NCBI GenBank assembly: GCA_009838175.1
Contig: VXSB01000003.1
Location: forward strand, 22,163-86,162
Direction of reading: 5' to 3'
Length of the DNA: 64,000 nt
From: Chloroflexota bacterium
GTDB lineage: Bacteria; Chloroflexota; Dehalococcoidia; Lucifugimonadales; Lucifugimonadaceae
In this document: positions 1 through 64,000 of the stretch, piece by piece
How the letters are laid out: every line of letters starts with the position of its first letter
Numbering within the stretch: position 1 is the first letter of the stretch
Notes under the pieces: generated by a model
What the model saw: only the letters and a program-made list of their open reading frames with translations
The model's database searches: none
Told to the model about the DNA's origin: nothing
Program-made: the position numbers and the translations under genes

Positions 1-402
1 CGTTACGGGCACCACGTTTCGAGTGCCTACCGGACCAGGCCAATGCCAGTGAAGACCCTGATCGGCGATCGCCACGAAGCGACCGAACGTCCGCAATGCT
101 GCCTGCTCTTCCGGACCGACTGTGTAAACACCAGTCGCCAGCCACACAACGGCCGCTATCGGTATCAATAGGAGAACTACCGCACTTGCCCGACCTGATC
201 CGCCACCACCTTGTTCGGATGATTCTCGTGAAGATCCTTCGTCACCGCCACCCATGCCAGGGATGCCGCCAAGCGCCTCGCGAATGCGCTGCATGATGTC
301 GCCGAACGTGACCTCCGGCTCCTCGTCGCGCTCAGGCGGGCGATACATCAGCGAATCGTCCGAACCTTTGTCGGGGGCTGATGCTTGTGGGGAGTTGGAC
401 AT
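1..402 (-). CDS. hflK: HflK-like SPFH/Band 7 protein, N-terminal part, truncated by window edge
   Basis: My minus-strand translation from ATG at 402 is open to the window edge: MSNSPQASAPDKGSDDSLMYRPPERDEEPEVTFGDIMQRIREALGGIPGMGGG...VVLLIPIAAVVWLATGVYTVGPEEQAALRTFGRFVAIADQGLHWHWPGPVGTRNVV. A TM segment followed by YTVGPEEQA and GLHWHWPGP is HflK-like. Absent from the ORF track because there is no stop in the window. Confidence 0.8.
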   Translation of the reverse strand, partial: MSNSPQASAPDKGSDDSLMYRPPERDEEPEVTFGDIMQRIREALGGIPGMGGGDEGSSRESSEQGGGGSGRASAVVLLLIPIAAVVWLATGVYTVGPEEQAALRTFGRFVAIADQGLHWHWPGPVGTRNVVPVT

Positions 403-665
403 CTAGGAAATTATCGCGTCTTGGATCACGCCAACAGAAGCTGGATACGTCGAATGCGAGGTGAGAGTTTTCAGTCGGAGTTCAGATCCGTATGCGATGA
501 GTCTGGAACGAGTCCTTAGACGCAATTATATGAAACGTGGCCCCAACAAACGGTCGACACATCAACTCGTTGCGGTTCAACAATGCTGTTGGTTAGTCTC
601 TCGCCCAGAGAACACCGCCAGACCGCCCACGCTCACCACACTCCGCAACGCGAATCGAGCCAGGT

Positions 666-1703
666 CTAGTCGCCTATGGCTCCGCCAATGTCCCGTTGCT
701 TGAATACCCAAGCCGTCGCCGCGACCAGTATGACGCTGTAACCGAGGATCGCAACGAATACTCCGACGGTCTCCGAAGAATCCAGTTCCGACGGCACAGT
801 TGTCCAGGAGAGGAAGGCTTGAATGAGCAGATAATCCGCGACATCGGCAAGCGTGTCGTTGAGGCGGAGAAGCGTCGCGAGTATGGACTCCACGATGAAA
901 TATCCAACAGAGAGAGCTATTCCGATGCCGCGTGAGGTCGTTAACACTGTAGCGAAGATGCCGAGGGCTATGAATGGCAGTAGTCCGTACACGGTTTTGA
1001 GAAAAATCAGGACTACTTCGGACCATTTGCCGGAGTCTGCGATGCCGCCGTTCTCGTCACTGGAGATTAGTGCGATTACCAAGCTGGACACCACAGCCAA
1101 CAGTGAAATGACGATAAGCGCGTCAGAACACATCCTTATGAGCAGCAGAAGCTTGGCGAATAGGAACTTCCATCGCCCGATGCCGCCGGCAAGAACGGTT
1201 CGTAGAGTGCCCCAACCGTATTCGGACCCTAGAATTGAAGCCGCGAGAATCATGATGAGGATCGGGCCTATCGCGATGGGTCTGAAAGAAGAAATGATCG
1301 CAATGCTTTGAGTGATGCTGTTGGGGAGCGTGAAACCTCTACGAAGCTGTTCTCGATCAGCGAATCCATCGCAAACTCCGTCGGCGCGCCATGCGTCCAT
1401 CTCCTTTAAGAACTCTGCGCGTCGGTCTTCCGGGATTTGATCGAAACCCGGCGGCATCCGATCGTTCACGAAGTCCGAACAGGTGATCTCGATAGAGCCG
1501 GGTGTAGGTTCTTCCCACGACACGCTGTATGACACGAAGCCACCGCCCATCAACATGTTGACATCGTCGTTGTTAAAAGCCAGATAATTGACCCAAATGC
1601 CGAGTTGCGAGACCAGCAGAGCAATTGCGAGGAGGATCCAAGGGATGCGGAGACGCCGGACTTTGAACCATTCCCATTTGGTTAGCCGAAGAGTGTGATA
1701 CAT
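666..1703 (-). CDS. ABC transporter permease (ABC-2 type)
   Basis: 345 aa with multiple hydrophobic segments and a GSEYGWGTLRTVLAGG motif; directly downstream of an ABC ATPase. Confidence 0.85.
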   Translation of the reverse strand: MYHTLRLTKWEWFKVRRLRIPWILLAIALLVSQLGIWVNYLAFNNDDVNMLMGGGFVSYSVSWEEPTPGSIEITCSDFVNDRMPPGFDQIPEDRRAEFLKEMDAWRADGVCDGFADREQLRRGFTLPNSITQSIAIISSFRPIAIGPILIMILAASILGSEYGWGTLRTVLAGGIGRWKFLFAKLLLLIRMCSDALIVISLLAVVSSLVIALISSDENGGIADSGKWSEVVLIFLKTVYGLLPFIALGIFATVLTTSRGIGIALSVGYFIVESILATLLRLNDTLADVADYLLIQAFLSWTTVPSELDSSETVGVFVAILGYSVILVAATAWVFKQRDIGGAIGD

Positions 1704-1741
1704 CAGAATCGCATCCGTTCTCGATACAGTTGCTACTGGTT

Positions 1742-2851
1742 TCAGGCGTCGTCACCGGTAACTTCGAGGAAGTATTTCTCCAACGAACCGGGGCCGGAGC
1801 TAGTCTCGATGACGTAAACCTCCGACCGTCCGAGGACCGTTGATATTTCGGCGAGTTCGTCGCGAGAGGAAGACACGACAACCTCGCCATCTTCCATCCG
1901 CACCTCTGAAATCCAATCGAGCGCCGAAAGGATCGTTACAGCTTTCTCGTCGTCCGTGGTCTTGAGGCGGACATTCTCGTCGGATCGGAGAATGTCTGAC
2001 ACGGAACCTTGGGCGATTAGGTTTCCGTTCGACATGATGACGACGCTGTCGCACATCTGCTCGACCTCGTTCAACAGGTGGCTGGCCACCAGAACGGTTC
2101 TTCCGTCCTCGGCGAGTTGCCGGATGAGGTGACGAACTTCAGCCATACCAGCGGGATCCATGCCGTTGGTGGGCTCGTCTAGCAAGAGGAGTTCGGGATC
2201 GCCCAAAAGCACAAACGCCAGCCCAAGTCGCTGTTTCATCCCGAGCGAGTACGTGCTGAAGCGGCGGTCTCCGCTCTCTGCCAGGCCAACCTTTTCGAGG
2301 AGACATTCGATATCTTCGGGTTCGCCCCGCTGAAAGATGCCTTGGAAGTAGCGGAGATTCTCTCGACCAGTTAAGTAGGGATAAAAGGACGGATACTCAA
2401 CGATCGCTCCCACACGGCGCAAGGACTCTTCAAGACCGTCGGTAGATCCAAATAGGCTGAAGCTGCCAGAAGTCGGTTGAACAAGCCCTAGCAACATTCC
2501 CATCGTGGTAGTTTTGCCGGAACCGTTGGGACCGAGTAGACCGAAGGCGTGGCCCCGAGGGACGGACATCGAAAGGTCGTCTACAGCGACGATGCTACCG
2601 TAGATCTTCGACAGCGCGTCAGTTTCGATGACCGGTTTACCGTTGCCCATTCCGTATCCTCCTGCGCGTTCATTGAATGCAGAAACCGCCAGATCGGAGA
2701 TCAACTGCATCCATACGATCAGTCCGCGTGCTCCTTTTCCGTCGCACCGCATCCGGTCCCGGAAGAATTGGACCATCAGTTCGCCGTACTCTCCCCGGAA
2801 CTCCCTCGGATAGGCGACGAGGAGCGCGCGGTAAACCCTCTCGGAGATCAT
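1742..2851 (-). CDS. ABC transporter ATP-binding protein with N-terminal permease-prefix-like segment
   Basis: Walker A GPNGSGKT, signature YSLGMKQRLGLA, Walker B LLLLDEPTNGMD. Start taken at MISERV (2851), just after the PadR stop. Confidence 0.88.
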   Translation of the reverse strand: MISERVYRALLVAYPREFRGEYGELMVQFFRDRMRCDGKGARGLIVWMQLISDLAVSAFNERAGGYGMGNGKPVIETDALSKIYGSIVAVDDLSMSVPRGHAFGLLGPNGSGKTTTMGMLLGLVQPTSGSFSLFGSTDGLEESLRRVGAIVEYPSFYPYLTGRENLRYFQGIFQRGEPEDIECLLEKVGLAESGDRRFSTYSLGMKQRLGLAFVLLGDPELLLLDEPTNGMDPAGMAEVRHLIRQLAEDGRTVLVASHLLNEVEQMCDSVVIMSNGNLIAQGSVSDILRSDENVRLKTTDDEKAVTILSALDWISEVRMEDGEVVVSSSRDELAEISTVLGRSEVYVIETSSGPGSLEKYFLEVTGDDA

Positions 2852-2852
2852 G

Positions 2853-3218
2853 TCAGGCTCCCAACCTTGACATTGCATCCGTGCGCCTAGACCTCGCGGT
2901 TCGGGCGAGTTGCTCGATGCGGTCTACCTCGGCGTCGAGAGTACGCAACCCCAGATCGGTCAGGCGGTAATAACGACGACGTTCATCGTCGAGATCAGGA
3001 TCCGGTCGTTCGGAGCTCTCGTCAATCAAGCCAGCCTTCAACATCTGCTTTACGGCACCGTAGAGCGTCCCAGGCCCCATCATGACCGCGCCTTCGGTGA
3101 ATGATTCGACCTCTTTCATGATGGCGTAGCCATGCTTGTCGCCGGTTGTCAGGGCGAGGAGGATGTGCATCTGCGAAACGGGTAACGGGAGAAGGCTTGA
3201 GGGCGTTTGGTTGAGCAT
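2853..3218 (-). CDS. PadR family transcriptional regulator
   Basis: MLNQTPSSLLPLPVSQMHILLALTTGDKHGYAIMKEVE...GPGTLYGAVKQMLKAGLIDE...RRRYYRLTDLG is a PadR winged-helix pattern. Start set to the ATG at 3218 rather than the ORF start at 3311. Confidence 0.9.
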   Translation of the reverse strand: MLNQTPSSLLPLPVSQMHILLALTTGDKHGYAIMKEVESFTEGAVMMGPGTLYGAVKQMLKAGLIDESSERPDPDLDDERRRYYRLTDLGLRTLDAEVDRIEQLARTARSRRTDAMSRLGA

Positions 3219-3300
3219 CGTCACGTGGTTGAATCGGAAGTCCGTGTTCCCGACTAAGCGAACCGAGGTATATAGCGTAGGCCGATATACATGAAGCCAT

Positions 3301-3317
3301 TGTATCGTCATACGATA
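3301..3317. promoter_or_regulatory. Candidate operator palindrome upstream of padR
   Basis: TATCGT-CAT-ACGATA inverted repeat in an AT-rich region (tgtatcgtcatacgatatatatgt) upstream of the inferred padR start. Confidence 0.35.
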
Positions 3318-3340
3318 TATATGTCAACTGCGTCTGGGGC

Positions 3341-3469
3341 AACTAATCTTGCCGCGAACTTGCTTTTCTTGCCGCGAAATTGCCGCTGCTTCCGGCAATT
3401 TTCGGCAATCAGCGGCAATTTAAGGGGGATCTTGCCGCTGCTAGCGGCAATTTGGCGGCAAGATTAGTT
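3341..3469. repeat. Multi-arm inverted repeat element
   Basis: AACTAATCTTGCCGC (3341-3355) is perfectly complementary to GCGGCAAGATTAGTT (3455-3469). Internal arms: AAATTGCCGCTG (3377-3388) with CAGCGGCAATTT (3410-3421), and TTGCCGCT...AGCGGCAA (3432-3450). Confidence 0.85.
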
Positions 3470-3506
3470 TTTGAACAAGTTCAAAAAGTTTCTCCGTCCC
3501 ACAACC

Positions 3507-3542
3507 AAAAAAAACTCCCCCGGCCGAAAAACCGGGGGAGTT
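3507..3542 (-). terminator. Rho-independent terminator of the molybdoenzyme operon
   Basis: Minus strand reads AACTCCCCCGGTTTTTCGGCCGGGGGAGTTTTTTTT: a GC-rich stem plus T-run just downstream of the CDS ending at 3579. Confidence 0.85.
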
Positions 3543-3578
3543 CGCCACTCCGTAGGCGGCTGCGTTCTACGAGCCATT

Positions 3579-5855
3579 TTACGAATCGAGCGCCGCGACG
3601 ATGCGTCCGGCGTTCATCGGGGTCTCCCGCAAACGGATGCCGATGGCGTTCTTGAGGGCGTTGCCAACTGCTGGAACCGGGGGGACGATCGGGACTTCGC
3701 CAACGCCGCGGACACCGTACGGGTGAACCGGGTTCGGGACTTCCACAATCACTGTCTCGATGTTCGGGAGGTCGAGGGAGGTCGGCATTCGGTAGTCGAG
3801 GTATGAGGAGTTCGACATCACGCCGTCGTCGCTCATGTAGTACTCCTCGTTCAACGCCCAGCCGATGCCTTGCGCGGCTCCGCCTTGCATCTGGCCTTCG
3901 ACGTACGACGGGTGAATCGCACGGCCAGCGTCTTGCACGATGGTGTAGCGGACGACATCGGTCTTGCCGGTCTCGGGGTCAACCTCGAGGTCGCAGATGT
4001 GCGTGCCGTATGCTCCACCGGCCGCTTCGAGATCGACGCTACCGGTAGAAGTTACAGGCCCGCCAGTGTCGTCGAGTTTTCCGGCGAGGTCCTTAAAGCC
4101 GATGCTCAATTCAGAGTCGGACTTGGATGAGAAGACGCCGTCTTCGAACTGCACGTCCTCTTCATCGATGCTCCAGAGCCTCGATGCTCGGACCTTGAGC
4201 TTGTCGATCATCTCGATTGAGGCGTTGTATGCCGCGTAGCCGGTCGCGTAGGTGACTCGACTGCCACCGGTGACGGCGGTGAAACCGACGGTGTCGGTGT
4301 CAACGACAGTCGGGTTGACGTCCTCAGCGGAGATTCCGAGAGTCTCGGCTGCCTGCATGGCGATCGATGCACGGGTGCCGCCGATATCGGTCGAACCCTC
4401 GACCAGCTCTACGGTTCCGTCGTTGTTCAACGAGAGGTTGACAGACGACTGCAAACCGACGTTGAACCAGTATCCGCTTGCGAAACCGCGGCCACGCACT
4501 CGACCCGGTGAAGCCTCGCCGATGTCGGAGTTCCAGTGGTCGGTCTCCTTAGCGGCGTCCAACACCTCTTCCATGCCGATGCGCGGGAAGATCGGGCCGT
4601 CGCCTCGGCGAGTGCCTTCTTTGGCGGCGTTGTCACGTCGGAACTGCCACTTGTCGAAACCGGCCTGTTCACAGAGGTCGTCGACCAATGTCTCAATCGC
4701 GAACGCGACTTGCGGTGATCCAGGTGCGCGGTAGGCCGCGACCTTGGGCTTGTTGACGAGAACGTCGTAGCCGACGATGCGCATGTTCGGGATGTTGTAG
4801 CAGGCGTAGATGCACATGCCGGAAGCGCCGACTAACGAGCCGGGGTATCCGCCAGCCTCCATGCGAAGCACGGAATCGGCTGCTACGATCTTGCCGTCCT
4901 TGGTGGCGCCAAGCTTCAGAGTGATCTTGCCACCGGCTGCGGGCCCGCTACCCTCGAACACGGAGCGACGCTCCATGATGATCTTGACAGGTACGTTGCC
5001 GGCCTTCTTCGAGAGGGCTGCTGCTACGGGTTCGAGGTAGATCGGGATCTTGCCGCCGAAACCGCCGCCGATCTCCAGCGGGGTTACGCGGATCTTCGAC
5101 TCGTCCATCTGCATGACGGCGGCGACTTGCTGCCTAACAGTGAACGCGCCCTGCGTGCTGGTCCATATTTTCAGCCGACCGTCCTCGTCCCACACCGCGG
5201 TCGCGTTGTGCGGCTCGATGTAGCCTTGGTGCACCATTTCAAGGCTGAACTCACCTTCGATGACGTGGTCGGCCTCAGCGAGCGCGGCATCAGGGTCGCC
5301 GAACTCGTGGGTGAACTCTTTGACGTGGTTGGCGTGCCCGCTCTCCTCCGCGCCCGGCGAACCTACGAACTCCTCGAGAATCGCTGGCATGTCCGGGTCG
5401 ATGGTGTCGTCGACGTTCGTTGCGGAACGTAGGACTTCGTACTCGACCTTGATGGCTCGCGCAGCCTCTTCAGCGGTGTAGCGGTCTACCGCGGCGACGC
5501 CTGCCACGGCGTGTCCGGCGTAGAGCGCCTTGTCGCTGGCGAGAATGTTGTCGACAGCCCATTTCAGGTTGGTCACACCTTCACCGAGGTCCACCATCTT
5601 GTCGCCGGCTTGTGGTAAGTCGGCGTTGGTGACGACTGCGTGGACGCCGTCCATCGCCTCAGCGGCGGAGGTGTCTATCGACTTGATGCGAGCGTGGGCG
5701 TGCGGACTTCGCAGGATAGCGCCCCAGATCATGCTTGGCAGCTTGATGTCGGCACCGTAGATCGCTCGGCCGGTCACCTTGTCGAGACCGTCGTGGCGTA
5801 TCGGGCGGGTACCGATTACCTTGTATTCGCTCTTGGGTTCAAATGTTGCAACCAT
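3579..5855 (-). CDS. Xanthine dehydrogenase family molybdopterin-binding subunit
   Basis: 758 aa; GTRPIRHDGLDKVTGRAIYGADI start, GGGFGGK motif, AYRAPGSPQ, and C-terminal GVRGVGEVP. Confidence 0.93.
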   Translation of the reverse strand: MVATFEPKSEYKVIGTRPIRHDGLDKVTGRAIYGADIKLPSMIWGAILRSPHAHARIKSIDTSAAEAMDGVHAVVTNADLPQAGDKMVDLGEGVTNLKWAVDNILASDKALYAGHAVAGVAAVDRYTAEEAARAIKVEYEVLRSATNVDDTIDPDMPAILEEFVGSPGAEESGHANHVKEFTHEFGDPDAALAEADHVIEGEFSLEMVHQGYIEPHNATAVWDEDGRLKIWTSTQGAFTVRQQVAAVMQMDESKIRVTPLEIGGGFGGKIPIYLEPVAAALSKKAGNVPVKIIMERRSVFEGSGPAAGGKITLKLGATKDGKIVAADSVLRMEAGGYPGSLVGASGMCIYACYNIPNMRIVGYDVLVNKPKVAAYRAPGSPQVAFAIETLVDDLCEQAGFDKWQFRRDNAAKEGTRRGDGPIFPRIGMEEVLDAAKETDHWNSDIGEASPGRVRGRGFASGYWFNVGLQSSVNLSLNNDGTVELVEGSTDIGGTRASIAMQAAETLGISAEDVNPTVVDTDTVGFTAVTGGSRVTYATGYAAYNASIEMIDKLKVRASRLWSIDEEDVQFEDGVFSSKSDSELSIGFKDLAGKLDDTGGPVTSTGSVDLEAAGGAYGTHICDLEVDPETGKTDVVRYTIVQDAGRAIHPSYVEGQMQGGAAQGIGWALNEEYYMSDDGVMSNSSYLDYRMPTSLDLPNIETVIVEVPNPVHPYGVRGVGEVPIVPPVPAVGNALKNAIGIRLRETPMNAGRIVAALDS

Positions 5856-5916
5856 GGTCGGATCCCCTTACATGTGTTGATGATCGCCTTAGTTTGTGTT
5901 GCTCCTGAGTCGGCCT

Positions 5917-6411
5917 TTACGACATCTCGGCAGATGCCTTCTGCACTGCGCGCACGATCTTGTCGTAACCGGTGCAGCGGCAGAGGTTGCCAGCCAGCCA
6001 GTGGCGGATGCGGTGTTCGTCTGGAGCCGGCTCGTTGTCGAGCAAGCCCTTGGCGGCTACCAAGAAACCCGGCGTGCAGATGCCGCACTGAAGCGCGGCT
6101 TCTTCTAGGAACGCCTGCTGCAATGGGTGCAGACCTTCGGGAGTCGCCATTCCCTCAACGGTCTCGACCGACTTGCCGTCGATCTCGGCGCCGAGGACCA
6201 AGCAGGAGTCGACGATGCGGCCGTCAAGCGAGACGGTGCATGCGCCGCAGTTGCCGTCCAAGCAACCCTCTTTGGTGCCGGTGAGTCCGACGATTTCACG
6301 GAGAGTGTCGAGGAGGCTCATGTACGGCGGCACGAGGAACTCGTGCGGGTTGCCGTTGATGGTGGTACGGACGTGTACCCGAGCTGGCCCGGGAGTAATT
6401 TGAGTCGTCAT
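5917..6411 (-). CDS. (2Fe-2S)-binding small subunit of the XDH/CODH family
   Basis: GTKEGCLDGNCGACTV and CGICTPGF...LAGNLCRCTGYDKIV two-cluster ferredoxin motifs. Confidence 0.95.
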   Translation of the reverse strand: MTTQITPGPARVHVRTTINGNPHEFLVPPYMSLLDTLREIVGLTGTKEGCLDGNCGACTVSLDGRIVDSCLVLGAEIDGKSVETVEGMATPEGLHPLQQAFLEEAALQCGICTPGFLVAAKGLLDNEPAPDEHRIRHWLAGNLCRCTGYDKIVRAVQKASAEMS

Positions 6412-6417
6412 CTATTT

Positions 6418-7383
6418 TCAGCCTCTCGCTCGTTCTACTGATTTGTTGATCATTCGTCGGGTCAAGACCGCCGAAAGGTGCTTGCGCTGTTCTATGGTTC
6501 CGCGCATGTCGGCGATCGGAGTAGCGGCGGCGCCAGCGGCTTGGGCGGCGGCTTCGATTACGTCGTCGCTGACCGCGTTGCCGATGAGTGCGGCCTCGGC
6601 GGCTGGTACTACCAATGGCACCGGAGCAACCGCAGCAAGCGCCACGCGTGCTGCCTCGAATGTGCTGCCATCGCTGCTTAGCTTGACCGATACGCCAGCG
6701 CCCGCAACCGCGATGTCCATCTCGTTACGTGGAATAAAGCGTTCGTATGCTGCTCCGAAGTTGTCGCCCGGGGCTGGTAGCACCATGCTCACCAGGATCT
6801 CGCCGCGTCCGAGGACGTTGGAGCCGGGGCCGGTGCAGAAATCTTCAACCGCAACATCGCGATGGTCGTCGTCACCGCCGGGTCCTGCGATGTGGCAGAC
6901 CGCGTTGTATGCGATCAATGGGCAGATGCCGTCCGCGCTCGGCGATGAGTTGCAGAGGTTGCCGCCCAATGCCGCTCGGGACTGGATCTGAATTCCGCCG
7001 ATCATCTCGACGGCGTCGATGATGCCAGGAAAGCTGTCCCTGATTTTCTGATCTTCGTAGATCTGGTAGCACGGAGTAGCCGCGCCGATTGACACGCTAC
7101 CATCCGGATAGTGACTGATCTGTGTCAGCTCTGGGATGTTCTTGACATCGACGATCGCGTCGAGGTCCCATCTGTTAGCCCGTGCCTGTACCAGTACGTC
7201 CGTCCCACCAGCGATTGGGCGCGCACGGTCGCCGTGCTTGTCTAACACTGCTACTGCGCCTTCGATCGTTGTGGGCGCCTCATATGCAAAGGGATGCAAA
7301 AGCCCGCTCCTTTTCCCTGTTGGTTTGTCAGCCCATTCCGTCGAGTCGTGAACTCTGACGGACAAATGCCGATTTTCTCGCAT
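6418..7383 (-). CDS. FAD-binding subunit of xanthine dehydrogenase-family complex (CoxM-like)
   Basis: FAYEAPTTIEGAVAVL...PIAGGTDVLVQ...AALGGNLCNSSPSAD FAD-binding motifs; gene order M-S-L. Confidence 0.93.
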   Translation of the reverse strand: MRENRHLSVRVHDSTEWADKPTGKRSGLLHPFAYEAPTTIEGAVAVLDKHGDRARPIAGGTDVLVQARANRWDLDAIVDVKNIPELTQISHYPDGSVSIGAATPCYQIYEDQKIRDSFPGIIDAVEMIGGIQIQSRAALGGNLCNSSPSADGICPLIAYNAVCHIAGPGGDDDHRDVAVEDFCTGPGSNVLGRGEILVSMVLPAPGDNFGAAYERFIPRNEMDIAVAGAGVSVKLSSDGSTFEAARVALAAVAPVPLVVPAAEAALIGNAVSDDVIEAAAQAAGAAATPIADMRGTIEQRKHLSAVLTRRMINKSVERARG

Positions 7384-7457
7384 ATGAGTTTAAGCGAGAT
7401 TACACCCAACTGCAAAACGGATTGAGAAAGTCGTGGGGTGTATCTTGGGGCTTGTTC

Positions 7458-7496
7458 ACCCTCACCCTAGCCCTCTCCCGTCAAGGGAGAGGGGAT
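7458..7496. repeat. GC-rich palindromic dispersed repeat
   Basis: CACCCTCACCCTAGCCCTCTCCCGTCAAGGGAGAGGGGA, with CCCTCTCCC/GGGAGAGGG arms; same general family as elements at 8117, 16296 and 16760. Confidence 0.6.
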
Positions 7497-7503
7497 TTGT
7501 CTT

Positions 7504-8820
7504 CTAAATCCGCCGCAACGCCAGTTGCCATACGGCTAGGGTTGCGACGATGGCTGCGATGCCGGCGACGATGAAGGCGAAGGGTGCGCCCCAGAGTTGA
7601 GCCAAGGTGCCCATTACTAGCGCGCCTAACGCCTGCGCGCCCCAGGTGAAGTTCATAAGGCTCATCACGCGTCCTCTGAAGGTGTCGGATGTGAGAGTCT
7701 GGACTACAGTGGTGCTCATGGTGCCTTTGACTACGGATAGTCCGCCTAGCAGACCGGCAATGGCGAGGGCGAAGATGAACAAGTCGACTGCGCCGAATGC
7801 GATGTAGCAGATGCCGACCGCGACTCCGCCGAGCGCGAGAAAGAGGGGCGGTTTAGATCGCGTTCCGATTAACGTGATTCCGAAGGTGCCGACCAATCCG
7901 CCGATACCGATGGCGAGGAGTAGTCGACCGTAGGTGGCTGTATCGCCGTTGTAGACCTCTTGGGTTACGACTGGAAGCAGCGTCTCCAACGGGGTTGCGA
8001 CGATGCCGATGATTACGCCGTAGCCGATGATTACAGCGATGGCGGATTCGCGCCGTACAAACTTGATGCCCTCCACCATGTCTCTTACGCGGGCGCGGGT
8101 AGTTGTTAATAAGCGGTTCCCCCTACGGGCACCCCCTGTGTTTTTGCTTTGCTGGGACCCCCTCTTAATCTCCCCCTGAGAGGGGGAGGGAGATGGGTTG
8201 CCTTGCGAAAGGGGCGTTGCTCCTGCAAAGTGCGGCTGGTGGTCCATGCGGAGCAGTGTGAGCACTGTAAGTACATAAGAGGCGGAGACGATGAAGAAGA
8301 GTCCTTCCATGCCGACGGCGGAGACTAGTGGGTGGAAGAGGGATGGTCCCAGAATCGCGGCGCCGCCGAATACGACGGAGTAGAGGGATATGGCGCTTGG
8401 CAGCTGTTCTCTGGGTACGAGCGATGCGACCATTGCGCCGCGGGTGGGGATGTCGAACGCCAACATTACGCCAGTAACGGCTGAGATGGTCAAGAGGTGC
8501 CATGCCTCGATCGTGTCGGTGGCTATCAACACTGCGGTGACCAATCCCGCGATCGCGAATAGGAAGCGGGTGAAGCGCAGGAGACGGAGACGGTTGACGG
8601 TATCTGCGACGACGCCTCCCCAGACCGAGAAGATCATCACCGGCGCCATCGTCGCGGCGGTTACCGAACCTAGAAGGATCTCCGACTCGGTGAGGGAGCG
8701 CATCAGCCATAGCCGACCATAGACGAGGGTCCACATGCCGACGTTGGAGAACGCGGCGGCGATCCAGAAGAGTCGGTACTCGCGGTAGCCGAAGACCGCA
8801 AAGCCGGTGCGTCTCAGCAC
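7504..8820 (-). CDS. MFS transporter
   Basis: 438 aa, about 12 hydrophobic segments; FAVFGYREYRLFWIAAAFSNVGMW start typical of the MFS_3 group. Carries a repeat-derived insertion in the central loop. Confidence 0.85.
   Translation of the reverse strand: MLRRTGFAVFGYREYRLFWIAAAFSNVGMWTLVYGRLWLMRSLTESEILLGSVTAATMAPVMIFSVWGGVVADTVNRLRLLRFTRFLFAIAGLVTAVLIATDTIEAWHLLTISAVTGVMLAFDIPTRGAMVASLVPREQLPSAISLYSVVFGGAAILGPSLFHPLVSAVGMEGLFFIVSASYVLTVLTLLRMDHQPHFAGATPLSQGNPSPSPSQGEIKRGSQQSKNTGGARRGNRLLTTTRARVRDMVEGIKFVRRESAIAVIIGYGVIIGIVATPLETLLPVVTQEVYNGDTATYGRLLLAIGIGGLVGTFGITLIGTRSKPPLFLALGGVAVGICYIAFGAVDLFIFALAIAGLLGGLSVVKGTMSTTVVQTLTSDTFRGRVMSLMNFTWGAQALGALVMGTLAQLWGAPFAFIVAGIAAIVATLAVWQLALRRI
8117..8217. 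repeat. Palindromic repeat inserted in frame within the MFS gene
   Basis: cccctcttaatctccccctgagagggggagggagatgggttgccttgcgaaaggggcg closely matches the intergenic copy at about 11606-11677. Confidence 0.8.
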
Positions 8821-10100
8821 TCGACGATACCGGCTGCGAGGTCGATGTCGTCTTGGAATCTGCTCACTGCGCCAGACAACACGTCGTCGATGTTGACGGC
8901 CTGATTGGTCTCGCCAGACTCCATAACGCCGTACGCCAATGCCAGCGCGGCCATTCCTTCTATACTGCCAACCTCTGGCGACCTCCCATCTGCAACCGCT
9001 CCGGCCAGATCCATGTACTCGATGGCGAGTATCTTGGCGTCGATTTTGCGGAAGTCCATCTCGTACGACGACATCCGACGTTCGCCGTCCCAGAGGGTGG
9101 ATGTAACGTCGTCGATCTCGAAGTCGGGTACGAGGTCGAGAAGCGCGTCGCCTTCGACGGCAGTCCCGTCCGCTCGGACGATGCGCGGGCTGGTGCCTTG
9201 TCGGCTCGGAGGGCGGTAGAGCGTGCCTTCACTGCCAACGACTACGGAGTCGCCGAGGCTGTAGCCATGCGATGCGTCGGTGATGATGAGTTGACCGGCG
9301 GCACCGGACGCGAAGCGTATCGTAGCGAACGCGGTGTCGACCGCGTCCTGCTCGACGATATCGCCGACATCTTCGCCGCCAGCTTCTTTTCGATGCGTAT
9401 ACATCGCGGCGAGGCCTGGTGCTTGGTCTGACATTGGTCGCATGATGCGCTCGGGGTCGTTGACATCGGTTTCGGCGTAGACGCGGACGGCTGGTCCCAT
9501 TAAATAAAGGAGGAGGTCTGCGTTGTGCACTCCGGCGTCGAGGACGACCCCGCCGGCTTGATCTTTCTTTGCGCGCCAGACCGTGCTGTGCATCACGCCG
9601 CGATGCGCGCTGCTGATCGAGAAGTCGACCGCGAAGTACGGTTTGCCGATCGCGCCCGAATCGATCAGCGATTTGGCGAGTCGGTTCATCGGATCGCGTC
9701 TGAAGTTCTCCGAGATGGAGAGCACTTTGCCGGTTTCATGCTCGACCGACTGCATCATCCGACACGCCGTGAGCGTCAAGCCCATCGGCTTCTCGACCAT
9801 GACGTTAAGCCCGGAACGCATCGCCTCGATCGCCAAGACGTGGTGCGCCGGAGTGCTGGTGACGATATCGACGGCGTCGAGCGCGAGCGCGTCGGCTGCC
9901 TCTGCGAGGCTTGGGAAGACTGATGGCGTCTCGGGTGTCGATTCGGCGATAACGCTGGCGACGGCTTCTGCGGAATCAATATGCGGGTCGCATACTGCGA
10001 CCATGCGTACGTCGTCGAAATATTTTCGGAGCTCGATATAGCCGGTAGCGTGCCGCATGCCCATGCCACCAGCACCGACTAGGGCGATGTTCAGAGTCAT
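8814..10100 (-). CDS. Gfo/Idh/MocA family oxidoreductase
   Basis: NIALVGAGGMGMRHATGY Rossmann start; VMVEKPMGLTLTA and DAGVHNADLLLYLMG motifs. Confidence 0.92.
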   Translation of the reverse strand: MTLNIALVGAGGMGMRHATGYIELRKYFDDVRMVAVCDPHIDSAEAVASVIAESTPETPSVFPSLAEAADALALDAVDIVTSTPAHHVLAIEAMRSGLNVMVEKPMGLTLTACRMMQSVEHETGKVLSISENFRRDPMNRLAKSLIDSGAIGKPYFAVDFSISSAHRGVMHSTVWRAKKDQAGGVVLDAGVHNADLLLYLMGPAVRVYAETDVNDPERIMRPMSDQAPGLAAMYTHRKEAGGEDVGDIVEQDAVDTAFATIRFASGAAGQLIITDASHGYSLGDSVVVGSEGTLYRPPSRQGTSPRIVRADGTAVEGDALLDLVPDFEIDDVTSTLWDGERRMSSYEMDFRKIDAKILAIEYMDLAGAVADGRSPEVGSIEGMAALALAYGVMESGETNQAVNIDDVLSGAVSRFQDDIDLAAGIVEC

Positions 10101-10121
10101 GGCTACAATGCTACGGGCTGT

Positions 10122-10247
10122 TTTGAACTATGATTTCGATGATTTTTTGATGATGGGCTATGATTTGGTGTTGCTCTCAGCGTGGCAGAGGTCCCGACAC
10201 TCGGCATCACAGTTCATCATTCGAAATCATGGCAATCATAGTTCAAA
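10122..10247. mobile_element. MITE-like element, copy 1
   Basis: TTTGAACTATGATTTCGATGATTT...GAAATCATGGCAATCATAGTTCAAA: 126 bp with imperfect ~25-bp terminal inverted repeats; matches copy 2 at 12409-12533. Confidence 0.85.
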
Positions 10248-11383
10248 GACCAACCTCCACATCGCGCGTCGTTATCGTTGGTGGCGGGGTTATTGGGTGT
10301 ATGACGGCTTACTATTTGACGCGGGCGGGGGTTTCGGATGTGGTGGTTGTTGAGCGTGAGGGGGTTGCTTCGGGGGCTAGTGGGTACTCGGCGGGGATGC
10401 TGACGCCGTATTCGGGGTCTAATGATCCGGGGTTGCTGGCGCTTTCTAGTGCTTCGTTGGAGCTTCACGCGGAACTTGCCGAGGAGCTACCGGCGGTTAC
10501 CGGGATCGATCATGGGTACGACATGGTGCCGTATCTTCGTTGCACGTTTGCGGAGTCTGGTTACAACGAGGCTAGAAAGTTCATGGACGATCGCGTAGCG
10601 GATGGTCTCGAAGCTGAGTGGTTGACGGGTGAAGAGGCGCGGTCAGTGTGCGATTGGTTGAGTGATGAGGTTGAGGGGGCGTGTCTGACATCGATAGAAC
10701 CTTCTGTTGATTCGCGGCTGCTGACGAAGTCGGTGCTGAAGGCGGCTGAGATGGGGGGAGCGCGATTGGTGGATGGTGAGGTTGTGGGGATGGATTCCCG
10801 CCTGCGCGGGAATGACGTGGGCGTAGTCCTCGCTGATGGATCGACTATCGAGGCGGATGTGGTTGTGCTGGCGATGGGGCCTTGGTCGAAGAATGCGAGT
10901 GGCTGGCTGGGATACGAGATTCCTGTGGAGCCGCAGAAGGGTGAGCTTCTTTATATGTACACAGGAGGCGATCATCCGAAACCGCCGATGACGATGCACA
11001 ACATGGACGATGGCGGAGTGATCTTCCCGCGTCGCCTCTCGCCGACGATACTCGGTGCGACTAAAGAGGACGGCAAGGGTTACGATCGCGAGCCGTCGGA
11101 GTACGCTTGGGAGTTCATAATCCCGCGTGTCCAGCGACTTTCTCAGCGGATAGACAGGTCAGTGGTCTCGCATCAAACGGCGTGTCTGCGTCCGATGCCT
11201 TTGGACGGCAAGCCGTATGTGGGTCTTGCGCCAGGTTGGGAGAATGTCTACATCGCGTCTGGGCACTGGTCGGAGGGCGTCCACTACGGTCCCTTGACGG
11301 GCAAATCGATAGCGGAGTTGATCACGGATGGTGAGACGTCGACCGATATTTCGGCGATTGATGCGGGGCGGGTTGAACTATGA
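10229..11383 (+). CDS. FAD-dependent oxidoreductase (DAO / glycine oxidase-like)
   Basis: RVVIVGGGVIGCMTAYYLTRAGVSDVVVVEREG nucleotide-binding motif; C-terminal CLRPMPLDGKPYVGLAPGWENVYIASGHWSEGVHYGPLTGKSIAELI. Start at ATG 10229 (MAIIVQRP), in frame with the longer ORF. Confidence 0.9.
   Translation: MAIIVQRPTSTSRVVIVGGGVIGCMTAYYLTRAGVSDVVVVEREGVASGASGYSAGMLTPYSGSNDPGLLALSSASLELHAELAEELPAVTGIDHGYDMVPYLRCTFAESGYNEARKFMDDRVADGLEAEWLTGEEARSVCDWLSDEVEGACLTSIEPSVDSRLLTKSVLKAAEMGGARLVDGEVVGMDSRLRGNDVGVVLADGSTIEADVVVLAMGPWSKNASGWLGYEIPVEPQKGELLYMYTGGDHPKPPMTMHNMDDGGVIFPRRLSPTILGATKEDGKGYDREPSEYAWEFIIPRVQRLSQRIDRSVVSHQTACLRPMPLDGKPYVGLAPGWENVYIASGHWSEGVHYGPLTGKSIAELITDGETSTDISAIDAGRVEL
10792..10816. 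repeat. GGATTCCCGCCTGCGCGGGAATGAC palindrome within CDS
   Basis: Perfect ATTCCCGC-CTGC-GCGGGAAT type palindrome translated as DSRLRGND. Confidence 0.85.
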
Positions 11384-11414
11384 TTGCGATGATTTTTGAT
11401 GATGGGCTATGATG
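11373..11414. mobile_element. Partial copy of the MITE-like element (left half only)
   Basis: TTGAACTATGATTGCGATGATTTTTGATGATGGGCTATGATG matches the left ends of the copies at 10122 and 12409. Confidence 0.8.
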
Positions 11415-11434
11415 CCCCTCGCCCCGGCCCCTCT

Positions 11435-11460
11435 GGATTCCGGCTTTCGCCGGAATGACG
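11435..11460. repeat. GGATTCCGGCTTTCGCCGGAATGACG palindrome
   Basis: Arms ATTCCGGC/GCCGGAAT; same class as the palindrome at 10792. Confidence 0.75.
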
Positions 11461-11530
11461 AAAGAAGGTGCCGGAAAGACGTAGGAAGGTGTGGGAATGA
11501 CGGTGGTGGTGCAGGCGCGTGGGTGTATGA

Positions 11531-11677
11531 ACCCCCTGCGTCTCGCTGCGCTTGACGCGTCCCCCTTTTGCTGACGCAAAAAGGGGAGGGCATCCCCCGC
11601 GGAACCCCCTCTGAATCTCCCCCTGAGAGGGGGAGGGAGAAGGATTCGCGTCCTCTTCGTTTCGCGAAAGGGGCGTG
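11531..11677. repeat. Composite GC-rich dispersed repeat
   Basis: Contains GGGCATCCCCCGCGG (also near 37755 and, as gggcatcccccgcg, at 63971) and AATCTCCCCCTGAGAGGGGGAGGGAGA...GCGAAAGGGGCG (also near 8167). Confidence 0.75.
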
Positions 11678-11713
11678 CCGATTTGGTGTAATCTGTACGA
11701 AGAGCATTGGATC

Positions 11714-11947
11714 ATGCAAAACACGCTGCACATCACCACGAAGGTATTGCCTGGCGGCAAGATCGAGATCGTAAACGAAAAGCTTCCAGTGGGGGAAGCG
11801 GTTGACGTTGTGGTTCGTCACGCCTCAGCCTCAGCGCGCCGCTCCGCAGTCGATATTCTGAACGAAGCACCCGGGCACCGTCTATTCAAGACGGCAGATG
11901 ACGTGAATTCCCTGCTGAAGGATGAACGTGCCTCGTGGGACAGCTGA
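11714..11947 (+). CDS. Putative antitoxin of a PIN-type TA pair
   Basis: MQNTLHITTKVLPGGKIEIVNEKLPVGEAVDVVVRH...SLLKDERASWDS; a small ORF overlapping the start of the downstream PIN gene. The ORF track extends to an alternative GTG at 11675. Confidence 0.7.
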   Translation: MQNTLHITTKVLPGGKIEIVNEKLPVGEAVDVVVRHASASARRSAVDILNEAPGHRLFKTADDVNSLLKDERASWDS

Positions 11948-12372
11948 TCCTTCCTTCAAGCGGACCTGTCTATCTGGACACCAGCGGGTTCATCTACAGT
12001 GTGGAGCGCATCGAACCATATCACGGGTTGCTTGAGCCGATGTGGCGGCAGGCCCAGTCCGGACAGTTCACCATTGTGAGCAGCGATTTGGTGGTATTGG
12101 AGACCCTGGTCAAGCCTCTGCGTGATGGCGACAGAATCGTCGAGACGCTCTTCAGATCGTTATTCGACGCGATTGAGGTCAACTTGATCCCGGTGACGCG
12201 TGCTCTTTGGGAAGAAGCCGCCATTCTTCGTGCCGAAACTGGATTGAAGACGCCCGATGCAATTCACGCGGCTACAGCTCTGCGCGCCCAGTGCACTCTC
12301 TTTGTCACCAACGATGACGACTTTCGACGCGTTGAAGGCTTGCCAGTCGTTGTCTTGGATGATCTCGGATAA
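11935..12372 (+). CDS. PIN domain (VapC-like) toxin
   Basis: PVYLDTSGFIYSVE...SDLVVLETLVKPLRDGD...LKTPDAIHAATALRAQCTLFVTNDDDF: acidic residues placed as in PIN domains. Confidence 0.88.
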   Translation: MGQLILPSSGPVYLDTSGFIYSVERIEPYHGLLEPMWRQAQSGQFTIVSSDLVVLETLVKPLRDGDRIVETLFRSLFDAIEVNLIPVTRALWEEAAILRAETGLKTPDAIHAATALRAQCTLFVTNDDDFRRVEGLPVVVLDDLG

Positions 12373-12408
12373 CTGCGCCCAGTACCTCTATACGCCGCGC
12401 CGCATGTT

Positions 12409-12533
12409 TTTGAACTATGATTTCGATGATTTTTGATGATGGGCTATGATGTGGTGCTGCTCTCGGCGGGTCGGAGGTGCCTACGCTCACCATCACAGTT
12501 CATCGTTCAAAATCTTGGCGATCATAGTTCAAA
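12409..12533. mobile_element. MITE-like element, copy 2
   Basis: TTTGAACTATGATTTCGATGATTTTTGATGATGGGCTATGATG...CAAAATCTTGGCGATCATAGTTCAAA: 125 bp with TIRs matching copy 1. Confidence 0.85.
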
Positions 12534-12718
12534 GGCGCAGGGGTGAAATCCTGTAGAATCTCTGCGAAAAGAGGCACGCCCATGTATTGCGCGGTTTTGT
12601 GTACACTGGTATGATGTTTGCGTAAGTCGAAGAGGCGCGCGCTTGTTTCGATTCACGCGCGCATCAGACTGCTAACGACGGAATGGCGACAAGTCAAAGC
12701 TTGTAAAGGAAACACAAC

Positions 12719-15700
12719 GTGATGAAATCCCCTACATCACTGATTAGGTTCAGGAACGCGGTGGGCGTGATGCTGGCTATGTCGGCAATCTTCGCCGTCG
12801 TCGTAAGCACCATCTCTATGCCCGGCGACAGGGCGTTCGGGCAGACGGCGACCATGACCAACAGCGCGAAAGTTCAGGGCGCGTTAGATGCGTTGGAAGC
12901 AGCGGCGGCGGATCCTGACTTCAACGACAGCGTTGCCGGCGGCCAAACTTCGGACGGGAAGATCACTCAGTTGCAAGCTGCTGTGGCTGCGATCCCTACC
13001 AATATTGCACCTGACGCGGACAATAACGATGCCGCGGACGTGGACGACGACAATAACCCTCTTCCGAACTTCGCGATCGAAGTTGACAACCCTGGGTATG
13101 ACGCGGACGAGACCGCTGCTGAATATGCGGAAAAGATAAGCGCGAACGCAGCGCTAACTGACGGCGGCGGCAGTGCCGTGACCAACGGACTTAATGAGTA
13201 TCTATCTGACTTGGCCGCCGCGAGGTTAGCCACGGACGGTACCAGTGAGAGTGAAGCGTTGGCGGCGGCGAATACTGCCTTTACCGCGTTGAGGGGAGCC
13301 CTGTGGGACAGCGACACCGTTGCCGACACCGATGCGTTGGCACTATCTGATGCCACCAAGTCAACCTTGGACGGGTTGAACAACGGTTTGCTGACATCAA
13401 CCCCTGATGATCTAGCGGCTTTCAGGACATCAGTGGAAGACGCGCTGAAAAATGACGCGAACTGGTACCCGGAGGACCCTGCCACTGCCCTACCGACAGC
13501 AAATCTGACGGAAGCCGATGGCACTACTACGCTTGTCATTGCGGATCAGCTCAACGCGCTGTTCAATCCCAATACCGCCGATGACGGAACGGATGACACT
13601 GGTGCACTAGTCACCTTGACAGCCGCCCGAACTGCCGAGAGCACCGCGCTAGCTGGCGCGAAGGCAATACTCGAGGCCGTAAAGATGGCCGTTGATGGCG
13701 CTACCTTGCCTGCCGTTGACATGGCGATATACACAGCAGTTTCTCCCAGAACCACTGAGGCGGAGGAAAAAGCGGAAGCCGACATGCAACTGGCCACCGC
13801 TAAGATGCTGCTGATGGAGCTGGTAGGTCGATTGAATGCCAGCAACGCTGAAGAGTTCACCGCGTTCGACGAGCTTGCCGCTCTGAAGACAGCGTTGAGG
13901 GGAGGCATGGGAAGCATCCCATCGATCGGTGTGACGATGAAGAGGCTGGATGCGATAGAGACCGCGTTGCTGAAGAATAACGCGGAAGATCTAGCTGATA
14001 GTAGTGACGGCGCGGGTGACGGCGAGTTGTCTATGTTGAAAGACGACTCTCTAACCCACATCATCACGGCACTCGGCGAACTCTCCGATTTGGATGGAAC
14101 CGGCGCGCAGATGATGGCGATGCGAGACCTTGATGCATTGCTCACCGCGGTGGACAATTCGGTCATGAAGACCATGTTCACGGCGGATACTCCGGCTGGT
14201 GATCTGAGCACTGAGGCGATGGCCGTGAGTGACGCGTTGGCCGCGTTCGCGGCGGTCAAGACCGCTCTATTGGCTAAGCACGTCGACCCTGCAGATGTCG
14301 ATGCCGCCACCATGGCTTTGAACACAATCGCGGATGGCGATGTTGGAGCTGGTCTGAATGGCATTATCGAAGCCGCGGCGCCTCTCTTGAACACCGATCT
14401 GATTCCGGATGCCGAAGCTACGACTGCCTTTGACGAGAGTGCGTTGTTCACGGCATTGAAGTCCAGCATTTTGGCGAGTGCTCTCCCAGAGGAGCCAAGC
14501 GCTACGGATGCCGAAGTTACGGCCGCTGAACTGTCGATGGCGCTGGGGCTTACGCGTACAGAGCCTGATCCGGCGACCCCTGAAGACTCTGCTGACGATA
14601 CGTTGGCAACCAATGACTTCGCCGCGTTCCTGAATAATGTGGCGATGCTCGAAGACATCATCGATACGGTGGACATCACCGAAGGCACCACCGGCATTCA
14701 AGCTTCGACAGCCTTGGATGCTCTTGTCACCGCGTTGGAAGCTACTGTGAACACCAAGTTCAATGCTGCTGATACTGACAGTGGTGACACTGTAGTTCTC
14801 GATAACGCCAACGAAAGAGCTGAAGATTTCAGGAGTAGCACACTTGCTTATAACGACTTCTCAGCGGTGGCGGCATTGCAAGCCGCGTTGGGCGACTTGG
14901 ACGGTGGCGACCTCGACACGAAGGTCAAGACAGCGAGGGATGCGCTGATTGCGGCATACGACAACCGCGACGGACTGAATGCCGACGCCGAAGCTGAGAT
15001 CTCAACCGCGTATCAGGAGCTGATCAGCAAGGGCAGCACCCAGCACGCTTTCGCTCAGAAGGCCGCTCTGCTAGAGCTTAAGTCTGCGCTCGAGACTGCT
15101 GGCGACGACTCCAATGATTTGGAGATGGCGATCCAGAACGCTTTGACGACGCAGTCGCCTGAGCAACAGCAGGCGCAAGCGATGATCTCGCGCATCGAGC
15201 CGGCGATCCGCGGCGCTACGGTGTCCGGCGGTGACAAGGTCACGCTCGAAGTCAAGATCTACGGTCTGCAAAACGTTATGGACCAGAAGCTGGCATACGG
15301 TACGGACGGAGAAGCTGACACTGATGACGACCCGACGTTCGATTGGGGCAGCGCCTCATCCGACACCGGACCATCGATCACCTACACCGCTCCGAATTCG
15401 CCTGGTACGCACACGGTCACAGCATCGCTTGACTCCAACGAGTGCTACCACGCAGACAGCGATGAGCAGATGGAGAAGTGCTCGGCATCGTTCGAGATCC
15501 GAGTGCGCCGTCCGTCGGCTCCGCAACAGCCTGACCCGGCTCCGGTCAACCCGCCTGGTGACATTCCTGAGCTCCTAGCGGATGACGGTGGCAACCAGTA
15601 CGCAGTGTTCACGCCTGAAGAAGGCGGTACGTTCGACGCAGGCGAAGGCTACTCGATCACCGCTGCTGCTGGCGCGGTCCCGAACAACGAGTTCATCGGA

Positions 15701-16201
15701 ATCCGAATGTCGGACGATGGGGCGGCCTCAAACGCCGGCATGACGCACCAGCGCTACACGCTCGGTGGCAACATGTACGGTGTGCACGCGGTCGACAGCT
15801 CTTCGCAGGCAGTCAGCTCGTACGCGCTTGACGACCCGGCCACAGTCTGTGTGCCGCTGCCGGACGAGTTGCGTCAGAACATCTCGGAGTTGGCAGTGGT
15901 GGCGATCAACGGCGATGGTTCGCTGACGATCCTGTCCGCGCAAGTTCGGATAAGCGACGCTGGCACGATGGTATGTGGTGGCTTGAGCAACCTGCCAGCC
16001 TCAGTGGCGGTAGGTAGCGCAGGCGCTCCGGCAGCCATCCCGACGCCGACACCAGAGCCCACGCCAGAGGCGCCCGACACCGGCGGCACTGCCCCGGCAT
16101 CGAGCACGATGGTCCTCTGGGCCCTGCTCCTCGGCATCGCGACGCTTGCCCTAGGCAGCGTGCTGGTAATCGGCCGCCGCCGCGAGAGCGTGCGGAAGTA
16201 G
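12719..16201 (+). CDS. Large secreted, cell-envelope-anchored acidic protein with helical repeats and C-terminal anchor
   Basis: 1160 aa; hydrophobic N-terminal signal, long Ala/Asp/Thr/Leu-rich helical region, Ig/PKD-like segment (GPSITYTAPNSPGTHTVTASLDS), Pro/Thr linker, then APDTGGTAPASSTMVLWALLLGIATLALGSVLVIGRRRESVRK, a sorting-signal-like tail. Confidence 0.75.
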   Translation: MMKSPTSLIRFRNAVGVMLAMSAIFAVVVSTISMPGDRAFGQTATMTNSAKVQGALDALEAAAADPDFNDSVAGGQTSDGKITQLQAAVAAIPTNIAPDADNNDAADVDDDNNPLPNFAIEVDNPGYDADETAAEYAEKISANAALTDGGGSAVTNGLNEYLSDLAAARLATDGTSESEALAAANTAFTALRGALWDSDTVADTDALALSDATKSTLDGLNNGLLTSTPDDLAAFRTSVEDALKNDANWYPEDPATALPTANLTEADGTTTLVIADQLNALFNPNTADDGTDDTGALVTLTAARTAESTALAGAKAILEAVKMAVDGATLPAVDMAIYTAVSPRTTEAEEKAEADMQLATAKMLLMELVGRLNASNAEEFTAFDELAALKTALRGGMGSIPSIGVTMKRLDAIETALLKNNAEDLADSSDGAGDGELSMLKDDSLTHIITALGELSDLDGTGAQMMAMRDLDALLTAVDNSVMKTMFTADTPAGDLSTEAMAVSDALAAFAAVKTALLAKHVDPADVDAATMALNTIADGDVGAGLNGIIEAAAPLLNTDLIPDAEATTAFDESALFTALKSSILASALPEEPSATDAEVTAAELSMALGLTRTEPDPATPEDSADDTLATNDFAAFLNNVAMLEDIIDTVDITEGTTGIQASTALDALVTALEATVNTKFNAADTDSGDTVVLDNANERAEDFRSSTLAYNDFSAVAALQAALGDLDGGDLDTKVKTARDALIAAYDNRDGLNADAEAEISTAYQELISKGSTQHAFAQKAALLELKSALETAGDDSNDLEMAIQNALTTQSPEQQQAQAMISRIEPAIRGATVSGGDKVTLEVKIYGLQNVMDQKLAYGTDGEADTDDDPTFDWGSASSDTGPSITYTAPNSPGTHTVTASLDSNECYHADSDEQMEKCSASFEIRVRRPSAPQQPDPAPVNPPGDIPELLADDGGNQYAVFTPEEGGTFDAGEGYSITAAAGAVPNNEFIGIRMSDDGAASNAGMTHQRYTLGGNMYGVHAVDSSSQAVSSYALDDPATVCVPLPDELRQNISELAVVAINGDGSLTILSAQVRISDAGTMVCGGLSNLPASVAVGSAGAPAAIPTPTPEPTPEAPDTGGTAPASSTMVLWALLLGIATLALGSVLVIGRRRESVRK

Positions 16202-16209
16202 ACCCCAAC

Positions 16210-16238
16210 GTAGGGGCAGGTTTGAAACCTGCCCCTAC
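16210..16238. repeat. GTAGGGGCAGGTTTGAAACCTGCCCCTAC palindrome
   Basis: 14-bp arms around one central base, immediately downstream of the CDS ending at 16201. Confidence 0.85.
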
Positions 16239-16251
16239 CGATAGGAATAGA

Positions 16252-16285
16252 AGAACGGCGTCCGTAGCGATACGGACGCCGTTCT
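16252..16285 (+). terminator. Strong intergenic hairpin, likely terminator-like
   Basis: AGAACGGCGTCCGTA-GCGA-TACGGACGCCGTTCT, perfect 15-bp stem with 4-nt loop, between convergent genes; no clear T-run. Confidence 0.55.
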
Positions 16286-16321
16286 GATTCTGTGGGGTAT
16301 GTCCCCTCTGATGGGACAGGG

Positions 16322-17458
16322 TTAGGGAGAGGTCGTCCCTAAAATCTTCGCTGCGCCTCTTGTTTGGGCGATTTCGGCTAGTTGAGTGCCGTTGATGGTG
16401 GCGATGGGGGTTGCGCCTTGGCGGTTAGCTTCTTCGATGGCGCCGCGTTGGAATTCGCTGGTGGTGATGATCAGTCCGTGATCGCCGATGCGCATGCCGC
16501 CGCGCAGAAGTTGGATGTCGCCACCGTGGACGTCGCGATGCCAGTTGAGGGCTTGGACGGAAAAGTTTATGTCCATCACTTCGGCTATGTCCATGCTGGC
16601 GTGGATGTCGAGTTCGCCGGGCCTCAAACGATTGATGACCACGACGTCGGTCATGCCGATGCTGGCGAGGAATACGACGATGAATCGCTCGAAACGCTGA
16701 TTGGAGAGGGTTCTGATACGCCGGAGCAGGGCCGCGTCGGAGGTGTCGGAGTCATCGCGCTTCCCCCTCGCTTCGCGAAGGAGAGGAGCAGTTTGTTCTT
16801 TCTCTCCCTCGATGGGAGAAGGTCCGGGAGAGGGTGATTGCTGTTGTTCGCCATCCTCGTCGTCATTCGCTTCTACGGTGTCGGTGGATGAACTTTGTGC
16901 AGGGAAGTAGCGAAGGCCGTAGGTGTTGTTTCCGACGCGGACGAAGGTGGATTCGCCGCCGTGCTGAAGCATATCTTGGATGAGCTGGGATCGGACCTCT
17001 GCCTCGTCCTTTGATCTTGTGCCTTTCAACACGCCTGCGGCGCGGAGCATCGTCGTCATCTCGTCGATGCTCAGCGGACGTCTCGCGCGACTCAGCACTT
17101 CTTTGGTGGCGTCTTCTAGCGTCCACATCGCGCCGACATTCGAACGCGCGATGGCAGATGCAATGCTGATCGGGTTGATCGTTGATGCCGTCGTAGTCGC
17201 GATCTCGGTGCCGGTCCGCAACGTTCGATCGAGCATGGACGGTAGCGTGAACCTACCTGATGGTGTTTGCACGATGCCTGAGGTCTCGGTAGCTTCCTCT
17301 ACGACGTGCTCGAGTTCTACTTTTACGGATTCATCGTCGAGCGGCTCGTTGGCATCGATGGGGATGCGTGCGGATTTGATCTGACGCACGATCTCCGCTG
17401 GCGACAACGGCTCGCCAGCACGTCTCAAAACGTCAAATGCGGCTTCGATCAACCGCAT
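16322..17458 (-). CDS. Two HARE-HTH-like domains fused to an Mrr-like restriction endonuclease fold
   Basis: N-terminus MRLIEAAFDVLRRAGEPLSPAEIVRQI and TLEDATKEVLSRARRPLSIDEMTTMLRAAGVL resemble HARE-HTH. C-terminus LLRRIRTLSNQRFERFIVVFLASIGMTDVVV...GELDIHASMDIAEVMDINFSVQALNW...GLIITTSEFQRGAIEEANRQGATPIATINGTQLAEI resembles Mrr_cat. Confidence 0.7.
   Translation of the reverse strand: MRLIEAAFDVLRRAGEPLSPAEIVRQIKSARIPIDANEPLDDESVKVELEHVVEEATETSGIVQTPSGRFTLPSMLDRTLRTGTEIATTTASTINPISIASAIARSNVGAMWTLEDATKEVLSRARRPLSIDEMTTMLRAAGVLKGTRSKDEAEVRSQLIQDMLQHGGESTFVRVGNNTYGLRYFPAQSSSTDTVEANDDEDGEQQQSPSPGPSPIEGEKEQTAPLLREARGKRDDSDTSDAALLRRIRTLSNQRFERFIVVFLASIGMTDVVVINRLRPGELDIHASMDIAEVMDINFSVQALNWHRDVHGGDIQLLRGGMRIGDHGLIITTSEFQRGAIEEANRQGATPIATINGTQLAEIAQTRGAAKILGTTSP
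16760..16840. repeat. Palindromic repeat inserted in frame within the HARE-HTH/Mrr-like gene
   Basis: ttccccctcgcttcgcgaaggagaggagcagtttgttctttctctccctcgatgggagaaggtccgggagaggg; encodes the low-complexity linker SPSPGPSPIEGEKEQTAPLLREARGK. Confidence 0.7.
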
Positions 17459-17474
17459 CGATCAACCTCCAAAC

Positions 17475-19064
17475 TTATACGGCTTCTCCTGCCAACACTC
17501 CGGTCAACCTCTCGTGGTCCACAGCGACCTGCCCGTTTACGACGACGAACGGGATTCCTTCGGGGAACTGTTCAGGATCTTCAAAGGTGGCACGGTCTGT
17601 AATACGTTCGGAGTCGAACACTACGATGTCTGCGAACTTGCCTTTTGCGATCTCGCCTCGATCTTTGAGTCCGAAGCGCAGAGCGGCGTTCTGGGACAGG
17701 CGCTGGACCATCAACTCTAGCGGGATCTTGTGACGCCGTCGGAGTCGGCCGATCATACGCGGGAAGCAGCCGTAGGCGCGAGGGTGGACCATGCCGCCGG
17801 TAGGAATGGCATCGGAGCCGACCATGTAGTCTGAGCGCTGCATAAGTTCCATGATGTCGGCCTCGACCTGCTGCCAGACTCGGGTGCTTGCAGGAGGTGC
17901 GCCGCGGAAGCCGCAGTTGAGGTCCTCTTCGAGCATGACTCGGCACATCATCTCTTCGACGGATACGTTCCATTCCGCCGCCACGTCGTCGAAGTACATG
18001 CCCTCCAGATGCTTGTTCGCCTCCGAGCCGATGTGCGACCATACATTTCCTCCAGCGGCACTTCCGCGTGAACCGCTGACGATGCCATCTATGACCCGCT
18101 CACGGCTCTCACCATCTGCGAGCAGTTTGAGCATCGATTCAGGGCCACCTTCGTGGAACCAGCTCGGGAAGAAGGACTGCGGGAAGCTGGAGCCGACCGG
18201 ATAGGGATAGGTCTCTAACGTGACATCCACACCATCCGACTTGGCGCGTTCGACCGGTTCGAGAATCGATTCGAGGTCGCCTGCAGAGTCGGGCTGCGTT
18301 CGGTAGTGCTCAAGGTGGATCTGGGCGCCAGAGCGGCGACCTATCTCCATCGCCTCTTCGACACCACCACCTGCGAAACCGCGATCGGTGTTGTGGTTTC
18401 GGAGGTGAATGGACAGCGGAAGTTCGTACTCCTTAACGACGTTCATGATGTTGACAAGTTCGTCGGTGTCGGAAAAGGAGTTGGGGTAGTAGGAGAGGCC
18501 GGTGGAAAAGCCGCACGCGCCCTGCTCGAAGCTCTCGCGGATTATGCGCTCGGCGCGTTTCCAGTTATCTCCAGTCAAGGGCTCGTCGATCATGCCGCCG
18601 ACTGCTTCTAGGCGTACGGGGCCGTGACCGAGGAACATGGCGACGTTGCACGATGTCTTGTTGTGGTAGTTCGACATCGCAGTGGCGTACGTCGACATGT
18701 CCAGCTCTTCGGACGCATAGCCCAAGACGCCGCTCAGGTAGTGCATGTACATGAGGTAGTTCTCGCGTGAGAGCGGAGCTAGCGTGAGGCCGTCTGGAGC
18801 GATGATCTCGGTGGTAACACCCTGTCGGATGCCGCAGGCGTGTTGCCCATCTCGAAGCAACGCGGCATCGGCGTGGGAGTGCACATCGATGAAGCCGGGG
18901 GTCACGGCAAGACCGTTGGCGTCGATGACGCGTGTGGCGTTTGCGGCTGAGAGATCGCCGATAGCTGAGACGCGCTTGCCGTCGATTCCGACATCGGCTC
19001 TGATGCCGGGCGCGCCGGTGCCGTCGTAAACAGTGCCGTTGATGATTAACAGGTCGAATTGCAT
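17475..19064 (-). CDS. Amidohydrolase, N-acyl-D-amino-acid deacylase family
   Basis: DLLIINGTVYDGTGAPGIRADVGIDGKRVSAIGDL...VTPGFIDVHSHAD...FSTGLSYYPNSFSDTDEL...VFDSERITDRATFEDPEQFPEGI. Confidence 0.93.
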   Translation of the reverse strand: MQFDLLIINGTVYDGTGAPGIRADVGIDGKRVSAIGDLSAANATRVIDANGLAVTPGFIDVHSHADAALLRDGQHACGIRQGVTTEIIAPDGLTLAPLSRENYLMYMHYLSGVLGYASEELDMSTYATAMSNYHNKTSCNVAMFLGHGPVRLEAVGGMIDEPLTGDNWKRAERIIRESFEQGACGFSTGLSYYPNSFSDTDELVNIMNVVKEYELPLSIHLRNHNTDRGFAGGGVEEAMEIGRRSGAQIHLEHYRTQPDSAGDLESILEPVERAKSDGVDVTLETYPYPVGSSFPQSFFPSWFHEGGPESMLKLLADGESRERVIDGIVSGSRGSAAGGNVWSHIGSEANKHLEGMYFDDVAAEWNVSVEEMMCRVMLEEDLNCGFRGAPPASTRVWQQVEADIMELMQRSDYMVGSDAIPTGGMVHPRAYGCFPRMIGRLRRRHKIPLELMVQRLSQNAALRFGLKDRGEIAKGKFADIVVFDSERITDRATFEDPEQFPEGIPFVVVNGQVAVDHERLTGVLAGEAV

Positions 19065-19134
19065 CGGATCTCCGTCCGTTCAAGGTTTAGGTGTGGATAG
19101 CAGGATATCGCGAAAGCTGGGTGTGTTATCGTGA

Positions 19135-20733
19135 TCACTCTTTCGCGTAGTGGTCGCGCTTCAAGAAGGTGTTAGCCCAGGATGCGGTGCCTTTGAGTGA
19201 GGCGTCGGTGAAGGTTACAGGGTGGTTGAGCATATCTTCTTCTTCGCCGTAGAGTTTGAGGGTGTTGTAGGCGCGGAGGTAGATGCAGTCTTTGTCGAGG
19301 ATTTCGCACTTGCCGGCTCGAGTGCCGCCGCAGGGTCCGTTGCGCTGGTTCTTGACGCACTGGGACTCCGGGCAGAGTTCGGCGATTTCGGGGAGCGAGC
19401 AGTCGCCGCAGTCTCGGCAGCCGTATAGCGGCACCTTCATCATCTGCTCGGCGGCGTGGGCGACTTTGGTTGCGATTTTGCTCTTATCGATCTGGCGGTA
19501 GATAGCCGCGCTGGCGTTGAAAGCAGGAGCGTCGTGATCGAATATCGCGTGTTTTCCGAAGCGGCCGATGCGATACGCGAAGTCAGGGTGAAGAGCGCGC
19601 CTGACAAACGACGCGGGACGACCTCGGCGGGCATCATATTCGCGGTTCAATTCGTCAGAAGCAGTGTTGGTGCTGTCGCCAGGTTCGAAGAGGTAGAACT
19701 CGTCGGGTTGAGAGTAGCCGATCTCGGCGGCGGCATCTTTCCAGCCGTCGCCGGTGATGCTTTCGGCGATGTCGAGTATCTGCTCGATACGTTTGTATGT
19801 GAGCCTGCCGGAGAGATAGACGCCGCTGTAGCCGGTTCCTCGCAGGACGGCGATCTGCTTGGCCGCGAATTCGTTGAAGAATGCACGTCCGCGGTCTTTT
19901 GATTTGGCGGCGCGGTTCGCCACCTCGACAAGTTCGGAGTTGACGGCGACACCGGGGATGCCCCACCGACCAAAGAATCGTGCAGCAGGTGCGCTCAGGA
20001 CAAAGATCGAGCCGAGGATCGGCGGTGCTTCCTCGCCGTGTTTGAGGTTGAGGTATCGGATTAGCTCGTGATGTTTTCGGGCATCGTACCCGATCTGAGA
20101 TACGAGCCACTTGGCGCCAGTTCGGAGCTTGAAATCCATCTTGTAGAGCTGCGTCAGATACTCGCCCTCATAGAGCTTGAAGGGGTTGACTGCGGCTCCG
20201 GGATGGAATGCAGTGTGTCCGAGTTCAGTTTCGGCGTTGCGCCGTCCTGGAAGCGTTACACGCAACCCTTCGTTCATGCGACGTATCAGCTCCAGCAGAC
20301 CTACAGAGTCGGTGTCGAAAACGGGTTGAGCCTGCCCCGAGAAACCGTCTACCGGGTAATCGCCGGAGAGACAGAGGATGTTGCGGAATCCGAGGCTGGA
20401 CAGAGACCACAATCGTCCTTCGAGAGCATTGCGATTGTAATCCTTACAAGAGAGGTTGATTACGACCTCGGCATCGCCATCCAGCAGTTCGCGGCCCAGC
20501 GTTTCGGGAGTGATGTGCGGATTACCGCCGGGGTTGTCGGTGAAACAGACGGCGTCGACTCTTCCGCCCTGTGATGCTGCTTTGGCGAGGTCTACGGAGT
20601 GTCGAGCGCCTTCTTCCATGGCGAGGCCGCGCGAGGTTTCGATCTCGATCGCGACCTTGAAACCGTCGGATAGGCGTGCGATTATGCCGGATTGACGGAC
20701 GAGAGAATCTTCATCGGAGGGCATGAAGTTCAA
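19135..20733 (-). CDS. Methylenetetrahydrofolate reductase-like protein with C-terminal cysteine-rich MTHFR_C/MetV-like domain
   Basis: IEIETSRG...FTDNPGGNPHITPETLGRELL...CLSGDYP...NEGLRV plus C-terminal YGCRDCGDCSLPEIAELCPESQCVKNQRNGPCGG. Confidence 0.85.
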   Translation of the reverse strand: MNFMPSDEDSLVRQSGIIARLSDGFKVAIEIETSRGLAMEEGARHSVDLAKAASQGGRVDAVCFTDNPGGNPHITPETLGRELLDGDAEVVINLSCKDYNRNALEGRLWSLSSLGFRNILCLSGDYPVDGFSGQAQPVFDTDSVGLLELIRRMNEGLRVTLPGRRNAETELGHTAFHPGAAVNPFKLYEGEYLTQLYKMDFKLRTGAKWLVSQIGYDARKHHELIRYLNLKHGEEAPPILGSIFVLSAPAARFFGRWGIPGVAVNSELVEVANRAAKSKDRGRAFFNEFAAKQIAVLRGTGYSGVYLSGRLTYKRIEQILDIAESITGDGWKDAAAEIGYSQPDEFYLFEPGDSTNTASDELNREYDARRGRPASFVRRALHPDFAYRIGRFGKHAIFDHDAPAFNASAAIYRQIDKSKIATKVAHAAEQMMKVPLYGCRDCGDCSLPEIAELCPESQCVKNQRNGPCGGTRAGKCEILDKDCIYLRAYNTLKLYGEEEDMLNHPVTFTDASLKGTASWANTFLKRDHYAKE

Positions 20734-20800
20734 TTATCGCGTGGATAGACGGCAACATAAGATTGAGTTGCTCAGTTCGAAGATCTGGCTGTGGTGGTTC

Positions 20801-21292
20801 ATGACTAAACGCTTCTTGGATTTCGCGTCTCTAGCCCTAGCTACGGGTTTGGGTGTAGCGTATTTGACTCCGATTGCTAAGGCTACGCTGGCGAGTGCGG
20901 TTACCGCGGTTATCTACTACGTGTTCGCCCGGAGCGGGGGCGACATAAGTTTGAGCATGATTCTTGTCGCGGCCATTGTGGTGATATTTTTCGTGGGAGT
21001 AGCGGTATCGGCGCGTGTGAAGTCTGACGAAGACCCGGACCCTAGCAAGGTCGTGATCGATGAAGTTGCCGGCCAGCTCGCGGCATTCCTGATACTGGCT
21101 CCGGTCGAATGGTGGTCTGTGCTCGCAGCATTCCTGCTTTTCCGGCTGTTCGACATCGTGAAACCGCTAGGGATCAGGCGGCTGGAAGCCATCCCGAACG
21201 GTTGGGGCATCATGTTGGACGACCTTGCGGCAGGAGTTCTAGCCGCTATAGTGATCAACGCGGCGATCCTGATCGCCAACCTCGTCATTTGA
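20801..21292 (+). CDS. pgpA: Phosphatidylglycerophosphatase A
   Basis: DPSKVVIDEVAGQLAAFL...FLLFRLFDIVKPLGIRRLEAIPNGWGIMLDDLAAG is diagnostic for PgpA. Start MTKRFLDF at 20801. Confidence 0.92.
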   Translation: MTKRFLDFASLALATGLGVAYLTPIAKATLASAVTAVIYYVFARSGGDISLSMILVAAIVVIFFVGVAVSARVKSDEDPDPSKVVIDEVAGQLAAFLILAPVEWWSVLAAFLLFRLFDIVKPLGIRRLEAIPNGWGIMLDDLAAGVLAAIVINAAILIANLVI

Positions 21293-21297
21293 AGGTT

Positions 21298-23058
21298 TTA
21301 TCCGGATCGACGTTCTCCGACGTTCCCCGGGCCGCGGTGCTGCGAGATGTGGTCCCGTTTGCCTTTAAACCGCTTCGCTAAAAGCCCTTCTCGAACGGGC
21401 CATAGGACGACTCCGGCTCGTTCGGCCCAAGCATCGTACTCCTCGATCATCGACGCGACACGCTCGGGTTCCGTTGCGGCGTGGTCGTGCTGCTCGGTGC
21501 GGTCTTCTGGGATGTTGTACAGCTGCCACGGGCTGTCCCATTCGGCGACGAGCTTCCAATCGCCGATACGGATGCCTCGGTTGCCCTCGTGCTCAACGGC
21601 GACGGGTTTTTCTCGTGACCACTCCTTGCCTTCCAATATCGGTACGATCGACTCGCCTTCTAGAGGTGTGATCTCGCTTCCGTCGTACTCGGTCGGGTAG
21701 ACGGCGCCGATGGCGTCGTAGATCGTCGCCGAGATGTCAGTGATGTGCATCGGCACGTTGTCGATGATCGCACTTTCGCTGATCGTTTCTGGCCAGTGGA
21801 CGATGAACGGAGTCGATATTCCGCCCTCGTGTATCCACCGCTTGAAGAATCGGAAGGGTGTGTTAGAGACGTTTGCCCAAGGGAGTTCGACGGCTTGGAA
21901 CGTGGTGTCGGGACCGGGTCGCAGCTCGGGGATGTCGCCGACTCGCACTGGTTGACCGTCGAGGGTCGGTTCGGTTGCCCATTGCGACGGATCGGGCCAA
22001 TCGTCGTCCTCTTGAAAGAGTTCAGCGCAGCCGCCGTTGTCCGATAGGAACATGATGAGAGTGTTCTCGAACTGTCCATGGCGTTTCAGGGTGTCGATGA
22101 CACGTCCGACACCGCGGTCGACCTGCTCGATCATGGCGCAGTAGACGGCCATACGGATGTCTTCGTACTCCTTGTTCTGCACGTCAGACCAAGGCGGCGC
22201 GTCCTCATCGCGTGCGGAGATCGGCCATTTCTCATCGACGATGCCTAACGATTTCTGCTGTTCGTGTCGAGAGCCGCGGATCTCGTCCCAACCGCGCATG
22301 TATTTGCCTTCATACTTGGCGATATCCTCTTCCCACGCGTGCAGCGGCCAGTGCGGAGCTGTGAAGGCGATGTACTGGAAGAATGGTTCGCCATCGGTCA
22401 TGGCTTCGTCGATCTGAGACACGGCGTGGTCGACAATGGCATCTGTGAGATGGAAGTCGGATGACTCGACGTTGATCAGAGTGTCTTGGAGGACTAGTGT
22501 CTTGGGGTTCCAGAACGAGTCGGCGGCTTCTAGGAGCCCGAAGTATTTGTCGAACCCGCGCTGCGTTGGAAGTGGGTGCGTCTCGTCGCCTGGCACCCAT
22601 TGGTCACGGTGTCGTCGATCGTATCCACCCCCGACATGCCACTTGCCGGACATGAGAGTTCGGTATCCCGCGCCTTTGGCGACCTCGGCGATGGTGACGC
22701 AGTTGTCGTTCAGATAGCCTTGGTAGCTTGGTACGCCTAAGTCGGCGGTCATCTGACCGATGCCGGCTTGGTGGGGGTTCAATCCAGTTAGAAGGGCGGC
22801 ACGCGACGGGCAGCAGCGAGCGCCGTTGTACATCTGGGTGAAGCGGATGCCGTTGTTGCCAATGGAGTCGAGGTTCGGGGTGTTGATATCGCCGCCGTAA
22901 CATCCGATGTCAGAGAAGCCGAGGTCATCGACCATGATGACGATTACGTTTGGGCGGGATGTTTGTTGCGAAGTTGCAGATGGGTTCGCCAATTCAGGCT
23001 CTCCTAGGTTTTGATTGGACTTAGTTGGTAGCCTCCGATCAGTTTCCGTACTCGGCAT
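21298..23058 (-). CDS. Sulfatase (arylsulfatase family)
   Basis: PNVIVIMVDDLGFSDIGCYGGDINTPNLD; formylglycine motif CCPSRAALLTG; GKWHVGG. Confidence 0.95.
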   Translation of the reverse strand: MPSTETDRRLPTKSNQNLGEPELANPSATSQQTSRPNVIVIMVDDLGFSDIGCYGGDINTPNLDSIGNNGIRFTQMYNGARCCPSRAALLTGLNPHQAGIGQMTADLGVPSYQGYLNDNCVTIAEVAKGAGYRTLMSGKWHVGGGYDRRHRDQWVPGDETHPLPTQRGFDKYFGLLEAADSFWNPKTLVLQDTLINVESSDFHLTDAIVDHAVSQIDEAMTDGEPFFQYIAFTAPHWPLHAWEEDIAKYEGKYMRGWDEIRGSRHEQQKSLGIVDEKWPISARDEDAPPWSDVQNKEYEDIRMAVYCAMIEQVDRGVGRVIDTLKRHGQFENTLIMFLSDNGGCAELFQEDDDWPDPSQWATEPTLDGQPVRVGDIPELRPGPDTTFQAVELPWANVSNTPFRFFKRWIHEGGISTPFIVHWPETISESAIIDNVPMHITDISATIYDAIGAVYPTEYDGSEITPLEGESIVPILEGKEWSREKPVAVEHEGNRGIRIGDWKLVAEWDSPWQLYNIPEDRTEQHDHAATEPERVASMIEEYDAWAERAGVVLWPVREGLLAKRFKGKRDHISQHRGPGNVGERRSG

Positions 23059-24610
23059 CCAGCTCCATCGGGTAGAGCGGGATGCGGCGGTGGTGGTAGG
23101 TAAAGGTCGACATGTCGGCGGTGGTTACGCCGGGGGTGTTGACGAGGATGACTTTCCCGGCGATTGGCTGGTACGCGGGCCGGGGAGATACGACTCCTTT
23201 GGCCACGACGATTTTGTAGCGTTCGGGAATGATCCCAATGTGGTACATCTGCGCTCGGACAGTGTTGCCCGCGCGGACTGATGTCAGGAGGAGGGTTTGC
23301 CCGCCATCAGTGTCTAGGCGTACGCTGACGCCGGAATCGTAAAAGCGGAATCCTCCGTGGGAGGCACCTAGCTCTTCGTACTGTCCATCGGTGATCGCTC
23401 GGACGGTTCCGGTGACGCGTACTGGTTTGCCGTGCATGTCGTCGGTCTTGCCGCCGACATCGAGCGTGACAGTGCCCCCTACTCCTGCTTCAACGCAGGC
23501 TTCGACGGATTCTGGGTCGTAAAGGGTCTGGAGGAAGCCAGAGATGCCTCGCTCGACGACTTGTGCGAGGATGTGCGTCGAATCTGCGGAAGAACCGCCG
23601 CCGATGTTGTCGCCCACGTCCATGAGTACGATTGGGCCTTCTCTCGCGGCATCGGCATCATCAGGCATTGCGAGCGCGGTGCCGTCGGTTGCTACTACGT
23701 CAGCCTCGTTGAGATCTCGTGGACCTACGTATTCGGCGAGGGCCATGTCTAATGCATCAGAGATGGAAGCGACTTCGACGTTCAACTCTGCGCGACGCTC
23801 CCAAGCTTTGGCGGCCATGTCTTTGGCGACGGATTTTGCCAAGTCGAGGTCGCCGTCCGCAATAGCTACCCATGACATGCCCATCTCTTCGACGTCGGAG
23901 TATGGGTATCCTTCGGCGACGGAGGTGTCGAGGATGCCTGGGATCTCGTTTGCTGCTAAGGCATCGGCGACGAAAGACTTCATCGGGTCTTCGCCGGTGA
24001 ACTGCTTGACGATGTTGACGTACATCGGCGGCATCTCGATCCACTGGACGGGATCGATCTCGCCTTTGGCTGCGCTCACGATGAGGTCGGCGGTTTTACG
24101 GCCTCGGACTTTGGGATCGAGGTGGGGGTTTGTTCTCCAAACGATGCAAACGTCGGTGTGTTCCACGACTGGTTTCGAGACGTTTCCGTGCATGTCGAGG
24201 GTGATGCCCACACGCATGTCGGGCCCTACGATCTCGCGCACGGCGCGACTGAACTCGCCATCCATATCCGGGAATTCCTCGCTCACCGCCGCACCATGGT
24301 TCGAGATAAGCACCGCGTCCCATGGACCACCATCGCGGAGCATCCCGAACATCTCGGCGGTAAGCCGGTCGTACGCGTCTTTGGTTATCGTGCCGATCGG
24401 ACCGGTTACGGCGTACATGAGAGGGACGAGTTCGAAACCGAGCTCTTCAGCGGCCTGCATGTACCCGGAGATTGTGTATTGAGCGTCGCGGAACTTGTCG
24501 AAGATCTCTTTGCCTCTCAAGATGCCGGTGGCTTCAAATGCCGCGTAGTCGGCGGGGACGCTGGAGAAGGTATTGGTTTCGTGTGAGATGCCTAGGAGTG
24601 GGATGCGCAT
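23039..24610 (-). CDS. M81 family metallopeptidase (MlrC-like)
   Basis: LGISHETNTFS...VLISNHGAAV...VGITLDMHGNVS...VLMDVGDNIGGGSSADSTHILAQ. Confidence 0.93.
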   Translation of the reverse strand: MRIPLLGISHETNTFSSVPADYAAFEATGILRGKEIFDKFRDAQYTISGYMQAAEELGFELVPLMYAVTGPIGTITKDAYDRLTAEMFGMLRDGGPWDAVLISNHGAAVSEEFPDMDGEFSRAVREIVGPDMRVGITLDMHGNVSKPVVEHTDVCIVWRTNPHLDPKVRGRKTADLIVSAAKGEIDPVQWIEMPPMYVNIVKQFTGEDPMKSFVADALAANEIPGILDTSVAEGYPYSDVEEMGMSWVAIADGDLDLAKSVAKDMAAKAWERRAELNVEVASISDALDMALAEYVGPRDLNEADVVATDGTALAMPDDADAAREGPIVLMDVGDNIGGGSSADSTHILAQVVERGISGFLQTLYDPESVEACVEAGVGGTVTLDVGGKTDDMHGKPVRVTGTVRAITDGQYEELGASHGGFRFYDSGVSVRLDTDGGQTLLLTSVRAGNTVRAQMYHIGIIPERYKIVVAKGVVSPRPAYQPIAGKVILVNTPGVTTADMSTFTYHHRRIPLYPMELDAEYGN

Positions 24611-24710
24611 CGAATGCTCCTCGATATGGAAGATGTTGGCTTTGTGGCAAAGGTTAATCTATCACCGTCACACATTTCCGGTGCTAGACTTTGAAGCGCA
24701 TTAGGGCTAT

Positions 24711-25904
24711 GTGAGCCGGTTAACGGCGCAAACGGAGAAACCGATGAGGATTACCGATATCAAGAACTACCCGGTATGGGTCGGGCAACGCAACCAGATG
24801 CTCGTCAAAGTTGAAACTGACGAAGGCATCTACGGATGGGGAGAATCAGGGTTTTCCGGCCGCGAGCTCTCTGTGAGCGGCATGGTTGACCACTTCCGGG
24901 AGTGGCTCATCGGTCAAGACCCGATGCGGCGTGGCCGGATATGGCAGGAAATGTATCGCGGGCAGTACTTCGAAGGTGGTCGCAGCATCACCGGCGCGAT
25001 GTCGGCTATCGACATCGCGTTGCACGATATCGCCGGCAAAAAACTGGGCGTCCCGGTGTATCAGCTACTCGGTGGAATGCAGCGGGAATGGGTGCCGACG
25101 TTTGCAAGTGGTGGAGGAACCACTGCGGAGGAAGTCGCCGAGATGGGGAAGGCTATCTGGGCCGACGGTTTCAAAGCCATGCGCCTCAACCTGCAAACCA
25201 TCGGTGAGATCAACGATCCGACACTCTTCGAGCCGCGAGAATCGATCGCGCCGACCGCTGAGGCGCTAATAAAGGCTAGGGAAGCACTGGGTCTAGAACC
25301 AGTGATCGGCATCGACTATCACCATCGTTTGTCGGTGGCCGAAGCGGCGTCATTCTGCCAGATGATGCCGATGCACACGCTCGATTTCATTGAAGAACCG
25401 ATCCGCGACGAATCTCCCGAGGCGTACGAAGAGTTGCGCAAGCTTACGGTTGTGCCGTTCGCGATCGGTGAGGAGTTCGCGTCGAAGTGGCAGTTCCTGC
25501 CCTATATCGAGAAGGGCCTGACCAACTACGCACGGCTAGACATCTGCAACGTCGGCGGCTTCACCGAGGCAATGAAGGTCGCGGGATGGGCGGAGGCGCA
25601 TTACATCGACCTGATGCCGCACAACCCGTTAGGGCCGATCTGCGTAGCGGCGACTTCGCACTTCGCAACTGCGATACCGAACTTCTCTTGGCTGGAGATA
25701 CGCCACTCGGTTGGTGAGCCGGACAACAATTTCTACCAAGACGACATCTTCCCTGTGCAGCCAACGGTTGAACCGGGGCGCGTAGTTTTGAGCGATCTGC
25801 CGGGCCTAGGCATCGAAGTCGACGAGGCTAGCCTGACCGAACCGTTCCAGTTCTGGGAGGCACCACACCTGCACCGTAGGGATGGGTCGCACACGAATTG
25901 GTAG
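24711..25904 (+). CDS. Enolase superfamily, mandelate racemase / sugar-acid dehydratase-like, copy A
   Basis: EGIYGWGESG, SAIDIALHDIAGKKLGVPVYQLLGG, GIDYHHR, FIEEPI, AIGEEFASKWQ; likely start at the internal MRITDIKNYPVWVG. Confidence 0.95.
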   Translation: MSRLTAQTEKPMRITDIKNYPVWVGQRNQMLVKVETDEGIYGWGESGFSGRELSVSGMVDHFREWLIGQDPMRRGRIWQEMYRGQYFEGGRSITGAMSAIDIALHDIAGKKLGVPVYQLLGGMQREWVPTFASGGGTTAEEVAEMGKAIWADGFKAMRLNLQTIGEINDPTLFEPRESIAPTAEALIKAREALGLEPVIGIDYHHRLSVAEAASFCQMMPMHTLDFIEEPIRDESPEAYEELRKLTVVPFAIGEEFASKWQFLPYIEKGLTNYARLDICNVGGFTEAMKVAGWAEAHYIDLMPHNPLGPICVAATSHFATAIPNFSWLEIRHSVGEPDNNFYQDDIFPVQPTVEPGRVVLSDLPGLGIEVDEASLTEPFQFWEAPHLHRRDGSHTNW

Positions 25905-25961
25905 ACCCGAAGCGATTCTGGCCTTATCAGGGCCCCGAAGCCCATCAACGCGATTCCCCCG

Positions 25962-27122
25962 ATGAAAATTGCCGACATCAAGACCTACCCCGTACGGATC
26001 GGGCACCGAAACCAGATGCTCGTGAAGGTAGAGACCGACGAAGGCATCTACGGTTGGGGCGAATCCGGCTTCTCGAGCCGTGAACTCGCCGTCACCGGAA
26101 TGGTCAACCATTTCCGCGAGTTCCTCGTTGGTCAGAACCCCATGCAGCGGGGTCGCATCTGGCAGGAGATGTACCGGGGCCAGTATTTCGAAGGCGGGCG
26201 GACCATAACCGGCGCAATGTCCGCCATCGATATCGCCCTCCACGATATTGTCGGCAAGAAACTCGGCGTACCTGTCTACGAACTCCTTGGCGGAAAGCAA
26301 CGAGATTGGGTGCCCACCTTCGCATCAGGCGGAGGCTCAACAGCCGAAGAGGTCGCCGAGATGGGTAAGGCTATCTGGGCCGAAGGCTTCAAAGCTATGC
26401 GCCTCATCCTGCAGACAACTGTCGAAAACGGCGATCCCAACCTCTTTGAACCCCGAGAGTCCATAGCCCCCACCGCCGAAGCCCTCATCAAACTGCGTGA
26501 GGTCCTGGGTTTCGAACCCGTAATCGGCATCGACTACCACCACCGCCTATCAGTGGCCGAGGCCGCATCCTTCTGCCAGATGATGCCCGACCACACCCTC
26601 GATTTCATCGAAGAGCCCATCCGAGACGAGTGCCCTGAAGCCTACGAAGAACTCCGCAAACTCACCGTTGTACCGTTCGCCATCGGCGAGGAGTTCGCCT
26701 CTAAGTGGCAGTTCCTCCCCTACATCGAGCGCGGCCTCACCAACTACGCTCGTCTCGACATCTGCAATGTCGGCGGCTTCACCGAGGCAATGAAGGTCGC
26801 CGGATGGGCAGAAGCCCACTACATCGATTTGATGCCTCACAACCCGCTTGGCCCCATCTGCGTCGCCGCGACCTCTCACCTCGCGACCGCGGTTCCCAAC
26901 TTCTCCTGGCTTGAGATCCGACACTCCGTCGGCGAACCCGACCTCAACTTCTACGATGACGACATATTCCCCGTCCAACCAAAACTCGAACCCGGCAAAG
27001 TCATCCTCTCCGACGAGCCTGGCCTAGGCATCGAAGTCGACGAGGCGTCGTTGACAGAACCGTATAAGTTCTGGGAACCGCAGCATTTGCACCGGCGCGA
27101 CGGATCGCACACGAACAGGTAA
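25962..27122 (+). CDS. Enolase superfamily, mandelate racemase / sugar-acid dehydratase-like, copy B (tandem paralog of copy A)
   Basis: Collinear with the 24711 protein along its full length, roughly 85-90% identical by eye. Confidence 0.95.
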   Translation: MKIADIKTYPVRIGHRNQMLVKVETDEGIYGWGESGFSSRELAVTGMVNHFREFLVGQNPMQRGRIWQEMYRGQYFEGGRTITGAMSAIDIALHDIVGKKLGVPVYELLGGKQRDWVPTFASGGGSTAEEVAEMGKAIWAEGFKAMRLILQTTVENGDPNLFEPRESIAPTAEALIKLREVLGFEPVIGIDYHHRLSVAEAASFCQMMPDHTLDFIEEPIRDECPEAYEELRKLTVVPFAIGEEFASKWQFLPYIERGLTNYARLDICNVGGFTEAMKVAGWAEAHYIDLMPHNPLGPICVAATSHLATAVPNFSWLEIRHSVGEPDLNFYDDDIFPVQPKLEPGKVILSDEPGLGIEVDEASLTEPYKFWEPQHLHRRDGSHTNR

Positions 27123-27127
27123 CACCC

Positions 27128-28204
27128 ATGCTCAACATCGGATTCATCGGCGCCGGCAAGATAGCGGACCTCCACGCTCCCGGTTACCTTGCCAACCCCG
27201 ACGCCCGAATCTACGCCGTCGCCGACAACGGCCCAGGCATCGCCGAAGCCCGTGCCGCAGAGTGGGGTGCGGAAAAGGCTTACACCGACTACCGGGCCAT
27301 GCTGGATGATCCAGCAGTTGATGCTGTCGAAGTTCTGACGCCGCACTCGCTCCACGCCCAAATGGTCGTTGATGCTCTCGATGCCGGCAAGCACGTCAGC
27401 CTCCAAAAGCCGATGGCGATCACGCTCGATGAGTGCAACGCCATCGTCGATGCAGCAAACAATACCGACAAATTCATGCGCGTCTTCGAGAACTTCGCAT
27501 ACTACGAACCCATCGTCCGAGCCAAGCAGATGCTCGACGATGGCGTGATCGGCGAACCGATCTCGATGCGCATGAAGACCGTCACGGGTCACCGAAAACA
27601 CGGCTGGGACATTCCCGACGCATCGATTGCGTGGCGATTCGATCAATCGATAAACGGTGTCGGCAAGGCAATCCTCGACTATGGGTACCACATCTTCGCG
27701 ATGGGCCGGTGGTTCCTCGGAGAACCCGAGCAGGTTTTCGCTTGGATCCGCACCAGCTACACCCAGGAAGGCTACGAAAACGACTCCCCGCTCCTCGTAG
27801 CTTGGTCCTACGAAGGCGGCAAGACCCACGGCTCATGGGAGCAGCAGGCATCCACCGAGATGGTCGTACGCTCCGACTACTACCCGGGCGATGAGTGGTT
27901 CGAACTCAGCGGCACCCGCGGCGTGATATGGGTCAACAGATGCACCGCAAAGATGCTCTACGACACCCCACCTCTGACTTACTACGCCGATGGGGAGATG
28001 AGCCGCGTTACTGAAGACGAGATCAACGCCGACTGGGGCAACTCATTCGTCCAATGCGTCAACGAGTTTGTCTACGGCATCCTAGAAGGTCGCCAACCCG
28101 ACATGACCGCCGAAGACTCCCGTGAGACCTACAAGTTCGCCCGCGCGAGCCAGCTGGCGGCTAGCGAGAATCGACCAGTCACGTTATCCGATGTTCGAGA
28201 TTGA
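27128..28204 (+). CDS. Gfo/Idh/MocA family oxidoreductase
   Basis: NIGFIGAGKIADLHAPGYLANPDARIYAVADNG...LTPHSLHAQMVVDALDAGKHVSLQKPMA. Confidence 0.94.
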   Translation: MLNIGFIGAGKIADLHAPGYLANPDARIYAVADNGPGIAEARAAEWGAEKAYTDYRAMLDDPAVDAVEVLTPHSLHAQMVVDALDAGKHVSLQKPMAITLDECNAIVDAANNTDKFMRVFENFAYYEPIVRAKQMLDDGVIGEPISMRMKTVTGHRKHGWDIPDASIAWRFDQSINGVGKAILDYGYHIFAMGRWFLGEPEQVFAWIRTSYTQEGYENDSPLLVAWSYEGGKTHGSWEQQASTEMVVRSDYYPGDEWFELSGTRGVIWVNRCTAKMLYDTPPLTYYADGEMSRVTEDEINADWGNSFVQCVNEFVYGILEGRQPDMTAEDSRETYKFARASQLAASENRPVTLSDVRD

Positions 28205-28221
28205 GACGGAAACAAAATGCA

Positions 28222-28254
28222 GAAGCCGCTGGTTAGGAGGGACCCAGCGGCTTC
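28222..28254 (+). terminator. Hairpin downstream of the enolase/Gfo-Idh operon
   Basis: GAAGCCGCTGG...CCAGCGGCTTC, 11-bp perfect stem, 17 nt after the stop codon; no obvious T-run. Confidence 0.5.
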
Positions 28255-28300
28255 AAGAGGTGAGGTTGGTAGTCGTTTGGTTTGACGACGGTCACATCGG

Positions 28301-28912
28301 TTATGCGTCGTCGCTCATGTCAGTGTGACTCGTATCTTTTTCCCAGTCCTTGCCAGAACCCCAACGTCCCATTTTGCCGCGCCAACCACGATGACCGCCG
28401 TTCTTCCAGCCGCTTGGATTAGGCATTAGCTTGATAATTGCGTCGGGTTGAGCGTCGTACCAGTCGGATAACGAATCGGCGTCCGACTGAGTGAGTACGC
28501 CCTTCTCGACGAGGTAGTCCAACTTGTCGTCAGCAAGCACCAGCGAACCGTGATGTCCACCGAAGCCCTTGCCGCCCAAGCCGCGCTTCCCGGCCATCGT
28601 CAACTCAATGTCTGGTTTCGCGTCTAGCCAAGTTTGGATCGCGTCCGCTTCCTCCTGCGTCAACTTAGCGTGTTCGACCAGTTTGGCTAAGTAACCGTCA
28701 CTTCGCTCATCGCGAATTTCTTCCTTCGCCTGCGCGAAGGCATCCTCGACATCGGAGGTTTCCAATCCTAGAATCGATGCGACGCGCTCGGCGAAAGATT
28801 GTCTCCCGCTGTCATCATCGGTTGACTGCGCAGCGATGCCGGCGAAAATACCGACGGCTGCCAGAAGGGATACGGCGGTAACGCTGAGGATGACGGTGAG
28901 TCTCTTTTTCAT
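28301..28912 (-). CDS. Small secreted protein with paired helical repeats (DUF2680-like)
   Basis: MKKRLTVILSVTAVSLLAAVGIFAGIAAQ signal-like start; two related units, LAKLVEHAKLTQEEADAIQTWLDAKPD and LDYLVEKGVLTQSDADSLSDWYDAQPD. Confidence 0.65.
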   Translation of the reverse strand: MKKRLTVILSVTAVSLLAAVGIFAGIAAQSTDDDSGRQSFAERVASILGLETSDVEDAFAQAKEEIRDERSDGYLAKLVEHAKLTQEEADAIQTWLDAKPDIELTMAGKRGLGGKGFGGHHGSLVLADDKLDYLVEKGVLTQSDADSLSDWYDAQPDAIIKLMPNPSGWKNGGHRGWRGKMGRWGSGKDWEKDTSHTDMSDDA

Positions 28913-29108
28913 GTGGCTGTTGCCCGCTTTCAACTTTTCGGTTTTATCCGCAGCCCAACTTCGAACGTCCAACGTTCACTAGTTACGCAGGTTCTGGACG
29001 TGCGGATTTAGAGATTGGAGAAGTTCGCAGACGCGTATAGTCTTAATTTGGGCAGCAAATTGCAGACAGTCCGGCGATTGCCGGGCTTAGTACTCGTCGA
29101 GGAGACAG

Positions 29109-29885
29109 ATGGCGGTAGCAATCGATTTATCCGGCAAGCGCGGCGTCGTGTTCGGCGTCGCCAACCAGCGCAGCATCGCCTGGGCGATATCGGAACGACT
29201 CGTCCAAGCCGGTGCTGAACTCGCGTTTACGTACCTCAACGATCGACTTCTAGCACCGGTGCAGAAAACTGTCTCCGGTTTGGAAGACCCGATCTTGATC
29301 GAGTGCGACGCGACGGACGACGGCGATGTGCAGTCGGTCTACGACCAAGTGGGTGACAAGTGGGGCGGCATCGATTTCGTGGTTCACTCGGTGGCGTACG
29401 CGGAGCGAGACGATTTGGGTGGAGATTTCTCGACGACGGGACGTCAGGGTTTCCGCACGGCTCTGGAAACCAGTGCCTACACCCTAATGCCGGTCGTCTC
29501 ACGCGCCGTCCCTTTGATGCCTGATGGCGGCGCGGCCCTCACCATGACCTTCGACGCGTCCCAACGCGTCTACCCCGGCTACAACATCATGGGCACCGCC
29601 AAGGCGGCGTTGGAGAACGAGGTCCGGCAGCTGGCGGCAGAGTTTGGCGACCGGAATGTGCGCGTGAACGCGATTTCGGCAGGACCATTGCCGACGCTAG
29701 CAGCCCGCAGCATTCCCGGTTTCCGCGACATGACGCGTGCTCACAGGGATCGATCGCCGCTAAAACGCAACATCACGCATCGTGAGGTCGGCGATACGGC
29801 GCTGTTTTTGCTGAGCCATATGGCTACCGGCATCACGGGCGCGGTGATACCGGTCGATGCGGGATATGGGATTATTGCGCTCTAA
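29109..29885 (+). CDS. fabI: Enoyl-[acyl-carrier-protein] reductase
   Basis: GKRGVVFGVANQRSIAWAISERL...YPGYNIMGTAKAALENEVRQLAAEFG...ISAGPLPTLAARSIPGF. Confidence 0.95.
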   Translation: MAVAIDLSGKRGVVFGVANQRSIAWAISERLVQAGAELAFTYLNDRLLAPVQKTVSGLEDPILIECDATDDGDVQSVYDQVGDKWGGIDFVVHSVAYAERDDLGGDFSTTGRQGFRTALETSAYTLMPVVSRAVPLMPDGGAALTMTFDASQRVYPGYNIMGTAKAALENEVRQLAAEFGDRNVRVNAISAGPLPTLAARSIPGFRDMTRAHRDRSPLKRNITHREVGDTALFLLSHMATGITGAVIPVDAGYGIIAL

Positions 29886-29904
29886 AGCGCTACAGCGAAA
29901 GCTC

Positions 29905-30705
29905 CTAGTGCCGACTATACGGCACGCCTTCTAGCAGTCCGGCATCATACATCGCGTTCCACTCATTCAGGAAAGTCGTGTTCCATTCGTCGGTGAATTT
30001 GGCTTGCAGCATCTCCTCGAAAATGGGCCAGAAGACGATGATGCCGTCGGCACCGTCACGGAGGGCGGCTTCGGCGGTCTCTTTGGATCGCACTAGCGCG
30101 GCAGTGATGTAAGGTCGGTTCGCCCAGTCGGCGAAGATGTCTCGGAGGTCGCGCACCAGAGCGGTCGGATCACCGGAAACGTCTCGGTAGGGCTCGCAGA
30201 AGGGGAGAACGTGGTCTACGCCTGCTTGAGCGACTGCGACAGCTTGGTTGATTGTGAATACGGTTGTGCAGAAGGTTTCGACACCCGCCTTCTTAAGTTC
30301 TGCGAACGCGCCGAGGGCGTTGACGGTGCACGGAATCTTGAGGATGACTTGGTCAGACATCTTGGTGAAGACTTCACCAACGTCTAGAAGTTCCTGCGTC
30401 GAGTGGCCATCGATCTCAACCGCGACCTTCTTGTCGGTGATGTCGAGATATCGCTGAATGACTTCGGTCATCTGCCCGTATTTCTGGACCATTTCGTTGA
30501 GCACGACTGTGTTGGTGACGATGCCAGCGGCTCCGCGGCTCATCCACGGCTTGAGGTCTTCGGGATCTCCAGCGAGCCAGACAGCGGGGCTAGCTGCCGT
30601 CGCCCGATTCATCTCCGCCGCTCCCATCGGCATGAACGCCGAGTCGGGCGCGCCGTTGGTGGCCACGGGCGGCTGGGTGGGCATTTGTGTTGCTGTCTGC
30701 TGCAT
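29905..30705 (-). CDS. Transaldolase / fructose-6-phosphate aldolase family protein
   Basis: AAGIVTNTVVLNEM...KVAVEIDGHSTQELLDVGEVF...VILKIPCTVNALGAFAELKKAGVETFCTTVFTINQAVAVAQAGVDHVLPF. Start set at ATG 30705 (MQQTATQ); the ORF track over-extends to 31143 into the divergent gene. Confidence 0.88.
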   Translation of the reverse strand: MQQTATQMPTQPPVATNGAPDSAFMPMGAAEMNRATAASPAVWLAGDPEDLKPWMSRGAAGIVTNTVVLNEMVQKYGQMTEVIQRYLDITDKKVAVEIDGHSTQELLDVGEVFTKMSDQVILKIPCTVNALGAFAELKKAGVETFCTTVFTINQAVAVAQAGVDHVLPFCEPYRDVSGDPTALVRDLRDIFADWANRPYITAALVRSKETAEAALRDGADGIIVFWPIFEEMLQAKFTDEWNTTFLNEWNAMYDAGLLEGVPYSRH

Positions 30706-30846
30706 GTCTTTACTCTCCGCGATGATTTCGGAACTAATGGCTGGGACGCATTGATTGCTTGATTGAAGTTTAAATGGAATTTCCGAAGATAGCGTCGCGT
30801 CGTAAACTTCGAGACATTCCGAGCGCAATCCATATTGGGGGAATTT

Positions 30847-31866
30847 ATGAGTACCGATCCTCACCATGCACGAAGGCTGTACGACGAGGCAGTAATTATC
30901 GACGCGTTGAATGTGAGCAACTGGGACAGCAATGCCGTATTCGAGAGCCTGAACGCAGGTGGCGTGGCGGCTATTAATGCCACTCAAGCCACATGGGAAG
31001 GCTACGAGGAGACGCTCGATATGATCGCGAAGTGGTACGTCCGGTTCCGGCAACGGCCCGACCAAATCCTTTTGGTCGAGACCGTCGACGACATTCACCG
31101 CGCTAAACGAGAGGGCAAGACAGGCATCATCTTCGGCTGGCAAAACACATCGCCCATCGAAAACGACCTCGATCGCCTAGAAATCTTCCACAAACTCGGT
31201 GTCCGCATCATGCAGGTCACGTATCACGAACGCAATCTTCTCGGCGACGGATGCATGGAGCGCCAAGATGGAGGACTCACCAACTTTGGCATCGATGCCG
31301 TCGCCGAGATGAATCGACTTGGCATCCTGCTCGACCTCTCGCACGTCGGTGTCTCAACTACCCAGGAAAGCATCGAAGTCTCCCAAAAACCAGTCGCCAT
31401 CACCCATGCCAACGCCAAGTCTTACTTCGACCACCGTCGAAACAAAACCGACAGGGCGATCAAAACCATGGCCGAAAAAGGCGGCGTCATCGGCGCAACC
31501 TGCATCCAGGGCTTCCTGCGTAACACCTACGACTCCACCATCGACGACTACCTAGACGCGATCGACCACCTAGTAGACATGGTTGGCGTAGATCACGTAG
31601 CCATCGGCACCGACCACACCCAAGACCAACCCGAAGAGTTTTGGAAGTTTATAGGCGGCCAACAGGGCACCAAATACCCTTCCAGTTTCACCGGCCACAG
31701 TGGCATGCCTTTGGCATGGGAGGATCAATACCCAGAAGGACTGAAAACCCCAGACCAGTTGCCGGTATTGTCCGAATACCTTCTGAACCGCGGGTACTCC
31801 GACGACGACGTGGTCAAGATCCTAGGCGGCAATTGGCTGCGGTTGTTTGAAGAGGTTTGGGTTTAG
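30847..31866 (+). CDS. Membrane (renal-type) dipeptidase, M19 family
   Basis: VIIDALNVSNWDSNAV...LDLSHVGVSTTQESIEVSQKPVAITHANAKSYFDHRRNKTD...VDHVAIGTDH. Confidence 0.9.
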   Translation: MSTDPHHARRLYDEAVIIDALNVSNWDSNAVFESLNAGGVAAINATQATWEGYEETLDMIAKWYVRFRQRPDQILLVETVDDIHRAKREGKTGIIFGWQNTSPIENDLDRLEIFHKLGVRIMQVTYHERNLLGDGCMERQDGGLTNFGIDAVAEMNRLGILLDLSHVGVSTTQESIEVSQKPVAITHANAKSYFDHRRNKTDRAIKTMAEKGGVIGATCIQGFLRNTYDSTIDDYLDAIDHLVDMVGVDHVAIGTDHTQDQPEEFWKFIGGQQGTKYPSSFTGHSGMPLAWEDQYPEGLKTPDQLPVLSEYLLNRGYSDDDVVKILGGNWLRLFEEVWV

Positions 31867-31885
31867 CTCCAACTGTGCTGAATCG

Positions 31886-31916
31886 AAACGCCCCGGAGAA
31901 TTACCCCGGGGCGTTT
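31886..31916. terminator. Bidirectional rho-independent terminator
   Basis: AAACGCCCCGG-AGAATTACC-CCGGGGCGTTTTC between the convergent dipeptidase and glnA genes. Confidence 0.85.
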
Positions 31917-31944
31917 TCGTCTGTATCCTTCGTCCGCTAAAGAC

Positions 31945-33363
31945 TCAGGCGTCGTAGCTGAGGAAGAACTCGTACGGGTGCGGACGCAGACGGACTGCGT
32001 CGACCTCGTTCTCGCGTTTGAAGTCGATGTAGGCCTCCAAAAGGTCAGGCGTGAAGACGCCGCCCTTGAGCAGGAAATCGCTGTCGGCTTCCAACGCATC
32101 GAGAGCTTCCGACAAGCTTCCTGGAACCTGATTCAGCGTCGAAGGGTCAACTTCGTAGAGGTCCTCTTCGATCGGCTCGCCCGGGCTTGCGCCAGTGGCG
32201 ATGCCGTCGAGACCGGCCATCAACATGGCTGAGAAGGCAAGGTACGGGTTGCAGGTCGGATCCGGAGGTCGGAACTCTACGCGCTTCGCGTTCGGCGACT
32301 GCGAGTACATCGGAATGCGCGCCGCAGCCGAGCGGTTTCGTGCCGACAACGCCAAGATCGTCGGAGCCTCGAAGCCCGGTACCAAACGCTTGTACGAGTT
32401 GCTGCTCGGAGCGACCAGCGCCATCAGCGCGTCGCCGTGTTTGAGCAGTCCGCCGATGTAGGCGAGCGCCAACTCGCTCAAACCAGCGTAGCCATCACCC
32501 GCGAACATTGGCGAGCCATCTTTCCAGATCGACTGGTGAGTGTGCATGCCCGTGCCGTTGTCCTCGAACAATGGCTTCGGCATGAATGTGGCAGTCTTGC
32601 CGTGCTTGGCAGCAGTGTTCTTCAGGCAGTACTTGTAAGCCATCACATGGTCAGCCGCCTGCTTCAAAGGTGAAAAACGCCAGTTGATCTCACCCTGGCC
32701 AGCCGTCGCAACCTCGTGGTGGTGCTTCTCGATCTCAATGCCAAAACGGGCCATCGCTTCGCAAGCCTCGTGCCGGATCACCGTCTGAGTGTCCGAAGGC
32801 GGTGCTGGGAAGTAGCCGCCCTTATGGCGGAGTTTGTGACCCAAGTTTGGACCTTCGCCCGAAAGGTCGGTGGCGTTGCCAGTGTTCCAGATCGCCTCTT
32901 CCGAGTCGACCTCGTAGTGCGCAGAGTTGGAAGCACCGCCATACGAAACGCTGTCGAAGATGAAGAATTCAGCTTCGGCACCCCAGTAGGAGGTGTCACC
33001 GATGCCGGTCGACTTCAAATAAGCCTCCGCTTTCGCCGTCACATGGCGCGGGCTCCGGTCGTAGTCCGCTAGCGTGATAGGGTCTTTAACGTCGGCGATG
33101 ATCGAAACCGTGCCCGGTATGAATGGGTCAACGGTCGCGGTGCTGGCGTCAGGGAACAGCAGCATGTCAGATTCGTCGATCGTTTGGAAACCCCGGATAC
33201 TCGAACCGTCAAAACCAGTGCCTTCGGCGAACAGGTCTTCGGTTACTTCGTGCTTGGGGAAGGACACGTGCTGCCAAGTGCCCGGAACATCGGTGAAGCG
33301 CAGATCCAACCACTGCGACCCCGATTCCTCCATCATCTTGATCACATCATCGGCAGTTGCCAT
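31945..33363 (-). CDS. glnA: Glutamine synthetase, type I
   Basis: GSSIRGFQTIDESDMLLFPD...KPLFEDNGTGMHTHQSIWKDG...NSYKRLVPGFEAP...VEFRPPDPTCNPYLAFSAMLMAGLDGI. Confidence 0.97.
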   Translation of the reverse strand: MATADDVIKMMEESGSQWLDLRFTDVPGTWQHVSFPKHEVTEDLFAEGTGFDGSSIRGFQTIDESDMLLFPDASTATVDPFIPGTVSIIADVKDPITLADYDRSPRHVTAKAEAYLKSTGIGDTSYWGAEAEFFIFDSVSYGGASNSAHYEVDSEEAIWNTGNATDLSGEGPNLGHKLRHKGGYFPAPPSDTQTVIRHEACEAMARFGIEIEKHHHEVATAGQGEINWRFSPLKQAADHVMAYKYCLKNTAAKHGKTATFMPKPLFEDNGTGMHTHQSIWKDGSPMFAGDGYAGLSELALAYIGGLLKHGDALMALVAPSSNSYKRLVPGFEAPTILALSARNRSAAARIPMYSQSPNAKRVEFRPPDPTCNPYLAFSAMLMAGLDGIATGASPGEPIEEDLYEVDPSTLNQVPGSLSEALDALEADSDFLLKGGVFTPDLLEAYIDFKRENEVDAVRLRPHPYEFFLSYDA

Positions 33364-33565
33364 GTTTTTCGTCTCTCCTGAACCTGTTTGACTCTTGAAG
33401 GCGCGGTGAAGCGCCGATTGAATTCAAGGTAATAAAGATATGTTTCATAGATGTTTCACCCCGCGTCTAGCGATGTCTAGCGGATGGCTGAAGACAATCA
33501 ATTAACATTTCTCCAGTGCAGCCGAATGGCACACTCCAAAGCGAATCTGATCCCGCGAACTCGAC

Positions 33566-33976
33566 TTGAATCCGCAACACTTGCAGGCGATAAAGATGGG
33601 CGCAGCCGCGGTTGATGACTGGCGCTCGGAGAATCCGAGCGAACGTCTGGACCTGTCTGGGGCGGACTTGGCAGGTATGAACTTCACAGGATGGAATCTG
33701 TCGCGTGCGATACTGGACAACGCCGATTTGAGCGGTGCATGTCTGCGGGGAGCGGATCTTTCGGAGGCGTGGGCCAGGCGGACGAAGTTCGTAGAAGCGG
33801 ATCTTAGCAACTGCGCGTTGTTTCGCACGAGTTTGGCGGGTGCCGATTTGCGAGACGCTGATCTCAGTAACACGAATATGTATCGGTGCATCCTTAGGGA
33901 CGCGGTCTTGAACGATGGCACGAACTTCGACGGTGCTTGGGCTGCCAAGGTGATATGGCCTGACACCAACAAATGA
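33566..33976 (+). CDS. Pentapeptide repeat protein
   Basis: A(D/N)LxxA(N/D)L-type repeats: LSGADLAGMNFTGWNLSRAILDNADLSGACLRGADLSEA...ADLRDADLSNTNMYRCILRDAVL. Confidence 0.85.
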   Translation: MNPQHLQAIKMGAAAVDDWRSENPSERLDLSGADLAGMNFTGWNLSRAILDNADLSGACLRGADLSEAWARRTKFVEADLSNCALFRTSLAGADLRDADLSNTNMYRCILRDAVLNDGTNFDGAWAAKVIWPDTNK

Positions 33977-33998
33977 AGAACCATTTACTTCAAAAGGA

Positions 33999-34934
33999 GT
34001 GCTTCAAATGCAGATGGTAGATTTCGGTAATACCGGGTACAAGGTTTCGCGGCTGGGCGCGGGTTTGGCAGAGATCGGCTCGGAGCTCGATTTCGATGAT
34101 GTTGAACAGGCTGGGAGTGTTCTGAACAATGCACTCGACATGGGCATCAACTTCTTGGACACGGCAGCGTGTTACGGGATTTCCGAGGAGCTGATCGGAC
34201 GCACGGTGGCCAATCGCAGGGATGAGTATGTGCTTGTGACGAAAGCTGGTCATGCTCGTGGGGGTGGGTTGAATGGCAGCGATTGGACGTATGAGACGGT
34301 GCGCGACTCGATCGATCGCAGTCTGCGCCGTCTGAACACTGACTATGTCGATCTGGTGCAACTCCATTCCTGTGGCATTTCCGACCTTGAGAGGGGCGAC
34401 ATCATCCGAGCGCTTGAAGACGCGCGGGATGCCGGGAAGACTCGCATGATCGGATACTCGGGCGACAACGATGCTGCGCACTGGGCTGTTGACTCGGGAG
34501 TGTTTTCCACATTGCAGACCAGCTTCAATGTCGTTGAGCAGCGAGCATATACGACGGGACTGCTGGAGAAATGCGCTGACAATGGGATTGGTGTGATCGT
34601 CAAGCGTCCGATCGCAGGTGCGACTTGGGGCATGGCGAAATCAGGGATGTCGAGTTCGCGTCGAGGGTACGACAACACTTATTTGCAGCGATGCCAAGTG
34701 GTTCAGCGGCAAGGCGATGTGCCGGGCGAGCCTGAGGACCCGATCGTCGCCGCCATGGGCTTCACGCTCGCGCATCCAGAGATTCACGTCGCGATCATTG
34801 GGACTAAGAACCCGCGGCATATGGCATCGAACATCGAGACGCTTGACGACGCGCTCAGCATAGATAACACGTTCGTCGATGTGATGCATGACCGTTTCGC
34901 CGAGTTGGACGACGATTGGCATCAGTTGACATGA
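33999..34934 (+). CDS. Aldo/keto reductase
   Basis: NTGYKVSRLGAGLAEIG...MGINFLDTAACYGISEELIGRTV...LVTKAGHARGG...LNTDYVDLVQLHSC. Confidence 0.93.
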   Translation: MLQMQMVDFGNTGYKVSRLGAGLAEIGSELDFDDVEQAGSVLNNALDMGINFLDTAACYGISEELIGRTVANRRDEYVLVTKAGHARGGGLNGSDWTYETVRDSIDRSLRRLNTDYVDLVQLHSCGISDLERGDIIRALEDARDAGKTRMIGYSGDNDAAHWAVDSGVFSTLQTSFNVVEQRAYTTGLLEKCADNGIGVIVKRPIAGATWGMAKSGMSSSRRGYDNTYLQRCQVVQRQGDVPGEPEDPIVAAMGFTLAHPEIHVAIIGTKNPRHMASNIETLDDALSIDNTFVDVMHDRFAELDDDWHQLT

Positions 34935-36094
34935 AGATCGAACGCATCGAAATCCATCCTCTAGTCGGCAAGCTGGAGGAACCGTTCGGTTGGTCGCAGC
35001 GGTGGACGGATGAACGCCGAACGACCATCGTGAAGATCGTTGCGGACGATGGTTCATACGGATGGGGTGAGACTGGCACGAGCACGGAGGCTCTAGCTGG
35101 AGCCGCGTCGAGGTTGATCGGCGAAAACCCGGAGCGTATCGGCGCGATCTGGCAATCGATTGTGAATCCCACGTATCAAGGCGGAGGCTTCACTGGATTT
35201 TCATCGAACGTCGCAAGCGCGATCGACATGGCGTTGCACGACTTGGTGGGGCGTTCACACGGGTTGCCAGTTTATGAACTGCTTGGCGGGAGGGTTCGGG
35301 ATCGTATATGCGCCTACGCGACGGGACTCTACTATGTGCCGTCGGATTTGGAAGACCCTACGTGGGGGGATTTTCTGGAAGAGGCTCAGGGCTATGTAGA
35401 TCAGGGTTTCTCGGGCATGAAGATGAAGGTCGGCGGGTTGAAGTTGGACGAGGATGTGGATCGGGTACATGCTCTTCGTCGGCAGGTCGGTGACAATATC
35501 CGCATCATGGTGGATGCCAACGAGGCGTATGACCCGATGACCGCGCTTCGGATGGCTAATCGCATAGCGGACGCGGACGTTACGTGGTTCGAAGAACCAT
35601 GCTCGTCGCGTGCGGACGATGACAACCTGCTCGTAACTTTACGCTCGCCAGTTCCGACATCAGGCGGTGAGTCGGCGAGCACGCGGCGGGAAGTGGCGAG
35701 GCTGCTCAAGAAGCGCATCTTCGACATTATCCAACCAGAGATCGTTAATGTTGGCGGCATCACGGAGTTGAAGCTGTCGGCGTCGATGGCCGAGGCCTTC
35801 AACGTACGGTTCGTGCCGCACTTCTGGAACACCGCGATAAGCTTTTCAGCCATTCTACATACGCTCGCGACGGTTTCGCAGTCTCCGCCCGCGCACCCGA
35901 AGGAACCTTATGTGAACGAGCCAGTAACTGAATTCGACCAGACGCCGCATCCGATCAGATACGCGTTGACGGATCCGGTTTTCACGCAGACCGACAGTCA
36001 TGTGGAGGTGCCGGACAAGCCCGGCCTCGGCGTTGAAGTTGATGAGGAAGTGTTGGCGCACTTCAGAGAAGGCGACGCGGTGGTCGTAAGTTAG
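34931..36094 (+). CDS. Enolase superfamily, mandelate racemase/muconate lactonizing enzyme-like (divergent third paralog)
   Basis: DDGSYGWGETGTSTEAL, KMKVGG, IMVDANEAY, WFEEPC, QPEIVNVGGITE. ATG at 34931 overlaps the stop of the upstream AKR (ATGA). Confidence 0.93.
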   Translation: MKIERIEIHPLVGKLEEPFGWSQRWTDERRTTIVKIVADDGSYGWGETGTSTEALAGAASRLIGENPERIGAIWQSIVNPTYQGGGFTGFSSNVASAIDMALHDLVGRSHGLPVYELLGGRVRDRICAYATGLYYVPSDLEDPTWGDFLEEAQGYVDQGFSGMKMKVGGLKLDEDVDRVHALRRQVGDNIRIMVDANEAYDPMTALRMANRIADADVTWFEEPCSSRADDDNLLVTLRSPVPTSGGESASTRREVARLLKKRIFDIIQPEIVNVGGITELKLSASMAEAFNVRFVPHFWNTAISFSAILHTLATVSQSPPAHPKEPYVNEPVTEFDQTPHPIRYALTDPVFTQTDSHVEVPDKPGLGVEVDEEVLAHFREGDAVVVS

Positions 36095-36123
36095 GGTCGC
36101 GCACCCGCGTTAGCATTGAGTGC

Positions 36124-37287
36124 ATGTCTGTTTCGACTGCCTCTACAACGGACCAAAAACCAATCATTTTGGATTTCTCGCGCTCAGAATTGGAGCGCGA
36201 AGTGGTGGATGTGTTGGGGCAGTCGAAGTTTCGGGCGAAGCAGATTTGGCAGGGGTTGCATCGGGAATGCTTGCTGGATTTCGAGTTAGTGACGACGTTG
36301 CCGAAGGGGTTGCGGGAGGAGTTGGCGCGGCGATATACGGCGAATCCTCTTGAGAAGGTGATGCATCTGACATCGGCGGATGGTTCGACTGACAAGGCCC
36401 TGTTCAGGCTTGCTGATGGTGAGTTGGTGGAGACGGTTTTAATGCGCTACGCTGCTGACTCGCATCGCAAGGCGCGGAAGACGGTGTGCGTTTCTACACA
36501 GGCTGGTTGTGCTTTGGGCTGCACGTTCTGCGCGACGGGTCAGCAGGGATTTCGCAGGCAGTTGACGACTGGTGAAATAGTGGCTCAGATCATCTTCATG
36601 CAGCGGATCGCGCTTGCGGAGGATCGATCCGAAGTGGAAGAGGGAGCACGGGAGATAGGTAGCGTCCAGGGTGTGACGAACGTTGTCTTCATGGGCATGG
36701 GCGAGCCGCTTGCGAACTACGAGAACACAATGTCGGCGATTCGATCGATCAACGATGCGAACGGCTTGGCGGTTGGTGCTCGGCATATCACTCTTTCAAC
36801 GGTCGGACTGGCACCGCAGATCGTGAGGTTGGCGCGCGAGAACATTCAGATCAACTTGGCGGTGTCGCTGCACGCGCCGGACGATGCGACGCGTTCGCAA
36901 ACGATGCCGATCAACCGCCGTTACCCGATATCAGTCTTGCTCGATGCATGTCGTCGGTACGTAGAGATGACTGATCGGCGGATCTTCTTTGAGTACGTGT
37001 TGCTACAAGATCAGAACGACAGAGTCCGTCACGCTCGTCGCCTCGGCGAGCTGCTATCCGGAATGTTGTGCCATGTGAATCTGATCCCGGTCAACCCGAC
37101 TGCGGGCGGGCCTTACCGTCGCACGAGCCGTGCAGAGGCCGAGCGGTTCCAGCTTGAACTGCGAAGATACGGCGTGCCGTCTACGGTGCGTATCGAGAAG
37201 GGCATCGATATCGACGCTGGTTGCGGGCAGTTGCGGGCGCGGGTGGTTGATGCTGATGCGCTGCTGAAGGACGTCATTCCAGCATAG
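36124..37287 (+). CDS. rlmN: 23S rRNA (adenine(2503)-C2)-methyltransferase
   Basis: CVSTQAGCALGCTFCATGQQGFRRQLTTGEIVAQ radical SAM CxxxCxxC; NVVFMGMGEPLANYENTM; PVNPTAGGPYRR. Confidence 0.97.
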   Translation: MSVSTASTTDQKPIILDFSRSELEREVVDVLGQSKFRAKQIWQGLHRECLLDFELVTTLPKGLREELARRYTANPLEKVMHLTSADGSTDKALFRLADGELVETVLMRYAADSHRKARKTVCVSTQAGCALGCTFCATGQQGFRRQLTTGEIVAQIIFMQRIALAEDRSEVEEGAREIGSVQGVTNVVFMGMGEPLANYENTMSAIRSINDANGLAVGARHITLSTVGLAPQIVRLARENIQINLAVSLHAPDDATRSQTMPINRRYPISVLLDACRRYVEMTDRRIFFEYVLLQDQNDRVRHARRLGELLSGMLCHVNLIPVNPTAGGPYRRTSRAEAERFQLELRRYGVPSTVRIEKGIDIDAGCGQLRARVVDADALLKDVIPA

Positions 37288-39757
37288 CGATCGTGACGCC
37301 GTTGCCGCCGGCGTTTCGGGGTGCTGGTTGGAAGGTTTCGACGTGTGATTCGCGGGATAAGATGTCGCGAACGGCTTGTCGGAGCGCGCCAGTTCCTTCG
37401 CCGTGGATTATGCGGACGCTGGTGAGGCCTTGCATAAAGGCCCTGTCGATGAATTGCGGGATCATCGATTCGATCATGTGGACGCGGGAACCGCGGACGT
37501 CAAGATCTCCGGCAGCGTCGGAAACACGCGTCATCTTGGTCGGTGTTGGTTGCTGCGATGAAGATTGGTTCGACGTGGGCGCGCTTCTGGAAGCCTTTAA
37601 GAGCGTCATCATGTGTGGGCGCGCTTGGAACCGCATCGAACCGGACAGTATGACGGCGCGCTCGTCACGATCCAGCTCGACGATCTCACCAGTCAGTCCG
37701 AGACTCTCGACTCTGACGACGTCGCCGATCGCGAATTTAGGTGGATTGCTGGCGGGCATCCCCCGCGGTCGCTGCGCTCCCGCGCCCCCCTCGCTTTGCG
37801 AAAGGGGCGAATCAGGTGTAGCCATCCAGGCTTCGCTGTTGACCGAACGTGCAACGTCGGCGGCCGATTGTCTAGCTTCTTGCCAGGTGTTGTCGCGCTC
37901 CGCTTCGCGCATGAGACGACGTAGTTGGCGGCGCACGCGTTGGGCTTCGCTTTTCAATTGCTCGCGCGCCTCTTCGATAGCTTTGTCGCGTTCGTTTTCG
38001 GCGTGTTGGAGATGGGATTCGGCTTCGGCGCGCATACGTTCCGCCTCGGCGCGATCTTCGGCGGCTTGCTGTTGGACGTCGCCGATCTGGTCGCGTTCTT
38101 GTTGCAGCGATTTCAGGAGGCTTTCGGTCTGCGATCGGAGGGGATCGAGCATGGTTATGGCATGATCGACGATCGGTTGCTCCAGTCCGAGACGTTGGGC
38201 TACCTGCATGGCGTAGCTCTGTCCGGGCAAACCCATGATGAGTCGGTAGTTCGGGAGCATCGTCTCCGGATCGAGTTCGACGGATGCGTTAGCGAGATGG
38301 TCGTGTTTTGCGGCGAATTCGGAGACTGGACGATGGTGAGTGGTGATGCATGTCCAAGCGCCGCTGGACACCAAGCGATCGAGGATTGCGCGGGCGAGGG
38401 CTGACCCTTCTTCGGGATCAGTACCTGTACCGAGTTCGTCGAGTAGCACGAGTGATCTATCAGAAGCATGTGCGAGGATTCGTATCACCCGTTCCATGTG
38501 GGATGAAAAGGTGGATACGCTGCGGTCGATGCTTTGGGCATCTCCAATGTCGGCGTATACACCTTCGAATACAGGTAACTCAGATGCTTCCCGCGCAGGG
38601 ATTTGCAGACCGAATTGATGCATCAGGGCTACCAGCCCGAGGGTCTTTAAGGCGATCGTCTTGCCACCGGTGTTGGGTCCAGTGATTACCAATCCGCGTC
38701 TGATCTCGTCGAGTCGCATAGTGATGGGGACCGCATCATCGCCGAGAAGGGGGTGGCGCGCTTCGATTAGAACAGGGTTGATCGGATCGTCTGAGGCAGA
38801 ATCGAAGCTGGTTTTCGGACGGATGCCACCTATTTTTAACGACAAACGGCCTCTGGCAACCGCTGCGTCGAGACTGGCGGCGGCTTGCAAGGATGCCATC
38901 GCATCTTCGCCATGAAGGGCGATCGCGCGCGACAGTTTTCGCAGCACTCGCTCCTCTTCCTTCTCCGCCTCGTACGCGGCTTCTCGCCACTCGTTGGCGG
39001 CGTCGACTACTGTGAATGGTTCGATGAATGCGGTTTGACCGCTGGACGAGACGTCGTGGATGATGCCTCGTACGAATCCGCGATGCGAGGATTTCACCTC
39101 CAGCACCAACCGATCTCCGCGTGACGCGATCACGTTCGACTGCAACACCGGTTTCAGATCTTCGCGCGATGCTAAACGCTCCATTATTCGCATCGCGCGT
39201 TGGTACGCGGTACGCGATCGCTCGCGCATCTGGCCGAGGCGTGGTGTGGCACTGTCGAGCACGTCGCCTGAATCCGAGAGCGCCTCGACGATACCCTTTC
39301 GCACTTCGCGAAGATCGCGGATCTGGGACGCCATATCGGAGAGCAAAGGCAATTCGTCCGTGATCGTCATCACGGTTGACCTAGCGACCCACATGGATTG
39401 GAAGATGCTGCACAGCACCAGCAGCTCGGAACCATTGAGCATACCGCCGAGAATGGCGCGACGCAGCGGCTCCCGTGGGTCTCGCATCCCAGCCAAGCCG
39501 ATGTCGCCCTTCGTGTTGAGCAGAGTTACGGCCTCGGCGGTTTCGTCCTGCAAGCGCGTGACGTCTTCTGGGTGGCGAACGGGTCGCGCTTCGCGTATGA
39601 TCTCGCGCGACATGTAAAACCGGGCTTCTTTGGCTAGCATCTCGCGAACGCGGTCGAACTCCAAGAGGTTTTCTGCTTCTTGGAGCATTAAGTCTGAGTC
39701 GATGCCGGAACTGGGTTGCGGCGGATCAGGGCTGGTTTTCGTATCAGATAATGTCAT
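37274..39757 (-). CDS. mutS2: Endonuclease MutS2 (MutS ATPase + Smr domain)
   Basis: ITGPNTGGKTIALKTLG, VLLDELGTGTDPEEGSALARAIL, C-terminal Smr DLDVRGSR...IIHGEGTGALRQAVR. Confidence 0.96.
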   Translation of the reverse strand: MTLSDTKTSPDPPQPSSGIDSDLMLQEAENLLEFDRVREMLAKEARFYMSREIIREARPVRHPEDVTRLQDETAEAVTLLNTKGDIGLAGMRDPREPLRRAILGGMLNGSELLVLCSIFQSMWVARSTVMTITDELPLLSDMASQIRDLREVRKGIVEALSDSGDVLDSATPRLGQMRERSRTAYQRAMRIMERLASREDLKPVLQSNVIASRGDRLVLEVKSSHRGFVRGIIHDVSSSGQTAFIEPFTVVDAANEWREAAYEAEKEEERVLRKLSRAIALHGEDAMASLQAAASLDAAVARGRLSLKIGGIRPKTSFDSASDDPINPVLIEARHPLLGDDAVPITMRLDEIRRGLVITGPNTGGKTIALKTLGLVALMHQFGLQIPAREASELPVFEGVYADIGDAQSIDRSVSTFSSHMERVIRILAHASDRSLVLLDELGTGTDPEEGSALARAILDRLVSSGAWTCITTHHRPVSEFAAKHDHLANASVELDPETMLPNYRLIMGLPGQSYAMQVAQRLGLEQPIVDHAITMLDPLRSQTESLLKSLQQERDQIGDVQQQAAEDRAEAERMRAEAESHLQHAENERDKAIEEAREQLKSEAQRVRRQLRRLMREAERDNTWQEARQSAADVARSVNSEAWMATPDSPLSQSEGGAGAQRPRGMPASNPPKFAIGDVVRVESLGLTGEIVELDRDERAVILSGSMRFQARPHMMTLLKASRSAPTSNQSSSQQPTPTKMTRVSDAAGDLDVRGSRVHMIESMIPQFIDRAFMQGLTSVRIIHGEGTGALRQAVRDILSRESHVETFQPAPRNAGGNGVTIAMLE
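37753..37812. repeat. GC-rich dispersed repeat inserted in frame within mutS2
   Basis: gggcatcccccgcggtcgctgcgctcccgcgcccccctcgctttgcgaaaggggcga shares GGGCATCCCCCGCGG and GCGAAAGGGGCG with the 11531-11677 element. Confidence 0.8.
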
Positions 39758-39908
39758 GCAACCCCAATTTTAGACACGACGTATTCCGTGGCACGTTGGT
39801 GGAGTTCTTGAATAGATAGGCAGTGGCATCTTGGATATAGCTGTTGATAGGGCCGTTTTGGCATCAGATGAGGGCTTGGAGCATATTCGAGCGGCCGGCG
39901 ATCGATTG

Positions 39909-40763
39909 ATGTCGTTCTCGAACTTGCGGTACGAAGGGCGGTACGTGCCGGCAGGTGGGTTCCAACGAATACATGTGATGGAGTTTGGGGACGGACCTCC
40001 AGTGCTGTTAGTGCACGGAGCCGGTAGCGGCGGGGCTATCTGGCACCGGCAGATCGCTGCATTGGCAATGGACCACAGAGTGGTCGTTCCTGATGTTCCG
40101 ATGTTCGGCATGTCGGAGATTCCGGATCGTGTGCATGCGCCTAGGACGCAAATCGGAGATGTGATTTTGGACGTGATGGATGCTCTCAGCATCGATATTG
40201 CCGACATCGCTGGCCACTCTTTGGGAGCATTGGGGTCTATTGGCGCGATGACCCGCGATCCGGAGCGCTTCAACCGCGCGGTATTGATGTCATCGCCAGG
40301 ATTTGGGCGGGGGTTGAATTGGCTTCTGCGGCTGGCGTCGGTCCGAATGATGCAACGGTTCATCAGATACGACTCCAGACGAGACCGTGCCTTCTTTTTT
40401 GATCGTTTCGAAGCGCAACGATCCGGCCCTTCGGACGAGCGCGAGATGTGGAAAGAGTTGCATTTCCGGGTGGGTAGTCGGAACGGAGCGGTCGACTCGT
40501 TTCATCAAGGTATGGGAAGGTTTACGGGGTTATTCGGACAACGTGATTTATTGTCTGAAGAGGCTCTTGCGGCGATTGGGGCACCGACGTTGTTTATCTG
40601 GGGAGATTCGGACAAGATAATCCCAACGCGTCACAGCAAAAAAGCAGTCGAGTCTTTACCGAATGCGAGGCTTGAGATCCTCGAAGACTGCGGTCACTTA
40701 GTGCAGTTGGAAGCGTCGCACCGCGTGACCCAACTCATGCTCGATTGGTTTCGAGTCAGCTGA
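39909..40763 (+). CDS. Alpha/beta hydrolase
   Basis: PVLLVHGAGSGGAIWHRQIAAL...DIAGHSLGALGSIGAM...LFIWGDSDKIIPTRHSK...LEDCGHLVQLE. Start at MSFSNLRYEG chosen over the ORF start at 39831. Confidence 0.92.
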   Translation: MSFSNLRYEGRYVPAGGFQRIHVMEFGDGPPVLLVHGAGSGGAIWHRQIAALAMDHRVVVPDVPMFGMSEIPDRVHAPRTQIGDVILDVMDALSIDIADIAGHSLGALGSIGAMTRDPERFNRAVLMSSPGFGRGLNWLLRLASVRMMQRFIRYDSRRDRAFFFDRFEAQRSGPSDEREMWKELHFRVGSRNGAVDSFHQGMGRFTGLFGQRDLLSEEALAAIGAPTLFIWGDSDKIIPTRHSKKAVESLPNARLEILEDCGHLVQLEASHRVTQLMLDWFRVS

Positions 40764-41664
40764 ATCGGTCGCCTACCGACAAGCTACTTTCGTGAGTCGG
40801 TGATTTCGGGCCGCGACCGACTCTCACTCTTTTCACTTTGACTGAGCCTCCATCGGTCGAAACAGTCATTCCCGTACCGTCGATTTCAAGAATCGTTCCT
40901 GGATCAACGTTCGTGTCGTTGCTAGATGCCTTCGTGCTGCCAAACAAGGAGACCTTTTCATCGCTCAACGTGGTCCATGCGCCCGGCTGAGGGTCGCAGC
41001 CGCGGATCAAGTTATGGACACTGTCTGCGTCGTTCGACCAATCGACTTGGGCTTCCTTGGAGCCACACCATCCCTCGTACGTAGCGTTGTTCTCGTCTTG
41101 GACGATGTGCGGAGCGTTTCCAGTAGCTACCAGGTCCACTGATTCCACTAATGCTTCGACGCCCATCGGGAATAGATGGTTGAAGTAAAGCGAACCGACG
41201 GAGTCGTCAGGCCCGATTTCGACTCGTTTCTGCATCAGGATTGAACCAGTGTCGAGTCCCTCGTCAGGCCAGAATATCGATAGGCCTGTTTCAGTATCGC
41301 CGTGAATGATGGCCCAGTTGATGGAGCTCGGTCCGCGATGGAGAGGTAGGAGTGAGGGATGATATTGAATGGTGCCGCGGCTCGGTGCATTGATGATTTC
41401 ATTTGGAACGATATCGGTGACGTAGGCCATAACGCAGAGATCAGCGTCGAGAGATCGGAAGACGTCGATGCATTCCTGGTCTCGCATCCGCTTGAACTGC
41501 CAGACCGGGATGTCCATTGCCTCGGCGGCAGTTGCGAGCGGTTCACGTCTACGGCGCCCATCAGGCGCGGCGAAAACACCGACAATGTCGTGCTCTTCGC
41601 GGTCTATCAAAGCCTCAAGGACCGCTTTTCCGAATGCGGATTGACCGATAAGGGCGATTTTCAT
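40756..41664 (-). CDS. Formyltransferase family protein (10-formyl-THF hydrolase domain / Fmt-like)
   Basis: MKIALIGQSAFGKAVLEAL...IQYHPSLLPLHRGPSSINWAIIHGDTETGLSIFWPDEGLDTGSILMQK. Confidence 0.88.
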   Translation of the reverse strand: MKIALIGQSAFGKAVLEALIDREEHDIVGVFAAPDGRRRREPLATAAEAMDIPVWQFKRMRDQECIDVFRSLDADLCVMAYVTDIVPNEIINAPSRGTIQYHPSLLPLHRGPSSINWAIIHGDTETGLSIFWPDEGLDTGSILMQKRVEIGPDDSVGSLYFNHLFPMGVEALVESVDLVATGNAPHIVQDENNATYEGWCGSKEAQVDWSNDADSVHNLIRGCDPQPGAWTTLSDEKVSLFGSTKASSNDTNVDPGTILEIDGTGMTVSTDGGSVKVKRVRVGRGPKSPTHESSLSVGDRFS

Positions 41665-41686
41665 AGGAGGACGCTTATCCTAGTAT

Positions 41687-42130
41687 TTGAACTTGGGGCG
41701 AAGCCCATCGTGTCAGCATCTAAATCTCGAGCGGTTGCGCTCAGTGTCTGAACCTACCACATCATCAGAATATTTCGCGCGGGGCTTGAATTCGGCGCAA
41801 CTCGGTCAGCCGGACTCGGCGGCGCGGGACTTTGAAGAGGCGGCTTGGTTGGATCCTGAGAATGCAACGATACAGTTCAATCTCGGAACGGCATATCTCA
41901 GCATGGGATTCTTCGAGCAGGCGGTGATAAGTCTCGATAGGGCACTGGATTTGGAGCCCGAGAACTCGGACGCCTTGGGCAATCGCGCGGTGGCGAGAAC
42001 CGCATTGGGTCAGGATGAACTCGCGGAAGCGGATATCACGAAGGCGATCGAACTCGGCGCGCCGCCCGATGGAATACATGCAGTTGTCGAATACGTGAAG
42101 CAGCGTCGAAGGCCCCAAGATGTACGTTAG
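41687..42130 (+). CDS. TPR repeat protein
   Basis: SEYFARGLNSAQLGQPDSAARDFEEAAWLDPENATIQFNLGTAYLSMGFFEQAVISLDRALDLEPENSDALGNRAVARTALGQDELAEADITKAIEL. Confidence 0.85.
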   Translation: MNLGRSPSCQHLNLERLRSVSEPTTSSEYFARGLNSAQLGQPDSAARDFEEAAWLDPENATIQFNLGTAYLSMGFFEQAVISLDRALDLEPENSDALGNRAVARTALGQDELAEADITKAIELGAPPDGIHAVVEYVKQRRRPQDVR

Positions 42131-42193
42131 GGGATAGAATCAGGTTTTAATCCATCCCAAAATCGTCAAGGACGAGAGAGGCGGAGATAAGCG

Positions 42194-43219
42194 ATGTCTA
42201 AGACGCGTGTCGGCATCATCAACGTTACCGGATACGCCGGTTCCGAACTGGCGCGTATTCTGTACCGACATCCAGATGTGTCAGTTGAGCAGGTAACAGG
42301 TCGAAGCGCAGCCGGTAAACAGCTCAGCGAGGTCTACCCGCACCTTCTCGACGCTGACATGACGATCTCGCCTTCGCTTGACGACTCGGTCGATTTCGTC
42401 TTCTCCGCGTTGCCTCATGCTGCTAGCGCGGAGGCATTGAGTCCGTTCATCGAAGAGGATGTTCGGTGCGTCGACATCAGCGCTGACTTCCGCCTCAAAG
42501 ACGTGAATGTTTTTGAAACTTGGTACAAGACAGCGCATCCATGTCCTCAATACATCGAGAACGCCGTGTACGGACTGCCGGAACTCCACCGTGAGGATGT
42601 CAAGCGGAGCTGGTTGATTGCCAACCCCGGCTGCTATCCGACGGGAACGATTCTCGGACTGGCTCCGGCTTTCGACGCGAACATCATTGAAACCGATGTG
42701 ATCAGTGACTCGAAGTCCGGCGTTTCGGGGGCCGGCCGTAAAGGCGACGTCGCGTACAACTTCAACGAGATCAACGACAACATGTCGGCGTACGGGCTGA
42801 GCGGACATCGGCACATGCCAGAGATGTCGCAGGAGCTTAGCGCGTTGTCGAAGCATGGCGAAGTCAAGGTTACGTTCGTACCGCACCTCGCTCCGATGAC
42901 GCGCGGTATTCTTGGTACTCACTACGCCACATTGAAGAGCGAAGTCTCCCAAGAAGAGGCGAGCGACATCTACCGCACTTTCTACGCTGATGAGCCGTTT
43001 GTGCGAGTAGTTTCAGCCGCGCCGTCTACCAAAGAGACTTGGGGCAGCAATCACGTCCTCATCAATGTCAACGTGGACGTTTACAGCGATCGATTGATCG
43101 TGGTGACCGCGCTAGACAACTTGGTCAAAGGTGCTGCCGGAGCCGGTGTTCAGAACATGAACCTTATGCTCGGGTTACCCGAAACGACCGGATTGGAAAC
43201 GCTGGCGGTTTATCCGTAA
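42194..43219 (+). CDS. argC: N-acetyl-gamma-glutamyl-phosphate reductase
   Basis: VGIINVTGYAGSELARIL...VYGLPELHREDVKRSWLIANPGCYPTGTILGLAPAF...SKSGVSGAGRK...HRHMPEMSQEL. Confidence 0.96.
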   Translation: MSKTRVGIINVTGYAGSELARILYRHPDVSVEQVTGRSAAGKQLSEVYPHLLDADMTISPSLDDSVDFVFSALPHAASAEALSPFIEEDVRCVDISADFRLKDVNVFETWYKTAHPCPQYIENAVYGLPELHREDVKRSWLIANPGCYPTGTILGLAPAFDANIIETDVISDSKSGVSGAGRKGDVAYNFNEINDNMSAYGLSGHRHMPEMSQELSALSKHGEVKVTFVPHLAPMTRGILGTHYATLKSEVSQEEASDIYRTFYADEPFVRVVSAAPSTKETWGSNHVLINVNVDVYSDRLIVVTALDNLVKGAAGAGVQNMNLMLGLPETTGLETLAVYP

Positions 43220-43260
43220 GTTGCTGTTGATCTCCGATTCGTAGGGCTGGCGGAGGGCAA

Positions 43261-43935
43261 TCACGCATCTGCCTTCCGCCACCTCACCAACAGGTGGTGC
43301 CCGCCCCGGCGGCGCAGCGCGTTGTTGATGACGGTTATCAGCTGGCGGTCGGTGATGATTTTCGACTTTTGCAGGAGTCTTGCTTCTTCTTCTTTGGAGT
43401 GGAGGAAAGTTTGGGCAAGTTCCGTGACGTCGCGTCGGAGTTCGACTGTAAGGCCGTATTGGGCGGCGATCTCTTCGGGATTGGGCGCGTCTAAGCGGAA
43501 TAATGCGCTCAACAGGAAGCGACCGCCGGGTTTCAGGACCCTCGCCACCTCGTCCATGTCGTAGATGTCAGTCGAAACGACGAGGTCGATTGAGTTGGCT
43601 TCAAGCCCAGTGTTCTCTACGGGCGCGACGATAAAGTTGCATCGTTGATCGACGCCTTCGATGCGCGCGAGGTCAGTCGCGGTCGCGATTGCGTCCTCGT
43701 CGATGTCGTTGCCGTAAACGGTGCAGTTGTAGAGGGATGCGAGCCAGCGTGCGTTGCCGCCCACCGCGCAGGCCATATCGAGGATTACCGAGTTCTCGTC
43801 TGGTTCGATGTCGAAGAGACCCACCTTTAGGATGGTCTGGTTGGCTCCGAGGTGCATGAACTCGCCGAATAGCAGACTGTCAGCAGTCCCGTTCTCGTCG
43901 TACCAGCGTTGAAGGCGTTGAGTTTTGTTCATCAT
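43261..43935 (-). CDS. Class I SAM-dependent methyltransferase
   Basis: VILDMACAVGGNARWLASLYNCTVYGNDID...IDLVVSTDIYDMDEVARVLKPGGRFLLSA. Confidence 0.88.
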   Translation of the reverse strand: MMNKTQRLQRWYDENGTADSLLFGEFMHLGANQTILKVGLFDIEPDENSVILDMACAVGGNARWLASLYNCTVYGNDIDEDAIATATDLARIEGVDQRCNFIVAPVENTGLEANSIDLVVSTDIYDMDEVARVLKPGGRFLLSALFRLDAPNPEEIAAQYGLTVELRRDVTELAQTFLHSKEEEARLLQKSKIITDRQLITVINNALRRRGGHHLLVRWRKADA

Positions 43936-43966
43936 CTATTGCGTTTCGTCGATTGTGCCGTTCGCT

Positions 43967-44719
43967 CTATTTTCGAGTAAGGACGTTTTGCAGCTCGGTC
44001 AAGGAAGTAATTCGGAGATGATCGGCGAAATCGGGGTGATTGTTGTTGCGGTCGAGAAGTACTGGTTGGATCCCCGCGCCGATGGCTCCGTTGATATCAG
44101 ATTCGAGTTGGTCGCCCACCATTAGCGCGGCGTTCGGTAGCGTGTTGTTCGCGCGGCGCAAAGCCTCTACAAATATGCGTGGATCAGGCTTTTCGCATCC
44201 GACTTCGCTACTCGTGACCGCGAAGTCGATGCTATCTGATAGTCCGAGTTGGTCCGATAGCTCAGAACCGCCACTGGGCACGTTCGACACGATTCCAACG
44301 ATGTAACCACGTGCGCGGAGCTCATATAGGTTGTACAAAACGTCTTCGTAAAGGACCATTTCGTATTCCTGCGCGGCTACTGCCTGCCAAATCTTGTCGG
44401 CGAGTTCGAGATCCACCTCAATGCCGCATCCTTGCAGGACCAACTGCTCGAACTTAGCGAAGAATTGATCGCGCTCGGTCGCGGTCATATTTCGGATGGG
44501 CGTTTTGGTGTTTTCGTGGGTCATGTAAGCCTCGGCGACCGCGTACCCTGCATCGATTCCAGCTTTGGTTACCTCAATGCCGAACTGCAATGCCGCGCGT
44601 GAATGGATGACGTAACGGTCTGGAGACCATGTAGCCAACGTGCCGTAGACATCAAAAAGTATCGTCTTTACGTTTTTCAAAACGTCCGTCTTTGATGTTC
44701 GTTGCGTTCTAACCTTCAT
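43967..44719 (-). CDS. HAD-superfamily hydrolase
   Basis: KTILFDVYGTLATWSPDRY...VGIVSNVPSG...FVEALRRANNTLPNAALMVGDQLESDINGAIGAGIQPVLLDRNN. Confidence 0.92.
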   Translation of the reverse strand: MKVRTQRTSKTDVLKNVKTILFDVYGTLATWSPDRYVIHSRAALQFGIEVTKAGIDAGYAVAEAYMTHENTKTPIRNMTATERDQFFAKFEQLVLQGCGIEVDLELADKIWQAVAAQEYEMVLYEDVLYNLYELRARGYIVGIVSNVPSGGSELSDQLGLSDSIDFAVTSSEVGCEKPDPRIFVEALRRANNTLPNAALMVGDQLESDINGAIGAGIQPVLLDRNNNHPDFADHLRITSLTELQNVLTRK

Positions 44720-45446
44720 TATCGAATTCGGCGTCGAGAGTCTCTTTAGCAAATACGATCGCCGACACGCGCCGGGCTCCAGCGAGTTTCAACGCGGCTG
44801 CGCAATTCATGAGAGTGTTGCCGGTGGTGCAGACATCGTCAATGAGAAGGACATGCCCATCGTCGAAGCGGTAGTTGGCTTCGAACGCGCCTCTCAACGA
44901 GATCGCGCGTTGTTGCTTTGTAAGTTCGACTTGTGATTGCGTCGCACGCGTCTTCGCCAATGCATCCTCAATGAACTGCAACGGTAGTTTGTCGGCGATT
45001 TCTCTCGCGAGCAGCGATGCTTGGTTGTAACCGCGCTCGCGCAGACGATCTTGGTGTGCTGGCACCGGTGCGACGCAATCCAAGTTCGCTCGAGATACAA
45101 ATTGGTGTGCCGACATGGTATCCGCCATCGCCGGGGCGATGGCCGTTATATGACGATATTTGAGCGCGTGGACTACGCTTCTTGCTGGACCGCCATAGCG
45201 ATATATCGGCACGAGGCGGTCCAAAGGTGGCGGTAAGGCGACGCAATCGCCGCAGAGTTTCAGGTTCTCGGCGGTGCGTTCCCCACATTTCAGGCATGTG
45301 TTGCTAGCGAGTTTCGGAGCGTTCTCGATGCACTGGTCGCACCAAAGCGACCCTTCCTCGCCGCAGTGAACACACGCTATGGGTACCAGGAAATCAGCTA
45401 CTGCTTTGATGGCTTTCGACGCGGTTTTGATTGAGGGTGCTGGCAT
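44709..45446 (-). CDS. comF: ComF family protein (phosphoribosyltransferase)
   Basis: CVHCGEEGSLWCDQC...CLKCGERTAENLKLCGDC zinc finger; GYNQASLLAREIA; VLLIDDVCTTGNTLMNCAAALKLAGA. Confidence 0.93.
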   Translation of the reverse strand: MPAPSIKTASKAIKAVADFLVPIACVHCGEEGSLWCDQCIENAPKLASNTCLKCGERTAENLKLCGDCVALPPPLDRLVPIYRYGGPARSVVHALKYRHITAIAPAMADTMSAHQFVSRANLDCVAPVPAHQDRLRERGYNQASLLAREIADKLPLQFIEDALAKTRATQSQVELTKQQRAISLRGAFEANYRFDDGHVLLIDDVCTTGNTLMNCAAALKLAGARRVSAIVFAKETLDAEFDNEG

Positions 45447-45469
45447 CTTGTCAAATCCCGTGATTATCG

Positions 45470-48400
45470 TTATCCACGGTACTCGTAGATGGTTACCGGG
45501 CCTTCGCTGAACACCGGATGCAGATTGAGTTCATCTGAATTGTTGAATTTCTCCATACCGCTGGACGGATAAGCACCCCGTTCCAGCTCTCCGACATAGA
45601 CGTATCTGACATCGAATTCGTCCAAGAATTTACGTGCGTCGTCAATGTCTCTGGTGACATAGAAGTTATTGATGGCGGCCCTGCGACGCTGCACTTCCCA
45701 GCGGTATTCGTGTCGTTGCTGAGTCTGATGCCAATCCCAGCCTAAGATGGTCGGCAACCCCGTATAAATCGAGATACGGTTGGCCCACGTGTACAGGTCC
45801 CATTGCGCTTCAACAACGACCGGTGATCCATGCACATTTTCTCGCAACCACTCGATTCCGGGTCTATCCGAGGCGATCTCGATGTCAATGCCGCGCGTAT
45901 GGTAGAACGCCTCATCCATGTAAGCTTCACCATCGATCCCTGGTCCTATGATGTTGAAACGATCGTCTAGCCGAACGTCAGTTGCCATCACAGGGTAGAT
46001 GAATACACCTACGGCAAGGATCGCGAAAACCGATAACCATAGAGCTCTGACGGAGCTAATGTTGCGAGTGATGAACGCTCCCACGTCCCAGAGTCTCCAC
46101 AAGGCGTAACTCGCTGCAATCGCTAGCAACCACCACGCTTGGATGTAGAACTTGAAGATGGTGTTCTGACGTCCGATGTCGTTCTTTACGGTGATCACGT
46201 CAACGCCCGCAGCCATCAACAACGCCATCATCGTTAGGGCGACTGTGATGATTATGTAGCGTTGCCCGGGGTGCCTTCGCAGATATGCCATTAGCCCAGT
46301 CAGAGCCAATATCGCGGTGCCTGCAAGAGTGGCGATCACAGTGATGAAGTGCGGATAGGAGACGATGACGGCGATCCAGACTATGCCAAACGCGCCTACG
46401 ATTGCTGCATTCGCCCAGTTCGGATATCCGAAATCGTTTTTGAGTATTCCGACGATTGAATCGAAGCGGAACGTCCCGCGGCGCCATTCGATGACCAGCC
46501 AGGAACCAAGTGCGAAGAGGAATATCGCGTGGATGACGAGATAGCGCCAGAGCGACGTCTGGAACTTGCTTAGCTCAACCCCGTTGTTGAAGAGTTCGAA
46601 GTTGTTGTGGAACGGGAGATACACAACGTATCCGACGATTCCGACTATTGCCGTCTTACCAATCGCGTGTGCAATGCCCACCAGCTTGCCTCGGTGACCG
46701 TAAAGAAACTCTCCTGCGAAAATGAAACCCGCGGCGAAGAGAAGCTGGGTAGGGTAGTCCCAAGAATTGATGAGGCGCAACGAGCCGACGGCGATTCCCA
46801 AGAGCGCCAGAGAAGCTAGAGTCTCGAATCTCGACAACCTCTCCATGCCGGCTCGGAGGAAGGCGGTGATGGACAGCCCCAACGCCAAGATGGCGAAGGG
46901 AATAGCGATCATATGGGCATGCAAATCCGCGTATAGGAATGTGAAGAACGGAAACTCGGTAATCTCGTTGCCGCCAGTATCTCGCTCGAAAAGCCGTGTG
47001 CTTCGCCAGTAGTCGAACTGCGGGAAGTCTTGCCCCTTCACATATGCGTCGTACAACCCTCCGCCGACCTGAGCTAATCCGTCGATGTTTGCAGCCACAA
47101 CGGCCAACACTGCCGCGGTGACACCGAACATTATCGGGACTTTGCCGAGCCTGATCGCGCCGCGTGCCCGCATCGCCATGGCGACCAAGTTGTAAGCGAT
47201 CGTGTAAACGGAAGTCGCAGTCAGCGCGAAAATTAGCGGTACCGCTAGGTTGTATGCGACCGATGGAATGATTCCGGTCATGCGGATCAACGAAGCGACT
47301 ATGAACTGGCCGTAGTAGTAGTAGTTGAGATATCCACCGGCGAACCATGGGTCGTAGGGCGGCATTATGGTCGATCGCGTGATGGCGTTCAGATACGCGA
47401 AGTCCATCGGCTTTTCACCGCCCCGCCATGCGTGCCAGAGGTCCGGATTGGCGAGGCGAATGGCCAAGAAGGCTAGAAACGCTATGAGGAAGATCAACTC
47501 GGCGACAGCGATGGTCTTCCAGTTCGCTTTCATGAAGACAACGATCTCGTCGCCAATCTTCCAGAATATGGCGAAGGAAACAAATGCGAGCAGGACGATT
47601 CCAATTCCGACGGTGATGGCGTTGAAGCCGATTACGCCGAAGCTCGCGAACAGCCACGCGATGGTTGCGACGATAAGCAGGCCTAAAGGTTTGCTGAAGA
47701 GGTACCCACGGTCGGCGAACGGACGGAAGACGACATATGTCAGCGGCCAGGCCGCCAAGGCGATGATCTGGACCGCGATCAGCCACACGAGCCACGCCAA
47801 CTCATTCGGCAAGTCCTTGAGGAAATAGATGGTGTTCCAACTGTCGCCCGATCGTTGGATTCTCGCCTGGTCATCTTCGTATAACAGCCCTACTCCACCA
47901 GCTAGAACGCGGTTGATGTTGTCGAGTGATTGACCGTCGTAAATCCGGCTAAAATACTCGGCCTGCCCAAGTTTGTCGGTGTTCTGGAAGACGATGGCGT
48001 GTGGATGCTCGTAGACGGTGAAGCTCTCGTCCGCCCATCCGAACCAGTCCCAGTTGTAGAGAGAGCCGCGCGGTTTGATATAGCCCCCTGGGACTCCGAA
48101 AGGGACCCTCGCGTACGGATCGTCCCAATAGACGACGCCGAAAAGTTCTGGCACTCGCACTGATGAATAGACGGCCTTGTAGCCCAACTCTCCGCTAAAC
48201 AGCTTTTCGTAGAAACTCGTCGATATCGGATACCGTTCCGGCAACCTTGGAATCGTCGCCGCGAGCCGATTGCTGTAGAGCACGAGATAGTCTGCACTCT
48301 CCAATAATCGAGCGACAGTTGAGAACTTGGCACGATTGTCGGGTTCGTACATCGGCAGTTTTTCGTGCATTCGGAAGCCAATGATGTTGGGTATGCCCTC

Positions 48401-49963
48401 CTCCCAATGTTCCTGAATCACGACAGTTCCCAGTCCGGCGTTTTCGCGCAACCACCTTGAAACGTCTTGTGCCGGGTGTGCCCCGCTGAAGACGTTGAGG
48501 TATGCGAACGTGTAGTGTGCGAGTAAGAGGAATGCCACTGCGCCTAGGGCGTAAGTGCCCAACCGGATCGCCTGGTGGAGTCTCGGTAGCAAGTCTGCAT
48601 TGACCCACCAGATTGCGGCGGCGGTGAAAGCGATCAAGAATGGCGTGGCCGGGAGCATGTAGCGTAGGAACTTGACCTCGAACTGACCGTTTATCAAGAG
48701 GTACGGGAGCACGAACGACAACACGACGATGAACGCGAGATTGCGCGTGACGAGTGTGCGAGCCAACGCCCAAATCAGACCGAGCCATACCGCGATGCCG
48801 AGAGATATGCCCAAGCCCCACGTCGAGAGTTGTCGCATCTGATAGAGGAACGCAGGTGTATCGATGTATTGACGGGTGAACGGAAAATCGACTACACGTC
48901 TGACCATCTCTGATTGGCGGTAGATGTCGGAGAAGTATTTCTCCCAGTCGATGATCATGTACGGCTGTGTCACCAACAAAGCGATGACTGCTGCTGAACC
49001 GGCCAAGATGGCGTATCGGAGCGCCAGCTTGACATCGTCTGGCGTTACGCTGATGGCTCCGCGTGATGTGATGCTGGGTCCGATCATCACTAGCAGGTGC
49101 GCGGCGGCCACAGCTAGGGCGACAGGAGCCGCTGTTGCCTTGGTCGCGATTGCCAATCCGAGCATCACACCCGACAGCAGGGCGTCCGACTGTTTCCGTT
49201 CTTGGACTAACCGTGTCGAGAAGTAGACTGTTGCAACGATGAACATCGTCATCGGGGCATCGACGGCGGTGTAGTGCGCGTTCTGGATATGTATGACCGC
49301 CAACGCGGTCAGCAATGCGGCTAACAGACCGGCTCGCCGATCGCCGGCCAGGCGTGATGCCAACAGGAAGACGAATAATACGGTGATCGTGTCGGCGATA
49401 GCAGCGAAGTTGCGTCCGGGAAATCTGAGGTCGAACAGGTTCCAGTCTTTATCAGCAAATGGCGCAGCTATCGACTTCCAGGCCGCGAGCGCATAAAGCG
49501 GCAGACTGCCGTAGTTGAACCATTGCGGATTAAGTCGAGATTCGGGGGTCAACAAACCCGGTTCGGTCAGCTGTGAAAAATCGAGCCGCTCGGCGCGCCC
49601 CAAAAAGTCGCGCTCGTCGGGATGGTACAGTCCGCCCTGATCCCAATCTGTTCCGAACATGCGCAGAACAAGCGCGAGAACCAAGATAGCGCCTAGGACA
49701 ACATCGATCAGATCCAGTCGGCGGCGTCTCGGTGCTACGTAAACTGGCGCATCGGAACCATTTTCGGAATCGACTGATTCAACCGGTGGTTTTACGCGTC
49801 CGCCGATGTGGATATTGATACTCGGACGCCACTCGGGCACCGATTCGATGCTTGCCCAAGATGTACGCGGGGGTGTAGGTTCGCGGTCGACAACGTCAAC
49901 CGCAGATTCAGTGGGCCGGAGTCGGTTGGAGTCGGAATTAGTTGGGGTTGGTTGAAGTTCCAT
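45470..49963 (-). CDS. Large polytopic membrane protein: GT39-like N-terminal half fused to DUF2298-type C-terminal half
   Basis: 1497 aa; HPDERDFLGRAERLDF and AVIHIQNAHYTAVDAPMTMFI in the N-terminal half; MDFAYLNAITRSTIMPPYDPWFAGGYLNYYYYGQFIVASLIRMTGI and LYADLHAHMIAIPFAILAL in the C-terminal half are typical DUF2298/Chlor_Arch_YYY motifs. Confidence 0.9.
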   Translation of the reverse strand: MELQPTPTNSDSNRLRPTESAVDVVDREPTPPRTSWASIESVPEWRPSINIHIGGRVKPPVESVDSENGSDAPVYVAPRRRRLDLIDVVLGAILVLALVLRMFGTDWDQGGLYHPDERDFLGRAERLDFSQLTEPGLLTPESRLNPQWFNYGSLPLYALAAWKSIAAPFADKDWNLFDLRFPGRNFAAIADTITVLFVFLLASRLAGDRRAGLLAALLTALAVIHIQNAHYTAVDAPMTMFIVATVYFSTRLVQERKQSDALLSGVMLGLAIATKATAAPVALAVAAAHLLVMIGPSITSRGAISVTPDDVKLALRYAILAGSAAVIALLVTQPYMIIDWEKYFSDIYRQSEMVRRVVDFPFTRQYIDTPAFLYQMRQLSTWGLGISLGIAVWLGLIWALARTLVTRNLAFIVVLSFVLPYLLINGQFEVKFLRYMLPATPFLIAFTAAAIWWVNADLLPRLHQAIRLGTYALGAVAFLLLAHYTFAYLNVFSGAHPAQDVSRWLRENAGLGTVVIQEHWEEGIPNIIGFRMHEKLPMYEPDNRAKFSTVARLLESADYLVLYSNRLAATIPRLPERYPISTSFYEKLFSGELGYKAVYSSVRVPELFGVVYWDDPYARVPFGVPGGYIKPRGSLYNWDWFGWADESFTVYEHPHAIVFQNTDKLGQAEYFSRIYDGQSLDNINRVLAGGVGLLYEDDQARIQRSGDSWNTIYFLKDLPNELAWLVWLIAVQIIALAAWPLTYVVFRPFADRGYLFSKPLGLLIVATIAWLFASFGVIGFNAITVGIGIVLLAFVSFAIFWKIGDEIVVFMKANWKTIAVAELIFLIAFLAFLAIRLANPDLWHAWRGGEKPMDFAYLNAITRSTIMPPYDPWFAGGYLNYYYYGQFIVASLIRMTGIIPSVAYNLAVPLIFALTATSVYTIAYNLVAMAMRARGAIRLGKVPIMFGVTAAVLAVVAANIDGLAQVGGGLYDAYVKGQDFPQFDYWRSTRLFERDTGGNEITEFPFFTFLYADLHAHMIAIPFAILALGLSITAFLRAGMERLSRFETLASLALLGIAVGSLRLINSWDYPTQLLFAAGFIFAGEFLYGHRGKLVGIAHAIGKTAIVGIVGYVVYLPFHNNFELFNNGVELSKFQTSLWRYLVIHAIFLFALGSWLVIEWRRGTFRFDSIVGILKNDFGYPNWANAAIVGAFGIVWIAVIVSYPHFITVIATLAGTAILALTGLMAYLRRHPGQRYIIITVALTMMALLMAAGVDVITVKNDIGRQNTIFKFYIQAWWLLAIAASYALWRLWDVGAFITRNISSVRALWLSVFAILAVGVFIYPVMATDVRLDDRFNIIGPGIDGEAYMDEAFYHTRGIDIEIASDRPGIEWLRENVHGSPVVVEAQWDLYTWANRISIYTGLPTILGWDWHQTQQRHEYRWEVQRRRAAINNFYVTRDIDDARKFLDEFDVRYVYVGELERGAYPSSGMEKFNNSDELNLHPVFSEGPVTIYEYRG

Positions 49964-50094
49964 ACGAACGTTGAGATTCTAATGAACACAACGCGCCCAT
50001 TGCGTACGAGGGGGAAGTACGAAATTTTGGCCGATCCGTCGCGCGGTCTATAACATAACTCTAGACCATCGAATCAATCGAAAGGCTCAACGAC

Positions 50095-51030
50095 ATGTCG
50101 TCTACCCGTCAAAACGAACGTGTGGCGTACTTCAATGGCGAGATCGTGCCTGAAAGCCAAGCTGTCGTCCCGTTCAGAGATCGCGGCTTCAAGTACGGCG
50201 ACGCCGTATTTGACATGACACGCACCTTCGGCCACCGGATATTCAAACTCGATGAACACTTGGAGCGCTTCTACAACTCGCTTGATTACGTGAGAATCGA
50301 TCCGGGCATCACCAAGGATGAGATGCGGGATGCCACGATCCAGGTAGTCGAACAGAACCTGAAGCTTCTCAGCGACGACGATGATTACTGGGTCGGGCAA
50401 CGCGTCTCGCGCGGAGTCGACCTCGTCGGTGGCGATATGTGGTCGACTGACGGGGGACCAACGGTGATCATCGAGTGCACTCCGTTGCCGCTCGGACCGC
50501 GGGCGCGGCTTTACCGAGACGGCATTGATGTTTGGGTGCCGGCGACGCGTCGCGTAAGCCCTGAAGCGTTGAGCCCGCGCGCCAAGTCGCACAACTACCT
50601 GAACCTGATCATGGCGGACATGGAGGCCAAGGAGTACGATCCCGAGGCGTGGGCGATACTTCTCGACAACCGCGGATTCCTTACTGAAGGAATCGGTTCC
50701 AATGTCTTCGTCGTCAAGGATGGCGTCGCGTATACGCCCAAGGCACAGTTTGTTCTCGGCGGCATATCCCGCGAGACCGCAATCGAACTCGCTGATGTGA
50801 TTGACTTGGAAGTCGTCGAGACTGATCTCGACATGTTTGATGCAACGACTTCGGATGAGGTGTTCCTAACTTCGACATCGCTGTGTATCTGCCCTGTGCG
50901 TAAGGTTCAAGGCTCTACGGTGGGTGATGGCAATGTGCCGGGCCCGGTCACCAAAGCACTGATGGATGCCTACGTAGATCTGGTTGATTTCGATTGGGTC
51001 GGTCAGTACTTGAAACGGCTTGAAGACTGA
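50095..51030 (+). CDS. Aminotransferase class IV (BCAT/D-amino-acid transaminase-like)
   Basis: AYFNGEIVPESQAVVPFRDRGFKYGDAVFDMTRTFGHRIFKLDEHLERF...AKSHNYLNLIMADMEAKEYDPEAWAILLDNRGFLTEGIGSNVFVVK. Confidence 0.94.
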   Translation: MSSTRQNERVAYFNGEIVPESQAVVPFRDRGFKYGDAVFDMTRTFGHRIFKLDEHLERFYNSLDYVRIDPGITKDEMRDATIQVVEQNLKLLSDDDDYWVGQRVSRGVDLVGGDMWSTDGGPTVIIECTPLPLGPRARLYRDGIDVWVPATRRVSPEALSPRAKSHNYLNLIMADMEAKEYDPEAWAILLDNRGFLTEGIGSNVFVVKDGVAYTPKAQFVLGGISRETAIELADVIDLEVVETDLDMFDATTSDEVFLTSTSLCICPVRKVQGSTVGDGNVPGPVTKALMDAYVDLVDFDWVGQYLKRLED

Positions 51031-52043
51031 CCTCTTCGGACGAATCTAAGAATCTCGATAACGCAGGTCGAGACTCCGTTTCTATTGGTGGTTCTTCTAA
51101 CGGGCACGCCAATCGGGCCGACCGTCGCCGACCACTGACCTTCGGTGCTGGCAGTTTTGCCTTTCTGCTCGCCTCACTTTGGGCGGGCTTGCCGGTTGCT
51201 GTAAAAATCGGCCTAGAAGATTCACCGCCATTACGTCTCGGATTCATGAGATTCGTGCTCGGCATGGTCGTCGTTCTTATTTGGGCGCTGATCACGCGCC
51301 AAAGTCTGAAGATCACGCGCGCCGAACTCTGGCCCCTGATATTGCTCGGGTTGTTGTTTTCGGTTCAGACCGCGTTCATGAATCTCGGTCAGTACAACAC
51401 CACTGCTGGACACGCTGGTGTTGTCATAACGACGTTTCCGTTGTGGGCCGGCGTGTTCGCCCACTTCCTGATACCCAGCGATAGACTATCGCCCCGTCGA
51501 GTGATTGGCGCGATCATCGCTTACTCCGGCGTAGTTGCGCTGTTCGTGAGGAGCATCGTCGGCGATGTCGATGCGCTCGGCGCACCGAACGTATGGCTTG
51601 GCGACCTCTTAATCATGTGCTCCGCGTTGCTGCTCGGATTGCGGCAGGTTTACCTTTCAATACTCGGGCAAGGTATATCGACCGTTAAGATGCTCGTCGC
51701 ACAGGGAATATTTGGTTGTGTGACCTTCCTTGTCGGATCGTTGATTTTCGAGGCCGAGCCGATTCGGATGACACTTTTGCTTGGCGTGTCGCTCTTTTAT
51801 CAAGGCGTGATAATCGCTGGTTTCGCCTTCCTTGGTCAGACGTGGTTGTTGAGCAACTACCTGCCAAGCAGAGTGACGTTGATTTCCTTGTCATCTCCGA
51901 TCATGACGGCGGTGTTATCTTGGTTGATACTCGGCGAGAACATCGGGCCCGAATTGTGGGCGGGAGCAATTCTTGTGATGGTAGGTTCATACATCGCCCA
52001 AAGAAATCAGTCCGACACCAAAGAAAAGCCGAACTCCACCTGA
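51027..52043 (+). CDS. DMT/EamA family transporter; start uncertain (possible CTG at 51027, TTG at 51189 in ORF track)
   Basis: About 10 hydrophobic segments (SFAFLLASLWAGLPVAVKIGLEDSPPLRLGFMRFVLGMVVVLIWA...WAGAILVMVGSYIAQRN). The frame is open back to the aminotransferase stop with no ATG/GTG/TTG before 51189. Confidence 0.75.
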   Translation: MTSSDESKNLDNAGRDSVSIGGSSNGHANRADRRRPLTFGAGSFAFLLASLWAGLPVAVKIGLEDSPPLRLGFMRFVLGMVVVLIWALITRQSLKITRAELWPLILLGLLFSVQTAFMNLGQYNTTAGHAGVVITTFPLWAGVFAHFLIPSDRLSPRRVIGAIIAYSGVVALFVRSIVGDVDALGAPNVWLGDLLIMCSALLLGLRQVYLSILGQGISTVKMLVAQGIFGCVTFLVGSLIFEAEPIRMTLLLGVSLFYQGVIIAGFAFLGQTWLLSNYLPSRVTLISLSSPIMTAVLSWLILGENIGPELWAGAILVMVGSYIAQRNQSDTKEKPNST

Positions 52044-52063
52044 TCGACGGGGACGGTAGGCAG

Positions 52064-52498
52064 ATGTCAAACATTCCAAGCAACTTTGTCGTAGGTTCGA
52101 CCGCTTCGGTCAGCCGTCTGATCACGGGCGAGACCGTTCGTGAATTCGCGGAACTAAGTGGAGATACTCAACCGCTTCACTTGGACGATGATTATGCTTC
52201 TAAAACCAGATTTGGTCAGCGGATCGCGCACGGCGCGTTAATGGTCGGGATGATTTCAGCGGTATTGGGCGTGAAGATGGCTGGTCAGGAGGCGACGATC
52301 ATATTCCTCGGGCTGAGCGTCAACTTCATCGCCCCGGTGCATATCGGTGACGAGGTTACAGCTCGTTGCGAGGTGACGAACGTTAGAGAGGACAAGCCAA
52401 TCGTGAAGCTGGCGGTTACCTGCGCCAACCAAACCGGCGATGAAGTCATGACCGGCGATGCGGCCGTTTACATCGATCCACATCCGATTAACGGCTAG
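52064..52498 (+). CDS. MaoC-like hydratase
   Basis: ETVREFAELSGDTQPLHLDDDYASKTRFGQRIAHGALMVGMISAVLG is the hydratase hot-dog motif. Start at MSNIPSN, not the ORF-track start at 51716. Confidence 0.92.
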   Translation: MSNIPSNFVVGSTASVSRLITGETVREFAELSGDTQPLHLDDDYASKTRFGQRIAHGALMVGMISAVLGVKMAGQEATIIFLGLSVNFIAPVHIGDEVTARCEVTNVREDKPIVKLAVTCANQTGDEVMTGDAAVYIDPHPING

Positions 52499-52635
52499 GT
52501 GAAAATCCCAATTCCAGATGCCTCAACCGTTAGGTTTTTGGTGTTGATTTGGAGACGGTTTGGGTAAACGGATTTTTGCAATGATTCCGTTGCTCTCGTA
52601 CACTTAAAAGAAGTGTCCCGCTTCGGTTCGCGCAC

Positions 52636-53529
52636 ATGCGAACCGCTGTCGTGTACTTTTCGCTGGTCGCCAGCATTAAGGAAAGCAACTTGGTATCACA
52701 AACCGAATACTCCGCAGCCGCTTCCACCTCCAACGGTTTGACCGTCCAAGATGCCGTCACCGAATACGTAATCACGATACCCGACAGCAAGAAGCGCTCG
52801 GTCCATCCGGAACTTACGAAGTTCGCTCGCTGGATAGGCCCCAATAACACTCTCGAGTCGTTACGACCATCGGATATCAGCCCGTATTCCGAGACCTTCG
52901 GGGCCAGCGCGTCGGATACGAACAAACAGCGTGTGGCAGCCGTAAAGGACTTCCTTAATTACGTCAAGAAGAAGGGTTACATCGAGGTCAGCCTCGCTCC
53001 TCACATCCGCGTCCGCAAGCCAACGATGAATGCCGCGCGTGGCGGTGCTATGCGACGACGTGACACGGAGGTCCAGATCACGCAACAGGGCTACGATGAG
53101 ATGGTTAACCGCCTCGAGGAGCTTCGCGTGGAGACCGTCCGGTTAGCTGGCGAGATCGAACGTGCCGCTGCCAGTGGTGACGTCCGTGAAAACTCGCCGC
53201 TTGAAGCCGCCAGGGAAAATCAGGGCATGGTTCAGGCCCAAATCAACCGGTTGGAATCGACTCTCAAGGTCGCGACGATAATCGATGAATCTGAGCGGCG
53301 AGCCAGTGACCACGTGCAGATCGGCTCTTGGGTGCGTCTCACCAAGGATGGCACCGACATGACCGTCGATTATCAGATCGTAGCGGCAAACGAAGCGAAT
53401 CCGTTGCGTAACAAGATCTCAGATATCTCCCCAGTTGGGAGCGCCATTCTCGGCAGCAAGCCGGGCGATGAGGTGATTGTCAAAGCCCCGGCAGGTGAAC
53501 AGAAGTTCACGATCAACTCCATCTTCTGA
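52636..53529 (+). CDS. greA: GreA-family transcription elongation factor with N-terminal recombinase core-binding (SAM-like) domain
   Basis: C-terminal ITQQGYDEMVNRLEELRVETVRLAGEIERAAASGDVRENSPLEAARENQGMVQAQINRLESTLKVATIIDE...SPVGSAILGSKPGDEVIVKAPAGEQKFTI is GreA. N-terminal LTVQDAVTEYV...KKRSVHPELTKFARWIGPNNTLESLRPSDISPYSE...DTNKQRVAAVKDFLNYVKKKGYIEVSLAPHIRVRKP resembles XerC/D core-binding domains. Confidence 0.88.
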   Translation: MRTAVVYFSLVASIKESNLVSQTEYSAAASTSNGLTVQDAVTEYVITIPDSKKRSVHPELTKFARWIGPNNTLESLRPSDISPYSETFGASASDTNKQRVAAVKDFLNYVKKKGYIEVSLAPHIRVRKPTMNAARGGAMRRRDTEVQITQQGYDEMVNRLEELRVETVRLAGEIERAAASGDVRENSPLEAARENQGMVQAQINRLESTLKVATIIDESERRASDHVQIGSWVRLTKDGTDMTVDYQIVAANEANPLRNKISDISPVGSAILGSKPGDEVIVKAPAGEQKFTINSIF

Positions 53530-53600
53530 TTTTCACTATCACGCGTTCGTCGAACAAACGCCCTGCCAGATTGAATCCGGACGATTAGAGGAATTCTGCC

Positions 53601-54614
53601 GTGGAAGGGTATTTCGACAGTTTCACGATCCTCGCGGCGTTCACCGTCGGGGTCTTTGTTCTACTTCTGATCGACCTCCTACTCCTGAGCGGCAAGGCCC
53701 ACCACGTGGGCATGAAGGAGGCCACTCTCCTCACCATCTTATGGACATTAGTTGCTGCCGCTGTCGGGGTTTGGGTCTTCATCGCCGGGGGAACCGAACT
53801 GGGCATCGAATACACGACGGCATACGTCGCCGAGAGAGCCCTCAGCATCGACAACCTCTTCGTATTCCTCGTCATCTTCAACTACTTCGCCCTCCCTGAC
53901 CTCTTCCGTTCCCGCGCCCTCCTCTTCGGCATCGTCGGCGCCCTTGTCGCCCGCGCCGTCTTCATCTTCTTCGCCGTCGGCATAATCTCCGTATTCGAAC
54001 CCGTCCTATACCTCCTCGCCGCAGTCCTCATATACACCGCATACAAACTCATAACCTCCCACGGCGAAGACGTCGACCCTTCCAAGAACATAGTCGCAAG
54101 AGTGTTCCGACGCATCTACCCGATTTCCGACGAATACGACGGCCACAATTTCTTCACCGTCAAGAACGGAATCCGAATGGCAACCCCATTCGCCCTTGTC
54201 GTCCTCGTTCTCGCTTCAACAGATGTCGTATTTGCCATCGACTCCATACCCACCGTCGTCGGCATCTCCAAAAACGAGTTCATCATCTGGTCATCAAACG
54301 CCATGGCCGTTCTCGGCATGCGGCCTCTTTTCTTCCTCCTCGAAGGCCTCGTAAACCTCTTCCGATATCTCTCCTACGGCCTAGCAGCAATCCTCGCATT
54401 CATCGGCGTGAAGATCATCGTCGAAACCGCCATCCACGACCAGTTCCACGATCTCATCCACAACCTCGGCGTGCCCGACGGTCAAATCTCCATCACCATC
54501 ACTCTCGGATCCTTGGCAATCGTGATCGCAATCTTGGTGATAAGCGTCATCGCATCGGTCGTGCTGCCGCAGTCAGAAGAAGATCATCACAGACACGACG
54601 AGGCGGCGGCGTGA
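53601..54614 (+). CDS. TerC family integral membrane protein
   Basis: YVAERALSIDNLFVFLVIFNYFALP...RGI-like loop, VLVLASTDVVFAIDSIPTVVGISKNEFIIWSSNAMAVLGMRPLFFLLEGL. Confidence 0.95.
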   Translation: MEGYFDSFTILAAFTVGVFVLLLIDLLLLSGKAHHVGMKEATLLTILWTLVAAAVGVWVFIAGGTELGIEYTTAYVAERALSIDNLFVFLVIFNYFALPDLFRSRALLFGIVGALVARAVFIFFAVGIISVFEPVLYLLAAVLIYTAYKLITSHGEDVDPSKNIVARVFRRIYPISDEYDGHNFFTVKNGIRMATPFALVVLVLASTDVVFAIDSIPTVVGISKNEFIIWSSNAMAVLGMRPLFFLLEGLVNLFRYLSYGLAAILAFIGVKIIVETAIHDQFHDLIHNLGVPDGQISITITLGSLAIVIAILVISVIASVVLPQSEEDHHRHDEAAA

Positions 54615-57520
54615 ATGCCGTAGGCGGGTCGACGCGCTCGCAACTCGCTGAAGAGCTCAAACGAGCAGTCGCCGGCGAAGTGCGCTTCGACCGCTACGCG
54701 CGGCAGATGTACTCCACCGACGCGTCCATTTACAAGATGACGCCCATCGGCGTTGTCCTCCCAAGAGATGCAGACGATGTGAGCGCTGTTATCGAGACGT
54801 GCGTGTCCGCGGGTGTTTCCGTGCTCCCTAGAGGCGGGGGAACTGGTCTGTCAGGACAAACCGTTAACCGAGGCGTGGTGGTTGATTTTTCGAAATACAT
54901 GCACGACATCGTCGAGATCAACCGTGAGGAAGGATGGGTCCACACTCAACCGGGTATCACTATCGACGAACTGAACCGCCAAGTTACGCACACTGGCAAG
55001 TACTTCACCCCTGATCCCAGCACATCATCGCGAGCCAACATCGGCGGCGCGATGGGTAACAACTCGTGCGGTTCTCACTCGATCATCTACGGCAAGACCG
55101 TCGACCAAGTCCAGCAAATGTCGGTTGTACTTGCTGACGGGTCCCGAGCGACATTCGAGGCGCTTAACGCCGGGCAGTTGGAAGGCAAGATGACGCTCTC
55201 CAACCGAGAAGGACAGATCTACCGTGGCATTCCAGATGTTGCAGAGCGTGCGGGAGGCGAAGTTGATCGGCGCTTTCCCAAAATTCTTCGGCGCGTTGGA
55301 GGTTACAACATCGACCGGGTCTACTCTCCGGGCGACGGGCCGATCATCGATCTGACGCAGGTGATGGTCGGGTCCGAAGGCACACTTGCCGCCGTCACCG
55401 ACGCGCGCCTGAAGCTCTGGGACATCCCGAAGTCGAAAGGCTTGGCGGTCCTTCACTTTCACACGCTGCGAGACTCGATGGAGGCCACCGTCGCGACACT
55501 AGGGCACGAAGTGAGCGCGGTTGAGCACATCGGGGAGATAATCATCGCCCAAGCCCGCAAATCGCTAGGCTTTTCGCGCGGTCTAGGATTTCTCCAGGGC
55601 GAGCCTTCAGACATTCTCGTCGTTGAGATGACCGGCGAAAACATGGCCGAAGTGCGCTCCAAGCTAGAAACGTTCAGTGCTTCTATCCAACGCAGCACCG
55701 CAACTTACGCGGTAACGTTGTTGCTTGAGCCAGCGGAACAGCGGCAGGTGTGGGCGATGCGCGAGGCGGGTCTGGGTTTGATGATGAATGTCGAGGGGGA
55801 TGCGAAGCCGTTGCCGTTCGTCGAAGACACCGCCGTTGCGCCCGAACTCTTGCCGGAGTACGTCGAGCGTTTCGACGAGATTGTCAGACGGCACGGCACC
55901 GAAGCGGGGTATTACGGTCATGCCAGCGTTGGGTGTCTGCACATTCGGCCGCTCGTAAACCTCAAGAAAACCGTCGGCATCGATCTCATGTACACCATCG
56001 CCGATGAGATATCCGATCTCGTCCTCGAATTCGGCGGCTCTCTGAGTGGCGAGCATGGTGACGGGATCGTTAGAGGGGCGTGGGCCGAGAAGATGTTTGG
56101 CCAAGAGTTGGTTGGCCACTTCCGCGAGGTCAAAGACCTATTCGACCCGGACGGGATCATGAACCCCGGCAAGGTTTTCGACACTCCTGACATGCGGGAA
56201 AACCTGCGCTACGGCCCCGCCTATTCGGCGCAGGCGCTGCCGACCAAACTCGATTGGAGCGCGGATGGCGGGTTCGTTGGTGCGATTGAACGATGCAATG
56301 GAGTGGGAGCTTGCAGGAAGGTCAACGCCGGCGCGATGTGTCCTTCTTACATGGCTACACGCGAAGAGGAGCACTCAACCCGGGGCCGAGCCAACGCACT
56401 GCGCGCCGCGTTGTCCGGCGCACTACCCATCGACGAATTCCAATCGGAGAGGATGTACGAGGTTCTCGACCTTTGCCTCGAATGCAAATCTTGCAAATCG
56501 GAATGTCCGTCGAACGTCGATATGGCGAAGATTAAGTACGAATTCCTTGACCTTTACTACCAGACGCACAATGTGCCGCTGCGTTCGAGACTCGTCGCCG
56601 ACATCCACCGCCTAAATGCCCTAGCACCCGGGCCGCTAGCCCCACTCGCCAATATCGTCAACAGGTCCGCGCCCGCGAGGTGGGCGTCCGAAAAGGTTTT
56701 GGGTATCGACCGACGCCGCAAACTGCCCAAGATTGTTAGCAAGACGTTTGAACAGTGGTTCAGAGGACGTAGCTCGAACACAACCGGGTCGCGCGGCGAT
56801 ATCGTGCTTTTCCACGACACCTTCATGAACTTCAATCATCCGGAAGCAGGTGTGGGCGCGGTAAAGCTGCTCGAGGCGCTAGGTTACCGGGTGCGTCTGG
56901 GTGATCGTGTCTGTTGTGGTCGACCGATGGTGTCAGCCGGAATGCTCGATCGTGCCATCGAGAACGCCGAGAGAAACGTTGCGGCGCTGATGCCGTACGT
57001 CGAGGCTGGCGCAAAGATCGTGGGTTGCGAGAGCAGCTGCGTATTGACGTTGCAGGACGAATATCCGGATCTGCTGGGTTCGGATCCTGCGGCGCAGGCT
57101 ATCGCGGATGCTTCGCTGATGCTCGAAGAGGTTTTGGTTGATGCTTTCGACGATGGTGGTCAGCAAATCGCTTGGAGCGATGCATCGACCGAAATCCTGT
57201 TGCACGTTCACTGCCACGAACGCGCTCTCATAGGCACCACGCAAGCTGTTGCCGCGTTGAACCAACCGCCTAATTACCGAGCCGAACTCATCGACGCCGG
57301 ATGTTGCGGCATGGCCGGTTCGTTCGGATACGCCAAAGAACACTACGATGTATCGCAACAGGTCGGCGAAGATCGCTTGTTCCCAGCTTTACGCAAGGCA
57401 GGATCCGACACCAAGTTCGCTATTACAGGCGTCTCGTGCAAGCAGCAGATCGAAGATGAGCTTCATCGGCCTGCACACTTCCTCGCCGAAGTGTTGGCTG
57501 ACGCCGTAGCCGACCGCTAA
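54611..57520 (+). CDS. FAD-linked oxidase fused to Fe-S (CCG-domain) oxidoreductase; D-lactate/glycolate dehydrogenase-like
   Basis: 969 aa; VLPRGGGTGLSGQTVNRGVVVDFSKYM FAD-binding; CNGVGACR and CLECKSCKSECPSNVDMAKIK Fe-S; CCG motifs VCCGRPMVSAGML and DAGCCGMAGSFGY. Confidence 0.95.
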   Translation: MNAVGGSTRSQLAEELKRAVAGEVRFDRYARQMYSTDASIYKMTPIGVVLPRDADDVSAVIETCVSAGVSVLPRGGGTGLSGQTVNRGVVVDFSKYMHDIVEINREEGWVHTQPGITIDELNRQVTHTGKYFTPDPSTSSRANIGGAMGNNSCGSHSIIYGKTVDQVQQMSVVLADGSRATFEALNAGQLEGKMTLSNREGQIYRGIPDVAERAGGEVDRRFPKILRRVGGYNIDRVYSPGDGPIIDLTQVMVGSEGTLAAVTDARLKLWDIPKSKGLAVLHFHTLRDSMEATVATLGHEVSAVEHIGEIIIAQARKSLGFSRGLGFLQGEPSDILVVEMTGENMAEVRSKLETFSASIQRSTATYAVTLLLEPAEQRQVWAMREAGLGLMMNVEGDAKPLPFVEDTAVAPELLPEYVERFDEIVRRHGTEAGYYGHASVGCLHIRPLVNLKKTVGIDLMYTIADEISDLVLEFGGSLSGEHGDGIVRGAWAEKMFGQELVGHFREVKDLFDPDGIMNPGKVFDTPDMRENLRYGPAYSAQALPTKLDWSADGGFVGAIERCNGVGACRKVNAGAMCPSYMATREEEHSTRGRANALRAALSGALPIDEFQSERMYEVLDLCLECKSCKSECPSNVDMAKIKYEFLDLYYQTHNVPLRSRLVADIHRLNALAPGPLAPLANIVNRSAPARWASEKVLGIDRRRKLPKIVSKTFEQWFRGRSSNTTGSRGDIVLFHDTFMNFNHPEAGVGAVKLLEALGYRVRLGDRVCCGRPMVSAGMLDRAIENAERNVAALMPYVEAGAKIVGCESSCVLTLQDEYPDLLGSDPAAQAIADASLMLEEVLVDAFDDGGQQIAWSDASTEILLHVHCHERALIGTTQAVAALNQPPNYRAELIDAGCCGMAGSFGYAKEHYDVSQQVGEDRLFPALRKAGSDTKFAITGVSCKQQIEDELHRPAHFLAEVLADAVADR

Positions 57521-57559
57521 TCCCTAACTGGTTCTCGTAGCTGCCAGAATGCATCTCTC

Positions 57560-58552
57560 ATGCCCACCGTAGGCATAATCGCAAACCCCGCTGCGGGCAA
57601 GGACATCCGGCGATTGGTGGCGCAGGGGCGCGTCGTATCCAACCAAGAGAAGTCCAACATCTTGAGGCGGGTTTTCGCAGGGCTCCAATCACAAGGTGTG
57701 AACACGGTGATCGTTATGCCGGATATGGCCGGTTTGGCGCGAAATGCGATGTCAGACACTCAGGAGACGATGCAATCGGAGTTTATTGATCAGATGCCAA
57801 CCGGTAGCCAGCGCGACTCGACGGTTGCGGCGCAAATCATGCGTGACGCCGGAGCCGACTGCATATTGACGCTGGGAGGTGATGGAACTAATCGGTTGGT
57901 TGCAAAGGGATGTGGCGACGTGCCATTGGCACCGATCTCGACTGGTACCAACAACGTCTTTCCCAAGGAGATCGAAGGCACATTGGCTGGCATCGCAGCA
58001 GCGACCGTCGCAAAGAATCCTGATATTCGGGATCTCGTGTGTCGTCGTTCCAAGAAGATCGAGATCATCGTCAACGGGGGACTTCGGGACATCGCACTCG
58101 TAGATGCCGCAGTCTCGCGCCAGACCATGATCGGTGCCCGGGCATTATGGGACGTCGGCACGTTGGAGGCCGTGTTCCTGACCCGCGCCGAAGCATCGAG
58201 CATAGGGATCGCTTCCATCGGAGCACGGCTCGCGCTGATTGCCATCGACGATGCAAGGGGACTGCACATCAGCTTTCCGGGACCTGGTCAACCCGGTGAA
58301 GAATCTGTGGTCGCGCCGATCGCTCCCGGCATGGTTCGGGAGGTGCCGATCACCGGATGGAAAGTCATCGAGCCGGGTGAAACGGTTCTGGTTCAAGCAT
58401 CGAGAGGCACAATCGCCCTTGATGGGGAACGCGAGATCGAGCTGCTAGAGGGTATGAGGACGGCGGTGCGGATCAGCACCGAGGGCCCATGGGTTGTAGA
58501 TTTCGACCGTGCCCTGCAGGTTGCGTGCTCGAACGCTGAAATGAGAATGTGA
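57560..58552 (+). CDS. ATP-NAD kinase-like protein (AcoX-type)
   Basis: VGIIANPAAGKDIRRLVAQ...CILTLGGDGTNRLVAKGCGDVPLAPISTGTNNVFP. Confidence 0.85.
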   Translation: MPTVGIIANPAAGKDIRRLVAQGRVVSNQEKSNILRRVFAGLQSQGVNTVIVMPDMAGLARNAMSDTQETMQSEFIDQMPTGSQRDSTVAAQIMRDAGADCILTLGGDGTNRLVAKGCGDVPLAPISTGTNNVFPKEIEGTLAGIAAATVAKNPDIRDLVCRRSKKIEIIVNGGLRDIALVDAAVSRQTMIGARALWDVGTLEAVFLTRAEASSIGIASIGARLALIAIDDARGLHISFPGPGQPGEESVVAPIAPGMVREVPITGWKVIEPGETVLVQASRGTIALDGEREIELLEGMRTAVRISTEGPWVVDFDRALQVACSNAEMRM

Positions 58553-58604
58553 TTCGGGCATCAATGTGTACGACCACTGCCCATGAATCGTACGCTTTGC
58601 CGGT

Positions 58605-59279
58605 TTACTCGCCGCGTATGGCCTTGATCAGTGCCACAACATCGCGGCTGCGCGTCTCGAGTGTCGACCAATCTCCGTTCGCGACCACGTCGCTGGACAC
58701 TAAGCGCGAGCCCATGCCGACGGCGCATACGCCGGCTTCGAACCAAGGGCGGAGAGAATCCTCTGTGATGTCAACGCCTCCAGTAGGCATGATCGAAGAC
58801 CATGGCATGGGTGCCAACACATCTTTGACGAAGCCCGGACCTCCGACTGCTGAACCTGGGAATATCTTGACAATGTCTGCTCCCAGCTCTTCGGCATTGG
58901 AAATCTCAGAAGCGGTGCCGCAACCGGGTATGTAGGGAACCTTGCGGCGGTTGCAGACCTTTGCAACGTCTGGATTGGTGACCGGTCCGACGATGAAGCT
59001 GGCGCCGTTGCTGATGTAGATCGATGCAGTTCCGGCATCGAGAACTGATCCCGCGCCAAGAATGGCATCCGGTAACTCGGTGGCGCAGAAGCGGTCCAAA
59101 CTTGAAAACACTTCCCAGGCGTGATCGCCGCGGTTGGTGAATTCGAGGACGCGTATTCCGCCTGCGACGCAGGCTCGAGCGATGTTTTGGGCATTCTCGA
59201 TGTCGCCGTTGTAGAAGACCGGGACAACCCCGATAATGTGCATTGCGTTCAGAACTTCGAGCTTCGAGTGCCGTGACAT
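58605..59279 (-). CDS. eda: 2-keto-3-deoxy-6-phosphogluconate aldolase family
   Basis: GVVPVFYNGDIENAQNIARACVAGGIRVLEFTNRG...ILGAGSVLDAGTASIYISNGASFIVGPVTNPDVAKVCNRRKVPYIPGCGTASEI...VKIFPGS...MPTGGV. Confidence 0.9.
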   Translation of the reverse strand: MSRHSKLEVLNAMHIIGVVPVFYNGDIENAQNIARACVAGGIRVLEFTNRGDHAWEVFSSLDRFCATELPDAILGAGSVLDAGTASIYISNGASFIVGPVTNPDVAKVCNRRKVPYIPGCGTASEISNAEELGADIVKIFPGSAVGGPGFVKDVLAPMPWSSIMPTGGVDITEDSLRPWFEAGVCAVGMGSRLVSSDVVANGDWSTLETRSRDVVALIKAIRGE

Positions 59280-59400
59280 TCTTTATCTCCTGAGACCGTT
59301 TCGCTCGTCGATTTTAACGAGTCTATCGCCTGCCCATACAGTCGATGCGAACCCCTTGTGTTAATCTCATTGCGCGTGGAATCGTGAGGGAATTGAGAAT

Positions 59401-60204
59401 ATGGACGTCAATCCTGTAAAGGCGAAACTCAACCAAAACTTGCCATCGCTAGGCACCTGGTCGGCGAGCGGTGACCCCACGGTCATCGAGACGTTGTTGC
59501 ACACCACTGATTTTGACTGGGTAACTCTCGATTTCGAGCATAATCCAATCGATGTATCGACCGCGGTCAACTGCCTGCGCGCTGGCAACGGTTCCGGAAA
59601 ACCGATGTTCGCCCGCATCCCGAGCAACGACCCGATCTGGGTCAAGCGAGTTCTCGACATCGGCTTTACTGGCATCGTAGTTCCCGACGTCAAAGATGAA
59701 GACGAGGCGGAACGTGCCGTCCAGGCCGCCAAGTATCGACCTCGCGGTCTCCGCGGCATCGGCTCCACGCGCGGTCAGCTCGTCTATGGCAGCGACTACT
59801 ACGAGAAGGCCAACGACATCATTATGGTCGTCTGCATGATCGAGGACTGGCGAGCCGTTGACCGGATCGACAAGATCATGCAGGTGCAGGACCTCGATGT
59901 CTGCTTCGTCGGCCCCAATGATTTGGCCAGCTCGCTCGGTGTGCCAACTGGGCTTGACAACAAACATCCGGACCATGTGAAGGCCGTCGAGACCGTCGTG
60001 GCGGCAGGCAAAAAGCATGGAGTCGCCACAGGTATCCACTGTATCGATGGCAACGAAGCCGCTCTTCGTATCGAACAAGGCATGACATGGTTCCCAATCG
60101 CCTCCGATGTTCGGTTGCTCAAATCGGCTGTCGATGCCGAACTTGCGAACGTTGCATCTGGATCGGATGGCGAAGGCGATGATGAGAACGCCACGTTTTA
60201 TTAG
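59401..60204 (+). CDS. HpcH/HpaI aldolase family protein
   Basis: LGTWSASGDPTVIETLLHTTDFDWVTLDFEHNPID...VARIPSN-type FARIPSNDPIWVKRVLDIGFTGIVVPDVKDEDEAERAVQAAKYRPRGLRGIG...CFVGPNDLASSLG. Confidence 0.93.
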   Translation: MDVNPVKAKLNQNLPSLGTWSASGDPTVIETLLHTTDFDWVTLDFEHNPIDVSTAVNCLRAGNGSGKPMFARIPSNDPIWVKRVLDIGFTGIVVPDVKDEDEAERAVQAAKYRPRGLRGIGSTRGQLVYGSDYYEKANDIIMVVCMIEDWRAVDRIDKIMQVQDLDVCFVGPNDLASSLGVPTGLDNKHPDHVKAVETVVAAGKKHGVATGIHCIDGNEAALRIEQGMTWFPIASDVRLLKSAVDAELANVASGSDGEGDDENATFY

Positions 60205-60251
60205 AAATCAGCAAAACTGAACTGAAGGTCAACCTCAAGGAGATTCAATCG

Positions 60252-61277
60252 ATGCCATCAGTCGTCACGTTCGGCGAGATAATGTTGCGGCTCGCAACCA
60301 TGCGTCGCGAACGCTTCACGCAAGCGCGCGAGTTTGAGGTTACATACGGCGGCGGCGAGTGCAACGTCGCGGTGTCTCTGGCCAACTTCGGGATCGAGTC
60401 GGTATACGTAACTGCGATTCCGAACAACGACATCGGTCAAGCCTGCATCAACTATGTAAGACAGTGGGGAGTGGACACCTCCGAAATTGTGCGCCAAGGT
60501 CAACGCCTCGGCACGTACTACCTTGAAAACGGCGCTGCAATGCGGGCGTCGAAGGTGATTTACGACCGAGCGGCATCCTCGATAGCCGAACTGCAACCCG
60601 GCGAGATCGATTGGGAGCGCATCTTCGATGGAAAAGATTGGTTCCACTTCACCGGTATAACGCCGGCGATCTCGGAATCTGCTGCCCTAGCCTGTGATGA
60701 AGCGGCGGCGGTTGCCAAGTCGATGGGCTTGACGGTCTCCGCAGACATGAACTATCGCAAGAACCTATGGTCGCCCGCGGAAGCACAGGCCGTAATGCAA
60801 CCGATGATGAAGCACGTCGATGTCGCCATCGGCAACGAAGAAGATGCTGAGATGTCGCTCGGTGTAGCTCCTGAGGGTGTCGATGTAGAGAGCGGCGAAA
60901 TCGATGCTGCGGCTTATGAACCGGTCGTAAACCGGTTGGTTGAAGAGTTCGACTTCCAGCAAGTCGGCATCACCTTACGCGAATCTCAATCTGCGGACGA
61001 TAACGACTGGTCAGCGCTTTATTTCGACGGCTCCGAGATTCTTCTGGCATCGAAATACTCGGTTCGCATCGTGGATCGTGTGGGTGGAGGCGACGCATTT
61101 TCGGCTGGCCTGATATATGGCAATCTTCAGGATGGCTGGACATCTACTCAGGTTCTTGACTTCGCGGCCGCGGCTTCCGCGCTGGCGCATACGTTCCACG
61201 GCGATTTCAACCTTGTGTCCGTCAGCGAAGTCATGAGTGTGGCGGGTGGAAACGTCAGCGGACGAGTCCAGCGATGA
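60252..61277 (+). CDS. PfkB family carbohydrate kinase (2-keto-3-deoxygluconate kinase-like)
   Basis: VVTFGEIMLRLATMRRERFTQAREFEVTYGGGECNVAVSLANFGIESVYVTAIPNNDIG...RVGGGDAFSAGLIYG. Confidence 0.93.
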   Translation: MPSVVTFGEIMLRLATMRRERFTQAREFEVTYGGGECNVAVSLANFGIESVYVTAIPNNDIGQACINYVRQWGVDTSEIVRQGQRLGTYYLENGAAMRASKVIYDRAASSIAELQPGEIDWERIFDGKDWFHFTGITPAISESAALACDEAAAVAKSMGLTVSADMNYRKNLWSPAEAQAVMQPMMKHVDVAIGNEEDAEMSLGVAPEGVDVESGEIDAAAYEPVVNRLVEEFDFQQVGITLRESQSADDNDWSALYFDGSEILLASKYSVRIVDRVGGGDAFSAGLIYGNLQDGWTSTQVLDFAAAASALAHTFHGDFNLVSVSEVMSVAGGNVSGRVQR

Positions 61278-62017
61278 GCATGGAGATGCGGGGCCGAGTG
61301 GCGCTGGTTACTGGCGGCTCGAAGGGGATAGGACGTGCGTGCGCTTATGCGTTCGCACGTGAAGGCGCGAACGTCGCTGTAACCGGTCGGACTCTTTCGG
61401 AGTTGGAGGAAACAGCGGAAAACGTTCGTGAATTGGGCGCGGAAGCGCTGGTGTGCCAGTCGGATTTCACGGACCGGGCACAGGTAGCGGCGATCGCTCC
61501 AGCCGTGTTGGCCGAGTTTGGACGCATTGACGTTCTTGTCAACAATGCGGCCATTATCCATCCGCGAATCGACCTGACTGACCTCGCAGACGAGACTTGG
61601 TACGATGTGATCGAGGTGAATCTGAACGCAGCTGCGATGCTCACCAAGTCGGTCATTCCGACGATGGTCGAGCAGAGCAGTGGCACGATCATCAACATCT
61701 CAAGCATCGGGGGGCGATCTGGCGGCAGAGGTCGTAGCGCGTACCGGGTAACCAAGGCCGCGCTAATCAGCCTCACACAGTCTCTGGCCGCCGAGTTGCA
61801 CGAGCATGGCATCAATGTCAACGCGATTTGTCCTGGTGGAACGGATACCGAAGGTTACCGCGAGGCTTTTAACAACCGCGGACGTGCGGATCACCCGAAC
61901 TTGATGCTGCCGTCGGAGATTGCCAATCTCGCCGTTTTCCTCGCATCTAAGAAGTCGTCCGCGGTCACTGGGACAGCCATTGATGCGTTCGGTGGCAATA
62001 ACCCGCTCTTCGGGTAA
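61274..62017 (+). CDS. SDR family oxidoreductase
   Basis: RVALVTGGSKGIGRACAYAFAREGANVAVTGRT...VLVNNAAI...SAYRVTKAALISLTQSLAAEL. Confidence 0.95.
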   Translation: MSMEMRGRVALVTGGSKGIGRACAYAFAREGANVAVTGRTLSELEETAENVRELGAEALVCQSDFTDRAQVAAIAPAVLAEFGRIDVLVNNAAIIHPRIDLTDLADETWYDVIEVNLNAAAMLTKSVIPTMVEQSSGTIINISSIGGRSGGRGRSAYRVTKAALISLTQSLAAELHEHGINVNAICPGGTDTEGYREAFNNRGRADHPNLMLPSEIANLAVFLASKKSSAVTGTAIDAFGGNNPLFG

Positions 62018-62019
62018 CG

Positions 62020-63618
62020 ATGCCTTCCGGCTCCTTAATCCTCACAATCGATCAGGGCACCACGTCGACGCGCGCGATCGTTTTCGACGAATCCGCGTGT
62101 CCGATCGGGTCGGCGCAACAGGAGCTTCGCCAGATTTTCCCGCAGTCCGGGTGGGTGGAGCATGATCCGGTTGAGATCGCTGAAGCTGCTATCGGAGTTG
62201 CGCGACTCGCTCTGGAGGATGCCAACGCCACTGCGGCTGATGTGGCGGCGATGGGCATTACGAATCAACGGGAAACGACCGTCATTTGGGAACGCGCGAC
62301 TGGACGTCCACTTGCCAACGCCATTGTCTGGCAGGACCATCGCACTGCCGAGATATGCAACGGTCTAAGCGACGCGGGATTGGCAGACGATATCTGGTCG
62401 CGAACCGGCCTGATCGTCGATCCGTACTTTTCGGCGACGAAGATGCGCTGGATGTTGGACCACTTGCCGATACCCAATCTGCAAGCTCGCGCTGAGATCG
62501 GGGATGTGCGGCTGGGCACGGTCGACTCGTGGCTCATCGACCAACTCACCCGTGGCTCATCCAACACTCCACAAGATGATGTTCCGCATCTAACCGATGT
62601 CACCAATGCTTCGCGCACGATGCTGCTTAACATCCACGACTTGACGTGGGATCCCGAGCTTCTCGAAATCTTCAACATTCCAGAGGCCGCGTTACCGACG
62701 CCGTTGCCTTCTGCCGGGACGTTTGCTGTCACACATCCGTCGATATGCGGGCGCGCAATACCGATTACCGGGGTGGCTGGGGACCAACACGCGGCGCTTT
62801 ACGGTCAGGCGTGTTTCGCTCGTGGTGATATGAAGTGCACTTACGGCACGGGCGCGTTTTTGCTGGCGAACAACGGTGCCAACCTTGATCTCTTCACTGG
62901 TGCAGCCGGTTCGGGACAGCTAACGGCTGACGATCTTGATGAGGCGAATGCCGGGTTGTTGTTCACTCTCGGCTGGCAAGCTGGAGGGTCCAAGATTTAC
63001 GCGCTCGAGGCATCGATCTTCAATACTGGATCGACTATGCAGTGGTTGCGAGACGGACTTGGCATCATTGCCAATGCGGAGGAGTCGTCTGATATCGCGG
63101 TGCTTCTTGGAGATAACGATGGTGTGTATCTCGTTCCTGCGTTCTCCGGCCTCGGTTCGCCTCACTGGGACCCACATGCCCGAGCGTCCATTACTGGCAT
63201 GAGCAGAGGCACGACAAAAGACCATGTCATCCGCGCGGCACTCGAATCTACCGCCTACCAAGTGAAAGAGGTGGTGGACATCATGGATTCTCAGCTGCGT
63301 ATGCCTCGGCGCGGTAATCGTCGGGAGCGTGTATTGCGTGTTGACGGAGGTCAGACGCGAAATCCGTTCCTGATGCAGTTCCAAGCTGACCTGCTTGACC
63401 GTCCCATTGAAGTTTCGGCGGTTGATGAGACGACGGCGCTGGGGGCAACGTTTCTCGCTGGACGTGCGGCTGGCATTTGGCGTAGCGACCGCGAACTCGC
63501 GATGTTGTGGCAGTGTGATCGGCGGTACGAACCGGAGATGTCGGAATCTGAGCGAATACGCCTGATGTCGGGTTGGAACGAAGCGCTTCGTCGCACTAAG
63601 ACTGGTTTCCGGGAGTAG
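62020..63618 (+). CDS. glpK: Glycerol kinase (FGGY family)
   Basis: LILTIDQGTTSTRAIVFDESACPIGSAQQELRQIFPQSGWVEHDP...ITNQRETTVIWERATGRPLANAIVWQDHRTA...GVAGDQHAALYGQACFARGDMKCTYGTGAF. Confidence 0.93.
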   Translation: MPSGSLILTIDQGTTSTRAIVFDESACPIGSAQQELRQIFPQSGWVEHDPVEIAEAAIGVARLALEDANATAADVAAMGITNQRETTVIWERATGRPLANAIVWQDHRTAEICNGLSDAGLADDIWSRTGLIVDPYFSATKMRWMLDHLPIPNLQARAEIGDVRLGTVDSWLIDQLTRGSSNTPQDDVPHLTDVTNASRTMLLNIHDLTWDPELLEIFNIPEAALPTPLPSAGTFAVTHPSICGRAIPITGVAGDQHAALYGQACFARGDMKCTYGTGAFLLANNGANLDLFTGAAGSGQLTADDLDEANAGLLFTLGWQAGGSKIYALEASIFNTGSTMQWLRDGLGIIANAEESSDIAVLLGDNDGVYLVPAFSGLGSPHWDPHARASITGMSRGTTKDHVIRAALESTAYQVKEVVDIMDSQLRMPRRGNRRERVLRVDGGQTRNPFLMQFQADLLDRPIEVSAVDETTALGATFLAGRAAGIWRSDRELAMLWQCDRRYEPEMSESERIRLMSGWNEALRRTKTGFRE

Positions 63619-63970
63619 GAGCGGCTATCGCGTGTAATTACCAGTCGGCGTGGTTTCCGGCTGGTTTCGGTGGGTGGGGGATATTGGTTTGTTGTCATGT
63701 ATGTGGTATAGGCATTTTTCTTGGTCGACGTGTAGTTTGTCGAAGCATCGCCGCGTCTTTCGGGGTCGCGTCGATAAGTTGGTTGTGAAAGTCAGTCAAT
63801 AGTCCAGCACCGCCGACGTCGCCAGAGCGTCGGCCCTGCGTGGGGCATCTGAAAGACTGCCCCTCGTCATCGCTCGATTCACCCCTCTCGCTAGCGCTGT
63901 AGCCTCTCCGCACCCAGCGAAACGCGGAAGACGTGTGCCGGATAAAAGACCGTTCGCTCGAACCTTGAAC

Positions 63971-64000
63971 GGGCATCCCCCGCGAGCTCGCTTCGCTTGC
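63971..64000. repeat. Truncated copy of the GGGCATCCCCCGCG dispersed repeat at window edge
   Basis: gggcatcccccgcgagctcgcttcgcttgc; core shared with the elements near 11588 and 37755. Confidence 0.6.

Follow-up and report, generated by a model that had tools for sequence, protein, structure and literature searches.

Miniature hairpin repeats in a Chloroflexota genome share their ends with an element carrying GxxExxY, a candidate mobilising nuclease of the PD-(D/E)XK fold

Repeats and genes at the locus

The window analysed here is a stretch of 64,000 nucleotides from the 2.6-Mb draft genome of a Chloroflexota bacterium (the host, G000). The part under study contains three copies of a repeat (A, B and C) and four genes, as follows:

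8814..10100, minus strand: Gfo/Idh/MocA oxidoreductase, outside the element; adjoins the FAD oxidoreductase in G004, G005 and G006
10122..10247, plus strand: repeat A, an empty doublet of two inverted 43-bp ends (10122-10164 and 10205-10247) with a spacer of about 40 bp
10226..11383, plus strand: FAD-dependent oxidoreductase (PF01266, DAO), an inherited gene outside the element; putative start codon within repeat A
11373..11414, plus strand: repeat B, a single 42-bp end that carries the oxidoreductase stop codon
11675..11947, plus strand: putative antitoxin ORF, no Pfam match; homology with G003 and G004 begins at about 11712
11935..12372, plus strand: PIN-domain toxin (PF01850), present at other loci in G003 and G004
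12409..12533, plus strand: repeat C, also an empty doublet (ends 12409-12451 and 12491-12533); identity to repeat A, 87 %

An earlier, sequence-only reading of this DNA had described copies of a MITE-like element at these positions. The copies are real: A and C (125-126 bp) are full-length, their identity extending across the full 126 bp, and B is a left end only. The terminal inverted repeats, given as about 25 bp long, are indeed inverted but longer, since a search with an end profile resolved each of A and C into two inverted ends of 43 bp. The sequence TTGAACTATGATT, with at most two mismatches allowed, was found at six sites in the window versus 0.7 expected, and no shuffled sequence reached six. 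Folded as single strands, repeats A and C each form one long hairpin (z -5.3 and -4.6, respectively; -4.6 to -16.5 across four doublets), and a single end alone gives no fold (0 kcal/mol). An Rfam search of the window returned no match. That the window holds no transposase, as had been noted, is borne out for the 25 of 75 Pfam families listed for its large ORFs.

Synteny of the neighbouring genes

It had further been proposed that the repeats bracket, and may have mobilised, two cargo segments, i.e. the FAD oxidoreductase and the toxin-antitoxin (TA) pair. The former lies between repeats A and B only in a loose sense: its plausible start ATGGCAATCATAGTTCAAA falls in the right end of A and its stop codon inside B (GTT GAA CTA TGA, ..GRVEL*). 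In G004, G005 and G006, three genomes of the host genus, the orthologues are transcribed in the direction of the Gfo/Idh gene, which they directly adjoin, and the junction showed no end; the oxidoreductase is therefore inherited and not cargo, and it keeps its neighbourhood where repeats are not seen instead of being absent together with them. Relative to Gfo/Idh, the window copy is inverted compared with these three genomes (window 8814-11383) and the inversion breakpoints coincide with repeats A and B, the simplest reading being that a later inversion between the inverted copies A and B flipped the gene.

As for the TA pair, it occupies unrelated loci in G003 and G004. It is missing at the syntenic spot in G001, where end B is present at the orthologous gene end and another ORF replaces the TA pair and repeat C. 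At the G003 (L059, about 1260-2000) and G004 (L060) loci, the pair begins directly behind a GTTCAAAC end that belongs to a sister family of repeats, and the adjoining ends point outward. Judged from this comparison, the pair varies horizontally, but its borders do not match those of a single element. A cassette or composite transposon model was thus rejected on account of synteny with relatives. Separately, window positions 12587-12834, just upstream of and into an ORF of 1160 aa with a C-terminal membrane anchor-like tail, are 94 % identical to positions 237-484 of L059, a different G003 locus, which is above the approximately 70-77 % of other G003 matches.

The coding relative and the end family in the host genus

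Using an end model with a cut-off of E <= 0.01, we detected about 50 sites in the host genome, mostly single ends and often near other palindromic repeats; the repeat is thus not unique to this locus. The ends (consensus TTTGAACTATGATTGCGATGATTTTnGATGATGGGCTGTGATG) share a plan of about 43 bp, in which GAAC precedes four TGAT boxes at a spacing of 9-10 bp, and have the border sequence GTCTGAAC. The spacing is 9, 10 and 10 bp in half of the copies used, i.e. about one helical turn. Ends in SAR202 genomes often adjoin other abundant palindromic repeats, such as CCCCTTTTTGCG..., ATTCCCGCC...GGGAATGACG and CCCTTTGTCCTTCGGACATTTCCCCC (window 11423-11680; L022; L009; L024).

The host genome has a single GxxExxY gene (C32:19513-19854). 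This gene sits between inverted ends of the family (19413-19455 and 19925-19967), which together delimit a one-ORF element of about 555 bp. Its product scores 123 bits with TIGR04256 (cut-off 35) and 121 bits with PF13366 (PDDEXK_3; cut-off 22). A transposase with matching ends had been suggested as the thing to look for in the host genome; what the matching ends enclose is instead this PD-(D/E)XK nuclease gene. The two ends of the C32 element differ and each window doublet keeps one of either type: the right end of A is 88 % identical to the left end of the C32 element, and the left end of C is 86 % identical to its right end. The window copies resemble this GxxExxY element in an emptied state, with both ends kept and the gene missing. 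Their description as a non-autonomous, MITE-like element stands, as they are dispersed, have inverted ends and no ORF, and share these ends with a coding relative in the genome.

Within the genus, the GxxExxY-positive genomes G000, G003 and G006 have 50, 30 and 15 end-model matches, respectively, versus five in G004 and one in G005, which are GxxExxY-negative. In two fragmented genomes, 24 (G001) and 10 (G002) sites match, and no GxxExxY gene was detected in either. A locus of a public MAG of the SAR202 cluster (Chloroflexota; L064) has long flanking stretches in common with the locus L031 of G003, which belongs to the host genus; the window DNA is thus very probably from a SAR202 genome.

The GxxExxY protein

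Four residues, E31, D70, E80 and K82, are invariant across 33 homologues and correspond to the set expected of PD-(D/E)XK enzymes; identity between the Chloroflexota and Bacteroidota proteins is about 60 %. Searching PDB sequences revealed no relative of GxxExxY. The best PDB match of the AF2 model (pLDDT 89) is Cas4 SSO0001 (Foldseek E 1e-4), followed by the lambda-exonuclease group. Repair or defence is the role of some similarly small PD-(D/E)XK nucleases, a point against the mobilising function proposed below.

Pairing of GxxExxY with flanking repeats across phyla

In the relatives, every GxxExxY gene found has its own flanking periodic repeat. Flanks were also analysed at 80 public-genome loci from many phyla, 76 of them testable, and at 30 Bacteroidia loci, with windows 1 kb away as controls. 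Repeats common to both flanks were present at 58 of the 76 loci (versus 2 of 60 controls) and at 28 of the 30 Bacteroidia loci (versus 1 of 30), i.e. in 3 % of the control windows. A stricter first analysis, in which other genes were the controls, had found IR >= 20 in 41 % versus 1.7 %.

One end architecture extends from Chloroflexota to Bacteroidota, the ends of the latter reading GTCTGAACYNNGATTNNNNNGATT... The pattern TCTGAACYNNGATTNNNNNGATT is present in 19 of 30 GxxExxY genomes, with a maximum of 35 copies, whereas none of the 30 contains the reversed control. G157 and G413 have just two copies each, which are the two ends of a GxxExxY element of about 455-462 bp. Among 296 sampled Bacteroidia genomes, 181 (61 %) have a GxxExxY gene: 30 of the 35 pattern-positive genomes versus 151 of the 261 others (Fisher p = 8e-4, kinship ignored).

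Inward-facing pairs of ends fall into two classes, those of 65-190 bp without a gene and those of 0.45-1.1 kb with GxxExxY. Among the matches listed, all eight pairs of 350-1100 bp (G114, G116, G120, G157, G255, G273, G400 and G413), which were found by eye, contain GxxExxY as verified by sequence or HMM, and none of the pairs of up to 200 bp does. The coding form measures approximately 450-660 bp and holds one GxxExxY gene of about 125-140 aa.

The repeat sequence itself is not universal, since the GxxExxY genes of G064 and G090 are flanked by different periodic repeats (CGCAGATT, CGCAGAG; L029, L030 and L033: TCCGCAGATTACGCAGATTACGCAGATT; TTAATCGCAGAGTACGCAAAGGACGCAAAG). This suggests that several widespread repeat families share GxxExxY as partner gene. 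The GxxExxY-repeat pairing is general, being found again in several bacterial phyla.

We considered whether a conventional IS transposase could act in trans on ordinary MITEs, with GxxExxY as a hitchhiking passenger. Doublets, single ends and the gene-bearing form share their ends, as any end-recognising enzyme predicts, and five pattern-positive Bacteroidia genomes are without GxxExxY. However, inward pairs of IS size that hold a transposase were not encountered: neither a DDE/DEDD/HUH transposase nor a RAYT lies between the ends in the pairs inspected, the pairs of 350-1100 bp listed carry GxxExxY throughout, and one 2.3-kb inward pair that was searched for a transposase contains ordinary genes. 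The recurrence of GxxExxY across phyla, with the same architecture and an invariant active site, also argues against a passenger, and we consider this explanation unlikely.

Presence/absence polymorphism and insertion sites

In Parabacteroides G123, a 476-bp GxxExxY element occupies an operon junction at which the relative G423 has 51 bp, and at least five doublets of this genome (L241, L244, L246, L251 and L256) have no counterpart at the orthologous gene ends in relatives. Within the host genus, a single-ended unit of about 145 bp (C25:5778) is absent in G001, G002 and G003; in its place they carry 27 bp or an unrelated sequence. Where several relatives are without the copy, insertion is favoured over loss, and absence at orthologous sites indicates that the GxxExxY element and the doublets are mobile.

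Insertions are often fused to gene 3' ends, the end providing the stop codon (e.g. ..SEL*). According to Pfam, 7 of 10 fused upstream genes checked encode type I restriction specificity subunits (hsdS, PF01420); the hsdS-fused GxxExxY elements include L073, L083, L110, L120, L125, L140 and L228, and some of them are followed by another copy of the hsdS tail. Among 32 two-ended elements, no regular target-site duplication was found, although duplications of 2-5 bp could escape such an analysis; direct repeats comprised one exact of 23 bp and two imperfect of 33-36 bp. In SAR202 genomes, clean target-site duplications are not resolvable, because the intergenic regions are full of other palindromes.

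Some observations concern the surroundings of G123 copies. The doublet L246 (G123:C2:397525) lies between CTCAAGGAAA and TTTCCTTGA, which resembles the loop of a terminator hairpin; hairpin loops may be preferred as targets. Several single ends (L261, L262, L265 and L266) run into a non-coding, strongly palindromic repeat of about 400-470 bp (GAGCGCTGAAGGCGCG...), so that a larger hairpin repeat is capped by one of the G123 end types as well; the interior of these Parabacteroides single-ended repeats is non-coding palindromic DNA, in which no transposase was found.

The hsdS fusions bear on a homing-type explanation, in which GxxExxY would cut element-free targets such as hsdS ends, and the element would spread via homologous repair and not by transposition. 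The PF01420 genes read straight into the end, the direct repeats of 23-36 bp at three insertions are those of the hsdS tail, and the fold is nearest to Cas4 and exonucleases, all of which this explanation would accommodate. Yet the genes next to most copies in G000 and G123 are unrelated, a dispersal for which a single homing site cannot account, and gene-less doublets have spread as well. Homing is accordingly a quite unlikely explanation.

The location at gene 3' ends, the stop codons supplied at some of them and the strong folding could also be those of host-functional structures, i.e. bidirectional terminators or hairpins that stabilise mRNA, which recombination would have amplified, with the GxxExxY link as a by-product. 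We judge this highly improbable: it gives no account of GxxExxY as the gene bracketed by inward ends, and it leaves unexplained why different GxxExxY genes have different end families.

A candidate mobilising nuclease

The reading that we prefer is that GxxExxY is probably a nuclease mobilising the elements that carry its ends, empty doublets included. A minimal GxxExxY element would mobilise its own copy as well as gene-less hairpin doublets. The protein would recognise and cut the ends, possibly as a hairpin or single strand, and doublets and single ends of the same genome would spread too, preferably to gene boundaries. The ends, their two size classes, the gene-repeat association and the presence/absence polymorphism are read directly from the sequences; catalysis by GxxExxY, its recognition of the ends and the intermediate are features that we infer. 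In a broader form of this proposal, to which we give an even chance, mobile elements below 500 bp would form a class that spans phyla and has GxxExxY as its sole enzyme, which would also produce REPIN-like hairpin doublets.

If GxxExxY moves its own ends, a common family without assigned function would gain a role, and an abundant class of hairpin repeats would be explained. A stand-alone PD-(D/E)XK nuclease would then drive a class of mobile elements and would be, beside REPIN/RAYT, a second, independent nuclease sustaining miniature hairpin DNA. At about 450 bp, against the sizes of IS elements, the GxxExxY element would rank among the smallest self-contained bacterial mobile elements. Our survey of the GxxExxY literature, which covered open-access articles, found no report of mobility. 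Within the same open-access scope, work on the end sequences, on REPINs and on hsdS does not describe the GxxExxY-repeat pairing, and priority is thus not established.

Comparison with known systems

Like MITEs of bacterial IS elements, the doublets have terminal inverted repeats, are non-coding and dispersed, and have a larger coding relative in the genome. Unlike in MITEs, this relative has no DDE/DEDD transposase and there is no regular target-site duplication; with the same ends as the window doublets, it encodes a PD-(D/E)XK nuclease, the putative mobilising enzyme. The pairs inspected differ in the same way from bacterial insertion sequences, as they hold no DDE/DEDD/HUH transposase between their ends.

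With the Cas4 / lambda-exonuclease group, which provides the nearest solved folds, GxxExxY shares the active-site layout. Unlike Cas4, it is shorter (18 % identity to Cas4 SSO0001) and no exonuclease partner genes were seen.

PD-(D/E)XK nucleases of the Rpn / Transposase_31 family (PF04754) have been linked to DNA mobilisation or recombination (PMC5350276). They offer a precedent for a PD-(D/E)XK enzyme in DNA mobilisation, as proposed for GxxExxY, although the Pfam family differs. We know of no defined terminal repeat pair for Rpn. Rpn proteins were later described as anti-phage toxin-antitoxin systems (PMC10327210).

The REPIN/RAYT system consists of REP doublets and REP-associated tyrosine transposases (RAYTs), which have been proposed to mobilise REPINs (PMC3116915, PMC8266576). 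Both systems have short inverted hairpin doublets, single ends, extragenic or gene-end sites and usually one or few associated nuclease genes flanked by the same repeats. They differ in the enzyme, which is of the PD-(D/E)XK fold (PF13366) and not a HUH/Y1 tyrosine transposase, and in the ends, which in the GxxExxY system are about 43 bp long, have a 9-10 bp TGAT period and are non-palindromic alone. The gene between the ends not being that of a HUH/Y1 transposase, the GxxExxY system is no member of REPIN/RAYT, yet it would work like it.
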